Translations under genes and position numbers: made by a program
In this document: piece after piece, positions 1 to 64,000 of the stretch
How positions within the stretch are numbered: the stretch's first letter is position 1
Layout: each line of letters starts with the position of its first letter
The notes under the pieces: model-generated
The model's database searches: none
What the model saw: only the letters and a program-made list of their open reading frames with translations
What the model was told of the DNA's origin: nothing
Assembly (NCBI RefSeq): GCF_011045195.1
Contig: NZ_CP049199.1
Coordinates: 1,178,001 to 1,242,000, forward strand
Direction of reading: 5' to 3'
DNA length: 64,000 nucleotides
DNA from: Caulobacter soli
GTDB taxonomy: Bacteria > Pseudomonadota > Alphaproteobacteria > Caulobacterales > Caulobacteraceae

Positions 1-590
1 AGGTCGGACGGGGTGACCAGGTTGCCGCGGGTGATCACGGCCTTGGAGACGCGACCGTCGATCGGCGAGACCACGCGGGTCCATTCCAGGTTCAGGCGGG
101 CGGTCTGGTAGGCGGCGTTGGCGGCGCCGAGATTGGCCTGGGCGGCCTTCTCTTCAGCCGACAGGCGGTCGAACTCGCTCTGGGCCAGGGCGTTCTGCTC
201 GATCAGCCGGCGGCCGCGCTCGCGGTTGACGACGGCCAGGTCCAGCTGGGCCTTGGCGCGGGCGACCTCGGCCTCGGCGCGGTTGGCTTCGGCCTGGTAG
301 GGGCGCGGGTCGATCTGGAACAGCACCTGGCCCTTGCTGACGCGGGCGCCTTCCTCGAACCGGGCGCCGTCGACGAAGCCGCTGACGCGCGGACGGATGT
401 CGACGGTGTCGATGGCTTCGAGGCGGCCGGTGAAGTCATCCCACTGGCGCAGTTCCTTGAAGGCCACCGGGGTGATGGTGACCTGGGCGGGCGGCGGGGC
501 GGCTTCTTGCTTGGCCTGCGCGCTGCAGGCGGCCAGCACGGCCATGGCGGCCAGACCGGCGAAAGACGTGAAAACGGGGCGGAGGGACAT
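1..590 (-). CDS. RND efflux periplasmic adaptor (HlyD/MexE family), C-terminus cut by the left edge
   Basis: The visible part is the first 196 residues of a membrane-fusion protein that would link an inner-membrane RND pump to an outer-membrane channel. The start is ATG at 590. A lipoprotein signal ends in the lipobox LAAC (Cys22), so it is probably lipid-anchored in the periplasm. A biotinyl-lipoyl-like half (VSGFVDGARFEEGARVSKG) is followed by an alpha-hairpin rich in Ala, Glu and Arg, then the second lipoyl half (VVSPIDGRVSKAVITRGN), the normal family order. The rest of the protein and the expected pump gene lie outside the window. A TetR gene is divergent, with dyads between them, which suggests TetR-repressed efflux. 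The family is certain; the substrate is unknown. Confidence 0.93.
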   Translation of the reverse strand, partial: MSLRPVFTSFAGLAAMAVLAACSAQAKQEAAPPPAQVTITPVAFKELRQWDDFTGRLEAIDTVDIRPRVSGFVDGARFEEGARVSKGQVLFQIDPRPYQAEANRAEAEVARAKAQLDLAVVNRERGRRLIEQNALAQSEFDRLSAEEKAAQANLGAANAAYQTARLNLEWTRVVSPIDGRVSKAVITRGNLVTPSD

Positions 591-921
591 CGGTGTACCT
601 GTCGGACGGGGAAGCGGGGGAGGAGACGCGAAAGAGATGTTTTCTATTCCCAGACGGGGCGCCGGGATTTCTGGCGGGCTTTCGGCGACGAGATCCAATC
701 CTGGCCGGGCGGACCGTCGGCGCCGGGGCCGATCAGCTTGCCGAGGGAACGGACCGGGCCGGCCGCGAATTCGAGCCAGGCGGCTCGGACCGGTCGGGCG
801 GCGGTGTCTGGGCTTGCGCTCGGGGGCATGGCTCGCTCTCCGTTCCGGGTTAAGAAGAAATGTCGCAGTGGGTGTTGCTTGACGTAGCGGTCATCTGTGA
901 CGATGTAGATGGATGTGACGG

Positions 922-933
922 TACCGTTCGGTA
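922..933. promoter_or_regulatory. Short perfect palindrome in the efflux/tetR control region
   Basis: TACCG-tt-CGGTA is a perfect 5+2+5 inverted repeat. The spacing and the TACCG/CGGTA half-sites fit a TetR/AcrR-type operator. Assignment to the neighbouring regulator is inference from position. Confidence 0.5.
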
Positions 934-944
934 TCATTCGTCGC

Positions 945-974
945 CGTGAGAGATACTGACCGGTAACTCTCACG
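945..974. promoter_or_regulatory. 30-bp imperfect palindrome, probable TetR operator
   Basis: The arms CGTGAGAG (945-952) and CTCTCACG (967-974) pair perfectly and the dyad continues inward, giving 13 of 15 paired positions. It ends 21 bp before the tetR ATG, where binding would block tetR transcription (autorepression). The same dimer could also affect the divergent efflux promoter. Confidence 0.65.
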
Positions 975-995
975 TCAAGGTGAGGTGCTGTGAAA

Positions 996-1634
996 ATGGC
1001 TGAGAGAAATTCTGGCGGGGGCAAGATGGACGAGCTGGAGGCGCCCGTGGGCGCTCCGCTGTCCAAAAGACCGGCCCGTGACCGGATCTTCGAAACGGCC
1101 CGCGAGCTGTTCTATCAGCACGGCATCCGCGCGGTGGGCGTCGAGGCGATCGCCCACGAGGCCGACGCGACCAAGATGACGCTGTATCGCAACTTCCCAT
1201 CCAAGGACGAGCTGGTCGCCGAGGTGCTGCGCGAGCAGGAACGCGACTACTGGGCGTGGTGGGACCAGGTGACGTCGTGCTGCTGCGACGATCCGCGCGG
1301 TCAGCTGGAGGCGATCTTCGACGCCTTCGAGACCAAGGCCTGCAACGCCGACGTCCACGGCTGCCCGCTATCGAACGCCGCCATCGAGCTGCACGAGGCC
1401 GACCATCCGGCCCAGAAGGTGTCGGTGGCCTACAAGCAGCAACTCCACGCCCGGCTGGTCGACCTGTGCAAGCGGGCCGGCGCGAAGGATGAGGATCTGG
1501 CCGACGGCCTGATGCTGCTGATGGAAGGCTCCTACACCGCCCGCGTCACCTTGGGCGCTGAAGGTCCGGTGCGCGCCGTGGCGCGCGCGGGTCGGGCGCT
1601 GATCAAGGCCCATCTGGACAAGCCGGACTGCTGA
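996..1634 (+). CDS. TetR/AcrR-family transcriptional regulator
   Basis: This is a one-component repressor of about 212 aa, the usual TetR length. An N-terminal helix-turn-helix is clear (RDRIFETARELFYQHGIRAV, then ATKMTLYRNFPSKDELV). The C-terminal half is the ligand-binding and dimerisation domain. Three consecutive cysteines (TSCCCDD) and two more in KACNADVHGCP could support thiol or metal sensing, but that is speculation. ATG 996 was chosen because it follows AAGGTGAGG; GTG 990 and ATG 1026 are alternatives. The gene is divergent from an RND adaptor and directly follows a 30-bp dyad, so control of efflux and of itself is likely. Confidence 0.92.
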   Translation: MAERNSGGGKMDELEAPVGAPLSKRPARDRIFETARELFYQHGIRAVGVEAIAHEADATKMTLYRNFPSKDELVAEVLREQERDYWAWWDQVTSCCCDDPRGQLEAIFDAFETKACNADVHGCPLSNAAIELHEADHPAQKVSVAYKQQLHARLVDLCKRAGAKDEDLADGLMLLMEGSYTARVTLGAEGPVRAVARAGRALIKAHLDKPDC

Positions 1635-2045
1635 GGCGCCAAGCCCTAGGGGCTAAACGCGCCGCGCGAACACCCATCCCCCGATGGGTCCGCGCGGCGC
1701 GCGCTGGCGACGTCTAAGGGGAGGGAAAAGACGTCGCTCTCAAAAATCTATCAAACTGATAGGAATTGAGTCCCGGCAGATTTTCTGGCCCCGCCGACAG
1801 ATCATCGAACGACCCGAGAAACTAAAAACGACGCCAGGAGTTCTGGCTCGCGTCAGTTGCGAGCGGGTCATACCCATGTCGTCAAGTTGTGAGAATGCGA
1901 GCCTATAAGATGTGTCGATGTCATCCCCTCGTAGGGCGAATGCCGATCTGACCTCGATGTTTCGGGTCTGGTCGCCGGCCCGAAAAACCGCTCGTTCGCG
2001 CCCCTGATCAGGCGCTCCAAGTCTGCTTTGCGTAAGGAGCTCGTC
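1635..2045. other. Intergenic region with strong hairpin
   Basis: No gene is supported here. It begins with the hairpin at 1658-1701 and continues as lower-GC sequence leading to the AAGGAG ribosome-binding site of the next gene. Confidence 0.6.
1658..1701 (+). terminator. Long GC-rich hairpin downstream of tetR
   Basis: Two stacked stems form one hairpin: an 11-bp outer stem (CGCGCCGCGCG with 1691-1701) and a 7-bp inner stem (ACCCATC with GATGGGT) around a CCCC loop. It starts 24 bases after the tetR stop. No T-run follows, so it would be a non-canonical terminator or an RNA 3'-end stabiliser. Confidence 0.55.
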
Positions 2046-2273
2046 ATGGCTCTGTTGATTTCCGTCGCCCCGGCCGAGCAAGGCTGGTCTGTGCGCTCCG
2101 AGGCCCTCGAGGCCGAACTCACCTTCGAACGTGGCGGTCGCGCCGAAGCCGCCGCCCGCGATCTCGCCAACCGCCTGGCCGCCTCCGGCCGCGCCGCCGA
2201 GGTGCGGGTGTTCCTGCGCGACGGCGCGGAGGCGGGCCGGTTCCTGCACCCGGCGCGGGCCTGGGCCAGCTAG
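2046..2273 (+). CDS. Small conserved-type hypothetical protein (75 aa)
   Basis: This small soluble protein starts at ATG 2046 after a good AAGGAG site at 7-8 nt spacing. It alternates short beta-like segments with an Ala/Arg-rich helix (GRAEAAARDLANRLAASGRA) and ends in a beta segment (AEVRVFLRDG). The layout resembles DUF2188-type small proteins, but this was not confirmed. Codon use matches the neighbours. Its stop codon overlaps the stop of the convergent membrane-protein gene within the four bases CTAG at 2270-2273. Function unknown. Confidence 0.7.
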   Translation: MALLISVAPAEQGWSVRSEALEAELTFERGGRAEAAARDLANRLAASGRAAEVRVFLRDGAEAGRFLHPARAWAS

Positions 2274-2611
2274 GTCAACCACCACCGGACGGCCAGAAGC
2301 GCGAAGCCCAGCAGGATGATGGGGCCGAAAACCCGGAACGTGTAGCGGGTGATCCGCTCTGGAAAAAAGGTGTCGAACGCGCCTTCCTTGGTCGCGCCGT
2401 ACCTGATGGCGATCGCGGTCAGCGGGCATCTGAAGCCATTGGTCGCGAACACCACGCTTTCGACGGCGACCAGGCCGCTGGCGATCCACAGCCAAGGTCC
2501 GTGGGCGCCGGTCAGGCCGGCGTAGAGGACGACCAGAGACGCCAAGGCCATGACCACATAGATCGCCGTATGCACGGCGCGCACCAGCGTCAGGCTCTGG
2601 GCGTCGGTCAT
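2270..2611 (-). CDS. Small multi-pass membrane protein of unknown function (113 aa)
   Basis: The protein has three predicted membrane helices: around IYVVMALASLVVLYAGL, WLWIASGLVAVESVVFA and VFGPIILLGFALLAV. A central segment, GFRCPLTAIAIRYG, contains the only cysteine. ATG 2611 lies 7 bp after the stop of corA on the same strand, so the two are probably co-transcribed. A role in ion or envelope physiology would fit the neighbour but is only inference. The 3' end overlaps the convergent small gene by four bases. Confidence 0.75.
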   Translation of the reverse strand: MTDAQSLTLVRAVHTAIYVVMALASLVVLYAGLTGAHGPWLWIASGLVAVESVVFATNGFRCPLTAIAIRYGATKEGAFDTFFPERITRYTFRVFGPIILLGFALLAVRWWLT

Positions 2612-2618
2612 CGCGTCT

Positions 2619-3587
2619 TTACAGCCATCCATCCTTGTGGAACCGCGCGTACAGCACGCCGCAGATCACCGCGATCGCCACCATCACCGCGGGATAGCCC
2701 CACGTCCAGCCAAGCTCCGGCATGTGCTGGAAATTCATGCCGTAGATCCCGGCCACCGCCGTGGGCACCGCCAGGATGGCGGCCCAGGCGGCCAGCTTGC
2801 GGGTGATGGCGCTCTGGCGCTGCTGTTCCAGCAGGGACGCGGCTTCGAACACCGAGGTGATCACCTCGCGTAGGGCGTCGACCATGCCCTCGACCTTCTG
2901 CGTGTGATCCAGCACGTCGCGGAAATAGGGGCGGACGTCGTCGTCCAGGCACGGCGCGTCCAGGTGTTCCAGTCGCCCGCAGACCTCGCTCATGGGCGAC
3001 AGCACCCGCTTGAAGCGGATCAGGTCGCGGCGCAGGTGGAACAGGCGCTTGACCTCGGCGTGGCTGAGGAAGGTCTCGAGCGTGCGCCGCTCGATGTCCA
3101 GGACCTCGTCTTCCAGGGCCTGGATGATCGGCAGATAGCCGTCGACCACGAAGTCGAGCACCGCGTGCAGCACGTAGTCCGAGCCCTTGGCCAGCAAGGT
3201 CGGCGAGGCCTCCAACTGGGCGCGCAGCTCGGTGTGGGCGCGGGCCGAGCCGTGGCGGACGGTGATCAGGTGGCCTTCGCCGACGAAGATCGCCGTCTCG
3301 CCATAGGCGATCTGGGCGTCGACCAGCTGGGCGGTGCGGGCCACCACGAACAGCTCGCGACCATAGACCTCGACCTTGGGTCGCTGGTGGGCGTTCAGGG
3401 CGTCCTCGATCGCCAGGGGGTGCAGCTTGAAGCGGGTCCGCAACCGCTCCATCTCGGCCTCGCTGGGTTCGTACAGGCCGATCCACACGAACTCGCCCGG
3501 CTTGGTGACGAGGGCGTCGGCCTGGTCGAGGCTGACCTCGCGGGTCCGAGCGCCGTCCTTGTAGATATAGGCCGCGACAACGCTCAT
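2619..3587 (-). CDS. corA: CorA-family magnesium/cobalt (divalent cation) channel
   Basis: The 322-aa product has the CorA layout: a long acidic and helical cytoplasmic N-terminal domain, then two C-terminal membrane helices. The signature GMN motif (YGMNF) sits at the end of the first helix, next to the extracytoplasmic loop. The protein ends FHKDGWL, a basic tail typical of the family. These channels admit Mg2+ and can pass Co2+ or Ni2+; a ZntB-like zinc transporter is a possible relative. ATG 3587 is preceded by AGGACCCC as a modest ribosome-binding site. The small membrane protein downstream is probably in the same operon. Confidence 0.92.
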   Translation of the reverse strand: MSVVAAYIYKDGARTREVSLDQADALVTKPGEFVWIGLYEPSEAEMERLRTRFKLHPLAIEDALNAHQRPKVEVYGRELFVVARTAQLVDAQIAYGETAIFVGEGHLITVRHGSARAHTELRAQLEASPTLLAKGSDYVLHAVLDFVVDGYLPIIQALEDEVLDIERRTLETFLSHAEVKRLFHLRRDLIRFKRVLSPMSEVCGRLEHLDAPCLDDDVRPYFRDVLDHTQKVEGMVDALREVITSVFEAASLLEQQRQSAITRKLAAWAAILAVPTAVAGIYGMNFQHMPELGWTWGYPAVMVAIAVICGVLYARFHKDGWL

Positions 3588-3703
3588 GAGGGGTCCTGAC
3601 GGGCGGTTTCGTCCCGCAAGGTGGGACGGCGGAGAATCCTCGAAGCCAACGCTTCGGCTTTCGTCCGGTTCATGTTTAGCCTCTCGCCAACATCGCGAAC
3701 GCC

Positions 3704-3716
3704 GTTCATTGTGAAC
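3704..3716. promoter_or_regulatory. Palindrome GTTCA-TTG-TGAAC between corA and the MHS transporter
   Basis: This is a perfect 5+3+5 inverted repeat in the divergent control region, 72 bp before the transporter start. It is a candidate operator; no regulator is encoded beside it, so the binding protein is unknown. Confidence 0.4.
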
Positions 3717-3788
3717 TGAACCGTGGTTGCGGTAACATTGATCGATCGCCCGAAGCGGCGGCGCCAAGGGATGACGGGGGAGATGCGA

Positions 3789-5465
3789 ATGGGAAGCGAC
3801 GCCGCGAAACCGGTGAAGGGCGCCAAGGGCGGCCGCGCCGTGGGGCGCAAGGACGCCCTGGTCATCGGGGCCGCCTCGGTCGGCACCGTGTTCGAGTGGT
3901 ACGACTTCTATCTGTACGGCTCGCTGGCGACCTACATCACCAGGCACTTCTTCTCGGGCGTCAACGAGACGACCGGCTACATCTTCGCCCTGCTGGCCTT
4001 CGCCGCCGGCTTCGCTGTGCGGCCGTTCGGGGCGCTGGTGTTCGGCCGGCTGGGCGACCTGTGGGGCCGCAAGAACACCTTCCTGGTCACCATGCTGCTG
4101 ATGGGGCTGTCGACCTTCGTGGTCGGCCTGCTGCCCAGCTACGCCCAGATCGGCATCGCCGCGCCCATCGCCCTGGTGATCATGCGCCTGGTCCAGGGCC
4201 TGGCCCTGGGCGGCGAGTATGGCGGCGCCGCGACCTATGTGGCCGAGCACGCCCCGCCCGGACGGCGCGGTTTCTACACCAGCTTCATCCAGGTGACGGC
4301 GACCTTCGGCCTGTTCCTCAGCCTGGTGGTGATCCTGCTGACCCGCGGCGCGGTGGGCGACGACGCCTTCCAGGCCTTCGGCTGGCGCATTCCGTTCCTG
4401 ATCTCGGTGCTGCTGCTGGGCGTGTCGCTGTGGATCCGCCTGCAACTGGCCGAGAGCCCGTCGTTCCAGAAAATGGTCGACGAGGGCAAGGGCAGCAAGA
4501 AGCCCCTGGCCGACTCGTTCGCCAAGTGGGGCAATCTGAAGATCGTGCTGCTGGCCCTGGTGGGGCTGACCGCCGGCCAGGCCGTGGTCTGGTATACCGG
4601 CCAGTTCTACGCGCTGTTCTTTCTGGAGAAGATGCTCAAGGTCGACGGCGGCACGACCAACCTGCTGGTGGCCATCGCCTTGCTGATCGGCACGCCGTTC
4701 TTCGTGATCTTCGGCTGGCTGTCGGACAAGATCGGCCGCAAGCCCATCATCATGCTGGGCTGCATCCTGGCGGCCCTGACCTATTTCCCGCTGTTCAAGA
4801 CCCTGACGACGGCCGCCAATCCTCAGCTGGCGGCGGCCGTGGCCAGCGCCCCGGTCACCGTGGTGGCCGACCCGGCCGACTGCTCGTTCCAGTTCGATCC
4901 GGTGGGCAAGACGGTGTTCAACCGCTCGTGCGACCTGGCCAAGTCGTACCTGGCCAAGGCCGGCGTCACCTACGCCAACCAGGCCGCGCCGGCGGGCTCG
5001 GTCGCCCAGGTGAAGATCGGCCAGGCGACCCTCGCCTCGTTCCCGGGTCAGACCCTCGACAAGGCCGCGTTCAAGGCCAGGAAGACGGCTTGGGAAAAGG
5101 AACTGGGCGCGGCGCTGAAGACCGCCGGCTATCCGGCCAAGGCCGACGACGCGGCGATGAATAAGCCGCTGGTGGTCGGGGTGCTGGCGATCCTGGTGCT
5201 GTACGTGACCATGGTCTACGGCCCGATCGCCGCCATGTTGGTCGAGCTGTTCCCGACCAACATCCGCTACACCTCGATGAGCCTGCCCTACCATATCGGC
5301 AACGGCTGGTTCGGGGGCTTCCTGCCGACCACGGCCTTCGCCATGGTCGCGGCCACGGGCAATATCTATTACGGCCTCTGGTATCCGATCGTCGTGGCCG
5401 GGGTCACGGCGGTGGTGGGCGTCCTGTTCCTGAAGGAAACCAAGGACGTCGATATCGAAGCCTAG
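3789..5465 (+). CDS. MFS transporter, metabolite:H+ symporter (MHS) type, with large extra loop
   Basis: The product (about 558 aa) is a 12-helix major-facilitator permease of the ShiA/ProP/KgtP group. Signatures include FEWYDFYLYG in helix 1, GRLGDLWGRK in the loop 2-3, RLVQGLALGGEYGGA in helix 4 and WLSDKIGRKP between helices 8 and 9 or equivalent. Residues about 341-456 form an unusual hydrophilic insertion with two cysteines, which lengthens the protein by over 100 aa relative to normal MHS members. ATG 3789 was chosen because GGGGGAGA precedes it at good spacing; ATG 3771 and GTG 3723 are in frame upstream. Substrate not predictable, probably a carboxylate or osmolyte. Confidence 0.9.
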   Translation: MGSDAAKPVKGAKGGRAVGRKDALVIGAASVGTVFEWYDFYLYGSLATYITRHFFSGVNETTGYIFALLAFAAGFAVRPFGALVFGRLGDLWGRKNTFLVTMLLMGLSTFVVGLLPSYAQIGIAAPIALVIMRLVQGLALGGEYGGAATYVAEHAPPGRRGFYTSFIQVTATFGLFLSLVVILLTRGAVGDDAFQAFGWRIPFLISVLLLGVSLWIRLQLAESPSFQKMVDEGKGSKKPLADSFAKWGNLKIVLLALVGLTAGQAVVWYTGQFYALFFLEKMLKVDGGTTNLLVAIALLIGTPFFVIFGWLSDKIGRKPIIMLGCILAALTYFPLFKTLTTAANPQLAAAVASAPVTVVADPADCSFQFDPVGKTVFNRSCDLAKSYLAKAGVTYANQAAPAGSVAQVKIGQATLASFPGQTLDKAAFKARKTAWEKELGAALKTAGYPAKADDAAMNKPLVVGVLAILVLYVTMVYGPIAAMLVELFPTNIRYTSMSLPYHIGNGWFGGFLPTTAFAMVAATGNIYYGLWYPIVVAGVTAVVGVLFLKETKDVDIEA

Positions 5466-5472
5466 GGCGGTG

Positions 5473-5495
5473 GGCCGGGGGCTCAGCTCCCGGCC
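5473..5495. terminator. Bidirectional hairpin between convergent genes
   Basis: GGCCGGG and CCCGGCC form a 7-bp stem with a 9-nt loop just after the transporter stop. The stop codon of the convergent gene lies inside the loop. There is no clear T-run, so strength is uncertain. Confidence 0.5.
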
Positions 5496-5989
5496 AGCAG
5501 GCCGTCGATGCGCGCGGTCTGGACGTTCTCGCGGCGCGCGTCGAGATAGGCCGTCACCCGGTCCAGCATCTGCTCGGCCTGGTTCAGGCCGCCCAGGGCC
5601 CAGTCGATCTCGCTGACCGTGCGGTGGTCGCCGTGCAGGCGTTCGCGTGAAGCGGTCAGGGCCCGCATGGCCACCGCGTGCAGGGCGGTCATGTCGCGGC
5701 AGGCCTCGGCCGCCATCCAGCCGACGGCGGCCATGCGGCGGGCTCGGCTCAAGGCCGCCTCGGCGTCGCGCTGGCGGTTTTCGGCCTCGCGTAGCACGGC
5801 CTGGGCCCGACTCAGCTGGCGCGCGCCGCTCTCCGCGATTTGGCGCCTTTGCCGGCGCTCGCCGTCGCACGCGGCCTTCATGTCGCGCAGGGCTTGCGCC
5901 CAGTCATCCGGCTCTCGCGGGTTGCCTGGAGTCTCCGAGAGATTCCGTTTCCCGAAGATCGCCATTTCCTTCCAAGTTTGACGAACCAT
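5483..5989 (-). CDS. Hypothetical coiled-coil protein (168 aa)
   Basis: I do not recognise this protein. It is soluble, with a long helical stretch rich in Arg, Ala, Glu and Gln (from DMKAACDGERRQRRQIAES to ALSRARRMAAVGW) that should form a coiled coil, then a second helical region containing ACRDMTALHAVAMRALTASR. ATG 5989 was chosen over ATG 6001 because the overlapping GGAGGA sits five bases upstream of it. Its promoter region is the AT-rich 5990-6325 interval shared with the AraC gene. A signalling or structural role is possible; no catalytic motif is visible. Confidence 0.72.
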   Translation of the reverse strand: MVRQTWKEMAIFGKRNLSETPGNPREPDDWAQALRDMKAACDGERRQRRQIAESGARQLSRAQAVLREAENRQRDAEAALSRARRMAAVGWMAAEACRDMTALHAVAMRALTASRERLHGDHRTVSEIDWALGGLNQAEQMLDRVTAYLDARRENVQTARIDGLLAGS

Positions 5990-6325
5990 AGAGTCCTCCA
6001 TGACCCTGCTGCGTCGTCATGTTTCTTCGGAATCTCTCGGTCTGCTATGCGATGCGTGCCAATCGTACACCTTATTCTCGTGAATTTGAGTATTAATGAA
6101 TAATATTAAATTAACTATACATAAGACTTGGTTATCAAGCTGTGCCATTCGAAAAGTTGTAATTTTGTCTGTTGTTTCGATGCTTTCTAGTGGTTTCACC
6201 TTACTTACAACAAAGAAGGGTCATGCCATCCTCAAAGGGTGAATCGGGCGTGACGACAGGTGCGATCGCTTTAAGGTCATGGCGTGGACGCCATTGATCG
6301 CATCGTCTCCGCCAGGAGAGGTCCG
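5990..6325. other. AT-rich divergent intergenic region
   Basis: This is strikingly AT-rich against the background, especially 6060-6200, with several TTAA and AATATT motifs. It holds the promoters of the coiled-coil gene and the AraC gene. A 60-codon frame on the minus strand (6017-6199) lacks normal codon use and was not accepted. No TTAA-N7-TTAA box was found. Confidence 0.55.
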
Positions 6326-7450
6326 ATGGACAAGGAAAGCGTGAGGGAGTCCGAGTCTCAATCTTGGTCGAACGTCGACTGGCGGCGCGCCAGGACGGTC
6401 AAGTCGGGCGTCGACGATCTGTCCCAGGACGGGTTCGACGAGCATCGCTCGTTCGGGGCGCGGGCGACGACGCCGGTGTCGCTGGGCCATGTGGTGCTGC
6501 AGCAGACGCGTGGCCCGCATGAGGTCTGGGCCCACACCGCTGGCCGCGATCTGGCGATCACCCAGCTGACGCCCGAGCCCTGCCGCGGGCATCTGCTGCG
6601 GTCCACCCTGGGCGACATGGGCTTCGACGCCGGGGCGTTCGATGGCGACCTGCGGGTGCGCGGGGTCATGGCGCGCAAGGCCTTCAGCCTGGTTTCGGTG
6701 ATGGAACAGGAGGGCGTGCTGAACCAGTGGGGCCATCGGGTCGAGGAGGGCGACATCGTGGCCATCCCGCCCGGCGGAGAGCTGGACGGACGCTTCCAGG
6801 GCCACGTGGCCTACGCCGTCGTCACCGCGCCGTGGGGCCTGGTGATGCAGCGGGCCGAGGCGTTCGAATGGCTGGCCGACCCCTGCTTCTGGACCGAGCC
6901 GGCGATCTATTCCCCGCCGCCCGAGGCCCGGGCCGCCTGCAAGCGGGTGTTGCAGGGTTGCTCCAGCCTGTTGCGGGCCCTGGGCGCGGGCGTCCCATCC
7001 AGCACGGTCGCCTTCCTGCGTAACGAGTTGCTGGACGGCGTGCTGACGGCCTTGGCCGCGGTCAAGGTCGAGGGCGCGCGCCGGCAGGGCGCGCTGAACG
7101 CCGCTCGCATCGTGCGCGGCGCCGAGGACTTCCTGGAAAGCGGCGGTGCCCGCCAGGCGGTGCAGATCGAGGACATCTGCGTGGCCCTGAACATCTCGCG
7201 CCGCACGCTCTACCGGGCCTTCCATGATCTGCTCGACGTCAGCCCCAAGGCCTATCTGCGACTGAAGAACATGTCGGCGGCGCGGGCTCGGCTGCTCGAC
7301 GCCGGCAATCGCCCGACGACCGTGACCCAGGTGGCGCTGGACCAGGGTTTCTGGGAGCTGGGCCGGTTTTCGGGCGCCTACCGGGCGATGTTCGGCGAGT
7401 CTCCGTCCGAGACCCTGCGCGGAGCCCAGGGCGAGAGCCTTAGGCGTTGA
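6326..7450 (+). CDS. AraC-family transcriptional regulator
   Basis: This 374-aa regulator has an N-terminal AraC sensing region (cupin-like, roughly residues 40-150) and the classic C-terminal double helix-turn-helix. The first HTH is seen in EDICVALNISRRTLYRAFHD and the second in TTVTQVALDQGFWELGRFSG, followed by the family signature YRAMFGESPSETLR. ATG 6326 follows AGGAGAGG at ideal spacing. It resembles AraC members that control catabolic or stress genes, but no effector can be deduced. The downstream glycosyltransferase starts 117 bp later and may or may not be a target. Confidence 0.92.
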   Translation: MDKESVRESESQSWSNVDWRRARTVKSGVDDLSQDGFDEHRSFGARATTPVSLGHVVLQQTRGPHEVWAHTAGRDLAITQLTPEPCRGHLLRSTLGDMGFDAGAFDGDLRVRGVMARKAFSLVSVMEQEGVLNQWGHRVEEGDIVAIPPGGELDGRFQGHVAYAVVTAPWGLVMQRAEAFEWLADPCFWTEPAIYSPPPEARAACKRVLQGCSSLLRALGAGVPSSTVAFLRNELLDGVLTALAAVKVEGARRQGALNAARIVRGAEDFLESGGARQAVQIEDICVALNISRRTLYRAFHDLLDVSPKAYLRLKNMSAARARLLDAGNRPTTVTQVALDQGFWELGRFSGAYRAMFGESPSETLRGAQGESLRR

Positions 7451-7567
7451 CAGCGACCCTCGACGCCGCCGACGTTTGAGGCGAGCGCGTCGGGCGCTCC
7501 AACCTCAAGGTGGCGTTCATGGCTTCGCAATTCCTTCTTGTGCGCCGCGTGGCCTAGCGCGCCGGGC

Positions 7568-8602
7568 ATGGGTCACCGACCGACCGCCCTGGTCCTGTAC
7601 AACTGGCGCGGCCAGTGGCCGATGCGCCGCTGGGAGCACCAGCGGATCTTTGCCTGGAGGACCTGCTTCCCCGGGCGGGTGAGCTTTCTGAACATCGGCT
7701 TTCCGTTCAACTCGGCCTGGATCGCCCAGCTGGATCCGGATCTGGTGCTGATCGACGCCACGGCCCTGACCGCCCGTTATACACGCGTGGGCCTGGGCGG
7801 ATTGCGACGAGCGATGGAGGCGCTTCCGCCGCGGGCGCGCCGCGTGGCCGCGCCGCTCGACGAGTTCCTGGGTCTCCAGGCGCTGCGCGACTTCCTGGTC
7901 GAGGCTCGGATCGACCTGCTGCTCACCGCGCTTGAGCCGGCGCTGTGGGACAGCGTCTACCCGGTCGCCCAAAGACCCTTCGCCCTGCGGCGTTTCCTGA
8001 CCAGCTATGTGGACGACAAGCTGATGCGGCGGGGCTCCAGCGATCTGGCGCGGCGGTCGATCGCCGTCAGCTATCGGGCTTGGGAAGCGCCGGCCTGGCT
8101 GGGCGAGATGGGTGAGCTCAAGCGCGAGGTCGGCGTGCGCGCGGCGGCCTGGGCCAGGGCGCGGGGCCATCGCGCCGACGTGGCGGTGGATGGCGAGCGC
8201 CGGCTGGTCGGCGAGGCCTGGATCCGCCTGCTGGGCGCCAGCCGGGCGGTGGTCGGGGTCGAGGGCGGCTCGTCGCTGGTCGATCTGACGGGCGAGGCGC
8301 GGGCGGACGACCTTGCGTCGCGGATCGAGATCCGCGCGATGTCGCCGCGTCACCTCGAGGCCGTGGCGACCCGGACCTTCCAGGTGCTGGTCGAGGGCGA
8401 CTATAGTGGCGTGCTCGAGGCTGGGACGCATTACCAGCCCGTTCGCCGCGACCTGTCCGACATCGAGGCGGCCCTCGATCTCAGCCGCGACGTCCGGCGC
8501 GCCCAGGCCATGGCCGATCGGGCCCATGCCGAGATCGTGGCCTCGGGCCGCTACAGCTGGCGCACGGTGGTGCGCGAGATCACCGACCAGGTGCTGGCGT
8601 GA
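7568..8602 (+). CDS. CgeB-like glycosyltransferase (family 1-type fold), 344 aa
   Basis: The protein is a probable GT-B-type glycosyltransferase acting in surface polysaccharide synthesis. The N-terminus (ALVLYNWRGQWPMRRWEHQ) starts a Rossmann-like half. The C-terminal half has the donor-binding pattern SPRHLEAVATRTFQVLVEGD followed by YSGVLEAGTHYQPVRRDLSD, the same layout as in the convergent 464-aa enzyme (PRVFEAIALRT, YSGVMEPWRHYVPLDKD). The two are therefore paralogues. ATG 7568 was chosen; no strong ribosome-binding site is visible and a TTG or upstream start cannot be excluded. A tiny gene is translationally coupled at its 3' end. Sugar donor and acceptor are unknown. Confidence 0.78.
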   Translation: MGHRPTALVLYNWRGQWPMRRWEHQRIFAWRTCFPGRVSFLNIGFPFNSAWIAQLDPDLVLIDATALTARYTRVGLGGLRRAMEALPPRARRVAAPLDEFLGLQALRDFLVEARIDLLLTALEPALWDSVYPVAQRPFALRRFLTSYVDDKLMRRGSSDLARRSIAVSYRAWEAPAWLGEMGELKREVGVRAAAWARARGHRADVAVDGERRLVGEAWIRLLGASRAVVGVEGGSSLVDLTGEARADDLASRIEIRAMSPRHLEAVATRTFQVLVEGDYSGVLEAGTHYQPVRRDLSDIEAALDLSRDVRRAQAMADRAHAEIVASGRYSWRTVVREITDQVLA

Positions 8603-8757
8603 GACGCGGTTTGCGGCTGTTCCTGCGCTTGCGGGACTGGAGCGCCTGGGCGGCGGTCATCGTGGAGTCGCGCCTGCTCAAGGCGCCCCTGCTGCGGCGG
8701 CGGCTGCGCGACATCGCCCGCCTGCCGATCCTGCGGCGCTGGATCGGCGTCGACTAG
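8599..8757 (+). CDS. Small basic protein (52 aa), translationally coupled to the glycosyltransferase
   Basis: A GTG start at 8599 overlaps the TGA stop of the upstream glycosyltransferase (GTGA), a classic coupling arrangement. The 52-aa product has at least 13 arginines and alternating hydrophobic residues (RRGLRLFLRLRDWSAW, then LRRRLRDIARLPILRRW), so it should form amphipathic, membrane-binding helices. It resembles the basic helical tail of the convergent 464-aa glycosyltransferase (RLARAAVRRLGLADLARRAL), hinting at a detached membrane anchor. Its stop overlaps the convergent stop in CTAG at 8754-8757. Codon use is normal. It is easily missed because it is short. Confidence 0.6.
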   Translation: MRRGLRLFLRLRDWSAWAAVIVESRLLKAPLLRRRLRDIARLPILRRWIGVD

Positions 8758-10148
8758 GCGCGGGATCGAAACCGCAAGGCGCGGCGCGCCAGGTCCGCAA
8801 GGCCCAGGCGGCGAACGGCCGCGCGCGCCAGCCGCTCGACCGCTCCCCGGGGGCGCACCTCGTGCGGATTGTCGACGGGCGTGAACGGGAAGGCCTTGCG
8901 GAACCTGGCGTCGCTGCGGTCGCTGAACGTGGCGCGCGGCTTGCCGACCGCCGTCTCGGCGACCCGTGCGTCGAATAGCGCGATCATCGCGCCGTAGCCG
9001 TAGGCGGGATTGAGCGCGATCTCGGCATAGGCGTTGGTGATGATCTCGGCGATCTTCTCGGGGTCGCGCAGCACCGTCGCGACCTGCGCCATGTTGCCGT
9101 GGTCCTTGTCGAGCGGGACATAGTGCCGCCAAGGCTCCATCACGCCCGAATAGCGGCCGGGATAGGCGATGATCAGGGTGCGCAAGGCGATCGCCTCGAA
9201 CACGCGGGGCGAAATCTGGGCGATGTCGATCTGGTCCTCGCGCCCGGCGAAGAACCGATCGCGCAACATCTCGTAGGAGGGCTTTCGGGCCAGGGCGGGG
9301 ATCGGGTGAGGGCGCTCAATCAACGTGGCGAAGCTTTCGCTGCGGGCCGCCACCGCGCCGTCGAAGTCGAAGACGCTGGCCCCGCTCTCGACGGCCAGCA
9401 CGGCCTGGCAATCGCGGATGAACTTCACCCAGTCACGACCGTAGAGCCGGCTGCGTTCCGACCAGGCGATGTCGGTCGAGATGCCGAAGCGCCTGGCGTC
9501 GCGCTTGAACAGCTTGCCGATGCGAATCTTCTCGCGACCCTGTTCACCGTGCCAGGCCGGGTAGGTCCGGCCGCGATAGCCGACCATGGTCCTGCGGGCC
9601 GACAGCGGTATGGGCGGATAGTTCGCCAACCATTGCGGCACGTAGCCGGTCAACACCTGCTGGGTGCGCAGGCCCGGCGCCCCGCCATAGATCCGCTCGG
9701 CCTCCGCCGGTCCCAGGCAGGTGAAGACCAGGTCCACGCCGCAGGCCTCCAGCGCGTCGAGCGTGGCGTTCACGAAGCGGTATTCGTCCTGGATGAACAC
9801 CGCCTTGGCGCCTTTGAACGCGGCCAGGGCCCGCCGCGATCGCGGGCCGACAAAGGCCTCGACCGCCAGGAACAGCGAATAGTGGATCACGACGACGTCG
9901 AAGGTGTCCAGCTTCACGCCGTCGAAGATCTCGCCGACCCGCGACAGCACCTGCACCTGGTGGCGCGAATAGCGGGCGAAGGCGTTGATGTGGTCGCAGA
10001 CCGTGGCGGCGTTGGCGGGGTCGTAGTTGCAGGCCAGCAGGATACGCAGCGGCCGCGCCTCCGCCGTCGGTGGATCGCCGGGGGCGCTGTCCGTCGATAC
10101 GTCGTGGCTTGGCAGCGGCGGTCGCGGCCGGTCGTGGGAGTCCTTCAT
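8754..10148 (-). CDS. CgeB-like glycosyltransferase, 464 aa
   Basis: This is a larger paralogue of the 7568-8602 glycosyltransferase. After a low-complexity leader (about 30 aa), the first Rossmann half begins with RPLRILLACNYDPANAATV. The C-terminal half carries SPRVFEAIALRTLIIAYPGR and the nucleotide-sugar region YSGVMEPWRHYVPLDKD. Residues after 430 form a basic amphipathic tail suited to inner-membrane contact. The epimerase gene lies 70 bp upstream on the same strand, which fits production and transfer of an activated sugar. ATG 10148 is used; a later ATG is not obvious. Function in O-antigen, capsule or stalk/holdfast-like polysaccharide is inference. Confidence 0.82.
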   Translation of the reverse strand: MKDSHDRPRPPLPSHDVSTDSAPGDPPTAEARPLRILLACNYDPANAATVCDHINAFARYSRHQVQVLSRVGEIFDGVKLDTFDVVVIHYSLFLAVEAFVGPRSRRALAAFKGAKAVFIQDEYRFVNATLDALEACGVDLVFTCLGPAEAERIYGGAPGLRTQQVLTGYVPQWLANYPPIPLSARRTMVGYRGRTYPAWHGEQGREKIRIGKLFKRDARRFGISTDIAWSERSRLYGRDWVKFIRDCQAVLAVESGASVFDFDGAVAARSESFATLIERPHPIPALARKPSYEMLRDRFFAGREDQIDIAQISPRVFEAIALRTLIIAYPGRYSGVMEPWRHYVPLDKDHGNMAQVATVLRDPEKIAEIITNAYAEIALNPAYGYGAMIALFDARVAETAVGKPRATFSDRSDARFRKAFPFTPVDNPHEVRPRGAVERLARAAVRRLGLADLARRALRFRSRA

Positions 10149-10218
10149 GGCCGGGCTCGGATCTTGGCGCCAGGCAGGGCGGTGTCGTGGTGTCGGCCGA
10201 AGCGTATCACGGGCTCGA

Positions 10219-11139
10219 TCACGCCGGCTGTTCCATCGCGCTGAGGGCGAGGCGGGTTCGCACCCGCGCCACCACGCGGTCCAGGCCCTCGTCCAGCGAC
10301 ACCTTCGGCGTCACGCCCAGCAGATCACGCATGCGGGTGAGGCTAGGCTGCTTGGCGGGGGTCATTCGGGCGGGCAGGTCGTTCTGGGTAATCAAGGACG
10401 GCGAGGCGTTCAGGCGGATCCGCAGGCCCTCGGCCAGGGCCTCGATCGGCGACACGTCCGGATGGCCGATGTTGATCACCGCATGCTCTTCCACGGCGGC
10501 GGCGGCCTCGATGGCGCGCACGGCATCGGAGATGTGCAGCCAGCCCCGGGCGCTGCCGCGATGCACCTGGATCGACCGACCCCGCGCCAGGTCGTGAGCG
10601 AAGCGGATCATGGCCGAGCGGTGGTCGCCGAAGTCCTCGTTCTCGTCGTAGATCATGAACGGCCGCAAGGTGACCGCGCGTAGGCCGTGCTGGGCGACCT
10701 CGTAGCCTACCAGTTGCTCGCCCAGCAGCTTGGTCAGGCCGTAGCGATTGTTGGGGCGAGGCGTGGTGGCGGCCTCGTCCATCGGTCCGTCGGTCGGCCC
10801 ATAGACCTCGGAGGTCGAGAAATAGACCAGCTTGGCGTCGGCGGCCTGGGCCAGCAGCACCACGTTGTTCAGTCCGCCCAGATTGGTGCTGACCGCCAGG
10901 CTGGAGGCCTGTTCGCACGTCACCCGGCTGACCACGGCGGCCAGGGCGAAGATCACGTCGGGTTTCCAGCGCAGGGTGGGCATCAGGTCGGCGGGCTGGT
11001 TGATGTCGATCTGCAGGTAGTCCTTGCGCCAGCCGGGCCTGATGTCGGCGCACAGCACCTCCCAGCCCTGGGCGCGCAGATGGATCGCCAGGGGCTTGCC
11101 GATATTGCCCTCGGATCCGATGACCAGGGCCCGCTTCAT
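10219..11139 (-). CDS. NAD-dependent epimerase/dehydratase (extended SDR), nucleotide-sugar type
   Basis: The 306-aa enzyme has the extended-SDR plan. The N-terminal NAD site reads VIGSEGNIGKP, a variant of GxxGxxG with Glu in place of a glycine-flanking residue. The catalytic Ser (YFSTSEVYG) and the Tyr-x3-Lys pair (NRYGLTKLLGEQ) are intact. RPFMIYDENEDFGDHR and the substrate-binding RGWLHISDAV follow in the expected places. It probably epimerises or dehydrates a nucleotide sugar for the glycosyltransferase encoded next on the same strand. A possible small frame upstream overlaps its ATG (ATGA). The exact substrate cannot be told. Confidence 0.9.
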   Translation of the reverse strand: MKRALVIGSEGNIGKPLAIHLRAQGWEVLCADIRPGWRKDYLQIDINQPADLMPTLRWKPDVIFALAAVVSRVTCEQASSLAVSTNLGGLNNVVLLAQAADAKLVYFSTSEVYGPTDGPMDEAATTPRPNNRYGLTKLLGEQLVGYEVAQHGLRAVTLRPFMIYDENEDFGDHRSAMIRFAHDLARGRSIQVHRGSARGWLHISDAVRAIEAAAAVEEHAVINIGHPDVSPIEALAEGLRIRLNASPSLITQNDLPARMTPAKQPSLTRMRDLLGVTPKVSLDEGLDRVVARVRTRLALSAMEQPA

Positions 11140-11387
11140 CCGACGCTCGCCGACAGCTCGTCATCGGGGCCTTCGCCGAGGTCCGAGAGGTTGATCGTTC
11201 GCCACGGTCCTTCCGGCCCCTCGGGGGAGCGATCGCCGGGGCCAAGGGTGGCGTCCTGGCCGACAACGCGGTCGGCGACGACGCTGGCGCACGTTTCGTG
11301 TCGCGGGTTGTTTCTAGTCAAGCTTTGAAAGTTCGACGCTTGATCTCTGTCTATGTGCAGTGAAAACGCCGAAATATGGACGTTCAT
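11136..11387 (-). CDS. Possible small protein coupled to the epimerase (83 aa)
   Basis: This frame ends in an ATGA overlap with the epimerase start, which suggests translational coupling. Its second half has coding-like, GC-rich third positions (ASVVADRVVGQDATLGPGDR), but the first 30 codons lie in AT-rich sequence with poor codon use and no clear ribosome-binding site. It could be a real small gene with a later start, or the surviving 3' end of a larger upstream gene. VVADRVVGQDATLGPG vaguely recalls a left-handed beta-helix acyltransferase turn; this is weak. Confidence 0.35.
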   Translation of the reverse strand: MNVHISAFSLHIDRDQASNFQSLTRNNPRHETCASVVADRVVGQDATLGPGDRSPEGPEGPWRTINLSDLGEGPDDELSASVG

Positions 11388-11853
11388 AGATCCCTCGCGT
11401 TGCGGACGTTCTTATTTGTGGATAACGCGTCCGTCGACATGGTGGTATCGTACGCGTTGAAAACCTTCGCGAAAAGGGTCTTTGTCTTAGGTATATTTAG
11501 AAATTTTTACGGAGTATTTGATCTAACCTTGTTGTGATGGCGTGATATTACTCGCTATTTGAAAGTCTTTGAGCGACGTTATGCGAGGTTTCGCAAGACA
11601 TCCCCCTCCTCTGGGCTAGGTTCGGAGGCAATCCAGGCCGGGTTCAATTGGGATTGAGCTCGCTTGAGTGCGCGCTTTGCGAGAACTTTTTCATGGGTGC
11701 TCGTAAAAGGGGCGTTTTTGATCTGGCAACACTGGGGAAATTGGCGAATTTCTCTGACCCGTAGAGCTGGCTCGATAGGTCGATGAGGTGCGGTCCGCTT
11801 CCAAGGGCGACCTCGCCCAGCGCCGTCGGGATCGCTCGCCACGGCGACGCGGG
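11388..11853. other. AT-rich intergenic region, no gene seen
   Basis: The segment has low GC between 11388 and about 11760. It includes a perfect 9-base match to the DnaA box (TTATCCACA on the minus strand at 11417-11425). A 92-codon minus-strand frame (11579-11857) overlapping the GNAT end has unsuitable codon use and was not accepted. Confidence 0.55.
11417..11425 (-). promoter_or_regulatory. DnaA-box match
   Basis: Perfect 9-mer TTATCCACA (minus strand) in an AT-rich gap. A single box is weak evidence. Confidence 0.3.
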
Positions 11854-12405
11854 TCAAGCGGGGGGCGCGGGCCAGCGCAGTCTGAAATGTGTGTCGTCCG
11901 CCGCCGTCGCGACGAAGCCCAGCCGCTGGTACAGGCGCTGGGCCGCGAGGTTGTCGCGGGCCACCTGCAGGATCAGCGGCGCGCCGGCGCCGTCGGCTTC
12001 GTCCATCAGGGCGCGCAGGATCGCCTCGCCGATCCCCTGGCCGCGCCGCTCGGGGACGATGGCGATATCGATCAGGTGCACGGCGTCGGGACTTCGATCC
12101 GTGGCCAGCCGCCCCACGGGAGCCGCGTCGACGGTGACGATCTCGAGCCGGGCCCGCGGATAGGCTATGCGATAGCCCTGGGTCTGGGCGTGAAACTGCT
12201 GCTCCATGATCTTGCTCAGCAGGTCGGCGGGCAGGGGGACCTGGTCCCAGCCCGGGCCGCGCGAGACGCGAAACAAGGCCAGCCGGAAGGGCGTGTCGGC
12301 TTCCGCCTCGGGGCGCAGCGCGAAGGGCGGGGGCGTTCTCAAGGGGATTGCATCTTCCGGACGCGTCGCGGCAGGGTCTTCCTGTTCAGGTGGCGAGGTC
12401 GTCAT
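11854..12405 (-). CDS. GNAT-family N-acetyltransferase
   Basis: The 183-aa product has the GNAT acetyl-CoA binding motif A (IAIVPERRGQGIGEAILRAL, matching R/Q-x-x-G-x-G/A) and the following beta-helix (LILQVARDNLAAQRLYQRLG), where NLAAQRLYQRLGF is motif B. The first 60 residues are an Ala/Pro-rich extension. ATG 12405 is used; GTG 12414 would add three residues. It is divergent from the DUF6916 gene with only 35 bp between the starts, so they share a control region. The acceptor is unknown; the neighbourhood of tail-collar-type proteins makes a role in their modification possible but unproven. Confidence 0.88.
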   Translation of the reverse strand: MTTSPPEQEDPAATRPEDAIPLRTPPPFALRPEAEADTPFRLALFRVSRGPGWDQVPLPADLLSKIMEQQFHAQTQGYRIAYPRARLEIVTVDAAPVGRLATDRSPDAVHLIDIAIVPERRGQGIGEAILRALMDEADGAGAPLILQVARDNLAAQRLYQRLGFVATAADDTHFRLRWPAPPA

Positions 12406-12440
12406 AATGGCCACGCTTCGATTCTGACCCGAGGGATTTC

Positions 12441-12743
12441 ATGGCCGCCGACTACGTCCCGCTGACCGCGGACACCTTCGCCCCCCACGTGAACGCGACA
12501 TTCCGCGTCGAGGGCGGTCATCATCAGCTGTCCCTGAGCGAGGTCGAGCGGCTCGAGGTCCAGCCGGGCCATGACGCGGGCGTTCAACCCTTCGTCCTGA
12601 TCTTCAGCGGTCCCCCCGGCGATGTGCTCGCCGAGGGGATGCATGCGATCACGCACGAGGATGGGACCACCTACGATCTCTATCTGATCCCGATCCACAC
12701 GCCCCAGCCGGGGCGGCAGGACTATCAGGCCGTGTTCAACTGA
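12441..12743 (+). CDS. DUF6916-type small protein
   Basis: This 100-aa protein is compact and beta-rich (TFRVEGGHHQLSLSEVERLE, then FVLIFSGPPGDVLAEGMHAI), ending with a tyrosine-containing strand and AVFN. The pattern matches DUF6916, a family often encoded beside phage-tail-collar (Mdp) proteins, as here. ATG 12441 follows GAGGGA. It is convergent with the first tail-collar gene (24-bp gap) and divergent from GNAT. Biochemical function is unknown; a partner or chaperone of the tail-collar proteins is the simplest guess. Confidence 0.75.
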   Translation: MAADYVPLTADTFAPHVNATFRVEGGHHQLSLSEVERLEVQPGHDAGVQPFVLIFSGPPGDVLAEGMHAITHEDGTTYDLYLIPIHTPQPGRQDYQAVFN

Positions 12744-12767
12744 GGTCACGCGACGGGGATCCGGTCG

Positions 12768-13313
12768 CTAGTTCCGCGAGGGGAAGATCCCCGACAGGGC
12801 GATACAGATGTTCAGCGTCAGGAACGGCTGGCGGTTCTCGTGCGGCTGGCTGCCGCCCGCGATGCCCAGCGCCTGGGGCGCCATCACCGAGGTTGGCGTC
12901 AGGGTCGAGCTGTACATGTTGAACGCGACGGGCGAGCTGCCGTTGAGGCTGCCCGCGGTCTGGCCGAAGCTCTTGCCGGCCGCCGCCGCCGAGGTGTTGC
13001 TGGACGCCGCGTTGGTGTCGTCCACCTTGAAGAAGTGGGTGTGCTGCGGGATTTCGGTCTGCAGCAGAGTGTGAGAATACTCGCCCAGCGTCTCGCCCAG
13101 GGTATAGCCCTGACCAACGTGTCCGGGCACCAGCGTCCGCAGGTCGGGCAGGCAGAATGTGGTCACGCCGTTGCCGCCGTAGGTCGTGCCCAGCAGCGAG
13201 AACAGCGCCTGGTTCTGCGAGATGGCCAGGGTCTGGCCGTTGCACATCGCCCAGTTCTTCGGAGCATAGTTGAAGGCCATGATCCGGATCTCGCCCATGT
13301 ATTGCATGCTCAT
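12768..13313 (-). CDS. Phage tail collar-domain (microcystin-dependent/Mdp-type) protein, copy 1
   Basis: This is one of three tandem paralogues of 179-184 aa. The N-terminal tail-collar motif reads GEIRIMAFNYAPKNWAMCNG, followed by ALFSLLGTTYGGNGVTTFCL and PDLRTLVPGHVGQG. The middle has the conserved IPQHTHFF motif, and the C-terminus the shared GGSQPHENRQPFLTLNICIA and the ending FPSRN. Such proteins derive from short tail fibres but are widespread chromosomal genes in bacteria without phages. ATG 13313 has ACGAGGA upstream. No signal peptide is visible. It is last in the operon after copies 2 and 3. Confidence 0.9.
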   Translation of the reverse strand: MSMQYMGEIRIMAFNYAPKNWAMCNGQTLAISQNQALFSLLGTTYGGNGVTTFCLPDLRTLVPGHVGQGYTLGETLGEYSHTLLQTEIPQHTHFFKVDDTNAASSNTSAAAAGKSFGQTAGSLNGSSPVAFNMYSSTLTPTSVMAPQALGIAGGSQPHENRQPFLTLNICIALSGIFPSRN

Positions 13314-13346
13314 GAGTCTTGTTCCTCGTGTTCGTTGCGGGGCGGA

Positions 13347-13901
13347 TCAGTTGCGGGCGGGGAAGGCGCCCTGAAGGGCGATGCAGTAGTTCACGAATAG
13401 AGAGGGCATGATGTTGTTGTGCGGTTGCGAGCCGCCGGTCAGGCCGAGCGTCTGGGGCGGCATCTGCAGCTGGGGCGAGGTGATGGGGCTGTAGAACAGG
13501 CCTTCGGTGTAGTCCTGGATATTGCCGGTATAGGCCCTGGCCGGCTGGTTGTTCGCTGCGGTGGGGACGGTGCCGTCCGCCGTGGTCGCCATCGGCGAGT
13601 GGCTGTGCATCGCCATTTCGGTCTGCAGAATCGTCACGGTCGTCGATCCGCCGGTCTGGCCCAGGTCGTAGATCTGCAGGCCGGGGCCCGGCTGGTTGCG
13701 TCCGACGTGCAGCGGGATGTTGCCCATCAGGTTGGGCAGGCCGAAGTTGCTGGTGCCGTTGCCGCCGTAGGTGGTGCCCAGCAGCGAGAACAGCGCGGTG
13801 TTCTGCTGGATCGGCATGATCTGCCCATTGCACTGGGCCCAGCCCGCCGGCGCGAACGGGAAGCTGAAGATACGGATCTCCGCGAGAAATTGATCGCTCA
13901 T
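13347..13901 (-). CDS. Phage tail collar-domain (Mdp-type) protein, copy 2
   Basis: The 184-aa middle paralogue shares the collar motif (AEIRIFSFPFAPAGWAQCNG), the block ALFSLLGTTYGGNGTSNFGL, the metal-binding-like MHSHSP in place of QHTH, and the terminal GGSQPHNNIMPSLFVNYCIA with ending FPARN. The gap to copy 1 is 33 bp and to copy 3 is 36 bp, so the three form one operon read from 14477 leftward. It differs from its sisters mainly in the central Ala/Thr-rich loop (TVPTAANNQPARAYTGNIQ), the region expected to face outward and diversify. Confidence 0.9.
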   Translation of the reverse strand: MSDQFLAEIRIFSFPFAPAGWAQCNGQIMPIQQNTALFSLLGTTYGGNGTSNFGLPNLMGNIPLHVGRNQPGPGLQIYDLGQTGGSTTVTILQTEMAMHSHSPMATTADGTVPTAANNQPARAYTGNIQDYTEGLFYSPITSPQLQMPPQTLGLTGGSQPHNNIMPSLFVNYCIALQGAFPARN

Positions 13902-13937
13902 TTCTTTGAGTCTCCTGATGATTTCGGGCGGAAGGCT

Positions 13938-14477
13938 TCAGTTCTGCGACGGATAGACGCCGTACAGCGCGATGATGAAGTTGACGCCCAGATAGGGCTG
14001 CATGTTGTCGTGCGGCTGGTTGCCGCCGACCGGCGTGGTCGAGGCGGCCGACAGGGCGACCTGCGGGTTGCTCGCGTTATAGGGCGTGTAGGCGTTGATC
14101 CCCGTTCCGGTCGGCCCCTGGTTGGAAAGCAGGCTCGTGGCGGTGGGGACGTTCAATGTGCCCGTCGCGGAGGACGCGAACATCGGGTGTGTATGCTGGG
14201 GCAGTTGCTGGGGCGTCAGGGTGACGGACTCGGTCCCGCCCGGCTGGCCTATGGCGTAGGTCATGCCGTTCTTGGTGCCCATGTGGCTCGGAACCCGACC
14301 CCGAAGGTCGGGGACGCCGAACGTGTTGACGCCGTCCCCGCCGTAGGTCGTGCCAAGCAGATTGTACAGCGTGTCGTTCGTGGCGATGGCTATCAGCTGG
14401 CCGTCGCACATCGCCCAGCCCATGGGAGCGAAATTGCCCCCGAACAGGCGGATCTCGCCAATATAAGGCTGGGTCAT
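13938..14477 (-). CDS. Phage tail collar-domain (Mdp-type) protein, copy 3 (operon leader)
   Basis: This 179-aa paralogue is the first gene of the operon. It has GEIRLFGGNFAPMGWAMCDG, TLYNLLGTTYGGDGVNTFGV, PDLRGRVPSHMGTKNG and LPQHTHPMFASS, then the terminal GGNQPHDNMQPYLGVNFIIA and the ending YPSQN. ATG 14477 is preceded by GGGAG. Its promoter must lie in the 14478-14896 interval, which also carries the promoter of the giant secreted protein read the other way. Co-function with the giant protein at the cell surface is inference from this arrangement. Confidence 0.9.
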   Translation of the reverse strand: MTQPYIGEIRLFGGNFAPMGWAMCDGQLIAIATNDTLYNLLGTTYGGDGVNTFGVPDLRGRVPSHMGTKNGMTYAIGQPGGTESVTLTPQQLPQHTHPMFASSATGTLNVPTATSLLSNQGPTGTGINAYTPYNASNPQVALSAASTTPVGGNQPHDNMQPYLGVNFIIALYGVYPSQN

Positions 14478-14896
14478 GCTGTCTCCCTCGCTCCCAAAAG
14501 TCTTAAAGCGCAGGCTATAGGGCGCGACCGGAAAGGCTAAACCATTAGTTGTGGTTTCGACTTAACCAAGACTAAGAGCGCGCACCCCATCCCGCGATTG
14601 TCCTCCTCGTATCTCACTATCCTGAGCTGCACAATAGACAGGAGAACGATGTTCGCCGCTTGGCGTATGTCTACTTGTGCGCCTTCGGACTCCCCGTTAA
14701 GGTTGCGTTTAAGGTTCGACTAGAGCGGGGAGGGAGTCAGGTGCATAAAAAATGCGCTCGTGCGCACGACTTTTCACCTCCGCCTCGTGCGGGGCGATGG
14801 GACGCCCGCGGTCTTTTCCTTCATCCATTACACGCGGAGCGAGAGCTCCGAGGTCGTCCGCCGGTGTACGGTTCGGCCGAGGCAAAGGACTGATCC
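14478..14896. other. Divergent control region of the tail-collar operon and the giant secreted protein
   Basis: No gene is seen here. It contains a short inverted repeat AAACCA/TGGTTT (14539-14544 and 14552-14557) and moderately AT-rich sequence around 14480-14760. The AAAGGA ribosome-binding site of the giant gene lies at its right end. No confident -35/-10 pair could be assigned. Confidence 0.55.
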
Positions 14897-17800
14897 ATGC
14901 CCTTCTCCGGCCAACTGTGGTACATCACCGAAGGCGGCGACGCCGACACCCGCCTCGCCCGCATCAATGACGACAACACCGGCGGCACGGTCGTCGTCGA
15001 CAACGGCGTCGCCGGCACGGGCGACGACAAGTTCGCCAGCTCGTTCACCGCCGATATCGGCGTGGACACGGCGGCGGGCTTCTATTTCGCGATCAACAAC
15101 AACACCATCAACGACCACGCCGTTCTGCTGCGCGGCAGCATCGGCAGCTCGGCGGCCCCGACCGCGGTGGTCACCTTCTCGACCTCGCTCATCGTCAACA
15201 CGATCGAGGTCGACGCCTTCACGCACAGGATCTACGTCGGGGTGCAGGATGGCGCGGGAACGAACGGCGCCATCACCGGCATCAAGGTCTACAGCTACGA
15301 CACGGCGGGCACGCTCACCGACCTGGGTTTCCTGACCACCGCCGATTCCGACAACCGCGCCAACGTGAACGGCACGCTCCATCTGCTCGATCCGCAGGAT
15401 TTCGCGCTCGACCGCTCGGTCGTCGCCGGCGGTCGCCTGTTCTACAGCGAGCGTCTGGGCAGCTCTTCCAATGCGCTGTATCGCCTTGACCTGACCTCGC
15501 CGGACACGGCGACCAACATGATCGCCGCCAGCGTCTTTCCGACGGACGGCAGCAACGGCCGGATCATCGACGTCGAGGTCGATGAGAGCAATCACAAGGT
15601 CTATTTCACGACCCGGTCGAACGCGGCCTCGCCCAGCGGCAGCTATGACGCCAACGACAACGCGGTCTGGTGGATCGACGCCAGCGCGACCGACGGAACC
15701 CCGACCAAGGTGACGTTCAGCGGCATGCCGGCCAACGTCTTCTTCGGCGGCGACATGACGTTCGACCAGTCGACGCGCCAGCTCTATGTCGAAAGCGAAG
15801 AGACCACCGGTTCCGACACCGACGACGTGATCTACGTCCTCCAGCTGAACGCCGCCGGCACGACCGCCACCTATATCCGCTCGATCTTTCCCTCGCCCGC
15901 CTTCACGGCGTCCGGCGCCAACATCGAAGGCCTGACCTTCACCGACCTGCCGGTCCTGACCGTCAGCGGCAACAGCACGGGCGCGACAGAGCAGGGCGCC
16001 ACGCTCACCGCGCTGACCGGCGCGCCGACGATCACCGACACCGACAGCGGCTACCTGGTCAGCGCCACGGTGCAGATCACGGGCGGTACGTTCTCGTCGA
16101 ACGAGAACAGCACCGCCGACGACCATCTGGGCTACAGCGGCAGCAAGCAGATCACCGGTACGATCGCCGGCACCAGCATCACGATCAGCTGGAACGCGGC
16201 GACCGAGACCCTGACGCTGACCGGTTACGACACCATCGCCAACTACCAGACCGCCATGGCGGGGCTGGTCTATTGGGCCACGGGCGACAACCCGACGAAC
16301 TACGGTTCCAACACCAGCCGCACCGTCACCTGGACGGTCAGCGACGGCTCGCCGGGCGTGCTGGCCGGTTCGGTCAACACGACCACCAGCACGATCAACA
16401 TAGCGGCGGTCAACGACGCGCCGGTCAACGGCACGGTGTCCGGCGCCACGGGCAACGAAAACGCCGATATCGCCGTCACGGGCCTGCAGATCAGCGACGC
16501 CGACGCCAATCCGGCCTCGGCCACGATGACGGTCACCCTGAGCGTGACCAAGGGCGTGCTGACCCTGCGGACCGATGTCGGCAGCGGCCTGACCGCGGGC
16601 GCCGTCAGCGGCAACGGCACGGGCACGGTGACCCTCACCGGCACGATCAACGCGATCAACGCCACCCTGGCGGCCAGCAACGGCCTGCTGTTCCACGGCA
16701 ACACCAATGTCAGCGGGACCGACACCCTGACGGTGGTCACCAGCGACGGCGGCTCCACCGGTTCGGGCGGCACGCTGAGCGACACCGACAACTACACCAT
16801 CACCATCATCGGCGTGAACGACGCGCCGACCGTGAGCGGCGACGGGACCGAGAGCGTCACCGCGAGCAACGAGGACATCAGCCCCACCACCCTGGCCAAC
16901 ACGGTCTCGGCCGTGTTCGGCGGCCAGTACGCCGACGGCGACGGCGACGCCTTCGCCGGCGTGGCCGTGATCGCCAACGGTTCGACCGCCGGCACGGGCC
17001 AGTGGCAGTACTGGAACGGCTCGACCTGGGTGAACATCGGCGCGACCTCGACGGCGGCGGCGGTCGAGCTGGCCGCCTCCACGGCGATCCGCTTCGCCCC
17101 GGCGACCGACTTCAACGGCCCGGCCCCGACCCTGACGGTGCGGCTGGTCGACGCCTCCAGCGGCGCGATCACCACCGGCGCGGTCGTCAACACCACCACC
17201 AACGGCGGCTCGACCGCCTTCAGCACCGGCACGGTGGTGCTGAGCCACGCGGTCACGGCCGTCAACGACGCGCCGACGGTCATCAACGGCTCGACCGTCA
17301 GCCTGACTTCGGTCGCCGAGGATTCCGCCCCCGGGGCCGGCCAGACCGTCTCCTCGCTGTTCGCCAGCCACTTCTCCGACGCCAAGGACACGGTCTCGGG
17401 CGGCTCGTCGGCCAACGCCTTCACCGGCATCGCGGTGACGGGCGACGCGGCGACCGCGGCGCAGGGCGTCTATCAATACTTCGAGGGCGGGACCTGGCAC
17501 GACCTGCCGGCGGTCTCGACCTCCAGCGCCTTCATCCTGGACGCCAGCACCCTGGTGCGGTTCGTGCCGGCGGCCGACTACAACGGCACGGCGCCGTCCC
17601 TGACCGTCTCGCTGATCGACGACGCGGCGGGCGCGGTGACCACCGGCGCCACGGCGGACCTGACCACCACCGGCGGCACGACGCCGTACAGCGCGTCCAT
17701 GACGCTGAACGTCGTCGTCACTGCGACCAACGACGCGCCGGTCGCCAGCGGTTCAGCCACCCTGACGGCGGTCGCCGAAGACGCCGCCAACCCGGCGGGC

Positions 17801-20800
17801 GCGACCGTCTCCAGCCTGTTCGCCTCGCACTTCAGCGACATCGACGGCGACAGCCTGGGCGGAGTGGCGATCACCGGCAACGCGGCGACGAGCCAGGGAA
17901 CGTGGCAGTACTCGACCGACAGCGGTTCCAACTGGAGCGCGGTCGGTTCGCCGGCCTTGAGCGCGGCCCTCGTGCTGCCCGCCAACGCCTTGATCCGGTT
18001 CCTGCCGGCGGCGAACTACAACGGGGCGGTTCCGGCCCTGACGGCCCACCTGATCGACAATTCGAGCGCGGTCAGCTTCAGCGCGTCGACCGACATCAGC
18101 GCGAATGGCGGCGCGACCCACTACAGCGGCGGCGCGGTCGACCTCACCACCAGCATCACGGCGGTGAACGACGCGCCCGTGGTTCCGGCCACCGCCACGA
18201 CGGTGAACGGGGTCGAGCAGGCCTTCTCGGCCCTGCTGGGCGGTCTCACGGTTTCGGACCTCGAGCTCGACGCCCGCAACGGCGGCCTGGGCGACTACGC
18301 CGGCGCCACCTTCACGGTCCAGCGCGCCTCGCCCAACGCCAGCGATCTGTTCGGCGTTCTCGCCAGCGGGCTGTTCACCGTCGACGCCGGCACCGGCGAT
18401 TTCCAGGCCGGGGGCCTGACCTTCGCCACCAGCAACCAAACCGGCAACGTGCTGACGATCACCTTCAACAGCTCGGGCACGGCGGCGACGACGGCGTTGG
18501 TCAACGACCTCATCCGACACATCGCCTATGAAAATACCAGCGACGCGCCCCCCGCGTCGGTGACGCTGAACTACAGCCTGAACGACGGCGGCGGCCAGGG
18601 AACCGGCGGCGCGCTTTCGGATAGCGGCTCGGTCATCTTCAACATCGCGGGCTCCAACGACGCTCCCACGGGCGGCGCCAGCATCACCGGCACGGCGGCC
18701 GAGGACCAGGTGCTGACGGCGGTCTCGACCCTGGCCGATCCGGACGGCCTGGGCACGCTGCACTACCAGTGGCAGCGCGACGTCGGCGGCGGTTATGTCA
18801 ATGTCGGAGCCGACCAGTCGACCTACACCTTGGGCGACGGCGACATCGGCGGCCTGATCCAGGTGAAGATCTACTATACGGACGCCGGCGGGACGTATGA
18901 GGAGGCGATCAGCACTCCGACGGTCGCGATCGTCGCCAGCAACGACACCCCGACCGGCGTCGTGTCGGTCACCGGCACGGCGGCCGAGGACCAGGTCCTG
19001 ACGGCCGACACCTCGACCTTGGCCGACTCCGACGGCCTGGGCACGTTGCATTACGACTGGCAGCGCGACACCGGCAGCGGCTTCGTCAGCATCGGCGCGG
19101 CCGATCAGGCCACCTATACCCTGGACGACGCCGACGTCGGCGCCACGATCCAGGTGGTGGTCCGCTATACCGACGGCCAGGGCTTCTCCAACACCGTCAC
19201 CAGCGGCCCCAGCGCGGCGATCGCCGGGGTCGACGACCCGCACACCGGCGGAGCGTCCATCACTGGCACGGCGACCGAGGACCAGGTCCTGACCGCGGTC
19301 TCGACCCTGGCCGACGTCGATGGCCTGGGCACGCTGCACTACGACTGGCAGCGCGACACCGGCAGCGGCTTCGTCAGCACCGGGGCGGCCGACCAGGCGA
19401 CCTACACCCTGGGCGACGCCGACGTCGGCGCCACGATCCAGGTGGTGATCAGCTACACCGACGGCCAGGGCTTCTCCGAAACGGCGACCAGCGCCGCGAC
19501 GGCGACGATCACCAACGTCAACGACCTTCCGACCGGTGGGATTTCGATCACCGGCACGACGACCGAAGACCAGGTCCTGACGGCCAACACCTCCAACCTG
19601 GTCGATCCCGACGGGCTGGGCACGTTCCACTATCAATGGACGCGTGGTGTCGGGACGGACACGGTCCTCGTCGGATCCGACCAGCCGACCTACACCCTGA
19701 CCGACGCCGACGTCGGCGAGCTGATCGGCGTGATCGTCACCTATACCGATCAGCGGGGCGCGGCCGAGCAGGTCAGCATCGTTGGCACCAACCCCATTGC
19801 TCCGGTCAATGACCTGCACACCGGCGGGGCGTCGATCACCGGCACGCCGACCGAGAACCAGGTCCTGACCGCCGTGTCGACCCTGGCCGACGTCGATGGC
19901 CTGGGCACGTTGCACTACGACTGGCAGCGTGACACCGGTTCGGGTTTCGTCAGTATCGGCGCGGCCGACCAGGCGACCTACACCCTGGGCGACGCCGACG
20001 TCGGCGCCACGGTCCAGGTGGTGATCAGCTACACCGACGGCCAGGGTTTCTCCGAAGCGGAGACCAGCACCGCGACGGCGGCCATCGCCAACGTCAACGA
20101 TCTCCCGACCGGCGTGGTGACGATCACCGGGACCAAGGCCGAGAACCAGGTTCTGACCGCCAATACTTCGGCTCTCGCCGACGCCGACGGCTTGGGGACG
20201 CTGCACTACGATTGGCAGCGCGACACCGGTTCGGGCTTCGTCAGCATCGGCGCGGCCGATCAGGCGACCTACACCCTGGGCGACGCCGACGTCGGCGCCA
20301 CGATCCAGGTGGTGATCAGCTACACCGACGGACACGCCACGAGCGAGACCGTGACCTCCTCGGCCACGACGGCCATCAGCGCGGTCAATGACGTGCACAC
20401 CGGCGGAGCGTCGATCACCGGCACGGCGACCGAGGACCAGGTCCTGACCGCCGTGTCGACCCTGGCCGACGTCGATGGCCTGGGCACGCTGCACTACGAC
20501 TGGCAGCGCGACACAGGTTCGGGTTTTGTCAGCATCGGCGCGGCCGACCAGGCGACCTACACCCTGGGCGACGCCGACGTCGGCGCCACGATCCAGGTGG
20601 TGATCAGCTATACCGACGGCCAGGGCTTCTCCGAAACGGCGACCAGCGCCGCGACGGCGACGATCGCCAACGTCAACGACCTTCCAACCGGTGGTGTGTC
20701 GGTCACCGGCACGGCGGCCGAGAACCTGACCCTGACGGCCGACACCTCGACCCTGGTCGATCTCGATGGGCTGGGCACGCTGCACTATCAATGGCAGCGC

Positions 20801-22858
20801 GACAGCGGCAGTGGCTTCGTCAATGTCGGAGCCGACCAGGCGACCTATGCGCTGACCGCGACCGATGTTGGCGCCGTCGTCCGCGTGGTGACCAGCTATA
20901 CCGACGATCACGGCACGGCCGAGTCGGCGACCAGCGCGGCCACCGCCACCGTCGCCCACATCAATCTCGCGCCCACCGGCGTCAACGACGCCAATGCGGT
21001 GACGCAGCGCCTGTCGGTCAGCGGTTCAGTCCGCACCAACGACAGCGACGCCGACGACACGCTCACAACGTTGACGGTGACCAATGTCGCCTTCAACACC
21101 ACCCATGTGGACCAGGCCGTCGTGGCCGGGGGCACGGTGGTGAACGGCGCAAACGGCAAGCTGACGATCCGGCCGGACGGGACCTACACCTACGTGGCCG
21201 ATCACGAGGGTCTGGTCGTTGGCCAGGTCGTGACCGACAAGTTCGACTATACGATCAAGGATCCCGGCGGCGCCGCGGGGACGGCCCAGCTGACGATCAC
21301 CATCACGGGATCCGCCACGGGCGACGCCAACGCCAACACCTTGATCAGCGACGGCACGGGCCACACCCTGACCGGCAAGGGCGGCGCCGACACCCTGACG
21401 GGCGCCGGCGGGGCCGACGTCTTCGCCTATGAGGCGGTCAGCGACAGCACGATCGCCAATTTCGACACGATCACCGACTTCACCCACGGCGTGGACACGC
21501 TGCGGCTGACGCCGCTGATGACCGGGTCGACCAAGCTGACCCTGACCACGGACGGGACCAACAAGATCCTGTCCATCGACCAGAACGGCGATGGCACGGC
21601 CGACGGTCAGATCAAGTCGCTGGGCCAAGGCCTGCAGGTGAAGGATATCGTCACCGGCGTGGCGCATTTCGGCTTCACGATCAACGGTTCGGCCGGCGCC
21701 GACAGCCTCCACGGCGGCAACGGCGGCGACATTCTCACCGGCGGGGCCGGGGCCGACACCTTCTATTACGACGACGGCGACTCGCCGATCCTGCACTGGG
21801 ACGTGATCACCGACTTCCAGACCGGCCAGGACAAGCTGAACATCTCGGCGGCCGACGACGGCATCGTCATTCTCGCGCGCTTCGGCCTGAGCACCTTCAT
21901 CTATTTCGGCGGCCTGGGTAATTCCAGCGTCGTGCAGGTCTTCGGCGACATCAAGCTGTCGGACCTGATCACCAGCAACGGCGTCAGCTTCTCGATGTAC
22001 GGCGACGATAGCGCCAGCAGCGGCGGCGGCGACAACAACGCCGCCCTGGCCGGCGGGAGTGGGGACGACGTTCTGGTGGGGCGCACGACCGACTCCACCC
22101 TGTTCGGCGGCGACGGGGCCGACATCATGTACGGCGGCGACGCCCACGACACCTTCCAGTACACCTCGGTCACCAACTCGAACTTCAGCGCTTACGACAG
22201 CGTCATCGACTTCACCCCCGATGAGGACAAGATCGACATCTCGGCGATCGACGGCGGCAAGATCACCATCGCGCGCTTCGCCGGGACGACCTTCATCTAT
22301 TCGGCCCCCGACGCCGGCGGAAACTTCCAGTCGGTGATCACGGTCCAGGGGACGTCGCTGAAGGCCTCCGACGTGATCGGCAGCGGCGGGGCCACCCAGG
22401 CCTTCACGATGGTCGGCGACAGCACCAGCCACAACATCGCCGACACCCTGATCGCCGGGGCCGGCAACGACATCCTCTACGGCCTGGACGGGAACGACAC
22501 CCTGACCGGCGGCGGCGGGGCCGACTTCATGATCGGCGGCGCCGGGGCGGACACCTTCGTCTATACCGCCGCGACCGACAGCAGGCCGGTGGCCACGGAT
22601 CTGATCTTCGATTTCAGCCACGCCGACGGCGACAGGCTGGACCTGAGCGGCATCGACGCCAATTCGGGCACGGGGGCCAACGACGCCTTCTCGGTGGTGA
22701 CCAGCTTCTCGCAGACAGCGGGCCAGCTGATCATCGCCGCGCCGGACAGCTCGGGCTATTACCATGTCTCGGGCGACTTGAACGGCGACGGGATCGCGGA
22801 CTTCGTGATCGCCCTGAACGTCACCGGCACGCTCACCTCGGCGGACATCCTGCTGTAG
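14897..22858 (+). CDS. Giant RTX-type secreted protein/adhesin with Ig-like and cadherin-like repeats (2,653 aa)
   Basis: This protein is very probably exported by a type I secretion system: it has no N-terminal signal peptide, no useful cysteines in the repeats, and a C-terminus with RTX nonapeptides. Layout: residues 1-350 form a beta-propeller-like head (LWYITEGGDADTRLARINDD); 350-640 two Ig/cadherin-like units; 645-1093 three units of about 150 aa, each with a SSLFASHF-type core and NDAP boundary; 1093-1258 a further unit; 1259-2027 eight 96-aa repeats; 2028-2140 a VCBS-like unit; 2140-2653 four serralysin-like RTX blocks (GGADTLTGAGGADVF, GGNGGDILTGGAGADTF, GGDGADIMYGGD, GNDTLTGGGGADFM). 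ATG 14897 has AAAGGA. Secretion genes are not in the window. Role: surface or biofilm adhesion, inferred. Confidence 0.92.
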   Translation: MPFSGQLWYITEGGDADTRLARINDDNTGGTVVVDNGVAGTGDDKFASSFTADIGVDTAAGFYFAINNNTINDHAVLLRGSIGSSAAPTAVVTFSTSLIVNTIEVDAFTHRIYVGVQDGAGTNGAITGIKVYSYDTAGTLTDLGFLTTADSDNRANVNGTLHLLDPQDFALDRSVVAGGRLFYSERLGSSSNALYRLDLTSPDTATNMIAASVFPTDGSNGRIIDVEVDESNHKVYFTTRSNAASPSGSYDANDNAVWWIDASATDGTPTKVTFSGMPANVFFGGDMTFDQSTRQLYVESEETTGSDTDDVIYVLQLNAAGTTATYIRSIFPSPAFTASGANIEGLTFTDLPVLTVSGNSTGATEQGATLTALTGAPTITDTDSGYLVSATVQITGGTFSSNENSTADDHLGYSGSKQITGTIAGTSITISWNAATETLTLTGYDTIANYQTAMAGLVYWATGDNPTNYGSNTSRTVTWTVSDGSPGVLAGSVNTTTSTINIAAVNDAPVNGTVSGATGNENADIAVTGLQISDADANPASATMTVTLSVTKGVLTLRTDVGSGLTAGAVSGNGTGTVTLTGTINAINATLAASNGLLFHGNTNVSGTDTLTVVTSDGGSTGSGGTLSDTDNYTITIIGVNDAPTVSGDGTESVTASNEDISPTTLANTVSAVFGGQYADGDGDAFAGVAVIANGSTAGTGQWQYWNGSTWVNIGATSTAAAVELAASTAIRFAPATDFNGPAPTLTVRLVDASSGAITTGAVVNTTTNGGSTAFSTGTVVLSHAVTAVNDAPTVINGSTVSLTSVAEDSAPGAGQTVSSLFASHFSDAKDTVSGGSSANAFTGIAVTGDAATAAQGVYQYFEGGTWHDLPAVSTSSAFILDASTLVRFVPAADYNGTAPSLTVSLIDDAAGAVTTGATADLTTTGGTTPYSASMTLNVVVTATNDAPVASGSATLTAVAEDAANPAGATVSSLFASHFSDIDGDSLGGVAITGNAATSQGTWQYSTDSGSNWSAVGSPALSAALVLPANALIRFLPAANYNGAVPALTAHLIDNSSAVSFSASTDISANGGATHYSGGAVDLTTSITAVNDAPVVPATATTVNGVEQAFSALLGGLTVSDLELDARNGGLGDYAGATFTVQRASPNASDLFGVLASGLFTVDAGTGDFQAGGLTFATSNQTGNVLTITFNSSGTAATTALVNDLIRHIAYENTSDAPPASVTLNYSLNDGGGQGTGGALSDSGSVIFNIAGSNDAPTGGASITGTAAEDQVLTAVSTLADPDGLGTLHYQWQRDVGGGYVNVGADQSTYTLGDGDIGGLIQVKIYYTDAGGTYEEAISTPTVAIVASNDTPTGVVSVTGTAAEDQVLTADTSTLADSDGLGTLHYDWQRDTGSGFVSIGAADQATYTLDDADVGATIQVVVRYTDGQGFSNTVTSGPSAAIAGVDDPHTGGASITGTATEDQVLTAVSTLADVDGLGTLHYDWQRDTGSGFVSTGAADQATYTLGDADVGATIQVVISYTDGQGFSETATSAATATITNVNDLPTGGISITGTTTEDQVLTANTSNLVDPDGLGTFHYQWTRGVGTDTVLVGSDQPTYTLTDADVGELIGVIVTYTDQRGAAEQVSIVGTNPIAPVNDLHTGGASITGTPTENQVLTAVSTLADVDGLGTLHYDWQRDTGSGFVSIGAADQATYTLGDADVGATVQVVISYTDGQGFSEAETSTATAAIANVNDLPTGVVTITGTKAENQVLTANTSALADADGLGTLHYDWQRDTGSGFVSIGAADQATYTLGDADVGATIQVVISYTDGHATSETVTSSATTAISAVNDVHTGGASITGTATEDQVLTAVSTLADVDGLGTLHYDWQRDTGSGFVSIGAADQATYTLGDADVGATIQVVISYTDGQGFSETATSAATATIANVNDLPTGGVSVTGTAAENLTLTADTSTLVDLDGLGTLHYQWQRDSGSGFVNVGADQATYALTATDVGAVVRVVTSYTDDHGTAESATSAATATVAHINLAPTGVNDANAVTQRLSVSGSVRTNDSDADDTLTTLTVTNVAFNTTHVDQAVVAGGTVVNGANGKLTIRPDGTYTYVADHEGLVVGQVVTDKFDYTIKDPGGAAGTAQLTITITGSATGDANANTLISDGTGHTLTGKGGADTLTGAGGADVFAYEAVSDSTIANFDTITDFTHGVDTLRLTPLMTGSTKLTLTTDGTNKILSIDQNGDGTADGQIKSLGQGLQVKDIVTGVAHFGFTINGSAGADSLHGGNGGDILTGGAGADTFYYDDGDSPILHWDVITDFQTGQDKLNISAADDGIVILARFGLSTFIYFGGLGNSSVVQVFGDIKLSDLITSNGVSFSMYGDDSASSGGGDNNAALAGGSGDDVLVGRTTDSTLFGGDGADIMYGGDAHDTFQYTSVTNSNFSAYDSVIDFTPDEDKIDISAIDGGKITIARFAGTTFIYSAPDAGGNFQSVITVQGTSLKASDVIGSGGATQAFTMVGDSTSHNIADTLIAGAGNDILYGLDGNDTLTGGGGADFMIGGAGADTFVYTAATDSRPVATDLIFDFSHADGDRLDLSGIDANSGTGANDAFSVVTSFSQTAGQLIIAAPDSSGYYHVSGDLNGDGIADFVIALNVTGTLTSADILL
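18671..20977 (+). repeat. Eight tandem 96-aa (about 288-bp) repeats arranged as four dimers
   Basis: Each unit begins G-G/V-x-S-I/V-T-G-T and ends at N-D-x-P/H-T, with the core DWQRDTGSGFVSIGAADQAT. Units alternate in two types: odd units have LTAVSTLAD, even units have LTA[DN]TS-x-L and one extra residue. Units 3, 5 and 7 are nearly identical at DNA level. This indicates amplification of a two-unit (about 576-bp) block and possible length variation by recombination. Confidence 0.9.
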
Positions 22859-22865
22859 CGCTTTC

Positions 22866-22900
22866 GCGGCCAGATCAATCTTGAGTATTGATCTGGCCGC
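22866..22900 (+). terminator. Perfect 14-bp stem hairpin after the giant gene
   Basis: GCGGCCAGATCAAT pairs perfectly with 22887-22900 around a 7-nt loop, starting 8 bases after the stop codon. The stem is very stable but is not followed by a T-run, so it may act in both directions or protect the mRNA end. Confidence 0.65.
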
Positions 22901-22995
22901 CACACAACCTAAGATCAAAATCGACTGGAGCGAGTCGTTCCGGTTGCGCCGACCGCCCCTCGACGGGCGTCGTCGATTTCAGATCGGAGGACGCC

Positions 22996-24972
22996 GTGAC
23001 CCGCACCCTCAGCGCCAGCGCTCAGGCGCCGCGCGATCCAGCGCTCAAGACGATCGACAAGATGGCGCTGCGGGCGATCGCCCAGGCCGCGGTCGACGTC
23101 GAGCTGTTCACGATCCCGCTCTACATGACCAGCCTCTATTCGATCCAGGGCATGCACGCGATCACGGGGCAGGGGAACGACTTCTACCAAGGTCGCCTGT
23201 GGCCCGGAGCCAAGACCTCGGCCAACCCCATCACCGCCAACGAGCACGCCTTTAACCTGGTGTTCTCGGTGTTCATCCAGGAGATGCTGCACCTGCAGAT
23301 GGCCGCCAACATGGCCACGGTGCTGGGCGTCAGTCCCCGCTTCACCGACACCGCCCTGCAGGACGACCGCCACGGCTGGACCTGCTACGGGCCGACCAAC
23401 AGCGTCATCCCCAACATCATCGACCTGAAGGACACGATCCACCACGAGGACGTGCCGGTGAACGTGGGGCCGCTGTCGGACGTGCTGTTGCGGCTGTTCA
23501 TCGCCATTGAGCAGCCCGAGATCGACGCCCGGGCCAACATCAAGCCCGGCAAGGAAAAGGCCTATTTCCCCAAGGCGCCGTTCGCCGACTGGAAGCCCGG
23601 CCAGCCCCTGCCGAGGTTCGGCACCATCGGCTGGATGTACCAGTGCTACTATGACTATCTGAGCCTGGCCTACAGCGACGGCTCCACCCTGTGGGACGCG
23701 CTGTTCACGCCCACGGCCGTGCAGAACGACCTGTTCAACAGCTTCTCCTCGCCCGGCCATCCGATGCGCGAGTTCATGGGCTTCGAGACCACGATCGCCA
23801 CCACCGACAAGGCCATCGCCTTCGAGCAGATGGTCTCGATGATGGACGCCATCACCGACCAGGGCGAGGGCAGCGAGATCCAGCGCCGACCCCAACTGCT
23901 GCAGGCGGTCAAGCCCAAGTATCAGCCGTCGGACACCGCTCTGCGCGCCGACTATCCCAGCTATGACGACACCGGGCGGCAGATCCCGTCGGCCGACGCC
24001 GTGGCGCGGTCCGACAACGACCCGATGGACCACTACGAGCGGTTCAAGAAGGTGCTGGACCTGCTGCCCCAGATCGTCACCTGGCCGATGTGGCTGAAGG
24101 CGAACGGCCCCTGGACGGCCAAGGAGCTGCAGGGGCCGGACTATGATCCGTCCAACCCTCTCAAGCTGCCGACCCCCGACGAACTGGCGGCGGCGCTGAA
24201 CGCCCTGAACGAACCGACCGCCCAGGCCAACAGTCATACCCTGCTCAGCCAGGCGGTGATCGGCGCGATCGCCGGGGTGACGACGGTGCTCAACGACTAC
24301 TGGAACCCGCCGGCCACCGGGCCGGTGCTTTTCCCGTTCCCGTCGATGGCGGGATCGGGCGACCGGATGTCGATCGCCTGGGCGGTTCTGGGCCTGACGC
24401 CCGACCTGTCGATCGGCCTGGATCCGGCCACGCCGGGCAAGCTCTATCATTCGTGCCAGGCGTTGGACCTCGACGGGACCGGCGACAACGGCTGCGCCGC
24501 CGTCGAGATCTTCCACACCTGCCGCGGCTCCAACAACTGCCACGCCCAGGGCGGCTGCGGTTTCGTCCAGCCGGTGGGCGGCGGCGGCAACTGCGGTTCG
24601 GCGGTGGTGGTGCGCGGCGGCGCGGGTGTCGGGGTCGGCGGCGGCTGCGGCCTGCCGCCCCAGAAGCTGTACTCGGCGCCCAGCGACAACAAGTGCGGTG
24701 GGTTCGGCGGCTGCGCCGTGCCGATCTCGGCCTCGCAGGTGTTCCCGGCCACGGGCCAGATGCAGCTGTACGACTTCGTTGAAGGTAGCGAAGGCAAGGA
24801 TGGCTGGCAGTCTGTGCCCTTCGGCGACCCCATGCTGTATCAGCGCGGCGAGAAGGTGCACGACGTGGCCTATCGCGCCTATCAGGCGGTGATGACGCAT
24901 CGGGGCAAGACGGTTCCGGCCGATCCTCCGGCGGCGGACAATCTGCGCCTCGTCTTCCCGCCATCGACGTGA
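22996..24972 (+). CDS. Ferritin-like (VioB-type) protein with a bufferin-like Cys-rich C-terminal segment (658 aa)
   Basis: The N-terminal 230 residues match the ferritin-like domain found in VioB-type iminophenylpyruvate dimer synthases. Candidate di-iron ligands are Glu36 ([11 protein letters not shown]), Glu96 and His99 (QEMLHLQ) and Glu172 (IAIEQPE). The C-terminal segment (487-573) has nine cysteines, including [15 protein letters not shown] with spacing C-x5-C-x5-C (Cys509, 515, 521), the pattern seen in BufA2-type bufferin precursors, then glycine-rich CGS, CGL and KCGGFGGC. No signal peptide is visible. GTG 22996 was chosen because CGGAGG precedes it by five bases; ATG 22888 lies in the terminator. 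The next two genes encode the DUF692/DUF2063 pair that modifies bufferins, so this is probably their substrate. Fusion of enzyme and precursor is the odd feature. Confidence 0.82.
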
Positions 24973-24985
24973 CGAGGGGGACCTG

Positions 24986-25873
24986 ATGGCCGGTCGCCAG
25001 CCCCGCGCGCCCCGCCTGGGCCTGCCCAACCTGGGCGACGGGGTGGGGCTGCGCGAGCCGCATTTCCCGCACTTGATGGCGACGCCCCCGGCCGACTGGG
25101 GCGTCGACTGGTTCGAGGTGATCAGCGAGAACTTCCTCGATCATGCGGGCTATGCCGCTCACGTGCTGGAGGTGGTGGCCGCCCATCGGCCGGTGGTGAT
25201 GCACGGGGTGTCGTTGTCGATCGGCGGCGCCGACCCGCTGGACGTCATCTATCTGGACAAGCTGGCGGCCCTGGCCGACCGCATCCAGCCGGCCTGGATT
25301 TCGGACCATCTGTGCTGGACCGGGGTGGCGGGGATCAACACCCACGACCTGCTGCCTCTGCCACTGACGGAGGCCGCCCTGGCCCATGTGATCGATCGGG
25401 TGAAGGCCGTGCAGGACCGCCTGGGCCGGCCGCTGATCCTGGAGAACCCCAGCAGCTATCTGGAATTCCACGCCTCGCAGATGCCCGAATGGGAGTTCCT
25501 GGCCCGGCTGGCCGAGGCGGCCGACTGCGGCCTACTGCTGGACGTCAACAATGTCCATGTCAGCGCCTTCAACCATGGCTTCGATCCCATGGCCTATATC
25601 GCCGCCATTCCGGCCGAGCGGATCGTGCAGACCCATCTGGCCGGCCCCAGCGACTTTGGCACGCACCTGATGGACACCCACGACGCTCCGGTGCCCGACG
25701 CGGTCTGGCCGCTCTACGCCGAGGTGCAGGCGCGAACCGGCGGGGTCTCGACCCTGCTGGAATGGGACGCCAACATTCCCCCGTGGCTGGACCTGCTGGC
25801 CGAGTTGGCCAAGGCGAGCGCGGCGCGGGAGGGGTGGTCGCCCGCCGAGGAAGCGGTTCGCGCCCATGGTTGA
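24986..25873 (+). CDS. DUF692 multinuclear non-heme iron oxidative enzyme (MNIO, BufB-like)
   Basis: This 295-aa TIM-barrel enzyme belongs to the family of MbnB, TglH and BufB, which use two or three irons and O2 to modify cysteines in peptides. Metal-site motifs are all present: ISENF (residues 47-50), [10 protein letters not shown] (His73), ISDHLCW (Asp107, His108), NTHDLLPLP (His120), ILENPSS (Glu153), DVNNVHVSA (Asp186-Asn188), THLAG (His217), DTHDA (Asp230-His232) and LEWDANIP (Glu259). It starts 13 bp after the ferritin-like gene with GAGGGGG as ribosome-binding site and overlaps the DUF2063 gene by 8 bp. It is probably the catalytic member of a modification pair acting on the Cys-rich segment upstream. 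Confidence 0.93.
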
Positions 25874-26678
25874 GCCCGAGCTGGCCACCATGCAGCGCTG
25901 GATGCAGGGGGCGATCCTGGGGCGTGCCGCGCCGCTGGACGTCGACGCCGTCGTTGTCGGTGCCGCCCAGGACCAAGGCGGGCTGACCGCCGCCCAGCGC
26001 CTGGGCCTCTACGCGCGGGGCTATCGCGCCCGGTTGATGGAGTGTCTGACCGCCGAATTTCCGTGCCTGTTGGCCTTGGCCGGCGAGCAGGTGTTCCAGC
26101 TGTTCGCGGCCGGCTACATCGCCGCGCGGCCGTCGACCGATCCCAGCCTCTACGGCCTGGGCGCGGGTTTCGCCGACTATCTGGAGGCCACGCGGCCCGC
26201 CGGCGACGACGGTCCCGCCGCGCTGTCGGCCCTGCCGGCCGAGCTGGCGCGCCTGGACCGGGCGCGGGCCGAGGTCCAGCGCGCGGCCGGAGTTGAGCGC
26301 CTGGGCGGACCGGTTCTGGCCGCCGACCTGCTGCTGACCCCAGGCGCGCGGCTGCGGCGGCCCGACAGCGTGCGGCTGCTGACCCTGGGCTTCGATCCGG
26401 GGCCGCTGCTGGCCGCCGTCGATCGGGGCGGACCGATTGATCCGCCGCCGCCCTGTCCGACCCCGGTCGCCGTGGCCCGCAGTCGCTGGCGCGTCGCCGT
26501 CCACGCCCTGCCGGTCTGGCGTTACGCTTGGCTGGAGGCGTTGGGGGAGGAGGGGGCCGACGTTCACGTGGCCGCCGCCCGCGCGGCCCAGGCCAGCGGC
26601 CGAGAGACCGGCGCGGTGATCGCTGACTTGGCGCTGTGGTTGCCGACGGCGGCGGGGCTGGGATTGGTGACGATCTAA
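25866..26678 (+). CDS. DUF2063 (BufC/MbnC-like) partner of the DUF692 enzyme
   Basis: The 270-aa product has the DUF2063 N-terminal helical domain ([53 protein letters not shown]), which in related systems binds the precursor and presents it to the DUF692 enzyme. The C-terminal half is the usual alpha/beta extension with [21 protein letters not shown] 25866 overlaps the upstream stop by 8 bp, so the pair is translationally coupled and likely forms a stoichiometric complex. Recognition of a full-size ferritin-like protein instead of a short peptide would be new for this family. Confidence 0.9.
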
Positions 26679-26688
26679 GGACGGCGGA

Positions 26689-27144
26689 ATGTCTGAAGAG
26701 GGTAAGACCATTGCGGACTATGCCGAGCGGGAGAAGGAAAATTCCGCCGCGTGGCGCAAGGTGTGGATCGCCTCACTTGGAGTTGCCAACGGGGCGGGAC
26801 TGCTGGCCGCCGCGAATGCGTTGAAGGATGCGCGAGGTGAGCTTTGGTTCGCGTTGCTTCCTACGATGTGGATGATGGCTTTGGGTGTCGCTGCCGCAGG
26901 AGCCATCCCGTGGGCAAGACTTCGTTACCATATGTGCGTGGCGCGCCGCTTTGAAGCGGCGATAGGTCAAGATCGCGAAGGCTTGGGCTCTTCAAAGAGA
27001 TCAATGGTCTTATGGGATGCGATCAGTATCAGCCTCAATTTGGCCGGGGCGGCGGGTTTCCTCATCGGGATGTGTTGGGCGCTGTTCGCAATCACATTTC
27101 GCGTCGCGACTTGGCCTTGGGTGGCCACTCAGTTCCAACCATAG
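26689..27144 (+). CDS. Hypothetical membrane protein (151 aa) after the DUF2063 gene
   Basis: I do not recognise this protein. After a charged start (TIADYAEREKENSAAWRKV) it has four probable membrane helices: around WIASLGVANGAGLLAAANAL, LWFALLPTMWMMALGVAAAG, ISISLNLAGAAGFLIGMCWA and FRVATWPW. ATG 26689 follows AAGGACGGA, 10 bp after the DUF2063 stop, so it could belong to the operon. Its base composition is lower in GC and its codon use is less biased than in its neighbours, which hints at separate acquisition. It may be an accessory of the modification locus or an unrelated insertion. Confidence 0.72.
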   Translation: MSEEGKTIADYAEREKENSAAWRKVWIASLGVANGAGLLAAANALKDARGELWFALLPTMWMMALGVAAAGAIPWARLRYHMCVARRFEAAIGQDREGLGSSKRSMVLWDAISISLNLAGAAGFLIGMCWALFAITFRVATWPWVATQFQP

Positions 27145-27166
27145 CAGAAACCGACTTTTCGATGGT

Positions 27167-28174
27167 TCACACTGCCGGGCTCATCACCGCCATCATCCCC
27201 TGCGTCCGCGCTCGAACCTCCGGCGAGGCCAGGCAATCGGCCACGGCCTCGTAGCCCGCCGCGCCCGGATAGGGCGCCACGCGGATCGGCGGGGCGTGGT
27301 TGGCGGGGCAGTAGAGGATCGTTTCGCCCAGCCCGACGGCGGCCACGTCGAGGATGGCGTTGGAGCGGGTGAGCAGGAACACCGGACGCGCCTTGGAGCT
27401 CCGACGACGCAGATGAACGGCGAGGGCCTCTTGAGTAGCCTGGTCCAGTCCGTGTTCCGGCATGTCGATGACCAGGGCCGCGGCCCCGTCGGCGTCCAGC
27501 GCGACGAGCAAGGTCCGCAGGGCTTCGGACGGCGCGGCCCCGTCCTCGGCGAGCCAGGCCAAGGCCTGCTTGACCCGCGTGGCGTGCGCCGCGTCGGTGA
27601 TGTCGGCGGCCGTCCGATCCAGGCCCAGGAATACCGCCCCCGGCAGGGCTTCCGCGAGGCGCATCGCCAGCCGCGTCTTGCCGCTGCCCAGGGGGCCGGT
27701 GATGTAGGTCAGGGGCGGGATGTCGCGCAGTTCGAACCGCTCGCCGCCCCAGGGCCAGGGCAGCTCGAACGCGACGCCGAGACCAGGGCGCGGGGTCAGC
27801 AGGTTCGTGAGGTCCTCGGCGGTGGGCGCCCGCCCTCGGGCCAGATCGGCGCGCAGGTCGCGGACCTTTTCGACCGCCCCGGTCAGCTGGCGAACCTGGC
27901 CTTCCAGCGCTGCCTGATGCGCGGCGAGGGCGGGCTCCAGGGCCTGGGCGTCGCCGTCCAGCACGTCGGCGATCCGGGCCAGGCTGAGACCCAGGGCGCG
28001 CAGGGCGACGATCTCGCCGGCGCGCGTCATCTGGTCGGGACCATAGGCCCGCCACCCGGCCGCCGTGCGGACCGGGGTCACCAGACCGCGCTGCTCGTAG
28101 AGCCGCAGGGCCTTGGCCGAGACGCCCAGTCGCCGGGCGGCCTCGGCGGGGTTCAGGAAGCAGGTGGAGCGCAC
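27167..28174 (-). CDS. MerR-family regulator fused to a P-loop ATPase domain (335 aa)
   Basis: The N-terminus is a MerR winged helix (LNPAEAARRLGVSAKALRLY, then EQRGLVTPVRTAAGWRAYGP) with the usual dimerisation helix (QALEPALAAHQAALEGQVRQ). Instead of a short effector domain, residues about 145-335 form an ATPase: Walker A GPLGSGKT and a Walker B-like segment AALVIDMPEHGLD. Normal MerR proteins are 120-160 aa. GTG 28174 was chosen because GAGGTGA precedes it. A promoter with a 19-bp spacer, typical of MerR targets, lies just upstream, so autoregulation is likely. The ligand and the use of ATP are unknown. Confidence 0.85.
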   Translation of the reverse strand: MRSTCFLNPAEAARRLGVSAKALRLYEQRGLVTPVRTAAGWRAYGPDQMTRAGEIVALRALGLSLARIADVLDGDAQALEPALAAHQAALEGQVRQLTGAVEKVRDLRADLARGRAPTAEDLTNLLTPRPGLGVAFELPWPWGGERFELRDIPPLTYITGPLGSGKTRLAMRLAEALPGAVFLGLDRTAADITDAAHATRVKQALAWLAEDGAAPSEALRTLLVALDADGAAALVIDMPEHGLDQATQEALAVHLRRRSSKARPVFLLTRSNAILDVAAVGLGETILYCPANHAPPIRVAPYPGAAGYEAVADCLASPEVRARTQGMMAVMSPAV

Positions 28175-28205
28175 GGAATCACCTCGTTGACGGCTGACCG
28201 TACGC

Positions 28206-28236
28206 CTTATCGGGGCGGTCCCAGGGGCCGGGTCAA
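28206..28236 (-). promoter_or_regulatory. MerR-type promoter with 19-bp spacer in front of the MerR-ATPase gene
   Basis: On the minus strand TTGACC (28231-28236) and GATAAG (28206-28211) are separated by exactly 19 bp. Such a stretched spacer is the hallmark of promoters activated by DNA distortion through MerR proteins. The start codon lies 31 bp further on. Confidence 0.5.
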
Positions 28237-28251
28237 CGGGTGTTGGTGGTG

Positions 28252-29121
28252 TTAGTCGAACACCACCGTCTTGGCGCCCGCGATCAGCACGCGGTGCTCG
28301 ACATGCCAGGTCACCGCCCGGGCCAGCACGGTGCATTCGACGTCGCGGCCCAGGGTCACCAGGTCGTCGGGGGTGTGGCTGTGGTCCACGCGGTGGACAC
28401 CCTGTTCGATGATCGGGCCTTCGTCGAGGTCGGTGGTCACGTAGTGGGCCGTGGCGCCGATGATCTTCACGCCGCGCTCGTGGGCCTGGTGATAGGGCTT
28501 GGCGCCCTTGAAGCTGGGCAGGAACGAGTGGTGGATGTTGATGCACTTGCCCGACAGCCGCGCGCACAGGGCCGGCGACAGGATCTGCATGTAGCGGGCC
28601 AGCACCACCAGATCGACGGCCAGGTCGTCGACCAGCTTGAGGAAGGCGTCTTCCTGCTCGGCCTTGTTGGCCTTGGTGGTGGGCAGGTGGAAATAGGGCA
28701 GGCCGCTCCATTCGGTGAACGAGCGCATGTCCTCGTGGTTGGACACCACCCCGACGATCTCGACCGGCAGCAGGCCAGCGCGCCAGCGGTGCAGCAGGTC
28801 GAACAGGCAGTGGCCGAACTTGGAAACGGCGATCAGCACCTTGGGCTTGGCGCCCGCGTCATGCAGGGCCCAGGTCATGCCGAAGCGCTTGGCGATCAGC
28901 TCGAAGCCCCGGCGCAGGTCGTCGATCCCCGGCATCTCGCCGTCGGGCCGAAACACCGTGCGCATGTAGAACTGGTCGGCCAAGCCGTCGTTGAAGTGGC
29001 TGCTCTCGACGATCGAGGCGTCGTTGTCGGCCAGGAAGCCGGACACGGCGGCGACCACGCCCTTCCGGTCGGGGCATTGCAGGATCAGGATGTAGCGGTC
29101 GGCGGGGGTCTTGGCGTCCAT
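28252..29121 (-). CDS. purU: Formyltetrahydrofolate deformylase
   Basis: PurU hydrolyses 10-formyl-THF to formate and THF, balancing one-carbon units for purine and glycine metabolism. The 289-aa protein has the N-terminal ACT domain (ILILQCPDRKGVVAAVSGFL) and the formyltransferase-like catalytic domain with INIHHSFLPSFKGAKPYHQA and DLDEGPIIEQGVHRVDH. The family's catalytic Asn, His and Asp are in place. ATG 29121 gives the normal length; an upstream ATG (29157) would add 12 atypical residues. It is followed by the MerR-ATPase gene after 77 bp that contain the latter's own promoter. Confidence 0.95.
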   Translation of the reverse strand: MDAKTPADRYILILQCPDRKGVVAAVSGFLADNDASIVESSHFNDGLADQFYMRTVFRPDGEMPGIDDLRRGFELIAKRFGMTWALHDAGAKPKVLIAVSKFGHCLFDLLHRWRAGLLPVEIVGVVSNHEDMRSFTEWSGLPYFHLPTTKANKAEQEDAFLKLVDDLAVDLVVLARYMQILSPALCARLSGKCINIHHSFLPSFKGAKPYHQAHERGVKIIGATAHYVTTDLDEGPIIEQGVHRVDHSHTPDDLVTLGRDVECTVLARAVTWHVEHRVLIAGAKTVVFD

Positions 29122-29189
29122 GGCAGGGGTCGTAGTCGACCTGAGCCGCACGGCCAAGCCGCATTGTTCTCACAGGGCTTTCACAAAAG

Positions 29190-29227
29190 GAAAACGGGTC
29201 GCGATCGCCGACACGATCGCGACCCGT
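29190..29227 (-). terminator. Rho-independent terminator downstream of the TonB receptor
   Basis: ACGGGTCGCGATCG (29194-29207) and its perfect complement (29214-29227) form a 14-bp stem with a 6-nt loop. Read on the minus strand it is followed by TTTTCCTTTTG. It lies 48 bp after the receptor stop and before purU. Confidence 0.8.
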
Positions 29228-29275
29228 GCTTCAAGCCGGTCGAAGGGGAATAGGCCCGGCTAGAACCTCATCAGC

Positions 29276-31516
29276 CTAGAACTTCACCGCCAGCGAGACG
29301 CTGTAGTTGCGGTCGGGCTGGGTGTAGGCGTCCTTGACGACGGAGTTGTCGGCCAGGCCGCGCACGTCGCCCCACCAGGCGTAGGTCTGGCCGGTGAGGT
29401 TGAAGACGCCGCCGCGCAGGGTGACGTTGTCGGTGACGTTCCAATAGGCCGTCAGGTCGAACACCGTGAATTCCTTGGGCATCCAGCAGTAGTCCGAACC
29501 GGTCAGGGTGCGGGGCGGCGTGCCGGTGGTGATCGAGCAGCTGACGCCCGAGCGACCGGCCGACTCCTTGGCCGAGTGGACGGCGTTCAACGCGCCGCCG
29601 AACCGGCCGGCCGGATCGCGGTACGACAGGCCGGCGACGACCTTGACCGGGTCGATGGTGACCAGCGGGGCCTTCACGCCGTTGTTCTCGGAATTGCCGC
29701 GAGCGTAGGAGGCCGCGCCCTGCAGAGTGAAGCCGTGGCCCAGCTCGGTGACGAAGCGGGCCTCGGCGCCGCTGATCTCGGCCTTGGACTGATTGATGTA
29801 CTGGTAGACCGCCGGATTGGTGGGGGTGAACGCGCCGCGCACCTGCACCTGCTCGATGAAGTCGTCGTACTTACCGGTGAAGCCGGTGACGCTGGCGTTC
29901 CAGGTCGGACGGTTCAGGCGGAAGCCCAGCTCGAAGGTCTCGCTGGTCTCGGGCTTCAGGTCGGGGTTGGACACCGACATGTAGTTGGAGACCAGGTTGG
30001 CGAAGCCGTTGTTGACCTGCGAGGGCGAGGGGGCCTTGAAGCCGGCGGCGGCGTTGGCGAACACGGTCACCAGGTCGGTGGCTTTCCACACCACGCCCAG
30101 CTTGGGCGAGACGTGGCTGTCGCTCTGGCTGGCCGGCACGTTGGCGGTGAACAGGGCGTCCTTCTTGGGCTCCAGCTTGTAGTAGTCGAAGCGCACGGCC
30201 GGATAGAAGGTGACCGGGCCAACCGCGACCTCGTCCTGCGCATAGGCGCCGGCCAGGGTGTAGTCGGTGGTCGGGAAGGCGCGGGTGGGGAAGGTCTCGC
30301 CGGCGGGCGGCACGGTGCCGTCGCGCACGCCTTCCTGGCGGGTGATCGAGGCGTCGCCGCCCCAGACGAACTTGTTGGTCACGCCGCCGATCGTGGCGTC
30401 GCTATGCAGTTCCAGCGCCGCGCCCCAGACTTCGTTGTCGAAGGTGGCGTCGCGGGTGCGGTCGACGGCGGTGTTGCGGTCTTCGGCCGAATACTGCCGG
30501 GTGGTGCTGTTCTGGTAGTACAGCGTGGTTTGGGCCGATTGGATCAGGCCCTGGCCGCCGGTGTAGCGGTGGTCGAAGCTGACGCGGTCGCGCTTCATCT
30601 TGTCGAAGGCGGTCAGGCCCAGCACGCTGGTCGAGGCCAGCGGCGGCTTGGCGATGGCGCTCAGCACCGTCCAGCTGGTGTCGCTGTCCAGGTGGTCATA
30701 GGTCAGGCGGAAGCGGTTCTGGTCGTTCAGGGTGTAGACCACCCGGGCCAGCACGGCGTTGGACTGGTCGTCCTCGGGGTTGGCGGTGGTGCGGTCGGTG
30801 TTGGCCGAGTCGTTGGTCCCGGCCGTCTTCTGGCCCTCGCCGTCGCGACGGGTATAGGCGACCATGCCTTCCCAATTGCCGCTCTGGCCGGCGGCGGTCA
30901 GGCTTTCGGTCCAGCTCTCGTCGGCCGAGGCGTAGCCGACGCGGCCGCGCAGGGCGAAGCTCTTGCCGCCCGTCAGCAGGTCGGACGGATCCTTGGTGAA
31001 GTAGTTGACCGAACCGGCCAGGCCGTCGCTGCCGTAGAGCGCGCTGGCCGGGCCGCGCACGATCTCGACCGACTTCAGGGTGTCCAGGTCGACATAGTCG
31101 CCGCGACCCATGTTCTGGGCGCCGAAGGCGTAGCCGTCGGGCACGCGCACGCCGTCGACCATGATCAGGACGCGGTTGCCTTCCAGGCCGCGGATGTTGA
31201 AGCCGCTGTTGCCGTCGCGGCCCGTCGAGGCGCCGGCGGCGGTGAAGCGGGCGGGGGCGCGGCGCACCGAGACGCCGGGCTCGAAGCGGACCAGGTCCTT
31301 GATGTCCTTGACCAGGCCGTCCTCGATGTCCTGGTCGGAGATCACGCTGGCGGTCACCGGGGCGTCCTGCAGCTTCTTCTCCGAGCGGGTGGCGGTGACC
31401 GTCACCTTGTCGAGTTCGGCGGCGTCGGAGGCGGTTTCGGCCGCGAAAGCAGCCTGAGCGCAGAGCAGGGCCGACGCAGAGGCGGCGGCGAAACAGACGA
31501 GTTTGGCGCGAGACAT
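29276..31516 (-). CDS. TonB-dependent outer-membrane receptor, haem/haemoglobin-type
   Basis: The 746-aa product has a Sec signal peptide (CFAAASASALLCAQAAFAAE), a TonB box region (LDKVTVTATRSEKK), a plug domain with IRGLEGNRVLIMVDGVRVPD and VEIVRGPASALYGSDGLAGS, and a 22-strand barrel ending in F (YSVSLAVKF). The plug and GGVFNLTGQTYAWWGDVRGL near the end resemble HutA/HmuR-like haem or haemoglobin receptors. ATG 31516 fits the signal peptide; the ribosome-binding site is weak. It is divergent from the DUF4198 gene, and two perfect dyads between them suggest control by a Fur-type repressor. Substrate may be haem, iron chelate or another metal complex. Confidence 0.92.
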   Translation of the reverse strand: MSRAKLVCFAAASASALLCAQAAFAAETASDAAELDKVTVTATRSEKKLQDAPVTASVISDQDIEDGLVKDIKDLVRFEPGVSVRRAPARFTAAGASTGRDGNSGFNIRGLEGNRVLIMVDGVRVPDGYAFGAQNMGRGDYVDLDTLKSVEIVRGPASALYGSDGLAGSVNYFTKDPSDLLTGGKSFALRGRVGYASADESWTESLTAAGQSGNWEGMVAYTRRDGEGQKTAGTNDSANTDRTTANPEDDQSNAVLARVVYTLNDQNRFRLTYDHLDSDTSWTVLSAIAKPPLASTSVLGLTAFDKMKRDRVSFDHRYTGGQGLIQSAQTTLYYQNSTTRQYSAEDRNTAVDRTRDATFDNEVWGAALELHSDATIGGVTNKFVWGGDASITRQEGVRDGTVPPAGETFPTRAFPTTDYTLAGAYAQDEVAVGPVTFYPAVRFDYYKLEPKKDALFTANVPASQSDSHVSPKLGVVWKATDLVTVFANAAAGFKAPSPSQVNNGFANLVSNYMSVSNPDLKPETSETFELGFRLNRPTWNASVTGFTGKYDDFIEQVQVRGAFTPTNPAVYQYINQSKAEISGAEARFVTELGHGFTLQGAASYARGNSENNGVKAPLVTIDPVKVVAGLSYRDPAGRFGGALNAVHSAKESAGRSGVSCSITTGTPPRTLTGSDYCWMPKEFTVFDLTAYWNVTDNVTLRGGVFNLTGQTYAWWGDVRGLADNSVVKDAYTQPDRNYSVSLAVKF

Positions 31517-31542
31517 TAGGAGACCCCCGGGTCCTGTTGTTA

Positions 31543-31559
31543 ATGCGAATTGTTCGCAT
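31543..31559. promoter_or_regulatory. Perfect dyad ATGCGAA-TTG-TTCGCAT near the TonB receptor start
   Basis: This 7+3+7 inverted repeat lies 27 bp upstream of the receptor ATG and is well placed to overlap its promoter. It is probably an operator; the regulator is not identified. Confidence 0.6.
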
Positions 31560-31612
31560 CTATTGGGCGGTGAGCTACGGCCATCGCGCGCCTTGGTCAA
31601 GCTAAATGAGAT

Positions 31613-31627
31613 TGATTCTTAGAATCA
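31613..31627. promoter_or_regulatory. Fur/Zur-like 7-1-7 dyad TGATTCT-T-AGAATCA
   Basis: The perfect 7-1-7 inverted repeat has the TGAtnnT-n-AnnATCA form of Fur-superfamily boxes. It sits 51 bp before the DUF4198 start and 97 bp before the receptor start, so it could control both. Confidence 0.6.
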
Positions 31628-31677
31628 CTAGCAGTAGGGCTTCCAGCGACGCTTTCCTGAATCCGGAGATTCCGCCC

Positions 31678-32475
31678 ATGCGCCGTTCGCTATCCTTCGC
31701 CGCCTTCGCGATCGGCGCGACCCTCGCCGGCGCCTTGGCCGGCGCGGCCCAGGCCCACTCGCCCTACCTGCTGCCGACCGTGTTCGACGCGTCCGACCGC
31801 AAGCTTGTGACGGTGCAGGGTTCGTTCACCGAGAGCTTCTTCACGCCCGAAGTCGTGATGAAGTCGGACGCCTGGGCGGTGGTCGGGCCGGACGGCGCGC
31901 GCAAAGCCCTGACGCCGACCAACCTGCGCGAACTGGCCCTGGTCGAGGTGCCCACCGAGGCGGCCGGCACCTATCGCATCACCAGCGGCCAGCGCACCGG
32001 CCGCACCGCCAAGGCGGTGCTGGTCAAGGGCGAGTGGGAGTTCATCGAGGATCCCAGCAAGGCCCCGGCCGGGACCACGCCCGTCGACATGCAGAGCCTG
32101 ACCCTGGCCGATGTCTATGTCACGCGCGGGGCGCCCACCACGGCCGCCCTCGCCCCGGTCGGCAAGGGCCTGGAGTTCGTGGCCGTCACCCATCCCAGCG
32201 AGATCACCACCGGCCAGGACGCCAAGTTCGTGGTGCTGTTCGACGGCAAGCCGGTGAAGGGCCAGGCCGTCACCCTGCACGGCGCCGACGATCACTACGC
32301 CGAGGCCAAGGCCGCGCCGATCACCGTCACCAGCGACGACCAGGGCCGCTTCACGATCAAGCCGGGCCACTCGGGCGTCTACCAGATCCAGGCCCGCTAC
32401 CGCGTCGCCCCGACCGCCGCCGATCCGGTCGGCCACTCCTACACCTACGCTCTCACCTTCGAATCCCTGCGCTGA
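31678..32475 (+). CDS. DUF4198 periplasmic protein, metal-uptake associated
   Basis: The 265-aa protein has a signal peptide cut near QAHSPY. The DUF4198 body contains SPYLLPTVFDASDRKLVTVQ and ends with the beta-sandwich DDQGRFTIKPGHSGVYQIQA. His residues at the mature N-terminus (AHSP) and in TLHGADDHYAEA could bind metal. Members are often found next to TonB receptors and Ni/Co or iron uptake genes, as here. ATG 31678 has GGAG upstream. The EF-hand gene follows 14 bp later, so both are probably under the Fur-like dyad. Confidence 0.85.
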   Translation: MRRSLSFAAFAIGATLAGALAGAAQAHSPYLLPTVFDASDRKLVTVQGSFTESFFTPEVVMKSDAWAVVGPDGARKALTPTNLRELALVEVPTEAAGTYRITSGQRTGRTAKAVLVKGEWEFIEDPSKAPAGTTPVDMQSLTLADVYVTRGAPTTAALAPVGKGLEFVAVTHPSEITTGQDAKFVVLFDGKPVKGQAVTLHGADDHYAEAKAAPITVTSDDQGRFTIKPGHSGVYQIQARYRVAPTAADPVGHSYTYALTFESLR

Positions 32476-32489
32476 GAAAGACCAGCCTC

Positions 32490-32951
32490 ATGAAGACCAA
32501 GATCGCCCTCCTGGCCGCCGCCGCCCTCTGTGTCGCCGCGCCCGCCTTCGCCGCCTCGCACGCCCGCGACACCTTCATCAAGGAGCAGGACCTCAACGGC
32601 GACGGCTCGGTCAGCAAGGAAGAGTTCAAGACCGGTCGCGAGAAGCAGTTCGCCGGCATCGACGCCAACCACGACGGCAAGCTCTCGCACGACGAATATG
32701 TCGGCGAGTTCACCGCGCGCCTGACCAAGCGCCTGGCCGCCTCGACCGATACGCCGGAGAAGAAGGAAGAGGAGCGCGTGCGCCAGCTGCGTCAGGCCGA
32801 CGTGCGCTTCGGCGTGCTCGACACCGACAAGAGCGGCGGCATCACCCCGGCCGAGTTCGAATATTCGGGCTGGCGGATGTTCGTCACCCACGACACCAAC
32901 AAGGACGGCGTGGTCTCGGCGGCCGATCCGGTGGCTGAAGACACGAACTAG
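32490..32951 (+). CDS. Periplasmic EF-hand (calmodulin-like) protein
   Basis: The 153-aa protein has a signal peptide (LLAAAALCVAAPAFA) and four EF-hand loops: DLNGDGSVSKEEF, DANHDGKLSHDEY, DTDKSGGITPAEF and DTNKDGVVSAAD. All keep Asp at positions 1 and 3 or 5 and three keep Glu at 12; the last loop ends in Asp and may be weak. It should bind calcium in the periplasm. The 14-bp gap after DUF4198 places it in the same operon. Its link to metal uptake may be as a Ca sensor or buffer; that is inference. Confidence 0.9.
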   Translation: MKTKIALLAAAALCVAAPAFAASHARDTFIKEQDLNGDGSVSKEEFKTGREKQFAGIDANHDGKLSHDEYVGEFTARLTKRLAASTDTPEKKEEERVRQLRQADVRFGVLDTDKSGGITPAEFEYSGWRMFVTHDTNKDGVVSAADPVAEDTN

Positions 32952-32964
32952 CACCCTCTCTATA

Positions 32965-33091
32965 CCGCTCATCCCGGCGAATGCCGGGACCCAGATCCTA
33001 TGGCGGTGCGGATGACTGGATAGGCTCAGCGCTCCTGGCGTCAGCCTCAAAGCTATTCTATCTGGGTCCCGGCATTCGCCGGGATGAGCGG
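32965..33091. repeat. 127-bp palindromic repeat element, copy A
   Basis: A perfect 32-bp terminal inverted repeat (starting CCGCTCATCCCGGCGAATGC and ending at 32996; partner 33060-33091) flanks a 63-bp spacer. The spacer is related in reverse orientation to that of copy B at 33952-34078, so the whole element is a mobile-type repeat, not just a hairpin pair. Confidence 0.85.
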
Positions 33092-33163
33092 ATTTATTTG
33101 CAACTCAATGGTTGCCTATTTGACCTGCTGGAGTCATGAATGTGCAACCAGGAGGTTGCTATC

Positions 33164-33610
33164 ATGACCGACCGCATCGAAAAGACCATCGACCTGAACG
33201 CGCCGATCGAGCGCGTCTGGCGCGCCGTCAGCGACCACAAGGAATTCGGGACCTGGTTCAAGGTCGATCTGGAGGCGCCGTTCGTCGTCGGCCAGGAGGC
33301 GCGCGGCCAGATCACCCACCCGGGCTTCGAGCACGTGACCTGGAAGGCCAGGGTGACGGCCATCGAGCCGCCCCGGCGCTTCGCCTTCACCTGGCATCCC
33401 TACGGCGTCGATCCCGATATTGACTACGACCAGGAGGAGCCGACCCTGGTCGAGTTCCTGCTCGAACCGAACGGGGCCGGCACGCGGCTGACCGTCGTCG
33501 AGTCCGGCTTCGACAAGGTCCCCGCCCATCGTCGCGAGGAAGCCTTCCGGATGAACGACGGGGGCTGGACGCAGCAGGTGCGGAACATCAAGGCCCATGT
33601 TGAATCCTAG
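33164..33610 (+). CDS. SRPBCC/AHSA1-family protein
   Basis: The 148-aa protein has the AHSA1-like helix-grip fold: IEKTIDLNAPIERVWRAVSD at the start, EFGTWFKVDLEAPF, FEHVTWKARVTAIEPPRRFA and the C-terminal helix FRMNDGGWTQQVRNIKAHVE. Such proteins bind small hydrophobic ligands and are commonly paired with an ArsR repressor, as here. ATG 33164 follows AGGAGG at good spacing. It overlaps the arsR start by 14 bp, so the two are co-translated. The pair is enclosed by two copies of the 127-bp repeat. Confidence 0.9.
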   Translation: MTDRIEKTIDLNAPIERVWRAVSDHKEFGTWFKVDLEAPFVVGQEARGQITHPGFEHVTWKARVTAIEPPRRFAFTWHPYGVDPDIDYDQEEPTLVEFLLEPNGAGTRLTVVESGFDKVPAHRREEAFRMNDGGWTQQVRNIKAHVES

Positions 33611-33935
33611 CGTCCAGGACCCCGCGCCGATCTTCGCGGCCTTGGGTGACCGCACGCGCCTGTCGCTGCTGGGCAAGCTGGCCGATGGCCAGGCGCGGTC
33701 GATCGCGGCCCTGTCGAGCGACACGGACCTGACCCGCCAGGCCATCACCAAGCACCTGCACGTGCTGCAGGACGCCGGCCTGGTGGCCAGCCTCAAGGTC
33801 GGCCGCGAAAGCCGCTTCGCCGCCCGCCGCGAGACGATCGACGAGGCGCGGGCCTATCTGGACCGGGTGTCGCGCCAATGGGACGACGCGCTGGGACGGT
33901 TGAAGGCGTTCGTGGAGACGGACGGAGCTGGTTAG
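33597..33935 (+). CDS. ArsR-family transcriptional regulator
   Basis: This 112-aa winged-helix protein shows the ArsR pattern FAALGDRTRLSLLGKLADGQ, followed by the recognition helix TDLTRQAITKHLHVLQDAGL and the wing VGRESRFAARRE. No cysteine pair is present, so it is not a metal-sensing ArsR; it is of the type linked to SRPBCC proteins. It overlaps the SRPBCC gene by 14 bp. It probably represses its own operon. The bracketing repeats suggest that the pair could move as a unit. Confidence 0.92.
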   Translation: MLNPSVQDPAPIFAALGDRTRLSLLGKLADGQARSIAALSSDTDLTRQAITKHLHVLQDAGLVASLKVGRESRFAARRETIDEARAYLDRVSRQWDDALGRLKAFVETDGAG

Positions 33936-33951
33936 AGCGTGGGTTTTTTGC

Positions 33952-34078
33952 CCGCTCATCCCGGCGAAGGCCGGGACCCAGATGGGCTAGCGCTTGGGTC
34001 GACGCCAAGAGCTCCGAGCCCGTCCAATCATCCACACCGCTTGAGGATCTGGGTCCCGGCGTTCGCCGGGATGAGCGG
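33952..34078. repeat. 127-bp palindromic repeat element, copy B
   Basis: The arms 33952-33983 and 34047-34078 are imperfect complements (CCGCTCATCCCGGCG versus CGCCGGGATGAGCGG at the tips) around a 63-bp spacer. The length is identical to copy A and the spacer is similar when A is reversed. The two copies flank the SRPBCC-ArsR pair in opposite orientation. Confidence 0.85.
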
Positions 34079-34095
34079 AGGGAAAGGAGCGCATC

Positions 34096-35076
34096 CTACA
34101 TCGCGTCGTGCGACACCAGCAGCAGGATCGACAGGTCCTTCTCCGGCCGCCAGTTGGCGCGGCGCATCTCGAACTGGGTGGGGCTGATCTTCTTGACGCC
34201 CGAACCGCAGAAGCTGACCAGGTTCTTGGGCGAGCCCTTGTCGACCACCAGGCGGAAGTCGCCGATCGGCTTCTTCCAGTTGCCGCCGGTGACCAGCACA
34301 TAGTCGATCCAGCGGTCGACCCACGGGGCGTTGCCGTCTTTGTCGGCCTTGGCGGCGCGGACGACGGTGTCGGTCAGGGTCTGGTCGACGCAGTACTTGT
34401 CCTTGATCTCGCTGGCGTACGGCGTGCCGACATTGGTGGCCACGGTCGCGCCGATCGAGGGGGTGTAGGCGTGCTCGACCACGATCGGCCGGCCGGCCGG
34501 GAAGGTCTGCAGCCAGTGATAGGTGGTCTTCAGCACCCATTGCGGGCCCTCGTCGCCCTCGCCGTCATAGAGGCCCAGCCGGACGGCCTCGTCGCGCTTG
34601 GCCTTGGGCAGGGCGGCCATGGCCTCGTCGGCGCCCGCCACGTGCACGGCCAGGGGGATATGGTTGGCGACCAGCCAGGCCGTGCGGTCGACGCCGTCGG
34701 TGGCGATGGCCTTCTGCTCGACTTCGGCCTTCACCAGCTTGCCATCGACCTTGGTCGAGAAGCCCAGGACGTTGGCCGGAGCGTCGTCGATCGGGATCGA
34801 AACGTCGCTCTGGAAAAAGCCCGGTCCGCCGATGTCGGGCATCGGGAAGGCGACGCGGACGGTGACGTCCTTGCCGCTGGTGTTGGCGAACACATAGCGC
34901 ACCCGCACGGCCTTTTCGGAGATGTAGAGGTCTTCGGAGCGCATCTCGATGCTGTCGCTCTTGGTCAGCACCAGACCGCCGGCCGCCAGTTCGGCCGAGG
35001 TGTCGTTGGCCCAGGCGGGGGCGGACGCGAGGCAGGCGAGGGCGGCGATCAGGGCGGCGAGGGGGCGCTGGGTCAT
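34096..35076 (-). CDS. DUF4424-type periplasmic protein
   Basis: The 326-aa protein has a signal peptide (LAALIAALACLASAPAWAND) and a mature part starting DTSAELAAGGLVLTKSDSIE, followed by MRSEDLYISEKAVRVRYVFA. The conserved YVFANTSGKDVTVRVAFPMP and the core PIVVEHAYTPSIGAT fit DUF4424, a family of secreted proteins of unknown role. Two cysteines (DKYCVDQT, SFCGSG) may form a disulfide. It stands alone between repeat copy B and the VOC gene. Function unknown. Confidence 0.82.
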   Translation of the reverse strand: MTQRPLAALIAALACLASAPAWANDTSAELAAGGLVLTKSDSIEMRSEDLYISEKAVRVRYVFANTSGKDVTVRVAFPMPDIGGPGFFQSDVSIPIDDAPANVLGFSTKVDGKLVKAEVEQKAIATDGVDRTAWLVANHIPLAVHVAGADEAMAALPKAKRDEAVRLGLYDGEGDEGPQWVLKTTYHWLQTFPAGRPIVVEHAYTPSIGATVATNVGTPYASEIKDKYCVDQTLTDTVVRAAKADKDGNAPWVDRWIDYVLVTGGNWKKPIGDFRLVVDKGSPKNLVSFCGSGVKKISPTQFEMRRANWRPEKDLSILLLVSHDAM

Positions 35077-35097
35077 GCGCCGAGGGATAGCACCCGA

Positions 35098-35793
35098 TCA
35101 GGTCGCGGGGACAGCCTTGACCGGCGGCTCGGCATACGAGGCCGACGCGGTGATCACCTCGTCCGGAACGGTCAGCATCTGCAGATAGGCCTTCTTCGGA
35201 TAGGCCATGTGCGGCTTGGTTTCATCGTAGGGCGGCTGGGACGCGGGGCTGGGGCCGTCATAGGGGGCGGGGGCCTTGAAGCGGGCGGCTTCGTCCGGGC
35301 TGATCCCGGCCTTGGCCAGGACGACGGGATCGATCCAGCGGGCCGGGTCGATGGCCTCGGACGAGCAGGCGACCTCCAGGGTCATCTGGTCGGGACCGGC
35401 GAAGTAGATCGAGCGGCACATGCCGTGGTCGATGGGACCGATGACGTTGACCCCGTGGCCGCGGATGCGGTCGCGCAGGGCCAGCAACTCGTGCTCCGTG
35501 TCGGCTCGGAAGGCCAAGTGCTGCAGCGTGCCCGGCGCGGATGGCAGGGCGCCGTTGCCGGCGTGGGTGACGCCCAACTGCACCGGGATCTGATCGACGT
35601 CGGGCAACTGAACGATCGAGAAATAGCTGTGGTCGTTCATCCGCAGGAAGGCGTGCAGGCCGCCCGGCACGCCATGCATGTCGAACAGCGCCACCAGAGG
35701 GCAGCCCATGACCTCGCTGAAGAAGGCGATGTGTTTCTTGATGTCGCCGGCCATGAAGGCCAGGTGGTGGATGCCCGTCGGATGCTGCGCCAT
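35098..35793 (-). CDS. VOC-family (glyoxalase/extradiol dioxygenase-fold) protein
   Basis: The 231-aa protein has paired beta-alpha-beta-beta-beta modules: GIHHLAFMAGDIKKHIAFFS and LQHLAFRADTEHELLALRDR. Candidate metal ligands are His at GIHHLAF and at QHLAF plus Glu in MTLEVACSS. The last 70 residues are a Pro- and Ala-rich tail. ATG 35793 gives the family start. It is divergent from the alpha/beta hydrolase gene across 87 bp; the pair may act in one small-molecule pathway. Substrate unknown. Confidence 0.85.
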   Translation of the reverse strand: MAQHPTGIHHLAFMAGDIKKHIAFFSEVMGCPLVALFDMHGVPGGLHAFLRMNDHSYFSIVQLPDVDQIPVQLGVTHAGNGALPSAPGTLQHLAFRADTEHELLALRDRIRGHGVNVIGPIDHGMCRSIYFAGPDQMTLEVACSSEAIDPARWIDPVVLAKAGISPDEAARFKAPAPYDGPSPASQPPYDETKPHMAYPKKAYLQMLTVPDEVITASASYAEPPVKAVPAT

Positions 35794-35880
35794 GGCGGTG
35801 CTCCTGGCTGTCTTGACTTCCCCGGGGATAGTTTCCGTCCCTTGATGTCCGGATAACGACGTTACGCTAGGGGAGGCAAG

Positions 35881-37044
35881 ATGGCGAAGGATCCGGTCCG
35901 CATCGTCCGCGAGCCCTACGGCTACGCCTATGCCGAACGCTCCCGCCTGAAGGAGACCTATGGCGGTCCCGACGGCCAGGTGTTCGTCGAGTGCATGCGG
36001 ATCCGGCCTGAGGTCGGCGACTCCGAGACCGTGATCCTGTTCAGCCATCCGATCGGCGGCGGGTCGTTCTTGCCGCTGGTCACCGCCCTGGCGCGGGCTG
36101 GGCGGCACGTCGTCTATTGCAACACGCGGTACCGCGGCAACGACACGGCCCTGATCCTGGAGAAGTGCGTCCTGGACCTGGGCGCCTGCGTCGCCGACCT
36201 GAAGACCCGGTTCGGCTACAGGACGGTGATCCTGGGCGGCTGGTCGGGCGGCGGCTCGCTGTCGCTGTTCTATCAGGACCAGGCGACGAACCCGACGATC
36301 ACTCACACCCCGGCCGGCGATCCGGTCGATCTGGTCGGGGCGGCGCTGCAGCCCGCAGACGGCGTGATGTTGCTGGCCGCCCACGTCAGCCGCTCGGTGA
36401 CCCTGACCGAATGGTTGGATTCCTCGATCCTGGACGAGGACCGCCCGTTCGAGCGGGATCGCGAGCTGAACATCTACGCGCCCGACTGTCCGCATCAGCC
36501 GCCCTACGACGAGGCCTTCGTGGCGAGGTTCCGCGCCGCCCAGCTGGCCCGCAATCGCCGCATCACCGCTCGGGTTCGCGCGACGCTGGACGAGCTCAAG
36601 ACCGTCGATCCGGACCTGGAGCGGCCGTTCGTCGTCTACGGCACCATGTGCGACGTGCGCTGGACAGACCCGGCCCAGGACCCGTCCGACCGGCGGCCGC
36701 GCACCTGCTATCTGGGCGACCCCCGCATCGCCAACGACGGGCCGGTGGGCCTGGCGCGGTTCACCACCCTGCGCTCGTGGCTGTCGCAATGGAGCTTCGA
36801 CGACAGCCGCGCCAACGGCGTGCTGAACGCGGCCAGGGTCACGTGCCCGGCCCTGGTGATCAGCAACACGGCGGACCTGGCCTGCACACCCAGCCACGCT
36901 CGCCGCCTGTTCGACGCCCTGGCCGGCGCCGACAAGCGCTATGTCGAGATCAAGGACGCCGACCACTACTACATCGAGCGGCCGGATCTGCTGCCGCGAG
37001 CTGTGGGGGAAGTGACGGCGTGGCTGGAGGAGCGGGGCTTCTAG
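35881..37044 (+). CDS. Alpha/beta hydrolase
   Basis: The 387-aa protein has the oxyanion motif FSHPIGGGS (residues 54-62), the nucleophile elbow GGWSGGGS (Ser122), a late acid (NTADLACTPSHARR) and a final His (KDADHYYIERPDL), so the triad is complete. A large insertion (140-300) forms the cap. ATG 35881 follows AGGGGAGG. The stop is shared with the convergent Rnk-like gene in CTAG. It resembles esterases or C-C hydrolases of aromatic or ester catabolism; the exact class is not settled. Confidence 0.85.
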   Translation: MAKDPVRIVREPYGYAYAERSRLKETYGGPDGQVFVECMRIRPEVGDSETVILFSHPIGGGSFLPLVTALARAGRHVVYCNTRYRGNDTALILEKCVLDLGACVADLKTRFGYRTVILGGWSGGGSLSLFYQDQATNPTITHTPAGDPVDLVGAALQPADGVMLLAAHVSRSVTLTEWLDSSILDEDRPFERDRELNIYAPDCPHQPPYDEAFVARFRAAQLARNRRITARVRATLDELKTVDPDLERPFVVYGTMCDVRWTDPAQDPSDRRPRTCYLGDPRIANDGPVGLARFTTLRSWLSQWSFDDSRANGVLNAARVTCPALVISNTADLACTPSHARRLFDALAGADKRYVEIKDADHYYIERPDLLPRAVGEVTAWLEERGF

Positions 37045-37442
37045 TCCTGAACCGCCAGTACGCGGACGCCGCGCGCCCGGCCTTCGGGGTCGGTCCAGTG
37101 GAAGGTCTCGCCGGCGGTCAGGCCGATCAGGGCCGCGCCCACGGGACTGAGCACCGAGATGCGGTTGTCGTCGATGCTGGCGTCGCGCGGCAGGCTGACG
37201 TGGACGATGCGGGTCTGGTCGTTGGAGAGGTCCTGGAACGCGACCCGCGAGCCGATGCGCACGAACGGGCGCGGCGCCTCATCGGGCTCGACGATCATGG
37301 CGCGGGCCATTTCCTCGGCCAGCACGCGGCCGCCCGGCGCGCGGCCGGCGGCGGCGTCGGCCAGGTTGGAGAGGATCTCGAAGTCGGCCTCGGTCACATA
37401 GATCGCGGGCAGGGCTTGGGTGGAGTGGATCTGGGTATTCAT
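37041..37442 (-). CDS. Rnk/GreA-C-terminal-domain protein (nucleoside diphosphate kinase regulator family)
   Basis: The 133-aa protein has a short N-terminal helix region (PAIYVTEADFEILSNLADAA) and the GreA/GreB C-terminal FKBP-like fold (VRIGSRVAFQDLSNDQTRIV, ISVLSPVGAALIGLTAGETF). It lacks the long coiled coil of GreA, as in Rnk, which binds RNA polymerase near the secondary channel. ATG 37442 was chosen; an upstream ATG (37538) would add 32 unconserved residues. The 3' end overlaps the hydrolase by four bases. Confidence 0.88.
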   Translation of the reverse strand: MNTQIHSTQALPAIYVTEADFEILSNLADAAAGRAPGGRVLAEEMARAMIVEPDEAPRPFVRIGSRVAFQDLSNDQTRIVHVSLPRDASIDDNRISVLSPVGAALIGLTAGETFHWTDPEGRARGVRVLAVQD

Positions 37443-37795
37443 AGTGGCTTTCTGGGGATGTTTTGAGCCTTGGCCGGCGCATATGAGCGCGGGACCTTGG
37501 GGGCTCGGCGCCGCGCACTGTGCGGCGCGGGCGTTCATGAAGACCGGAGGCTTCGGGAATGAAGCCGCGTCCCTGGTCAGGATCGTGCGTGGCCTAAGCC
37601 AACGCTGGCCGTCTTACGGCCGATCTGAAAAGGGCATGGCGGAGGGGACTTTCCACTTTAGCTCCAGGCCTTGGGCGCTGAGCGCGAGCCTGGAGATCAG
37701 AAGCCTGTGGTCAGGCGTCCGGCGCGATCGGATCGCGGCCGGTGAAGTTCAGATAGGGACGGAGCTCCTCAATGTCAAATGTACGGGGCGCCGCT
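37443..37795. other. Intergenic region without a gene
   Basis: No accepted gene lies here. The right end (37748-37790, minus strand) reads FDIEELRPYLNFTG in a coding-like frame but has no start and a stop just before it, so at most it is a small gene remnant. The rest shows no dyads or repeats. Confidence 0.5.
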
Positions 37796-38722
37796 TCAGT
37801 GAAAGCTCAGGGCCCGCCAGCTGACCCCGAACGTCGTGAAGTCGCCCCCGAACCGGGTCAACGCGCCCTTGCTGCCGACGAACAGCAGCGATTGGGTGCG
37901 CGAGACAGGGACCGAGAGCGTCAGGCCCACGCGGGCGTTTTCCTGGCGGTCCGCGCCGCGCACGCCGTCCACCGTGGTGGTCCCGCCCTGATAGAAGGTG
38001 CTGTTCAACGCCGCCCACAGTCCGGGCCGGAAAGTGTAGCTGAGGTGGACCTGGAACGCGCCCATGGGATCGCGCTCGCGCCGCTTGCCGTTCAGGAAGT
38101 CGTCGTTGTCGGCATAGAGCCAGACCGCCGCATAGGCGTCGGCCTGCCAGGGGCCTCGGGGAAAGGATACGCCGATCTCGGGCTTGAACGCCCAGCGGTT
38201 GGCGCCGAGGTTGATCAGCTTGTCGGGCATGTATTCGCCGGTCGGGGCGACGGCCAGCAGGCTGACGCCGAGGATCGGCGCGGGCTTGCGGACGGCGAAC
38301 GCCTGTCTGGACAGCGCCGGACCGCCGATCAGCAAGGTGCTGACCCTCAGCCGCAGATCGCCCAGGCCCGAGCGGGTGATGCTCTGGCGCGCCTCGCCCA
38401 CATCGCCGCTGGCGTCGCCCCAGAGATAGGGCAGGGCGGCCGTCACGCTGGCCTGGTGACCGGCCAGACCAAAGACGTGACTGACGCCGGCGGTGGCCAG
38501 ATTGAGGTCGGCATGGGCGTTGCTGATCGGAGCGGCGGCGTCGAACGCGACCGCGCCGCTGGAATGGGCGTAGCCGGTGATCACGAAGGTCGCGCCGACC
38601 GGCGAGGGCGAATAGGCGCGGGGCTCCAGATCTTGGGCGTTCACGGCGTCGGGCAGCGACGTCCAGGCGAACGGTAGGAGCGCCGCGAATGTCAGGCTTC
38701 CCATCGAGCAGCGAACGCGCAT
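37796..38722 (-). CDS. Outer-membrane MetA/phenol-pathway-type transporter (beta-barrel)
   Basis: The 308-aa product has a signal peptide (LTFAALLPFAWTSLPDAVNA) and alternating strands typical of the putative MetA-pathway family (PF13557): ILGVSLLAVAPTGEYMPDKL, LGANRWAFKPEIGVSFPRGP and WQADAYAAVWLYADNDDFLN, ending FGVSWRALSFH. It probably forms an outer-membrane channel for a hydrophobic or aromatic compound. ATG 38722 was used; ATG 38704 would also give a good signal peptide. Neighbours give no clear operon. Confidence 0.82.
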   Translation of the reverse strand: MRVRCSMGSLTFAALLPFAWTSLPDAVNAQDLEPRAYSPSPVGATFVITGYAHSSGAVAFDAAAPISNAHADLNLATAGVSHVFGLAGHQASVTAALPYLWGDASGDVGEARQSITRSGLGDLRLRVSTLLIGGPALSRQAFAVRKPAPILGVSLLAVAPTGEYMPDKLINLGANRWAFKPEIGVSFPRGPWQADAYAAVWLYADNDDFLNGKRRERDPMGAFQVHLSYTFRPGLWAALNSTFYQGGTTTVDGVRGADRQENARVGLTLSVPVSRTQSLLFVGSKGALTRFGGDFTTFGVSWRALSFH

Positions 38723-38885
38723 GGCTCCAGACGCCTTTCGCGGAAATCCTGGGGTTTGGATCAGTGTCGGCCGCGGCCGTCTTCGCACAATCCGGCATAT
38801 CCCGGCGGGGCCGTGGGATTGGTCTCAGGCCGTGTGGGAAAAGTCCCTAGCGGTCCGAAGCGGGTTGGCGATCAAGGAGGAGCGG

Positions 38886-38975
38886 TGGCGGTGAGAGAGG
38901 GATTCGAACCCTCGATAGAGTTTCCCCTATACACGCGTTCCAGGCGTGCGCCTTCAACCACTCGGCCACCTCACC
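38886..38975 (-). tRNA. tRNA-Ser (anticodon GGA)
   Basis: The minus strand folds as a class II tRNA: acceptor GGTGAGG pairs with TCTCACC, the D-arm begins TGGCCGAGTGG, the anticodon loop is CTGGAAC (GGA, reads UCC/UCU), a long variable arm follows (TATAGGGGAAACTCTAT) and the T-arm has GGTTCGAATCC. Discriminator G and an encoded CCA complete the 3' end. Confidence 0.97.
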
Positions 38976-39129
38976 ATGCGCTCTCGATTCGGAAGGCGGT
39001 TGAGGCCCCCGACGCAGGAAGGGGCGCAATATACTCAGGAAGGTTCCGGTAGCAAGCCGCCATACGAGGTGAAACGAGATCGCGAACATCTTAGGATCGG
39101 CTATTCAGTTTCGATCCCGAGATCCCGTC

Positions 39130-39783
39130 ATGGCTTCCGCCCCCAGAACCCTCGAAATGCCGACCGTCGACACCGCCCTGCCGGGCCGCGCGCAGGCGAT
39201 CCCGACGGCGCACAAGCACTTCGTCAACGGCCATGCCCTGAAGGGACCCTATCCCGACGGGATGGAGATCGCGGTCCTGGCCATGGGCTGCTTCTGGGGC
39301 GTGGAGCGGGTGTTCTGGAAGGTTCCCGGCGTCTATGTCACCGCCGCCGGCTACGCGGCCGGGATCACGCCGAACCCGACCTATGAGGAGGTCTGCACCG
39401 GCCGCACTGGTCACACCGAGGTGGTGCAGGTGGTGTTCGATCCGCGTGTCGTGACCTACGAGACCCTGCTCAAGACCTTCTGGGAGAACCACGACCCGAC
39501 CCAGGGCATGCGCCAGGGCGGGGACATCGGCACGCAATATCGCTCGGGGATCTATGTGACGTCCGACGCCCAGGCCGCCGCGGCGGTGGCGTCCAAGGAG
39601 GCCTATCAGCAGGCGCTGAACGCCCAGGGGCTGGGGACCATCACCACCGAGATCGGCGCGGCCGGCCCGTTCTTCTTCGCCGAGGACTATCACCAGCAGT
39701 ACCTGGCCAAGAATCCGGAAGGTTATTGCGGCATTGGCGGCACGGGCGTGGTCTGCCCGATCGGCGTCGGGGTGGAAGCGTGA
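39130..39783 (+). CDS. msrA: Peptide-methionine (S)-S-oxide reductase, cytoplasmic
   Basis: MsrA repairs oxidised methionine. The 217-aa protein has the catalytic GCFWG (Cys54) and the resolving cysteines in [13 protein letters not shown] (Cys200, Cys209). [20 protein letters not shown] and [10 protein letters not shown] are family-typical. There is no signal peptide, in contrast to the second msrA at 58853-59452. ATG 39130 gives the usual N-terminal extension. The next gene starts in a GTGA overlap with its stop, so they are co-translated. Confidence 0.96.
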
Positions 39784-40127
39784 CGCCCGAAGCCTTCGAC
39801 GCCGCCGCCCTGGCCTTGCCGGGCGCGACCATGACGATCCAGTGGGGCGACGACCACGTCTACAAGGTGGGCGGCAAGATGTTCGCCGTGCTGGGCGGAG
39901 CGGTGGGGCGCAACGGCTTTTCGTTCAAGGCCTCGGAGGTGGCGTTCGAGGTGCTGAGCGAGACGGGCCGGGCCACGCCCGCGCCCTATCTGGCCCGGGC
40001 CAAGTGGCTGCACTTCGCCGACCTCGCCGCCCAGGACGCGGACGAAGTGGCTGACTGGCTGAAGACAGCCCACGCCCTGATCGCCGCCAAGCTGACCCGG
40101 AAGGCGCGGGCGGAGCTGGGGCTCTAA
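39780..40127 (+). CDS. MmcQ/YjbR-family DNA-binding-like protein
   Basis: The 115-aa protein fits the MmcQ/YjbR CyaY-like fold: [48 protein letters not shown] and a C-terminal helix with KWLHFADL...[16 protein letters not shown] spacing. GTG 39780 overlaps the msrA stop (GTGA). Some relatives are annotated as DNA-binding, with weak support. Its stop TAA shares bases with the convergent DUF599 stop at 40124-40127. Confidence 0.85.
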
Positions 40128-40906
40128 ACCTGCTCGTTGTCCTTGCGGCTCATGTGCGGACCGACGACCACCGGCTGGCGCTCGAGGATCTGGCGCACCT
40201 TGCGCACGGCGGCCGAGGCCGGGCTGCGGCGTTGACGCCAGAGCAGCAGGATCATCGCCCCGCCGGTCGCCACCGCGAAGGCGACGGGTCCCAGCAGCCA
40301 GGCCGCCGCCGCCAGAGCGAAGTAGTAGCCGCGCACCCCGGCGTTGAAGGCCGACAGGGCCGGATTGAGGATCGCCCCGGCCGCCTCGGCATATTCCTCG
40401 AGCACCTCGCGCGGCGCCCACATCGGCGTCGCCCCGATGGCGGCCAGGCAGTAGTTCATCTGGCGGATCGCCCAGATGAAGTCGAGCAGCCCGCGCGCCA
40501 GGGTGACCAGCACCACGCCCAGCTTGATCTGGAACACCAGGGTCGAGGCCGGGGCCAGCACGGCCAGGCCCTCGATGCTCTTGAGCGCGCTGTCGCCGCC
40601 GAACAGCACCCCGGCCGCCGCGGCGATCAGGATCAGGTTGGACGAAGCGAAGAACGAGGTCGAGTTGATGGCGTGGCCCAGCAACTGGCCGTCCAGCAGG
40701 GCGATTTCGCGCACCGCCATCTCGGCCATCCACCGGCGACGGATCACCGTCATGTCGGTGTTGATGACGTTCTTCTCGCGGCCCAGCTGCTTGAGCATCG
40801 GCTCGTAGAACAGCCAGCAGAACAGGAAGAAGGCCAGGACCACCAGATCGATGATCGGCAGCGACAGGAACTGCTGGGACAAGGCGCGAGAGAGCGAGGG
40901 ATGCAT
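40124..40906 (-). CDS. DUF599 membrane protein
   Basis: The 260-aa protein has four likely membrane helices: PIIDLVVLAFFLFCWLFYEP, SSNLILIAAAAGVLFGG, VFQIKLGVVLVTLARGLLDF and YYFALAAAAWLLGPVAFAVA. The N-terminal segment and NCLAAIG-type loop match DUF599. AREKNVINTDMTVIRRRWM is a conserved cytoplasmic stretch. ATG 40906 is used. Function is unknown. It lies between msrA-mmcQ (convergent, four-base overlap) and the transporter upstream on the same strand (48-bp gap). Confidence 0.85.
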   Translation of the reverse strand: MHPSLSRALSQQFLSLPIIDLVVLAFFLFCWLFYEPMLKQLGREKNVINTDMTVIRRRWMAEMAVREIALLDGQLLGHAINSTSFFASSNLILIAAAAGVLFGGDSALKSIEGLAVLAPASTLVFQIKLGVVLVTLARGLLDFIWAIRQMNYCLAAIGATPMWAPREVLEEYAEAAGAILNPALSAFNAGVRGYYFALAAAAWLLGPVAFAVATGGAMILLLWRQRRSPASAAVRKVRQILERQPVVVGPHMSRKDNEQV

Positions 40907-40954
40907 GAAGCGAACTTATGTCTGGAACGAGAGTCGGCGAAAGGGGGACCGGTA

Positions 40955-42391
40955 TCAATCCTCGAGGATCAGGCTGTTCTTGCCGGTGTCCTTGAGCAGC
41001 AGCGACACGGTCAGGCCCACGGCCATGATCGCCGCCACATAGAGGTAGAAGCCGCTTTCCATGCCCTCGTGCTTGAACCACAGGGCGACATATTCGGCCG
41101 TGCCGCCGAACGCGGCGTTGCCGATGGCGTAGGGCAGGGCCACGCCCAGGGCGCGCACATGGGTAGGGAATAGCTCGGCCTTCACCACGGCGCTGATGGC
41201 GGTGTAGCCCGACTGCACGAACAGGGCCGTGAAGATCAGGCCGAAGGCGACGGCGGGGCTGGTCGCCTTGGCGGTCAGGGTGAACACCGGCCAGGCGATC
41301 AGGGCCCCCACCCCGAAGGCGAAGACCAGCATGGTCTTGCGGCCCAGCTTGTCCGAAGCCCAGCCGAACAGCGGCTGGATCAGCATGAAGCCGGCCAGGG
41401 TGGCCAGGTTGACCGCCCCGGCCGTGGCCTTGTCGAAGCCCGCCGTATTGGTCAGGAACTTCAGCATGTAGGTGGTGTAGGCGTAGAAGGCCAAGGAGCC
41501 GGCGGCGGTCAGGCCGATGATCGCCAGGGTCTGTTTGGGATGGCGCGAGACCAGCGGCGCGGCCAGGGCCACATAGGTCGCGATCAGCAGGGCGACCGCC
41601 CCGTACTGCGCCGTCGCCGCGAACGGCGCCTCGGTGAAGCCCACGACCATGGCCGCCACGGTCGCCAGCAGCAGGCCGCTGACCCAGGCCACCTGCCGGC
41701 GGCTGACCGGATCATGGGAGGTGACGTTCTGGTGCGAGACGCTTTCCTCGATGCCGGTGCGGATCCAGAACACCACCACGGCCAGGGCCGCGCCGACAAA
41801 GAACGGGATGCGCCAGCCCCAGTCGGCGAGGTCTTCCTTGCTGAGGCTGTTTTGCAGGATCACCAGCACCAGGGCCGCCACCAGCTGGCCCATGATCAGG
41901 GTCACGTACTGGAAGCTGGACCAGAAGCCGCGGCGCTTCTTCCCGGCCATCTCGCTCATATAGGTGGCGCTGGCCCCGTATTCGCCGCCCACCGACAGGC
42001 CCTGCAGCAGGCGGGCCAGCAGCAGGATCACTGGCGCGGCGTCGCCGATCTTGGCGTGGCCGGGGCACAGGGCGATGATCAGCGAGCCGACGCACATCAG
42101 GCCCACCGCCAGGGTCAGGCCGGCCTTGCGGCCCTTGCGGTCGGCGTAGAGTCCCATCAGCCAGGCCCCGACGGGGCGCGCCCCGAAGCCGACCGCGAAG
42201 ATGGCGGCGGTCTGCATCAGCTGGGCGGTCTGGTCGCCCTTGGGGAAGAAGATCTTGGCGAAATAGATCGAGAAGGCGGCGTAGGCGAACCAGTCGTACC
42301 ACTCGACCAGATTGCCCGCCGATCCGCCTAGAATGGCCCGGGTGCGTCGCCAGGCGCTGAGAGGCGGCGTCGCCGTAGCGGTGTCGGTCAT
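40955..42391 (-). CDS. MHS-family MFS transporter, alpha-ketoglutarate permease-like
   Basis: The 478-aa protein is a regular 12-helix MHS symporter: NLVEWYDWFAYAAFSIYFAK in helix 1, GLYADRKGRKAGL in loop 2-3, RLLQGLSVGGEYGASATYMS in helix 4 and GWASDKLGRKTML in loop 8-9. It is close to KgtP-type permeases for dicarboxylates. Unlike the 3789-5465 transporter it lacks a large insertion. ATG 42391 is preceded by a GGGGGG-rich region. DUF599 may be co-transcribed. Confidence 0.92.
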   Translation of the reverse strand: MTDTATATPPLSAWRRTRAILGGSAGNLVEWYDWFAYAAFSIYFAKIFFPKGDQTAQLMQTAAIFAVGFGARPVGAWLMGLYADRKGRKAGLTLAVGLMCVGSLIIALCPGHAKIGDAAPVILLLARLLQGLSVGGEYGASATYMSEMAGKKRRGFWSSFQYVTLIMGQLVAALVLVILQNSLSKEDLADWGWRIPFFVGAALAVVVFWIRTGIEESVSHQNVTSHDPVSRRQVAWVSGLLLATVAAMVVGFTEAPFAATAQYGAVALLIATYVALAAPLVSRHPKQTLAIIGLTAAGSLAFYAYTTYMLKFLTNTAGFDKATAGAVNLATLAGFMLIQPLFGWASDKLGRKTMLVFAFGVGALIAWPVFTLTAKATSPAVAFGLIFTALFVQSGYTAISAVVKAELFPTHVRALGVALPYAIGNAAFGGTAEYVALWFKHEGMESGFYLYVAAIMAVGLTVSLLLKDTGKNSLILED

Positions 42392-42497
42392 GTCGCCCCC
42401 CGTGTTTCGTTGGGGGGACCTTAGGCGAACATCGGTCGCCGGGGGAAGGGCGCGTGGACGGTCGGGGACACACGCCTGCGTGCGTCCCCGGATGTCG

Positions 42498-42653
42498 CTA
42501 GATTCTGCCGAGCAGGACCAGGATGATCAGGATCACCAGGATCAGGCCCAGGCCGCCGCTGGGGAAGTAGCCCCACGAGCGGCTGTGGCCCCAGGTCGGC
42601 AGGGCGCCGATCAGGGCCAGGATCAGGATGATGATGAGGATCGTGCCAAGCAT
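42498..42653 (-). CDS. DUF3309 small hydrophobic protein (51 aa)
   Basis: The product begins MLGTILIIILILALIGALPT and continues WGHSRSWGYFPSGGLGLILV, then a second hydrophobic run ending LGRI. This two-helix pattern with a central WGYxPSGGLG is typical of DUF3309, a small membrane protein family of alphaproteobacteria. The role is unknown; it is often expressed under stress. Too short for simple ORF filters, but codon bias and the family pattern are clear. Confidence 0.88.
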   Translation of the reverse strand: MLGTILIIILILALIGALPTWGHSRSWGYFPSGGLGLILVILIILVLLGRI

Positions 42654-42758
42654 GTCCGTCTCCGTTGCATCCGAGCGCCCTGCGCGTCGGGGTTAGGCGG
42701 AGGGAATGCGAGAAGTGCGGCCAAGGTTCCGTGGACGGTGCGGGACGGTAAGGCGCGT

Positions 42759-42968
42759 CTACGTCGTGATCTTCACGCCTGGATCGCCGATCAACGCGGC
42801 GGCGATGACGATGAAGGCCAGCAAGCCGACCAAGGCCACGGCGATCAGCGCGATGGCGGCCAGGACCGGCGGAAGCTTGCGACGCACGAAGCGGGCCAAG
42901 GCCTGGGAGGCGAGGCCAAGGCCGGTGAGAGCGACGAGAGTCGCCACGATGATCAGAAAGTGCGCCAT
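42759..42968 (-). CDS. Small membrane protein (69 aa)
   Basis: ATG 42968 follows GGAGGGCGCGGC. The product has one N-terminal helix (AHFLIIVATLVALTGLGLAS), a basic loop (ARFVRRKLPP) and a second helix (VLAAIALIAVALVGLLAFIV). A longer start at 43022 is in frame but lacks a ribosome-binding site. I do not recognise the family. It lies 87 bp after the DUF983 gene on the same strand, and may be co-transcribed. Confidence 0.65.
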   Translation of the reverse strand: MAHFLIIVATLVALTGLGLASQALARFVRRKLPPVLAAIALIAVALVGLLAFIVIAAALIGDPGVKITT

Positions 42969-43055
42969 GCCGCGCCCTCCGTCGAACGGGGAGAGGGTCG
43001 CGCCGCGCGGCGGCTTAATCAATCCTCACGCGTCTTTCGTCGCGAGGCGGGCGCC

Positions 43056-43454
43056 CTAGCCGCCCGGGCAGTCCTCGGCCTTGCGCAGGCCCACGGCCCA
43101 CAGGGCGCCGATCACCGCGCCCTTGACGCGGGGCAGCAGCATCAGGGTCAGGGCGGCAAGGGGCAGCACGGTCAGCGGCACCACCAGCGCCGGCGACATC
43201 TTCCAGATGAACGGGAACAGCAGCAGCGGCGCCACGACCAGGTGGCCGATGATCAGGATCGTGAAATAGGCCGGGCCGTCGTCGGCCGGATAGCGCGCCA
43301 GGTCGTGACCGCAGACCTCGCAGTCCAGGTCGACCTTCAGATAGCGCGTATAGAGCCGCCCCTCGCCGCAGTTGGGGCAACGATGGCGGACGCCGCGCTT
43401 CATGCCGGTCAGCATGCTGACCGGAGGCGGGCAGGGGGAGGTCTGCTCGTTCAT
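43056..43454 (-). CDS. DUF983 protein with zinc ribbon
   Basis: The 132-aa protein has a zinc-ribbon-like pair CPNCG and CEVCG near the N-terminus (RHRCPNCGEGRLYTRYLKVD) and two membrane helices (YFTILIIGHLVVAPLLLFPF and VPLTVLPLAALTLMLLPRVK). DUF983 is often linked with cytochrome oxidase or heme-copper enzyme genes in alphaproteobacteria; no such neighbour is visible here. ATG 43454 is used. Function is not known. Confidence 0.88.
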   Translation of the reverse strand: MNEQTSPCPPPVSMLTGMKRGVRHRCPNCGEGRLYTRYLKVDLDCEVCGHDLARYPADDGPAYFTILIIGHLVVAPLLLFPFIWKMSPALVVPLTVLPLAALTLMLLPRVKGAVIGALWAVGLRKAEDCPGG

Positions 43455-43753
43455 GGGCGTGGATATGCCTCCGAGACGGTCCTGGCGAAAGAGGGCGCGG
43501 GGTCGCATGCGCCATTTTGAATCAGATTTCGTTGAGGTGATCGGCGATCGGCGCAAGCATTCGCCTGCAAGTCGAGCCAATTGAAACGGCGTTATTTTGT
43601 TCAGTTAACCACAATTGCTTCAGGGTGTTGTGGATAAGTTGTGGCTCGTGCGGGAAAAACGCGCCGCGAGCGCGGCCGTGCGCCACCACAGCTTAACTAT
43701 ACCAAGGTTCGCGGACCCCGTTCGGCCGGAGTCCGCAACCCTTGATGATGCGA
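43455..43753. other. AT-rich interval with DnaA-box match
   Basis: It contains a perfect 9-base DnaA box (TTATCCACA, minus strand, 43629-43637) in a lower-GC stretch around 43590-43700. No gene is seen. Confidence 0.45.
43629..43637 (-). promoter_or_regulatory. DnaA-box match
   Basis: Perfect 9-mer TTATCCACA (minus strand) in the AT-rich gap between the entericidin and DUF983 genes. A single box is weak evidence. Confidence 0.3.
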
Positions 43754-43888
43754 CTATTTGGCGTCCTTGGCGGTGTTGGTCACGGCGCGGCCGGCGGCCG
43801 AAACGTCCTGGCCCACGCCGGCGACGGTGTTGCAGGCCGAAACCATCAGGGCGGCGGCCACGGTGGCGAGGATCACGATCTTGCGCAT
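43754..43888 (-). CDS. Entericidin-like small lipoprotein (44 aa)
   Basis: MRKIVILATVAAALMVSAC ends in a lipobox (Cys19), followed by NTVAGVGQDVSAAGRAVTNT and a Lys tail. This is the entericidin A/B pattern: a tiny lipoprotein of the outer membrane, linked to stress or programmed lysis in other bacteria. GAGAGG precedes ATG 43888. It is missed by a 60-aa cutoff. Confidence 0.88.
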   Translation of the reverse strand: MRKIVILATVAAALMVSACNTVAGVGQDVSAAGRAVTNTAKDAK

Positions 43889-43971
43889 GGAGAGGTCTCG
43901 TCAGTTGGAGAAATGGCGGCGGACCTTAACCTTGGCCCACGGCCACGTTCAAGCGCCTCACCACGGCGAAG

Positions 43972-46092
43972 TCATGGCGCCGGCGGCTGGCGCTTTCCTG
44001 GCCGGTAATCCTCCCGAACATGCCCGCGCAATGCGTCTTCGGTGAACAGCACAGGCTTGGTGCGCATGGTCGCGAACAGCGGGGTCTGGTCGGCGTAGTG
44101 GGGCGAGGCGGCGTCCAGGGTGGCCGAGCCGAACTGGTGGATGCTGTCGGAATGCACCACCCCTTGCGCGTCCCAGCGCACGAACATGATGAAGGTGTCG
44201 CCCGCATCGGCGGTCAGGGAGCCGTCCTTCTGCGGGATGCCCCAGACCGAGCGATAGGTGTCGGCCCCGCCGTCGATCGGCAGGTCCACCTTGCCGCGCC
44301 GGATGCGGTTGACCTGGCCCCATTCGGGATCCAGCCGGCCGAAGTTCGTCTTCAGCGTCTTGATCGCCGCCTTCAGGCTGTTCAGCGGCGTGGGCGGCGC
44401 GTCGCCGTTGATCTGGGCCACCAGGATCGGCTGGATGGTCAGCGAGGCCAGGGCGGCGGCGCGGTTGTGGATGTCGGTGCGGCGGTCCCAGCCGCGCAGG
44501 ATGGCCTGGGCGGCCTTGAGATCGGCGTCGCTTCCCGGATCGAGCGCCGTCAGCGTCTTGATCATCGCCACCTCGGACGAATGCTCGCTGTAGGTGATGT
44601 CGAACTTGTAGCGGCGGAAGGCGTCTTCGGTGATGGCTGGGTCGGCGCCGACCAGCTCCTGGATGCGCAGGGCGCGGTTGGTGACGTTGGTCTGCAAGCC
44701 TTCGCTGGCCGGGAAGTCGGCGGGCTTGAGATTGTCGGCGGGGTCGCTGGCCAGGAACGGACTGTTGTTGGAGTTGTAGACGTAGCCCGACTTGGGGTTC
44801 CACAGCTGGGGGATGGTCTCCACCGGACGATAGCCTTGCCAGATCAGGTCGGATCGGTCGCCGGGCAGGATCCGGCTCCAGTCCACGCCCTCGCGCCGGT
44901 TGGGATACTGGCCGTTGTGCACGAAGCCGATGTTCCCGGCCGCGTCGGCATAGATGTAGTTCAGGCTGGGCAGGGCGTGGGTCGCGATGCCCGCCCGCCA
45001 TTCGTCAAGGTTACGCGCCTTGTTCAGCCGCCAGTATTGCAGCGGCTGGCGATACTCGCCCATGCCGGCGTAGCGCAGGGCGAACAGGCCATGCTTGGTC
45101 TCCAGCACCGGCCCCTGCACGGTGCGCAGGGCGCGCTTGGTCACCGGGATGACGATCGGCCCCCACAGCTTGATCCGCATCTTGACGTCATGCCGCTGGA
45201 ATTCGCGCCAGGCGCCGTCCAGCCGGTACTGGTTCTTGTTCTGGGGATTGATCACCAGGCGATAGGCGTCGAACAGGTCGGGCTTGGACACCGTGTTGGC
45301 CCAGCCCAGGTGTGCGTTGTGGCCATGCAGCATGAACGGCGCGCCGGGGAAGAAGCCGCCGGCCACGTGCCAGCCGTCGCCGCTCTCGACCACGGCCTCG
45401 TACCAGGCCACCGGGCCGGTATAGGGCTGGTGCGAATTGACCAGCAGGCGCGGCAGGTGGTCGACGGTGCGGGGCGGGGCCAAGGCCAGGCCGTTCGAGC
45501 CCTTCGGCGGCTCCGTCTGCGGCGTTTCGGGCGCGTTCAGCCGCTTCAGCTCGCCGTCCAGCCCGTAGAAGAACGGCTGCTTGAACACGAAGCCGGCCAG
45601 GATGTCCTTGCCCGTCACCGGCAGCAGGCCCGGAGTCACGGCCTTGGGGTGCAAGGCGGCGTAGTAGTTGACCCCGTCGGCATAGGCCTGGAGCTGGGCG
45701 CGCAGATCGGCCGGCAGCTTCGGATAACCGGCCTCGACCGTGGGCCAGACGTCCAATAGGCCGACGAGATAGTCTGTGACCGCCGCCTTGGGACCGTCCC
45801 GGCGCGCCAGCGTCCCGCGCGTGGCCAGGGTGACCGACTGCACGGTGGCGAAGTCGTCCTCGGATTGGGCGTAGGCCAGGCCGAACGCGGCGTCGGCGTC
45901 ATGCTTGCCCAGGATGTGCGGCACGCCCCACTCATCGCGGCGGATGCGCACGTCATAGGCGCCGGCCTTGGCGATCAGGGCCTGGGTGTCGGGCTTGGGC
46001 GGCCGTGTGGCCAGGTCCAGTCCGATCAGGCCCAGCACGGCGACCAGCGCCAAGCAGACGACGGCCAACAGGCCTCGCAGGATCCACCGCAT
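43972..46092 (-). CDS. Penicillin acylase-family (Ntn-hydrolase) enzyme
   Basis: The 706-aa precursor starts with a membrane-anchor or signal helix (LLAVVCLALVAVLGLIGLDL). The alpha chain begins with VRIRRDEWGVPHILGKHDAD. The autocatalytic site is GlySer198-199 in PPKGSNGLALAP, with Ser199 as the new N-terminal nucleophile. VNSHQPYTGPVAWYEAVVES and HLGWANTVSKPDLFDAYRLV follow as in the family, and Asn is present in the beta chain. It may cut beta-lactam side chains or acyl-homoserine lactones; the natural substrate is unknown. ATG 46092 is used. An entericidin-like gene lies downstream. Confidence 0.92.
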   Translation of the reverse strand: MRWILRGLLAVVCLALVAVLGLIGLDLATRPPKPDTQALIAKAGAYDVRIRRDEWGVPHILGKHDADAAFGLAYAQSEDDFATVQSVTLATRGTLARRDGPKAAVTDYLVGLLDVWPTVEAGYPKLPADLRAQLQAYADGVNYYAALHPKAVTPGLLPVTGKDILAGFVFKQPFFYGLDGELKRLNAPETPQTEPPKGSNGLALAPPRTVDHLPRLLVNSHQPYTGPVAWYEAVVESGDGWHVAGGFFPGAPFMLHGHNAHLGWANTVSKPDLFDAYRLVINPQNKNQYRLDGAWREFQRHDVKMRIKLWGPIVIPVTKRALRTVQGPVLETKHGLFALRYAGMGEYRQPLQYWRLNKARNLDEWRAGIATHALPSLNYIYADAAGNIGFVHNGQYPNRREGVDWSRILPGDRSDLIWQGYRPVETIPQLWNPKSGYVYNSNNSPFLASDPADNLKPADFPASEGLQTNVTNRALRIQELVGADPAITEDAFRRYKFDITYSEHSSEVAMIKTLTALDPGSDADLKAAQAILRGWDRRTDIHNRAAALASLTIQPILVAQINGDAPPTPLNSLKAAIKTLKTNFGRLDPEWGQVNRIRRGKVDLPIDGGADTYRSVWGIPQKDGSLTADAGDTFIMFVRWDAQGVVHSDSIHQFGSATLDAASPHYADQTPLFATMRTKPVLFTEDALRGHVREDYRPGKRQPPAP

Positions 46093-46196
46093 GACGTTCC
46101 GCCCCTATCGCTTTGTTGGCGCGATGATGGGCCTGGATCGCCACCGGCGAAAGGTGGACCTTGGGGAAAGGCGAAGCTTGTTCGGAAACGGAGCGC

Positions 46197-46445
46197 TTAG
46201 GCGCTTTCGCCGTCTCCGCCGGAGGCCTTGGAGCGGAGGGGGCCGTCGACGACGCCGAAGTCGCGCGAGCGCATCTTGCCGTCGGCCAGCTGGACGCCTT
46301 CGGCTTCCAGGCCGCGCTTGAGCAGTTCACGCACGGCGGCGGCCCGGCTGGGCATGCGGCGTGTGAAGCGCCAGTCGTCCAACGCGGCGAGCTCATCCTG
46401 CGTGAGCATGATCTGCAGGCGTTCGGGTCGGGTCAGGTCGTTCAT
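46197..46445 (-). CDS. Ribbon-helix-helix-type small protein (82 aa)
   Basis: RLQIMLTQDELAALDDWRFT followed by RRMPSRAAAVRELLKRGLEA is a clear ribbon-helix-helix fold (beta strand, two helices, with SRAAAVRELL as helix A/B). The rest is a charged tail. Such proteins bind DNA as dimers. ATG 46445 follows GGGGCCGAGA. A nested inverted repeat lies 83-148 bp upstream, a good candidate for autoregulation. It is divergent from the histidine kinase. No toxin gene is next to it, so an antitoxin role is not supported. Confidence 0.85.
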   Translation of the reverse strand: MNDLTRPERLQIMLTQDELAALDDWRFTRRMPSRAAAVRELLKRGLEAEGVQLADGKMRSRDFGVVDGPLRSKASGGDGESA

Positions 46446-46788
46446 GGGTCTCGGCCCCTGGGATAAAGGGGCAGCTCTCCTCTGGTCTGGTGGAGCTAAC
46501 GCATGAGCGCCACCATCGGGTTCCATTGAAACGCAAAAAACGCACTTGGCAGTGAATATGTCACTTACTCATTAAGTGCGAAAGGTGCGTTTCGCTAAGC
46601 AAGCGTCAAGTTATAAAAACACTGAGTTGAAGTCATTGATCAGTCGAGTTCCCGACACTTGAGGAGAATGATAAGGTAAGTAAATAAAACTTGGATTCTT
46701 CGTCAAACAAAACCATCGCTTTTTTGTTCTGTGTGTGCTTCATTGAGGCGACGGAAGATCCTGCCGCCTCACCGAAAGCCCCCGAGCC
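46446..46788. other. Divergent control region with nested inverted repeat
   Basis: This AT-rich interval has no gene. It carries the three-layer inverted repeat at 46528-46593 and lower-GC leader sequence before the kinase start, without a confident sigma-factor motif. Confidence 0.6.
46528..46593. promoter_or_regulatory. Nested three-tier inverted repeat
   Basis: Outer arms GAAACGCA/TGCGTTTC (46528-46535, 46586-46593), middle arms CGCACTT/AAGTGCG (46541-46547, 46574-46580) and inner arms AGTGA/TCACT (46551-46555, 46561-46565) are concentric. It could be an operator array for the RHH protein or a structured leader. Confidence 0.6.
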
Positions 46789-47511
46789 ATGGACGTCGAG
46801 CACCGAGACTTCGGTGGTGCGGCCGTTCGCCATGTCGGGTCTGACGACCGGCTTAGCGAAGCCCAGCATCGCATCGCCAACAACCTGGCCCTGATCGCGG
46901 GCTATACCCGCCTGCAGGCCAGCCGCCTTCACAAGGCCGGTCGGCCCCTGTCGGCGCGCGAAGCCTGTATCGCCCTGGAAGAGGTGGCCGCCAGGATCGA
47001 GACGGTCGGCGAACTGCATCGCCTGCTGTCGGCCGCGCCGGGCGAAGGCGAGGAGGGCATCGACCTGGGCCGCTTCCTGGCCAAGCTGTGCGCCAGCCTG
47101 ATGGAAACCGTCAGCTTCGCCGGCGAGACCGTCATCACCCATCGGGATCTGGGCGGTTGCGTCGTGAGGCCCGACCAGGCCACGCCCGTCGCGCTGATCG
47201 TCAGCGAGCTGGTGACTAACGCGCTCAAATACGCCCATCCCACCGGGGTGGCCGGCCGGATCCTGGTCTCGTGCCGCTCCAGCGGCGGCGGCCTGGTGGT
47301 CGAGGTCGCCGACGACGGCGTCGGGCTCAGCGAGGATTTCAATCCGCTCAGCGACGGGGGCCTGGGCTTCCGCGTGGTGCGGGGCCTGGCGCGTCAGCTG
47401 GGCGCGGACCTGGTCTACGAATCCAGCGACATCGGCCTGACCGTGCGGCTGACCCTGGGCGCCGATGAGGAGCATCGGGTCATCCCGCTCTGGCCCGATC
47501 GCGGGGCCTGA
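46789..47511 (+). CDS. HisKA_2/HWE-type sensor histidine kinase without sensor domain
   Basis: The 240-aa protein has the phospho-acceptor H-box EAQHRIANNLALIAGYTRLQ (His27), an N-box (VSELVTNALKYAHPTGVAGR), a G1-like DDGVGL and a G2-like GLGFRVV. It lacks an N-terminal sensor or membrane domain, so it probably acts with a separate partner or responds to cytosolic input. HWE/HisKA_2 kinases feed the general-stress PhyR-type pathway in alphaproteobacteria; that link is inference. ATG 46789 was chosen; the ribosome-binding site is weak. Confidence 0.88.
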   Translation: MDVEHRDFGGAAVRHVGSDDRLSEAQHRIANNLALIAGYTRLQASRLHKAGRPLSAREACIALEEVAARIETVGELHRLLSAAPGEGEEGIDLGRFLAKLCASLMETVSFAGETVITHRDLGGCVVRPDQATPVALIVSELVTNALKYAHPTGVAGRILVSCRSSGGGLVVEVADDGVGLSEDFNPLSDGGLGFRVVRGLARQLGADLVYESSDIGLTVRLTLGADEEHRVIPLWPDRGA

Positions 47512-47669
47512 TCGGGTCTCAACGATTGGGTTCTAGGGTTTTACCCGATGGTGGGCCCGACTCGCTTGATGCAACCTGAGCGGGCTTGCAGACGTCGAGG
47601 TGTCCTCCCCCGATTCCCCTCGACGCGCTGGGCCGCCTACTTCCGACGGGGCGGATCCAGCCGCAGGCC

Positions 47670-47714
47670 GAGAGCCGGCCGGGGTGTCCCGACGCACGAA
47701 TTCGGCCGGCTCTC
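47670..47714 (+). terminator. 12-bp stem hairpin with T-rich tail
   Basis: GAGAGCCGGCCG pairs perfectly with CGGCCGGCTCTC across a 21-nt loop and is followed by CCCCCATTCCTTTTT. It is a plausible terminator for the kinase transcript, 159 bp after its stop. Confidence 0.55.
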
Positions 47715-47749
47715 CCCCATTCCTTTTTCGACGCTTCGTGAGCGCCCGC

Positions 47750-48301
47750 TCAGGGCGCTTTCGTCGGCCTGGCCTGGTCCGGGGCTTCCTCGACCGGCAT
47801 GTCCAGATTGCCCAGTCCCGCGGCCTTGATGGCGTCACGCAGCTTGGTGACGGGTTCGCCGGTTCCGGTGGTGAAGGTCAGGGTGTCCGGCTCGGCGCGG
47901 TTTTCGGCCAGGTTGCTGAAGGCCGGACCGCCGGCCGCGCCGGGGTTCAGCGCCACGGCGTAGGTCTTGCCCGGCAGGGTCGTGCAGAGCAGCACGTAGG
48001 TCTTGTTGTCGTTGAGCAGGCGAGGGGTCTTCAGGCAGTCCAGCTTGTCGCCACCGGTTCCCAGGCCGTAGGCGAAGTCGCGCGGCGTCATCTGCTGGTC
48101 GAACACCACCTTCAACACCAGCACGCCCGGCGCGACCGTCTCGCCGGCGGCCGGCCAGGTGGCGACCACCTTGGGCTTCTGGGTCGGCGGCATGACGGTG
48201 ACGGGCGAGACCGGCGTCGGCGGTTCGGCCGGCTTCGTGGCCTGGGCCAGAACCGGACCGGCGACGGCGCAGAGGATCAGGGCGAGGGCAGATGCGCGCA
48301 T
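47750..48301 (-). CDS. Secreted protein with Ig-like fold (183 aa), unknown function
   Basis: ATG 48301 starts a signal peptide (ASALALILCAVAGPVLAQA). A Pro/Thr-rich linker is followed by a SbsA-type Ig-like domain: PKVVATWPAAGETVAPGVLV, LKVVFDQQMTPRDFAYGLGT and KLDCLKTPRLLNDNKTYVLL. The C-terminus is acidic and Ala-rich. It is probably periplasmic. No operon partner. Confidence 0.72.
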   Translation of the reverse strand: MRASALALILCAVAGPVLAQATKPAEPPTPVSPVTVMPPTQKPKVVATWPAAGETVAPGVLVLKVVFDQQMTPRDFAYGLGTGGDKLDCLKTPRLLNDNKTYVLLCTTLPGKTYAVALNPGAAGGPAFSNLAENRAEPDTLTFTTGTGEPVTKLRDAIKAAGLGNLDMPVEEAPDQARPTKAP

Positions 48302-48375
48302 GGTCCTCAACGTGTGATCAAAGCACGGCGTTCTCAAGGCGCCGCTTGGAGGGAAAGCACGCTCCGGCCTTGGCC

Positions 48376-48558
48376 CTAGCGCGTCATCCAGGGCTTGTTC
48401 TTGCTGTTCGAGGCGGCGGCCGCGGCCTGCTCGCGTTGGAAGCGGCCGCCGCGCGGCGGCTTCGGCTTGGCGGCCAGCGCGGCCTTCTTCAGGCGCAGGG
48501 CGCGCTGGATCGGGGTCTCGCCGGGAATCTCGGAATTGTCGTCAGTCTGTTCGGTCAT
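48376..48558 (-). CDS. Small basic hypothetical protein (60 aa)
   Basis: The frame starts at ATG 48558 (MTEQTDDNSEIPGETPIQRA) and continues with a Lys/Ala-rich helix (LRLKKAALAAKPKPPRGGRF) and KNKPWMTR. It has good codon use and no alternative annotation on the other strand. A DNA- or RNA-binding role would fit the charge, but this is a guess. Confidence 0.6.
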   Translation of the reverse strand: MTEQTDDNSEIPGETPIQRALRLKKAALAAKPKPPRGGRFQREQAAAAASNSKNKPWMTR

Positions 48559-48641
48559 GAGCGGCTTCTAGCACGCCCGGCGCGATCTGTCCGGGGGCCC
48601 CCGTTTGGAAACACGACCCAATCCTGGCGCTGGCCTCGCGC

Positions 48642-49505
48642 ATGGGGCATCGTCGCGGCGTGGGCGACTCGGCGATCAACGGCAAGACCTGGAACGAGGC
48701 CGAGCACGACATGGTGGTCGGCGACTACCTCGTCATGCTCGACAAGGTGATGACCGGCCGCGCCTATGACCCGGCCAACCACCAGCGCGCCCTGCGCTTC
48801 GTCACCAACCGTTCGGGCGGGGCGATCACCTTCCTGCAGGGCGAGATCTCGGCGATCCTGACCCTGATCGGCCTGCCCATCCTGAAGGACCACCCACCGC
48901 GCTGGGACTTCGGCGACGCCCTGGTGGATGCGGTCGACCGCTGCCTGACCGCCAAGCCCGGCGCCCTGAAGGACCTGGCCCAGCCGCCGGTCCTGCTGGG
49001 CCGCGCGCTCGCCCCGGTCCTGGCCGAGGGCGCGCCGTCGCGGGCCCATCACGTCCCGCCCAGCGCGCGCGCCGAGCGTCTGGTCGCCAAGTTCGATCCC
49101 GCCGCCCGCGACTTGGAAGCCCGCATGCTGGCCCGGATCGGTGTCGCCTCGGCCCTGATCTACGAGCAGCGCCGGCTGGAGGAGCGCGGTCGCCAGGATC
49201 TGGCAGCCGAGGTGCGCCTGGCCCTGCCCGCTGATGACGAGGGCTGCGACCTGATCAGCTTCAGCCGCACCGGCGGCCCTCGCCGCATCGCCGTCAAGAC
49301 CACCACCGGCGGCCCGGCCACGCCCTTCCGGCTGACCCCCGTGGAGGAAGCCCTCCGCGAGGCCCAGCCGGGGGCCTTCATCGTCTACCGCCTGTACGAC
49401 GTGGCGCGCGAGGCCCGGGTGTTTCGGGTGCGGGCCCAGCCCGCTGTCCAGGCGTCTCCCGATCAGCCGTCAATGTCCCAGCCCAGCGCGATCCTGCCCG
49501 AATAG
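48642..49505 (+). CDS. DUF3883-domain protein
   Basis: The 287-aa product begins with a helical region (NEAEHDMVVGDYLVMLDKVM) containing RALRFVTNRSGGAITFLQGE, typical of the family, and carries the DUF3883 core at the C-terminus (DLISFSRTGGPRRIAVKTTT). DUF3883 resembles nuclease-type folds and is found in defence-related and other proteins; this protein lacks further defence domains. The start is uncertain: ATG 48642 or GTG 48660. Its 3' end overlaps the broken acyl-CoA dehydrogenase by 43 bp. Confidence 0.72.
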   Translation: MGHRRGVGDSAINGKTWNEAEHDMVVGDYLVMLDKVMTGRAYDPANHQRALRFVTNRSGGAITFLQGEISAILTLIGLPILKDHPPRWDFGDALVDAVDRCLTAKPGALKDLAQPPVLLGRALAPVLAEGAPSRAHHVPPSARAERLVAKFDPAARDLEARMLARIGVASALIYEQRRLEERGRQDLAAEVRLALPADDEGCDLISFSRTGGPRRIAVKTTTGGPATPFRLTPVEEALREAQPGAFIVYRLYDVAREARVFRVRAQPAVQASPDQPSMSQPSAILPE

Positions 49506-50606
49506 CGCCGCTGCGGGGCCTCCTGCAGGGGATGGAAGCGCGCGCCCTGGACGTCGCGGAACGCTCGCTCCAGGCCGGTGTCACGATAGAACGACGCGCC
49601 GCCCACCGCCTCCATGGCCCGCTCGACCGTGGCGATCGCGCCTTGCGCCACCAGGGTGCGGCCGATCATGACCCGGCTGGTGGTTTCCGGACTGGGGACG
49701 CCGTTCTCGGCGGTGTCGACCATCCGCTCCCAGGCCATCTCGGCCCCGGCGAAGGCGTCCTCTATGGCGCCGACCAACTCGGCAACAGAGGCGTGGTGAC
49801 TTGCGACGCACGATCTCCAGGGCTCGGGCTCTCGCGCCCTCGGCCACGCCCAGATAGGCCGAATAGATCAATGGAAAGGCGATCATGCCGATGATGTGGA
49901 ACAGCGGATGCCATGGGCCGCTGGGACGCCGGCCCGAGATCGCCGCCTCCGGCACGAACACGTCCGTCAGCACCACGTCGTGCGAACCGGTGCCGCGCAT
50001 GCCCAGGGTGCGCCAGGTCTCGGCGATCTCGACGCCCGGTCCTTTCAGCGGGACCGCGAAGTGCAGCACGGTGGGGCCGCCTTCCGGATCCTCCCAGACC
50101 GCGCTGGTCGACAGCAGGTCGCCGGCCAGGCAGCCGCTGGAGAACGCCTTGCGGGCGGTGATCGAAAAGCCGCCCTCGACCTTGGTCGCCTGACCGCCGC
50201 TGGCCAGCCAGTCCGACCCGCCGCTGGACACCAGCACCAGGTCCTCGGCCGCCACGCGCTTGAGCAGGCCCTCGGTCGGCGCGCCCTGCTTGCGCCACCG
50301 CCAGGCGGCCGCGGCGACCAGGTGGCTGTGCATGGCGAAGGCGAGAGCGGTCGAGCCGCAGGCCGCGCCCAGGCGGCGGATGACCTGGCAGATCTCGGCG
50401 ACCTGCGCCCCGCCGCCGCCGAACTCGACGGGAACCAGGGCCTTGAAGAAGCCCATGGCCTTCAGCTGGGCGTAGGCGTCGGCCACGAAACTGTCGTCGG
50501 CGTCGTGGATGGCGGCCTGGGCGGCGATGGCTTGGGCCAGCGTGTCGGCGCGCGCCAGCCAGTCGATCGAGGCGGTGATTTCGGGCGTCGCGGTGTCGAG
50601 CGGCAT
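49463..50606 (-). pseudogene. Acyl-CoA dehydrogenase-like gene broken by a one-base insertion
   Basis: The N-terminal 270 residues (from MPLDTATPEITASIDW through FHIIGMIAFPLIYSAYLGVA) and the C-terminal 100 (VGAIEDAFAGAEMAWERMVD, VERAMEAVGGASFYRDTGLE) belong to one acyl-CoA dehydrogenase/DszC-SfnB-type flavoprotein. After CGTCGCAAG (minus strand) an extra T, base 49799, shifts the frame; removing it restores RRKHHASVAELV and an unbroken 380-aa protein. The interval 49463-50606 is 1,144 bases, one more than a multiple of three. The break may be a real mutation or a sequencing error. The HxlR gene is divergent. Confidence 0.85.
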
Positions 50607-50685
50607 GTTTGAACCTCCTTGTCGAAGGCGGGTCCTTCGCCCGCCGGTTCCGCGACCTTGCCCAGGGCGACGCCGGGCCAGCTAG

Positions 50686-50720
50686 TTCAGCAACTGAACC
50701 CGGCCGGTACAGTCACTGAA
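50686..50720. promoter_or_regulatory. Two phased operator sites before the HxlR regulator
   Basis: Site 1 TTCAGCAACTGAA (50686-50698) is a near-perfect palindrome; site 2 TACAGTCACTGAA (50708-50720) matches it at 10 of 13 positions. Centres are 22 bp apart, two helical turns. Longer arms CTAGTTCAG/CTGAACTAG enclose both. This suits two cooperatively bound dimers of an HxlR protein. Confidence 0.65.
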
Positions 50721-50779
50721 CTAGTCCGGCCGGCCCGACGGGCTTAATCTAACATCGTTATGTCGACGGGGAGGTGGCG

Positions 50780-51490
50780 ATGTCGCAACGCAGCTATGGG
50801 CAGTTCTGCCCCGTGGCGATGGCGGCCGAGATTTTGTGCACGCGGTGGACCCTGGTGCTGCTGCGCGAGATGGTCGCCGGCTCGACCCGGTTCAACGACC
50901 TGCGGCGCGGCGTGCCGCGCATGTCGCCGGCCCTGCTGGTCCAGCGCCTGCGCGACCTGGAGGATCACGGCGTGGTGCGCCGCGTCGCCGGCCGCGACAG
51001 CGGGGTGCTCGAATACCACCTGACCCCGGCCGGCCAGGAGCTGGAGATCATGGTCGGCGCCATGGGCCACTGGGGCCAGCGCTGGGTGACCACCGAGCTG
51101 TCGCTGCAGCAGCTCGACGCCTCCCTGCTGATGTGGGACATGCGCCGCCACCTCGACCTGGAGCCCATGCCCAAGCGGCGAAGCGTCATCCAGTTCCTCT
51201 ACGCCGAGCAGGCCGCCGTCGACCGCTCCTGGTGGCTGATCGTCGAGCCGGACGCGGGCAAGGCCGGCGCCCCGGTCGACCTGTGCTCCGTCGAGCCCGG
51301 CTTCGACGTCGACCTCTACGTGGCCTGCGACCTGAAGACCATGACCGCCATCTGGATGGGCGTGGACACGGTCCGCGCGGCGCTGGACAGCCAGCGTATG
51401 CACCTGACCGGCGACCCGGACCTGGCGTCGAACATGCAGGCCTGGCTGGGCCTGAGCCCGTTCGCCAAGACGCAGAAGATCGCGAGCTAG
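50780..51490 (+). CDS. HxlR-family regulator with C-terminal SCP2-like domain
   Basis: The N-terminal winged helix shows the HxlR pattern: YGQFCPVAMAAEILCTRWTL with the redox-type Cys12 or nearby, LLREMVAGSTRFNDLRRGVP and RMSPALLVQRLRDLEDHGVV. The C-terminal half (residues 110-236) is a SCP2-like lipid-binding domain (WLIVEPDAGKAGAPVDLCSV). ATG 50780 follows GGGGAGG; GTG 50774 is an alternative. It is divergent from the broken acyl-CoA dehydrogenase, and phased sites in the gap suggest it controls both. The effector is probably an acyl-type metabolite. Confidence 0.9.
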   Translation: MSQRSYGQFCPVAMAAEILCTRWTLVLLREMVAGSTRFNDLRRGVPRMSPALLVQRLRDLEDHGVVRRVAGRDSGVLEYHLTPAGQELEIMVGAMGHWGQRWVTTELSLQQLDASLLMWDMRRHLDLEPMPKRRSVIQFLYAEQAAVDRSWWLIVEPDAGKAGAPVDLCSVEPGFDVDLYVACDLKTMTAIWMGVDTVRAALDSQRMHLTGDPDLASNMQAWLGLSPFAKTQKIAS

Positions 51491-51501
51491 AGACATTTTG
51501 A

Positions 51502-51533
51502 CCGCTCATCCCGGCGTTCGCCGGGATGAGCGG
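51502..51533. repeat. Single hairpin of the CTCATCCCGGCG repeat family
   Basis: CCGCTCATCCCGGCG and CGCCGGGATGAGCGG form a perfect 15-bp stem with a TT loop between two convergent genes. It corresponds to the arm tips of the 127-bp elements at 32965 and 33952, and may serve as a terminator here. Confidence 0.85.
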
Positions 51534-51541
51534 GGAGGGCG

Positions 51542-52165
51542 CTAGCCCACCGCGTCAAGCGCCCAGGGCCCGAACGCCGGACGTTCCTTCAGCCGTGCGT
51601 AGTAGGCCTCGACCGCCGGCAGGTCGGCGCGGTCCATCGGCGTCCGCTTCCAGCGGTGGACCGAGACGCCCAGCACCACGTCGGCCAGGGTGAAGTCGTG
51701 GCCGGCGGCATGGGCGGCCGTGTCGGCCAGGCGCTGGTCGAGGAGGGTCATGGCCTTGTTCCAGGCCTCGACGCTGGCGGCGATCTTGGCCGGGTCGTCA
51801 TAGCCCGGCGTCGGTCGCCCCAAGGCCAGGAAGGCGTAGCTCCAGGTCGGGTTCAGGGTGGTGGCCTGCCAGTCCATCCACTGCTCGACCATGGCCCGGG
51901 CGCGCGGCTCGACCGGCAGCAGGTGGCCGGCGCCATAGCGGGCGGCGAGGTACCGGCAGATGGCGTTGCTCTCGTAGAGCGCCCCCTGCTCGTCGATCAG
52001 CACCGGCACCAGGCCGTTGGGGTTCAGGGCCAGGAACTCAGGCGATTTGGTCGAGGCGAAGCCCGTCCCCCAGTCCTCGCGCTCATAGGCCAGGCCCAGC
52101 TCGTCGCAGGTCCACAGCACCTTGCGCACGTTCAGCGAGGAGGTGCGGCCGAGGATCTTGAGCAT
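51542..52165 (-). CDS. Glutathione S-transferase
   Basis: The 207-aa protein has the GST thioredoxin-like N-domain (LKILGRTSSLNVRKVLWTCD with the catalytic Ser), the cis-Pro (GLVPVLIDEQGALYESNAIC, ESNAI) and the all-helical C-domain (WMDWQATTLNPTWSYAFLAL, FTLADVVLGVSVHRW). ATG 52165 is used. It conjugates glutathione to electrophiles. It is 13 bp after the FAD oxidoreductase stop on the same strand, so the transcript lepA-FAD protein-GST is likely. Confidence 0.92.
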   Translation of the reverse strand: MLKILGRTSSLNVRKVLWTCDELGLAYEREDWGTGFASTKSPEFLALNPNGLVPVLIDEQGALYESNAICRYLAARYGAGHLLPVEPRARAMVEQWMDWQATTLNPTWSYAFLALGRPTPGYDDPAKIAASVEAWNKAMTLLDQRLADTAAHAAGHDFTLADVVLGVSVHRWKRTPMDRADLPAVEAYYARLKERPAFGPWALDAVG

Positions 52166-52178
52166 GGGGGTCTCCGTA

Positions 52179-53807
52179 CTAGGCCGTGGCCGGCGCCCCG
52201 ACATAGGCCGCCGCCACCGCTTCGGCCACCTTGATGCCGTCCACGGCCGCCGAGAGGATGCCGCCGGCGTAGCCCGCGCCTTCGCCGGCCGGGAACAGGC
52301 CGGCGACGTTGAGGCTCTGGAAGTCCTTGCCGCGGGTGATGCGGATCGGCGAGGAGGTGCGGGTCTCGACCCCGGTCATCAGCACGTCCGGGTGGTCGTA
52401 GCCGGCGATCTGGCGGCCGAACACCGGCAGGGCCTCGCGCATGGCGTCCAGCACGAACGCCGGCAGGCACTCGGCCAGGTCGGTCATCCTGATCCCTGGG
52501 CGATAGGACGGCTGCACCTCGCCCAGGGCCTCCGACGGCTTGCGGGCCAGGAAGTCGCCGACCTTCTGGGCCGGGGCGGCGTAGGTCGAGCCGCCCGCCA
52601 CATAGGCCAGGCTCTCCCACTTGCGCTGGAACTCGATGCCGGCCAGCGGGTGGCCCGGATAGTCGCGCTCGGGATCGATGCCGACCACGAAGCCGGAGTT
52701 GGCGTTGCGCTCGTTGCGCGAATACTGGCTCATGCCGTTGGTGACGACGCGCTCGGGTTCCGACGTCGCCGCCACGACCGTGCCGCCCGGGCACATGCAG
52801 AAGCTGTAGACCGTGCGGCCGTTGGCGCAGTGATGAGCCAGGCTGTAGTCGGCCGCGCCCAGATCCGGATGGCCGGCGCAGGCCCCAAAGCGCGCCTTGT
52901 CCATCCACGACTGCGGATGTTCGATCCGCACCCCGATCGAGAACGGCTTGGCCTCGATGTGGACGCCTCGGTCGTACAGCACCTGGAAGGTGTCGCGGGC
53001 GCTGTGGCCGACGGCCAGCACCACGTGGTCGGCCTCCAGGTAGTCGCCGTTCGAGATGTGCAGGCCCTTCAGCCTGCGCGCGCCGTCGGCGGCGGTTTCG
53101 ATGTCGAAGTCGTCGACCCGATGCTGCCAGCGATACTCGCCGCCCAGCGCCTCGATGGTTTCGCGCATGCTCTCGACCATCGTCACCAGGCGGAAGGTGC
53201 CGATGTGCGGATGGGCCTCGGTCAGGATCTCTTCCGGCGCGCCCGCCTTGACGAACTCCTCCAGCACCTTGCGGCCCAGGTGGCGGGGGTCCTTGATCTG
53301 GCTGTAGAGCTTGCCGTCCGAGAAGGTGCCCGCGCCGCCCTCGCCGAACTGGACGTTGGACTCCGGATTCAGCTCGCCGCGCCGCCACAGGCCCCAGGTG
53401 TCCTGGGTCCGCTCGCGCACCACCTTGCCCCGGTCCAGGATGATCGGCTTGAAGCCCATCTGCGCCAGGATCAGCCCGGCGAACAGCCCGCAGGGGCCAG
53501 CGCCGATGACCACGGGGCGCGTGAAGTCCTTCGGGGCCTGGGCTGTCAGCCGATAGTCGGTGTCGGGCCTTGCCCGCACCTGGCTGTCACCCGCGAACCG
53601 CGCCAACACGGCCGCCTCGTCGCGCAGCGCGACATCGACCGTGTAGACCATCAGAATTGCCGCCTTCTTCCGCGCGTCATGGGCGCGGCGGACGATGGTG
53701 TGGCTGATCAGGTCGTCGGCGGTGACGCCCAGGCGATTGCAGATCGCCGGAGCCAGGTCTTCAGGCGGATGGCCGAGGGGGAGCTTGAGATCGGAGATCC
53801 GCAGCAT
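52179..53807 (-). CDS. FAD-dependent oxidoreductase (COG2509-type)
   Basis: The 542-aa protein has an N-terminal domain (residues 1-90) and then the FAD Rossmann site VVIGAGPCGLFAGLILAQMG. The middle has ESNVQFGEGGAGTFSDGKLY and PFSIGVRIEHPQSWMD; the end has the second FAD contact GLFPAGEGAGYAGGILSAAV. It matches the COG2509 group of uncharacterised FAD dehydrogenases. ATG 53807 lies 9 bp after the lepA stop, so both are in one operon. The reaction is unknown. Confidence 0.9.
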   Translation of the reverse strand: MLRISDLKLPLGHPPEDLAPAICNRLGVTADDLISHTIVRRAHDARKKAAILMVYTVDVALRDEAAVLARFAGDSQVRARPDTDYRLTAQAPKDFTRPVVIGAGPCGLFAGLILAQMGFKPIILDRGKVVRERTQDTWGLWRRGELNPESNVQFGEGGAGTFSDGKLYSQIKDPRHLGRKVLEEFVKAGAPEEILTEAHPHIGTFRLVTMVESMRETIEALGGEYRWQHRVDDFDIETAADGARRLKGLHISNGDYLEADHVVLAVGHSARDTFQVLYDRGVHIEAKPFSIGVRIEHPQSWMDKARFGACAGHPDLGAADYSLAHHCANGRTVYSFCMCPGGTVVAATSEPERVVTNGMSQYSRNERNANSGFVVGIDPERDYPGHPLAGIEFQRKWESLAYVAGGSTYAAPAQKVGDFLARKPSEALGEVQPSYRPGIRMTDLAECLPAFVLDAMREALPVFGRQIAGYDHPDVLMTGVETRTSSPIRITRGKDFQSLNVAGLFPAGEGAGYAGGILSAAVDGIKVAEAVAAAYVGAPATA

Positions 53808-53816
53808 GAGGTCGGA

Positions 53817-55625
<1,809 letters not shown>

Positions 55626-55696
55626 GTGCGTGCGTCTAGCATATTTGCGCGGTTTCGCGAGTGTCGTTCCGCCGGCCCCCGGCTGAACCCTCATGG

Positions 55697-55711
55697 TTAA
55701 CTCGCCATTAA
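55697..55711. promoter_or_regulatory. Perfect CtrA box TTAA-CTCGCCA-TTAA
   Basis: TTAA-N7-TTAA with exact 7-base spacing, 68 bp before the eipA ATG. CtrA is the master cell-cycle regulator of Caulobacter, and in Brucella the eipA homologue is known to be under CtrA control. This makes cell-cycle control of eipA here likely. Confidence 0.75.
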
Positions 55712-55778
55712 GCTTCAAGCCGCAAACCCGACTCAAAGGGTTGAGACACTCTCGACTGTCGGAATCACGAGAGAGCAC

Positions 55779-56384
55779 ATGGACCGTCGCAAGCTGATCC
55801 TTTCGGGCATCGCCACCGCCGGCCTCGGCGCTTGCGCCAGCACCGCCCAAGAGCGCCCCGGCGACCCGCCGGCCCGGTCGCAGTACGACACCGGTCGCGC
55901 CCAGACCTATTCAGCCGACGAGATGATCCGCAGCGGCTCGGACTTCCTGGGCGTGACCGCCGAGAGCATCGGGGCGGTGATCGAGCGCGCCTTCCGCGAC
56001 AACGGCCAGCCCACCGGCTACATCGCCGGCGAGGAAGGCTCGGGCGCCGTCGGCGTGGGCCTGCGCTATGGTCGGGGCCTGCTGTACATGAAGGGCCGCG
56101 ACACCCAGGAGGTGTTCTGGCAGGGCCCGTCGGTGGGCTGGGACTGGGGCGGCAACGCCAGCAGGGTCTTCACCCTGTGCTATAACCTGCAGTATCCGGA
56201 CGCCATCTTCCGCCGCTTCCCGGGCGTGGAGGGCACGGCCTATCTGGTGGGCGGCCTGGGCGTGAACTACCAGCGCGCCGACACCATCACCCTGGCCCCG
56301 ATCCGCGCCGGCGTCGGCCTGCGCCTGGGCGCGAACGTGGGCTACCTGGCCTATAGCCGCCAGCGCAACATCCTGCCGTTCTAG
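55779..56384 (+). CDS. eipA: Envelope integrity protein A (DUF1134)
   Basis: The 201-aa lipoprotein-like protein has a lipobox LGACAS (Cys19) and the DUF1134 domain: [60 protein letters not shown] and the last block with [20 protein letters not shown]. In Brucella EipA supports envelope integrity and is CtrA-dependent. ATG 55779 has GAGAG upstream. A CtrA box sits 68 bp before the start. It is followed by a repeat element, not an operon partner. Confidence 0.93.
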
Positions 56385-56392
56385 GCCCAAGA

Positions 56393-56522
56393 TCCTCCCC
56401 CTGTGGGGGAGGCGGCCGAAGGCCGGTGGGGGGAGTTGTCGGAGCGTTGACCGGGTCGTGGTCAGCTTCGGATTACTCCCCCCTCCGTCGGCTTTGCCGA
56501 CACCTCCCCCATAGGGGGAGGA
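56393..56522. repeat. 130-bp inverted-repeat element (TCCTCCCCC family)
   Basis: The ends TCCTCCCCCT and AGGGGGAGGA are complementary, with further inner pairing (GGGGGAGG-CCTCCCCC). The design resembles the 60460-60589 element. It lies directly after eipA and may act as its 3' end signal. Confidence 0.7.
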
Positions 56523-56649
56523 CCTAGTGCTTGGTCTCGCGAGCATTTCTCGCCATTATCAATCGCAACGGGAAAGTCCCGCCGCGCGAAGACGTCGGGT
56601 CGCGGCGGCCGGTCCGCGCCTCGGAGCGCGCCCGACGCGAGGATGCGTC

Positions 56650-57399
56650 ATGTTCGAGCGGCTCAAGCGCCTCTGGTTCGTCTGGCTTGGACTGGCGATC
56701 GCCAGCGCCGTCGTCCTACCCCGATTGATCGACGCCAAGGCGACGTCCGCCGCGCCGCCGCCGACCGCCGAGCCCGCTATCGCGCCGCGCTTCGTGGTCC
56801 AGGACCCGAACGGAACGGCCATCGGCTGGCTGAACATCAAGTACCCCCGCACGATCCGCGAGAACGAGGAGGGGGTGCTGGAGGCCGAATACACGACCGG
56901 CGACGCCCACTGGAAAACCGGCTCGGCGGACGACGGGACGGGTGACGGCTACGGCTATGCCTCGGTGCAGCCGCCGGCCGGGATGAAGGTCGAGCTCAGC
57001 GGCGCGGACCTGGCGCTCACCCCCGCCCCAAGCCACGAATTCGACGTCCAGCGCATCGCGGCCACGGGCGTCGAGCGGGTAAAGTGGATCGTCTCGCCCA
57101 AGGACGAGGGCGACCATGTGCTGCTCGTGCGCTTCAACGTCAGTCCGGCCACGTTCAAGGCGATCCCGATCTCGGCCAATGGCGAAGCGCAAGGGTCGGA
57201 TCCGCAGATCCTGCTGCCGGTGAAGGTGTTCACGATCTACGGCGTGCCCAAGGCCACGGTGCTGATCGCCAAGGGCGGGGTAGGGTTGCTGTCGTTCCTG
57301 CTGACCCTGCCGGCGGCCTTCGTGCTGTTCGAGCGGGTGTTCAGGAAGAAGCCGAAGGCGCGGCGGAAGAAGGCGGCGTCGCCTAGTCCGCGCGTCTAA
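56650..57399 (+). CDS. Membrane-anchored hypothetical protein (249 aa)
   Basis: ATG 56650 is followed by a membrane helix (LWFVWLGLAIASAVVLPRLI), a beta-rich periplasmic part (residues 45-195 with AIGWLNIKYPRTIRENEEGV and EFDVQRIAATGVERVKWIVS) and a second helix near the end (ATVLIAKGGVGLLSFLLTLP, then PAAFVLFERVFRK) with a basic tail. This two-anchor layout is unfamiliar. Its stop lies inside the convergent transglutaminase 3' end (17-bp overlap). Function unknown. Confidence 0.72.
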   Translation: MFERLKRLWFVWLGLAIASAVVLPRLIDAKATSAAPPPTAEPAIAPRFVVQDPNGTAIGWLNIKYPRTIRENEEGVLEAEYTTGDAHWKTGSADDGTGDGYGYASVQPPAGMKVELSGADLALTPAPSHEFDVQRIAATGVERVKWIVSPKDEGDHVLLVRFNVSPATFKAIPISANGEAQGSDPQILLPVKVFTIYGVPKATVLIAKGGVGLLSFLLTLPAAFVLFERVFRKKPKARRKKAASPSPRV

Positions 57400-58159
57400 C
57401 CGTCACGCTCTGGCTGACCATGTTCGCCCGCCCGAAGATCGTCAGGAACGCCACGTCCGCGGCGTCGCGGCCGTAGGCGATGCGGACCAGGCCGTCGATG
57501 GGGGCCAGGCCCGTGGGGTCCAGCAGGCGCCAGCGGCCGCCGACATAGACCTCGACCACGGCGTGGAAGTCGGGCGGGTCGAGCGTCAGGGCGTAGACGC
57601 TGGCCACGCGGGCGGGGATGTCGCTGGCCCGGCACAGGGTGACGGCCAGGTGGGCGAAGTCGCGGCAGACGCCGGCCCGCTGGACATAGGTTTCGAGCGC
57701 CGTGGTCCGCCAGTCGCTGCACGGGCGGTATTCCAGGTGGCCGATGATCCAGGCGGCGATGGCCGCCACGCGCTCGCCACCGCGCAAGGTCCCGAACTTC
57801 TGGTCTGCGATGGTCTCGAAGGTGTCGGAGGGGCAGTAACGGCTGCCGCGCAGATAGGGCAGGGTCTCGATCGGCAGCTCGGCCACGCGATGCTGGACGG
57901 CGCCGGCCAGGTCCATCTGGCGATCGGCGATCTCGACGGTGGCGGCGTAGACGATGGCGAGGCGCCCTTGGTGCTCGAAGGCTACGCGCCGCTCGCCGCT
58001 GGCGGGATCGTCGCGGCGGGTGAAGGCCACGGGCGGATCGAAGGTCAGCCGCTCCTCGACCACCGTCTGGTCGTCGGCGACCGCCGCCTCGATCTGCAGC
58101 AGGGACTCCACGCGTTCGGGAAAGTCGTAGTCCAACCGCGCCTCGACATGCACGCGCAT
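57383..58159 (-). CDS. Transglutaminase-like protease-fold protein
   Basis: The 258-aa protein has an N-terminal beta domain and a transglutaminase-like core with the triad Cys165 (YVQRAGVCRDFAHLAVTLCR), His199 (DPPDFHAVVEVY) and Asp214 (WRLLDPTG). Such bacterial proteins act as peptidases or acyltransferases. ATG 58159 is used. It overlaps the convergent membrane-protein gene by 17 bp. Substrate unknown. Confidence 0.88.
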   Translation of the reverse strand: MRVHVEARLDYDFPERVESLLQIEAAVADDQTVVEERLTFDPPVAFTRRDDPASGERRVAFEHQGRLAIVYAATVEIADRQMDLAGAVQHRVAELPIETLPYLRGSRYCPSDTFETIADQKFGTLRGGERVAAIAAWIIGHLEYRPCSDWRTTALETYVQRAGVCRDFAHLAVTLCRASDIPARVASVYALTLDPPDFHAVVEVYVGGRWRLLDPTGLAPIDGLVRIAYGRDAADVAFLTIFGRANMVSQSVTVRRAD

Positions 58160-58219
58160 GGTCGTCTCCCCAGGTGAGCCGTGACAACGGCCTGCCCGGG
58201 GCGAAGGTTCACCGAGGGA

Positions 58220-58762
58220 TCAGTGCTTAGACGCCTTGCTGTTCACATAGTCCATCAGGGCCAGCAGCAGGCCCGAGACCACGAAGGCCAGGTGGACGAT
58301 CACCAGCCACATCAGGCGCGGCTGGTCGATGGGTTCGGGTGGCGAGGTCACTTCGCTCAGATGCAGGAAGGCCTTGAGCAGGGCGATGGCCGAGATCGCC
58401 ACGATCGAGGCGATCAGCTTCATCTTCATGGCCGAATAGTCGACCGTGCCCATCCATTCGGGCCGGTCCTCGTGGCTGGCGGTGTCGATCTTGGAGACGA
58501 AGTTCTCGTAGCCCGACAGGATGACGATCACGAGGAGATTGGCCGCCAGCGACAGATCGATCAGCGACAGGGCCAGCAGGATGGCGTTCTCCGGCTTGGC
58601 GTTGAACACCAGCGGCAGGCCGTGGAACAGCTCCTGGAAGAACACCACCATCAGGGCGGCCAGGGCGATGACCAGCCCGACATAGAACGGGGCCATCAGC
58701 CAGCGCGAGGCGAACAGACCGCGCTCCAGCCAGGTTTCGAGGATGGGTTTCTGCATTGGCAT
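58220..58762 (-). CDS. UPF0114 (YqhA-like) membrane protein
   Basis: The 180-aa protein has three to four membrane helices: SRWLMAPFYVGLVIALAALM, AILLALSLIDLSLAANLLVI, KLIASIVAISAIALLKAFLH and LMWLVIVHLAFVVSGLLLAL. SGYENFVSKID is the family signature. ATG 58762 is used (ATG 58756 possible). Members are small integral proteins of unknown role. No clear operon. Confidence 0.88.
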   Translation of the reverse strand: MPMQKPILETWLERGLFASRWLMAPFYVGLVIALAALMVVFFQELFHGLPLVFNAKPENAILLALSLIDLSLAANLLVIVILSGYENFVSKIDTASHEDRPEWMGTVDYSAMKMKLIASIVAISAIALLKAFLHLSEVTSPPEPIDQPRLMWLVIVHLAFVVSGLLLALMDYVNSKASKH

Positions 58763-58852
58763 CGGCGGCGCGGGTCCTTTGGGCCTGGTCGTCGGTTATG
58801 TAACCCACGATAGCGCAGGATCGCCTCGCCGCCAGCCGCCGTTCGTTAGACC

Positions 58853-59452
58853 TTACCCGCCCCACACCTGCTTCAGGCGCAGGTCGCGGCCGCAGCCCAG
58901 GCGGTAGACGTTGTAGTCGATGGAGTGGTTCTTGGCGTAGTCGCGGTGATAGGCCTCGGCCGGCCAGAAGGTCTTCAGGTCCAGGATCTGGGCCTTCATC
59001 GTGCCGGACTTCAGGCGCTTGGCGGCCTCGGCGCGGGACTTTTCGGCGATCGGGCGCTGGTCGGGGGTGACGAACACCGCCGGGCGGTAGGACGGGCCGC
59101 GGTCGCAGAACTGGCCGCCATCGTCGGTGGGGTCGACCAGCTTCCAGTACTTGTAGAGCAGGAAGCCGTAGTCGAGCTTGGCCGGGTCGTAGGTGACGCG
59201 CACCGACTCGTAGTGGCCCGAGGTCTCGCTGGTCACATCACGATAGGTGGGGCGGTCGACATGGCCCCCGGTGTAGCCGCTCTCGACCTTCAGCACCCCC
59301 GGAATGCCGCCCATGTCGTGCTCCATGCACCAGAAGCAGCCGCCGGCGAACACGGCGGTCGCGGGCGGGGCGGGCTTGCCGGCCGCCAGCACGTCGGCGG
59401 GCAGTACGATGGCGGCGAAACTGGCGATCAGGACGAGCAGGCGGCGGATCAT
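58853..59452 (-). CDS. msrA: Peptide-methionine (S)-S-oxide reductase with signal peptide
   Basis: This second MsrA (199 aa) has a signal peptide (LLVLIASFAAIVLPADVLAA), so it should repair periplasmic proteins. The active site is GGCFWCMEHDMGGIPGVLKV with Cys39 and an adjacent Cys42 (CFWC), and the C-terminal cysteine is in VYRLGCGRD. ESGYTGGHVDRPTYRDVTSE is family-typical. ATG 59452 is used. Confidence 0.94.
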   Translation of the reverse strand: MIRRLLVLIASFAAIVLPADVLAAGKPAPPATAVFAGGCFWCMEHDMGGIPGVLKVESGYTGGHVDRPTYRDVTSETSGHYESVRVTYDPAKLDYGFLLYKYWKLVDPTDDGGQFCDRGPSYRPAVFVTPDQRPIAEKSRAEAAKRLKSGTMKAQILDLKTFWPAEAYHRDYAKNHSIDYNVYRLGCGRDLRLKQVWGG

Positions 59453-59511
59453 CGAAGGTCTCCGGAAGGACGTACCTCTAGATACGGATCGGGCGATGGA
59501 AAGGTTACACC

Positions 59512-59784
59512 CTATCGCCAGCCGAATCCGACGCCGCGCACCGACGGGCAGGCGGACAACCGCGCGGCCAGGACCTGGGCGCGGTCGTCGCCCTGGTCGT
59601 CCAGCTCCATGCGGATCGACAGGCCCGCGCCGTCGGGCTGGGCGGTCAGGGCGCGCAGGCGCGTCTGCTGGACGTTGGCCACGCCCAACACCCGCATCAG
59701 GGCGTCGGGCGTGTCGTCGGCGATCACCAGGAACAGCCGGCGTTTGTCGCCTTCTTCGTCTTTGGCCGGTTCGAGAGCGCTCAC
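59512..59784 (-). CDS. ACT-domain small protein, IlvM-like (90 aa)
   Basis: GTG 59784 overlaps the TGA of the upstream ACT gene (GTGA). The fold pattern ALMRVLGVANVQQTRLRALT followed by LSIRMELDDQGDDRAQVLAA matches ACT-type regulatory subunits such as IlvM of acetolactate synthase. No catalytic subunit is nearby. It probably forms a complex with the preceding ACT protein or a synthase encoded elsewhere. Confidence 0.72.
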   Translation of the reverse strand: MSALEPAKDEEGDKRRLFLVIADDTPDALMRVLGVANVQQTRLRALTAQPDGAGLSIRMELDDQGDDRAQVLAARLSACPSVRGVGFGWR

Positions 59785-60077
59785 GGTCGCACCCACTGAT
59801 GCTCGACGCTGGCCGAGGTGACGCCCGGCCAGGCGGCCAGGTCGCGGGCCAGCAGGCGGGCGGCCTGGTCGCTGAGGTGGCGCACGCGCAGGAAGCCTTC
59901 GACGATCTGACCGACCGGCTTCATCGACAGGGCGCACAGCTCCGCGCCGCTGTCGGCCAGGCCCTGGCGGACGGCTTCCAGCGCCGAGGGCGCGTCCTGG
60001 GCGGCCAGCAGCAGCTGGTGGACGGTGACGCCTTCGTGGTCGGAGTGGAAGGCGGGTGGGGACGGCAGGTAGCTCAT
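59781..60077 (-). CDS. ACT-domain-like small protein (98 aa)
   Basis: The product (MSYLPSPPAFHSDHEGVTVH) has a beta-alpha-beta pattern: TVHQLLLAAQDAPSALEAVR, AELCALSMKPVGQIVEGFLR and a final strand VTSASVEHQWV. It looks like a divergent ACT domain. ATG 60077 follows AAAGGACC. A terminator and a leader-like frame lie directly upstream. It is coupled to the second ACT gene by a GTGA overlap. Confidence 0.68.
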   Translation of the reverse strand: MSYLPSPPAFHSDHEGVTVHQLLLAAQDAPSALEAVRQGLADSGAELCALSMKPVGQIVEGFLRVRHLSDQAARLLARDLAAWPGVTSASVEHQWVRP

Positions 60078-60125
60078 GTTTCAAAGGTCCTTTGGGTTCG
60101 AAGGGAGGACCGACGACCGCACAGC

Positions 60126-60154
60126 AAAAACCCCGCTCCTTGTGGGAAGCGGGG
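60126..60154 (-). terminator. Intrinsic terminator/attenuator upstream of the ACT pair
   Basis: On the minus strand CCCCGCT (60148-60154) pairs with AGCGGGG (60131-60137) and is followed by a T5 run (60126-60130). It lies 49 bp before the first ACT start and 38 bp after the leader frame, the layout of an attenuator. Confidence 0.75.
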
Positions 60155-60191
60155 CTTTGCGGATCTTGCGATCTTCGGCGTTTTTGCGGGT

Positions 60192-60335
60192 CTAGCCCGC
60201 GCGCCTGTGCTGCCCCGTTCGCACACGAACGGTTTTAATCTTGGCCTGCATCATAATGGCGCGCGCACACGAGATCGCGACGCCGGCGGTGAGGCCGGTG
60301 GCGATCAGAACGTTCATGGCCAGCTGCGACAGCAT
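60192..60335 (-). CDS. Leader-like small ORF (47 aa)
   Basis: ATG 60335 opens MLSQLAMNVLIATGLTAGVA with several branched-chain residues, then SCARAIMMQAKIKTVRVRTG and a basic end. An inner ATG (60317) is also possible. The frame is followed by a terminator and two ACT genes, so it may be a regulatory leader peptide; it could equally be a small membrane protein. Confidence 0.45.
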   Translation of the reverse strand: MLSQLAMNVLIATGLTAGVAISCARAIMMQAKIKTVRVRTGQHRRAG

Positions 60336-60459
60336 GATGGCGTGGAAACTCCGTGTGCGATTACACAGGTAGCGTGGGCGTAGGCCCAGCGCAAGGCTTT
60401 GCCGCGCGGCTGCGGCGAATGGCCTGGGGTGCGCAAGAAATATGCGGCCGCGCTCAGGC

Positions 60460-60589
60460 GGTTAGCACTTGCTCCCTACGGACCGCTTCGCGGTCGTCTT
60501 CCCCCACAGGGGGAAGAGCGCTCCGCCCCCTATGGGGGCGGACAGACCGCGAAGCGGTCAGGTGGGGGCAAGTGGGTGAGCCGCTAACC
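60460..60589. repeat. 130-bp compound inverted repeat
   Basis: Outer GGTTAGC/GCTAACC (60460-60466, 60583-60589), inner GACCGCTTCGCGGTC/GACCGCGAAGCGGTC and local hairpins CTTCCCCC-GGGGGAAG and CCGCCCCC-GGGGGCGG make a multi-armed structure. Its right arm contains the pheT stop, so it may act as a pheT terminator. Confidence 0.75.
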
Positions 60590-63022
60590 CCGCAGCTTCC
60601 CGCCAGCCTTCTCGACCGCCGCCACGATCTTCCCCGACAGGGCTTCGATCTCGGCTTCGGCCAGGGTCTTGTCGCGCGGCTGGATCACCACCTCAAGCGC
60701 GACCGACTTCGAGCCGTCCGGCACGCCGGGGCCCTCATAGACGTCGAACACCCGCACGGCGGCGATCAGCGCCTTGTCCGCGCCGGCCGCGGCCTTGACC
60801 AGGTCGCCCGCCGCCTTGGCCTTGTCGGCCACGAAGGCGAAGTCGCGGGTCAGGGGCATCAGCGGCGAGGGCGTGAAGGCCGGCTTGGTCTTGACCGACT
60901 TCTTCTTCGGTTCGGGCACGGCTTCCAGGGTGATCTCGAAGCCGTAGACCGGACCGGCCACGTCCAGGGCCTTCAAGACCGCCGGATGCAGCTCGCCGAA
61001 CTCGGCCAGCACCGCCTTGGGGCCCAGCTGCAGGCGCGCCGAGCGGCCGGGGTGCCACCACGACGAGGCGTCGCCCTGGGCGGTCTGCAGCTTGTCGACC
61101 GGCGCGCCGATCTCCTCCAGCAGGGCCAGCAGGTCGGCCTTCACCGTGAACACGTCCTCGGCCGACGCCTTGTCCCAGCCGCGCGGGGCGCGAGGGGCCA
61201 GGATGGCGGCGATGGTGGTCTTCTGGTCCTGCGGGCGGTCGCCGAAGAACACCGGACCCACTTCGAACAGGGCGACGTCCGGGAAGCCCTGGCGGGCGTT
61301 GCGGCCGGCCGCCTCGATCAGGTTGGGCAGGATCGACGGGCGCATGCAGTCCAGTTCCGAGGCGATCGGATTGGCCAGCACCAGTTCGGCCGCGCCGCCG
61401 CCGAACAGGGCCGCGATCTTCTGGTTGGTGAAGCTCCAGGTCACCGCCTCGTTGTAGCCGGCCGCCGCCAGGGCGCGGCGGGCGATGCGGGCCCGGGCCT
61501 GGCGCGGGGTCAGCACGCCGCCGACCGCCCGCGCCGTTTCCGGCAGCGGGGTGGAGGGCAGGGCGGCGTAGCCGGCGATGCGGGCCACTTCCTCGACCAG
61601 GTCGGCCTTGCCCTGCACGTCGCGGCGGAAGGTCGGCGGGGTGACGCAGACCAGGCTCTCGGCGTTCATGGCGAAGGCGGTGGTCGAGACGTCCTTGGGC
61701 GGCTCGATCGTGAAGCCCAGGTCGGTCAGGATCTTCAGCGTTCGCTCGGGCGCGATGGCTAGGCCCGACAGCTGCTCGACATAGGCCGGGTCGAACAGGA
61801 TCGGACCGGGGGCGGCCGGGGCCTCGCCGGCCACCACGACCTCCGAGGCCTCGCCGCCGCACAGTTCCAGGATCAGCTTGGTCGCCAGCTCCAGGCCGGG
61901 CACGACCGAGCCGGTGTCGACCGTGCGGGCGAACCGGTACTGGGCGTCGCTGTTGATGCCGGTGGTGCGGCCGGTCTGGGCCGTGCGGATCGGGTCGAAC
62001 CAGGCGCTTTCCAGGAAGACGTCGACGGTCTCGTCCGAGCAGCCGGTGCTCTCGCCGCCCATCACGCCGCCGATGCCGATCGGCCGCTCGCCGGCGGCGT
62101 CGGAGATCACGCTCATCTCGGGCGTCAGCTCGTAGGTCTTGCCGTCCAGGGCGATCAGGTGCTCGTCGCCGTGCACCCCGTGATGACCCAGGCGCGCCTC
62201 GATCACGGTCCCAACCAGCTTGGCCGCGTCATAAACGTGCAGCGGGCGGGCGCGGTCGTAGGTGATCAGGTTGGTGATATCCACCAGCGTGTTGATCGGG
62301 CGCAGGCCGATGGCCTTGAGGCGATCCTGCAGCCACTTGGGCGAGGGACCGTTCTTGACGCCCTTGATCAGGCGGCCGCTGAACGTCGGGCAGGCGTCGC
62401 CGTCGACCTTGATCGTGATCGGGCAGGGGAAGCTCCCTGGCACGGGCGCGATCGACAGGTCCTTCAGCGTCCCCACGCCGGCCGCGGCCAGGTCACGGGC
62501 GATGCCGGCCACGCCCAGCCAGTCGGGGCGGTTGGGGGTGACCTCGAAGTCGATGACGGCTTCCAGGCCCAGGGCCTGGGCGGCCGGCGTCCCGACGGCC
62601 AGGTCGTCGGACAGCTCCAGGATGCCCTCGGAGCCGTCGTCGGCCTCGAGCTCGGAGCCCGAGCACAGCATGCCGTTGGAGACCACGCCGCGCACCGGCT
62701 TCTCGACCAGGGTCACGCCCAGGCCCGGCACATAGGCGCCGATCGGGGCGTAGACGGTGGTCAGGCCCGGACGGGCGTTTGGCGCGCCGCAGACGATCTC
62801 TTTGCGGCCGTCGACGGTGTCGACCTGGCAGACGCGCAGGCGGTCGGCGTTGGGGTGCTGCACGGCCTCGACGATCTTGGCCACCGTGAAGGCGGCCAGC
62901 TTCGAGGCGGGATCGGTGACGTGCTCGACCTCGAGGCCGGCCATGGTCATGGCGGCGACGACTTCGGTGGCCGAGGCGGTGGTCTCAAGGTGGTCCTTGA
63001 GCCAGGAGAGGGTGAACTTCAT
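60584..63022 (-). CDS. pheT: Phenylalanine-tRNA ligase beta subunit
   Basis: The 812-aa subunit has the N-terminal tRNA-binding region ([20 protein letters not shown], then [20 protein letters not shown]), the B3/B4 and B5 editing and structural domains and the C-terminal FDX-ACB anticodon-binding domain ([20 protein letters not shown]). The start at ATG 63022 ([20 protein letters not shown]) is conserved. pheS lies upstream by 52 bp on the same strand, forming the usual pheST operon. Confidence 0.97.
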
Positions 63023-63074
63023 CGTGTCGGTCTCCAAACCCCGCCGGGCGGGGCTGGTGGAATCTCAGGGTGGA

Positions 63075-64000
63075 TCAGCTCAAGCCGCTGGCGGCGTTTG
63101 GCGCGGTGAAGGCGCTGAAGCCGTAGTGGTCCAGCCAGCGGCCGTCCGAGCTGAACATGTCGCGCAGGTCGGGCATGCCGTATTTCAGCATGCCCAGGCG
63201 ATCGACGCCCATGCCGAAGGCGAAGCCCTGATACTCGTCCGGATCGATGCCGCAAGCGCGCAGGACGTTGGGGTGAACCATCCCGCAGCCCAGGATCTCG
63301 AGCCAGCTCGTGCCTTGGCCGATCTTGATCTCGCCGCCCGAGCGATCGCACTGCACGTCCATCTCGGCCGACGGCTCGGTGAACGGGAAGTGGTGCGGCC
63401 GGAACTGGGTCGTCACCGCGTCGGTCTCGAAGAACCGGGCGATGAAGGTCTCCAGGGTCCACTTCAGGTGGCCCATGTGGATGCCCTTGTCGATCACCAG
63501 GCCCTCGACCTGGTGGAACATCGGCGTGTGGGTGGCGTCGCTGTCGCAGCGATAGGTGCGGCCAGGCGCGATGATCCGGATCGGCGGCTTCTGCGACACC
63601 ATGGTCCGCACCTGCACGGGGCTGGTGTGGGTGCGCAGCAGCATGCGTTCACCGGACTCCTTCGGATTGAAGAAGAAGGTGTCGTGCATCTCGCGGGCCG
63701 GGTGCTTCTCGGGGAAGTTCAGGGCCGTGAAATTGTGGAAGTCGTCCTCGATGTCCGGGCCCTCGGCCACGGCGAAGCCCATCTCGGCGAAGATGGCGAT
63801 CATCTCGTCCATGGTCTGCATGGTTGGATGCACGCCGCCGCGACGGCGGTGCGGGGCCGGCAGGGTCAGGTCCAGGGTCTCGCTGGCCAGGCGCGCGTCG
63901 AGGGCGGCGGTTTCCAGCACGGCCTTCTTGTCGTTCAGCGCCGTCTGCGCGCGGTCGCGCAGGACGTTGATCGCCGCGCCGCGCTCCTTGCGTTCTTCCG
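63075..64000 (-). CDS. pheS: Phenylalanine-tRNA ligase alpha subunit, N-terminus cut by the right edge
   Basis: The visible 308 residues contain class II motif 2 ([15 protein letters not shown]) and motif 3 ([20 protein letters not shown]), plus [20 protein letters not shown]. The stop is at 63075. About 50 N-terminal residues of the usual 350-360 lie beyond the edge. It is co-transcribed with pheT. Confidence 0.97.

What the first reader, a model, noticed from the sequence alone, without database searches (positions are those of the whole stretch)
22996..26678. Ferritin-like enzyme fused to a bufferin-like Cys segment, next to its likely modifying pair
Seen: the 658-aa protein joins a VioB-type ferritin-like domain (Glu36, Glu96, His99, Glu172) to a 487-573 segment with nine cysteines, including [15 protein letters not shown] (C-x5-C-x5-C). 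Known: BufA2-type bufferins carry repeats like CKGxNxCKGQGGC and are modified by DUF692 and DUF2063 proteins (BufB/BufC). Both follow here within 13 bp and with an 8-bp overlap. Inference: the modifying pair acts on a large enzyme, not a small exported peptide, perhaps installing thiooxazole or similar heterocycles that bind metal close to a di-iron centre. The absence of a signal peptide is also unlike bufferins.
Basis: partly seen in the sequence, partly recalled or inferred. Interest (0 to 1): 0.9.

Follow-up and report, generated by a model that had tools for sequence, protein, structure and literature searches.

The report
Ferritin-like enzyme carrying a bufferin-like loop
A large ferritin-like bacterial protein carries a conserved cysteine-rich loop related to copper-binding bufferin peptides and is encoded together with the kind of enzyme pair that chemically converts such cysteines, which suggests that this chemistry can be applied to a whole protein rather than only to small exported peptides.

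Summary
A 658-aa PF12902 ferritin-like protein with a nine-Cys segment is followed by MNIO (DUF692) and PME-type 1 (DUF2063) genes. In 61 of 62 public loci both follow directly; the 62nd contig ends there. Seven segment cysteines are invariant in 62 of 62. In surveys, ferritin-like genes with the segment have the pair nearby (8 of 8); those without do not (0 of 22). A second family (type B) has a Cys segment bridging ours to BufA2 bufferin precursors, and its profile picked up two real BufA2 genes. The linked MNIOs form one group with conserved active-site positions. AlphaFold folds the body (3HL1-like) but not the segment. No signal peptide and no recurrent fourth gene were found. Best reading: MNIO+PME1 install thiooxazole-type groups on this loop, giving a soft-metal (probably Cu(I)) site on a dimetal ferritin-like protein. 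Modification, metal and mechanism are untested. Paper searches found no such pairing; it departs from the published link between PME-type 1 and signal-peptide precursors.

The parts
22996..24972 (+). 658-aa ferritin-like protein with Cys-rich segment (proposed MNIO substrate); GTG start
   Evidence: homologues in 62 loci
23083..23877 (+). PF12902 match (residues 30-294); structural ferritin-like body extends to about residue 472. Candidate dimetal ligands E36, E96, H99, E172, E291, H346
24454..24714 (+). Cys-rich segment, residues 487-573, nine Cys, seven invariant; mostly low-confidence in the model
24514..24564 (+). Core block [17 protein letters not shown] (residues 507-523), C-x5-C-x5-C
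   Evidence: H507, the three Cys, G511, S512, N513, G520, G522, F523 in 62 of 62
24733..24969 (+). C-terminal folded module (residues 580-658: beta hairpin, helix, ...LRLVFPPST); not seen in type B
   Evidence: PP[SA]T end in 118 of the 120 best homologues
24986..25873 (+). MNIO (DUF692/PF05114) of the bufferin-maturase kind, 295 aa; catalytic base candidate D261 (by motif)
25866..26678 (+). PME-type 1 partner protein (DUF2063/PF09836), 270 aa
22888..22915 (+). Possible sigma-70-type promoter TTGATC-N16-TAAGAT; in the window and seven Caulobacter loci CAACCTAAG recurs in 8 of 8 and TTGAT at the same place in 6 of 8
   Evidence: by eye, no scan statistic
22866..22900 (.). Perfect 14-nt inverted repeat between the upstream RTX gene and the operon (terminator-like; overlaps the possible -35)

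Best explanation
The three genes are a self-contained unit that makes a modified metalloprotein. The MNIO, with its PME-type 1 partner, acts in the cytosol on the disordered Cys-rich segment of the ferritin-like protein. It converts some of the invariant cysteines (most likely within C509-x5-C515-x5-C521 and C567-x5-C573) to 5-thiooxazoles or a close relative, as bufferin-type MNIO/PME1 pairs do on small precursors. The product stays attached as a soft-metal (most likely Cu(I)) ligand loop on a ferritin/Mn-catalase-type dimetal protein, and protects against copper or peroxide stress by binding Cu(I) next to an O2/H2O2-handling centre. Shown: gene linkage, segment conservation, similarity of pattern to BufA2, conserved MNIO active-site positions, conserved candidate dimetal ligands, no signal peptide by a hydropathy rule. 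Inferred: modification, its chemistry, copper, the coupling of the two sites, and the stress role.
For: (1) MNIO then PME1 directly follow in 61 of 62 loci, the 62nd contig ending at the gene. (2) Seven segment Cys invariant in 62 of 62. (4) Similarity chain type A - type B - BufA2 above all 60 column shuffles at each step; the type B profile finds BufA2 genes followed by MNIO+PME1 in two genomes (per-genome E 3.5e-7 and 8.3e-5). (5) Of 202 hits to the type B Cys region, the 120 listed all carry PF12902; proteins under about 390 aa were outside that search. (6) The linked MNIOs, including the one beside type B, form one group (99/98); 12 His/Asp/Glu positions are identical in all 92 MNIOs of the tree. 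(7) Segment of low confidence in both models while most of the bodies fold. (8) The only families shared by three or more genus labels in up to 6 kb of flank are the three genes, plus an antisense artefact (crude gene calling). (9) Published: MNIO/PME1 pairs broadly install 5-thiooxazole and such products bind copper (PMC13097082, sections and passages).
Against: No modification has been seen. PME-type 1 partners are published as going with signal-peptide precursors, whose signal peptide may be part of the recognition (PMC12452194, passages); this protein has none. The direct match of our own segment to BufA2 covers only 18-19 columns, and the Cys-segment profile found no small relative at E<=0.001 beyond what look like fragments of the same protein (25 of the 91 hits read). 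No sigma-F (copper) promoter stands out before the operon, unlike the bufferin-1 locus of the same genome, so a copper role rests on analogy. Type B gene context is known from one genome only (G096). The fork joining our MNIOs to bufferin-2 MNIOs is not strongly supported (81/90) and also holds one bufferin-1 MNIO (L105).
Confidence: 0.62

Rival explanations
1. The pair does modify the segment, but the group serves the enzyme's catalysis: a protein-derived cofactor (electron relay or second metal site) of a dimetal oxidase/peroxidase rather than metal buffering.
For: Candidate dimetal ligands kept in 62 of 62 (E36 in 61) and extra invariant C130 and C217 in the body. Two PF12902 groups carry the segment.
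Against: No reaction is known to me for 3HL1-type proteins. The distance between segment and dimetal site is unknown.
Confidence: 0.25
2. The Cys segment is an unmodified zinc- or iron-sulphur-binding element, and MNIO+PME1 act on another peptide encoded elsewhere.
For: No modification is shown. Another PF12902 protein is fused to what look like metal-binding modules (G302: ferredoxin-like and two CDGSH-like motifs, by eye).
Against: The pair follows only the segment-bearing genes (8 of 8 against 0 of 22). No fourth recurrent gene is near. The segment resembles BufA2, a known kind of MNIO substrate.
Confidence: 0.13
3. The ferritin-like protein is a helper enzyme of a small RiPP pathway (VioB-like chemistry), with the segment serving only as a docking site for the pair.
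For: PF12902 is the VioB-type family (recalled; some hits are named iminophenyl-pyruvate dimer synthase by UniRef).
Against: No recurrent small precursor, transporter or tailoring gene in the flanks (ORFs under 70 aa were not considered).
Confidence: 0.06

Closest known systems
Bufferin-2 (BufA2/Buf_6-12Cys) gene clusters
   Same: Gene order substrate-MNIO-PME1; MNIO in the same part of the tree (fork 81/90); C-x5-C motifs with N and G at matching places
   Different: Substrate is a 658-aa folded ferritin-like protein without signal peptide; no recurrent DoxX or sigma factor genes; motif GSNxCxxxGGCGF instead of CKGxNxCKGQG
Captophorins (fontiphorin, oxazolin, gonophorin; 5-thiooxazole by MNIO+PME1)
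   Same: MNIO+PME1 pair; catalytic Asp kept (E-W-D here, E-R-D there)
   Different: Residue after the catalytic Asp is Ala in the window's MNIO, Phe in the EGKCG-type MNIOs sampled (7 of 7); no EGKCG repeats
Bufferin fusion proteins (MerC|Buf1, MerC|Buf2, Buf1|Cytochrom_C|FGE-sulfatase; PMC12452194, section 14)
   Same: Bufferin-type domain joined to a larger protein
   Different: Those are described as a few instances; the MerC fusions are membrane proteins with the bufferin domain in the periplasm. The word ferritin does not occur in that main text; its supplements were not seen
3HL1 (CC_0557, Caulobacter vibrioides ferritin-like protein)
   Different: 317 aa chain, too short to hold the Cys segment and C-terminal module

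Membership tests
Bufferin-type gene cluster | MNIO of the bufferin-maturase family | tested here: met
   NF050167 348.4 bits against cut-off 310; group near BufB2 MNIOs
Bufferin-type gene cluster | PME-type 1 (DUF2063) partner directly after the MNIO | tested here: met
   PF09836 61.4 bits, cut-off 27.2; NCBIfam HvfC only 20 bits, cut-off 142; 61 of 62 loci, one uninformative
Bufferin-type gene cluster | Substrate gene directly before the MNIO, with conserved Cys motif | tested here: met
Bufferin-type gene cluster | Small precursor with Sec signal peptide | tested here: not met
   658 aa; hydrophobic uncharged N-terminal stretch in 1 of 120 type A (first 24 residues) and 2 of 120 type B (first 30) proteins against 13 of 13 BufA precursors. 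A first, looser rule did not separate the sets, because helix 1 of type A fell inside it
Buf2 (BufA2) precursor family | Profile similarity to BufA2 core | tested here: inconclusive
   Direct: score 25.2, null max 19.6, but only 18 columns, prob 43%; through type B: 64.1 and 43.5; no NCBIfam family matched the segment at E<=10
Bufferin-type gene cluster | Sigma-F control in Caulobacter | tested here: not met
   GTAACC-N16-CGAA with up to 2 mismatches: 33 in the window, 32.4 expected; nearest upstream one (22820-22845) has 2 mismatches inside the RTX gene. At the bufferin-1 locus one exact and one 1-mismatch site
Captophorin (5-thiooxazole) class | 5-thiooxazole installed on Cys, ~305 nm absorbance, Cu binding | not testable with these tools
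   needs mass spectrometry/NMR
PF12902 ferritin-like family | Profile and fold | tested here: met
VioB (iminophenyl-pyruvate dimer synthase) | Indolic imine coupling within a vio-type operon | not tested
   no recurrent partner genes; activity not addressed

The most novel reading that the evidence does not exclude
MNIO/PME1 pairs have been recruited to build a protein-derived thiooxazole cofactor inside a large cytosolic dimetal enzyme. A bufferin-2-like substrate module was joined, perhaps twice, to ferritin-like bodies, giving a hybrid Cu-thiooxazole/dimetal active protein: a cofactor biogenesis system rather than a RiPP pathway.
Probability: 0.3. Interest if true: 0.92.

Novelty: new variant of a known kind. 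Interest (0 to 1): 0.74.

Why it matters
If true, a RiPP-type modification is used to equip a folded intracellular metalloprotein with a metal-binding heterocycle. That widens the role of MNIO enzymes from exported peptides to protein cofactors, and shows that PME-type 1 partners can recognise substrates without a signal peptide. The unit is three genes long, found in at least twelve named genera, and easy to express and test.

Tried and rejected
Chance motif: rejected by invariance. Known family for the segment: no NCBIfam match. Anti-phage defence genes: none in PADLOC. Small free-standing relatives of our segment: of the 91 hits I read 25; 20 of these end in PPST or PPAT like the full protein, and I take them for fragments or mis-started copies. 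Cys-segment profile over 398 genomes: 9 genomes matched; G000, G256 and G096 clearly, six weakly (E 0.001-0.006, several with stops), treated as chance. First neighbour clustering by longest ORF was discarded because antisense ORFs dominate GC-rich DNA; one search used codon-position GC instead and is still crude. More type B contexts were sought in 78 and 9 genomes without a new one.

Limits of the survey: the genome sets partly overlap and partly overlap. Of the 22 segment-less proteins, 3 (G069, G185, G049) are short weak matches, and G253, G049 and one side of G026 had only about 0.8-1.4 kb of flank. The second Pseudoalteromonas plasmid hit (H2) was not fetched and is not counted. The 92 plasmid records (PF12902-like matches, none covering 80% of the type B query) were not checked for MNIO genes. 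Of 43 PF05114 places, 13 had no new locus; 12 of these were not examined (the other is L003). Labels buf1, buf2 and EGKCG in the tree are mine, by eye from the upstream ORF. Of 21 BufA2-like rows six were dropped.

Literature: searches; supplements could not be opened, so a mention in a supplementary table is possible.
Full report
What is there. The genome is Caulobacter-like (nearest named proteins are from Caulobacter). It has one PF12902 match and two MNIO matches. The second MNIO lies in what looks like an ordinary bufferin-1 operon, with a DUF2282-type precursor and a DoxX-like gene next to an ECF sigma factor gene (L003, by eye).

Conservation. A scan of one genome per species gave 62 loci. 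In 61 the MNIO and PME1 genes follow directly in the same order; in the other (L010) the contig ends at the ferritin-like gene. Twelve genera are named in the records: Caulobacter, Sphingomonas, Chromobacterium, Janthinobacterium, Massilia, Undibacterium, Ralstonia, Trinickia, Vibrio, Motilimonas, Pokkaliibacter and Marinobacterium. Cys 487, 500, 509, 515, 521, 567 and 573, and the body cysteines 130 and 217, are identical in 62 of 62; Cys 551 in 60 and Cys 533 in 55. The stretch between about 525 and 560 varies in length. One search found 923 homologues at E<=0.001; of the 120 listed, 120 have a C-x5-C-x5-C block and 103 the strict H-x-C-[RK]GSN-x-C-x3-[GS]GCGF block.

Link between segment and enzyme pair. 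Pfam PF12902 was searched in 299 and 289 genomes (partly the same genomes), a type B profile in 293 more, and our protein in the plasmid collection. Counting each ferritin-like protein once, those with the Cys segment have MNIO and PME1 nearby in 8 of 8 cases (own, G256, G096, G329, G744, G690, G769, Pseudoalteromonas plasmid L154). Those without it have neither in the flank held in 22 of 22 (16, 4, 2). G256 and G329 have the contig lengths of L011 and L018. The rows are related to each other, so no probability is given.

A second family. The PF12902 survey also brought up a distant protein in G096. Its ferritin body is as far from ours as segment-less relatives are (44.8 bits to our family profile), yet it has its own Cys segment, MNIO and PME1. 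A search with its residues 480-700 found 202 proteins of about 390-1240 aa; all 120 listed carry PF12902. Names given include Sphingomonas, Collimonas, Kordiimonas, Tahibacter, Crocosphaera and Myxococcota. I call them type B. Their segment reads HACMGLNxC...NxCAGQGYC...HxCHVxNxCxxQGGCG...NxCx5CATPI, with a further conserved tail ACGxSGxSGAGxC (109 of 120). Type B gene context is known only in G096.

Relation to bufferins. Twenty-one BufA2-like rows were collected from genomes with a query taken from upstream of an MNIO in G032; 15 that show the six-Cys pattern were kept. Profile comparison: type A with type B 64.1 (60 column shuffles 11.8 +/- 2.6, max 19.7); type B with BufA2 43.5 (9.9 +/- 2.0, max 15.2); type A with BufA2 25.2 (10.6 +/- 2.2, max 19.6). 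The shuffles keep composition but not order within the segment, so this shows a shared pattern, not strict descent. Independently, the type B profile picked up two small BufA2-like genes with signal-peptide-like N-termini, each followed by MNIO and PME1.

MNIO tree. In a tree of 92 MNIOs the 62 ferritin-linked enzymes (61 loci and the window) plus the one beside type B form one group (99/98). The next fork (81/90, not strong) adds two bufferin-2 MNIOs, one of unknown substrate and one bufferin-1 MNIO (L105). The other 15 bufferin-1 MNIOs and the seven EGKCG MNIOs lie apart (long-branch warnings given). Twelve His/Asp/Glu positions are identical in all 92, among them D261, which by its motif is the catalytic Asp of FonB (PMC13097082). 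The MNIO thus goes with the Cys segment across two very different ferritin bodies. In trees of the bodies alone, types A and B are separate clades with segment-less proteins between them; a single clade was rejected in a first test (p-AU 0.013) and not quite in a fuller one (p-AU 0.057).

Location and surroundings. No signal peptide by a hydropathy rule (1 of 120 type A, 2 of 120 type B, 13 of 13 BufA; a looser first rule did not separate the sets). In up to about 6 kb on each side no fourth gene family recurs in three or more genus labels, apart from an antisense artefact of the MNIO frame. The absence of a recurrent exporter or protease fits a product that stays part of the protein. Sigma-F sites were found at the bufferin-1 locus but none near this operon above chance.

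Literature. PMC13097082 (abstract; sections 7, 10, 13, 14; passages) shows that MNIO/PME1 pairs install 5-thiooxazoles and that such products bind copper. PMC12452194 (abstract; sections 13, 14, 17; passages) surveys MNIO substrates, notes long precursors and a few bufferin fusions, suggests that MNIOs may modify proteins, links PME-type 1 partners with signal-peptide precursors, and does not contain the word ferritin in its main text. PMC3511200 and PMC8224329 (passages) give the sigma-F and copper data for Caulobacter bufferin operons. PMC4417212 and PMC12114271 (passages) mention PF12902 or VioB without DUF692. Searches for ferritin-like with MNIO and ferritin with 'multinuclear non' found no paper; ferritin-like with DUF692 found one, where the two terms are unrelated.

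Conclusion. It should be filed as a new variant of the bufferin/MNIO kind: it meets the enzyme and gene-order features but fails the small-secreted-precursor feature. The chemistry and function remain to be tested.

Noticed in passing
L003 (G000:C1:751304-755092): Bufferin-1-type operon of the same genome (DUF2282-type precursor, MNIO, DUF2063, DoxX-like; by eye) next to an ECF sigma factor gene, with an exact and a one-mismatch sigma-F promoter motif.
   Followed up: partly
window 59483-59508 (-): One-mismatch sigma-F-type site about 30 bp before an ORF at 58853-59452 (-) that looks like an exported peptide methionine sulfoxide reductase MsrA (by motif, recalled); possible further sigma-F target. 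The total count of sites in the window is at chance level.
   Followed up: no
L097 (G302:C7, PF12902 gene): PF12902 ferritin-like protein joined to a ferredoxin-like stretch and two CDGSH-like motifs (by eye): another metal module attached to the same kind of body.
   Followed up: no
L099 and L101 (G365, G422): PF12902 proteins whose N-termini look like twin-arginine signals (RRRFLQAA, RRAFLRTA), so other members may be exported, unlike this family.
   Followed up: no
window 14897-22858 (+): 2653-aa RTX protein (serralysin C-terminal, RTX and cadherin-like domains) directly upstream; a similar gene end lies upstream of the operon in several Caulobacter relatives (by eye).
   Followed up: partly
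window 29276-32475: TonB-dependent receptor divergent from a DUF4198 protein, a possible metal-uptake pair, a few kb downstream.
   Followed up: no
type B proteins, C-terminus (A4): Extra conserved tail ACGxSGxSGAGxC (109 of 120), a second possible MNIO target not seen in type A.
   Followed up: no
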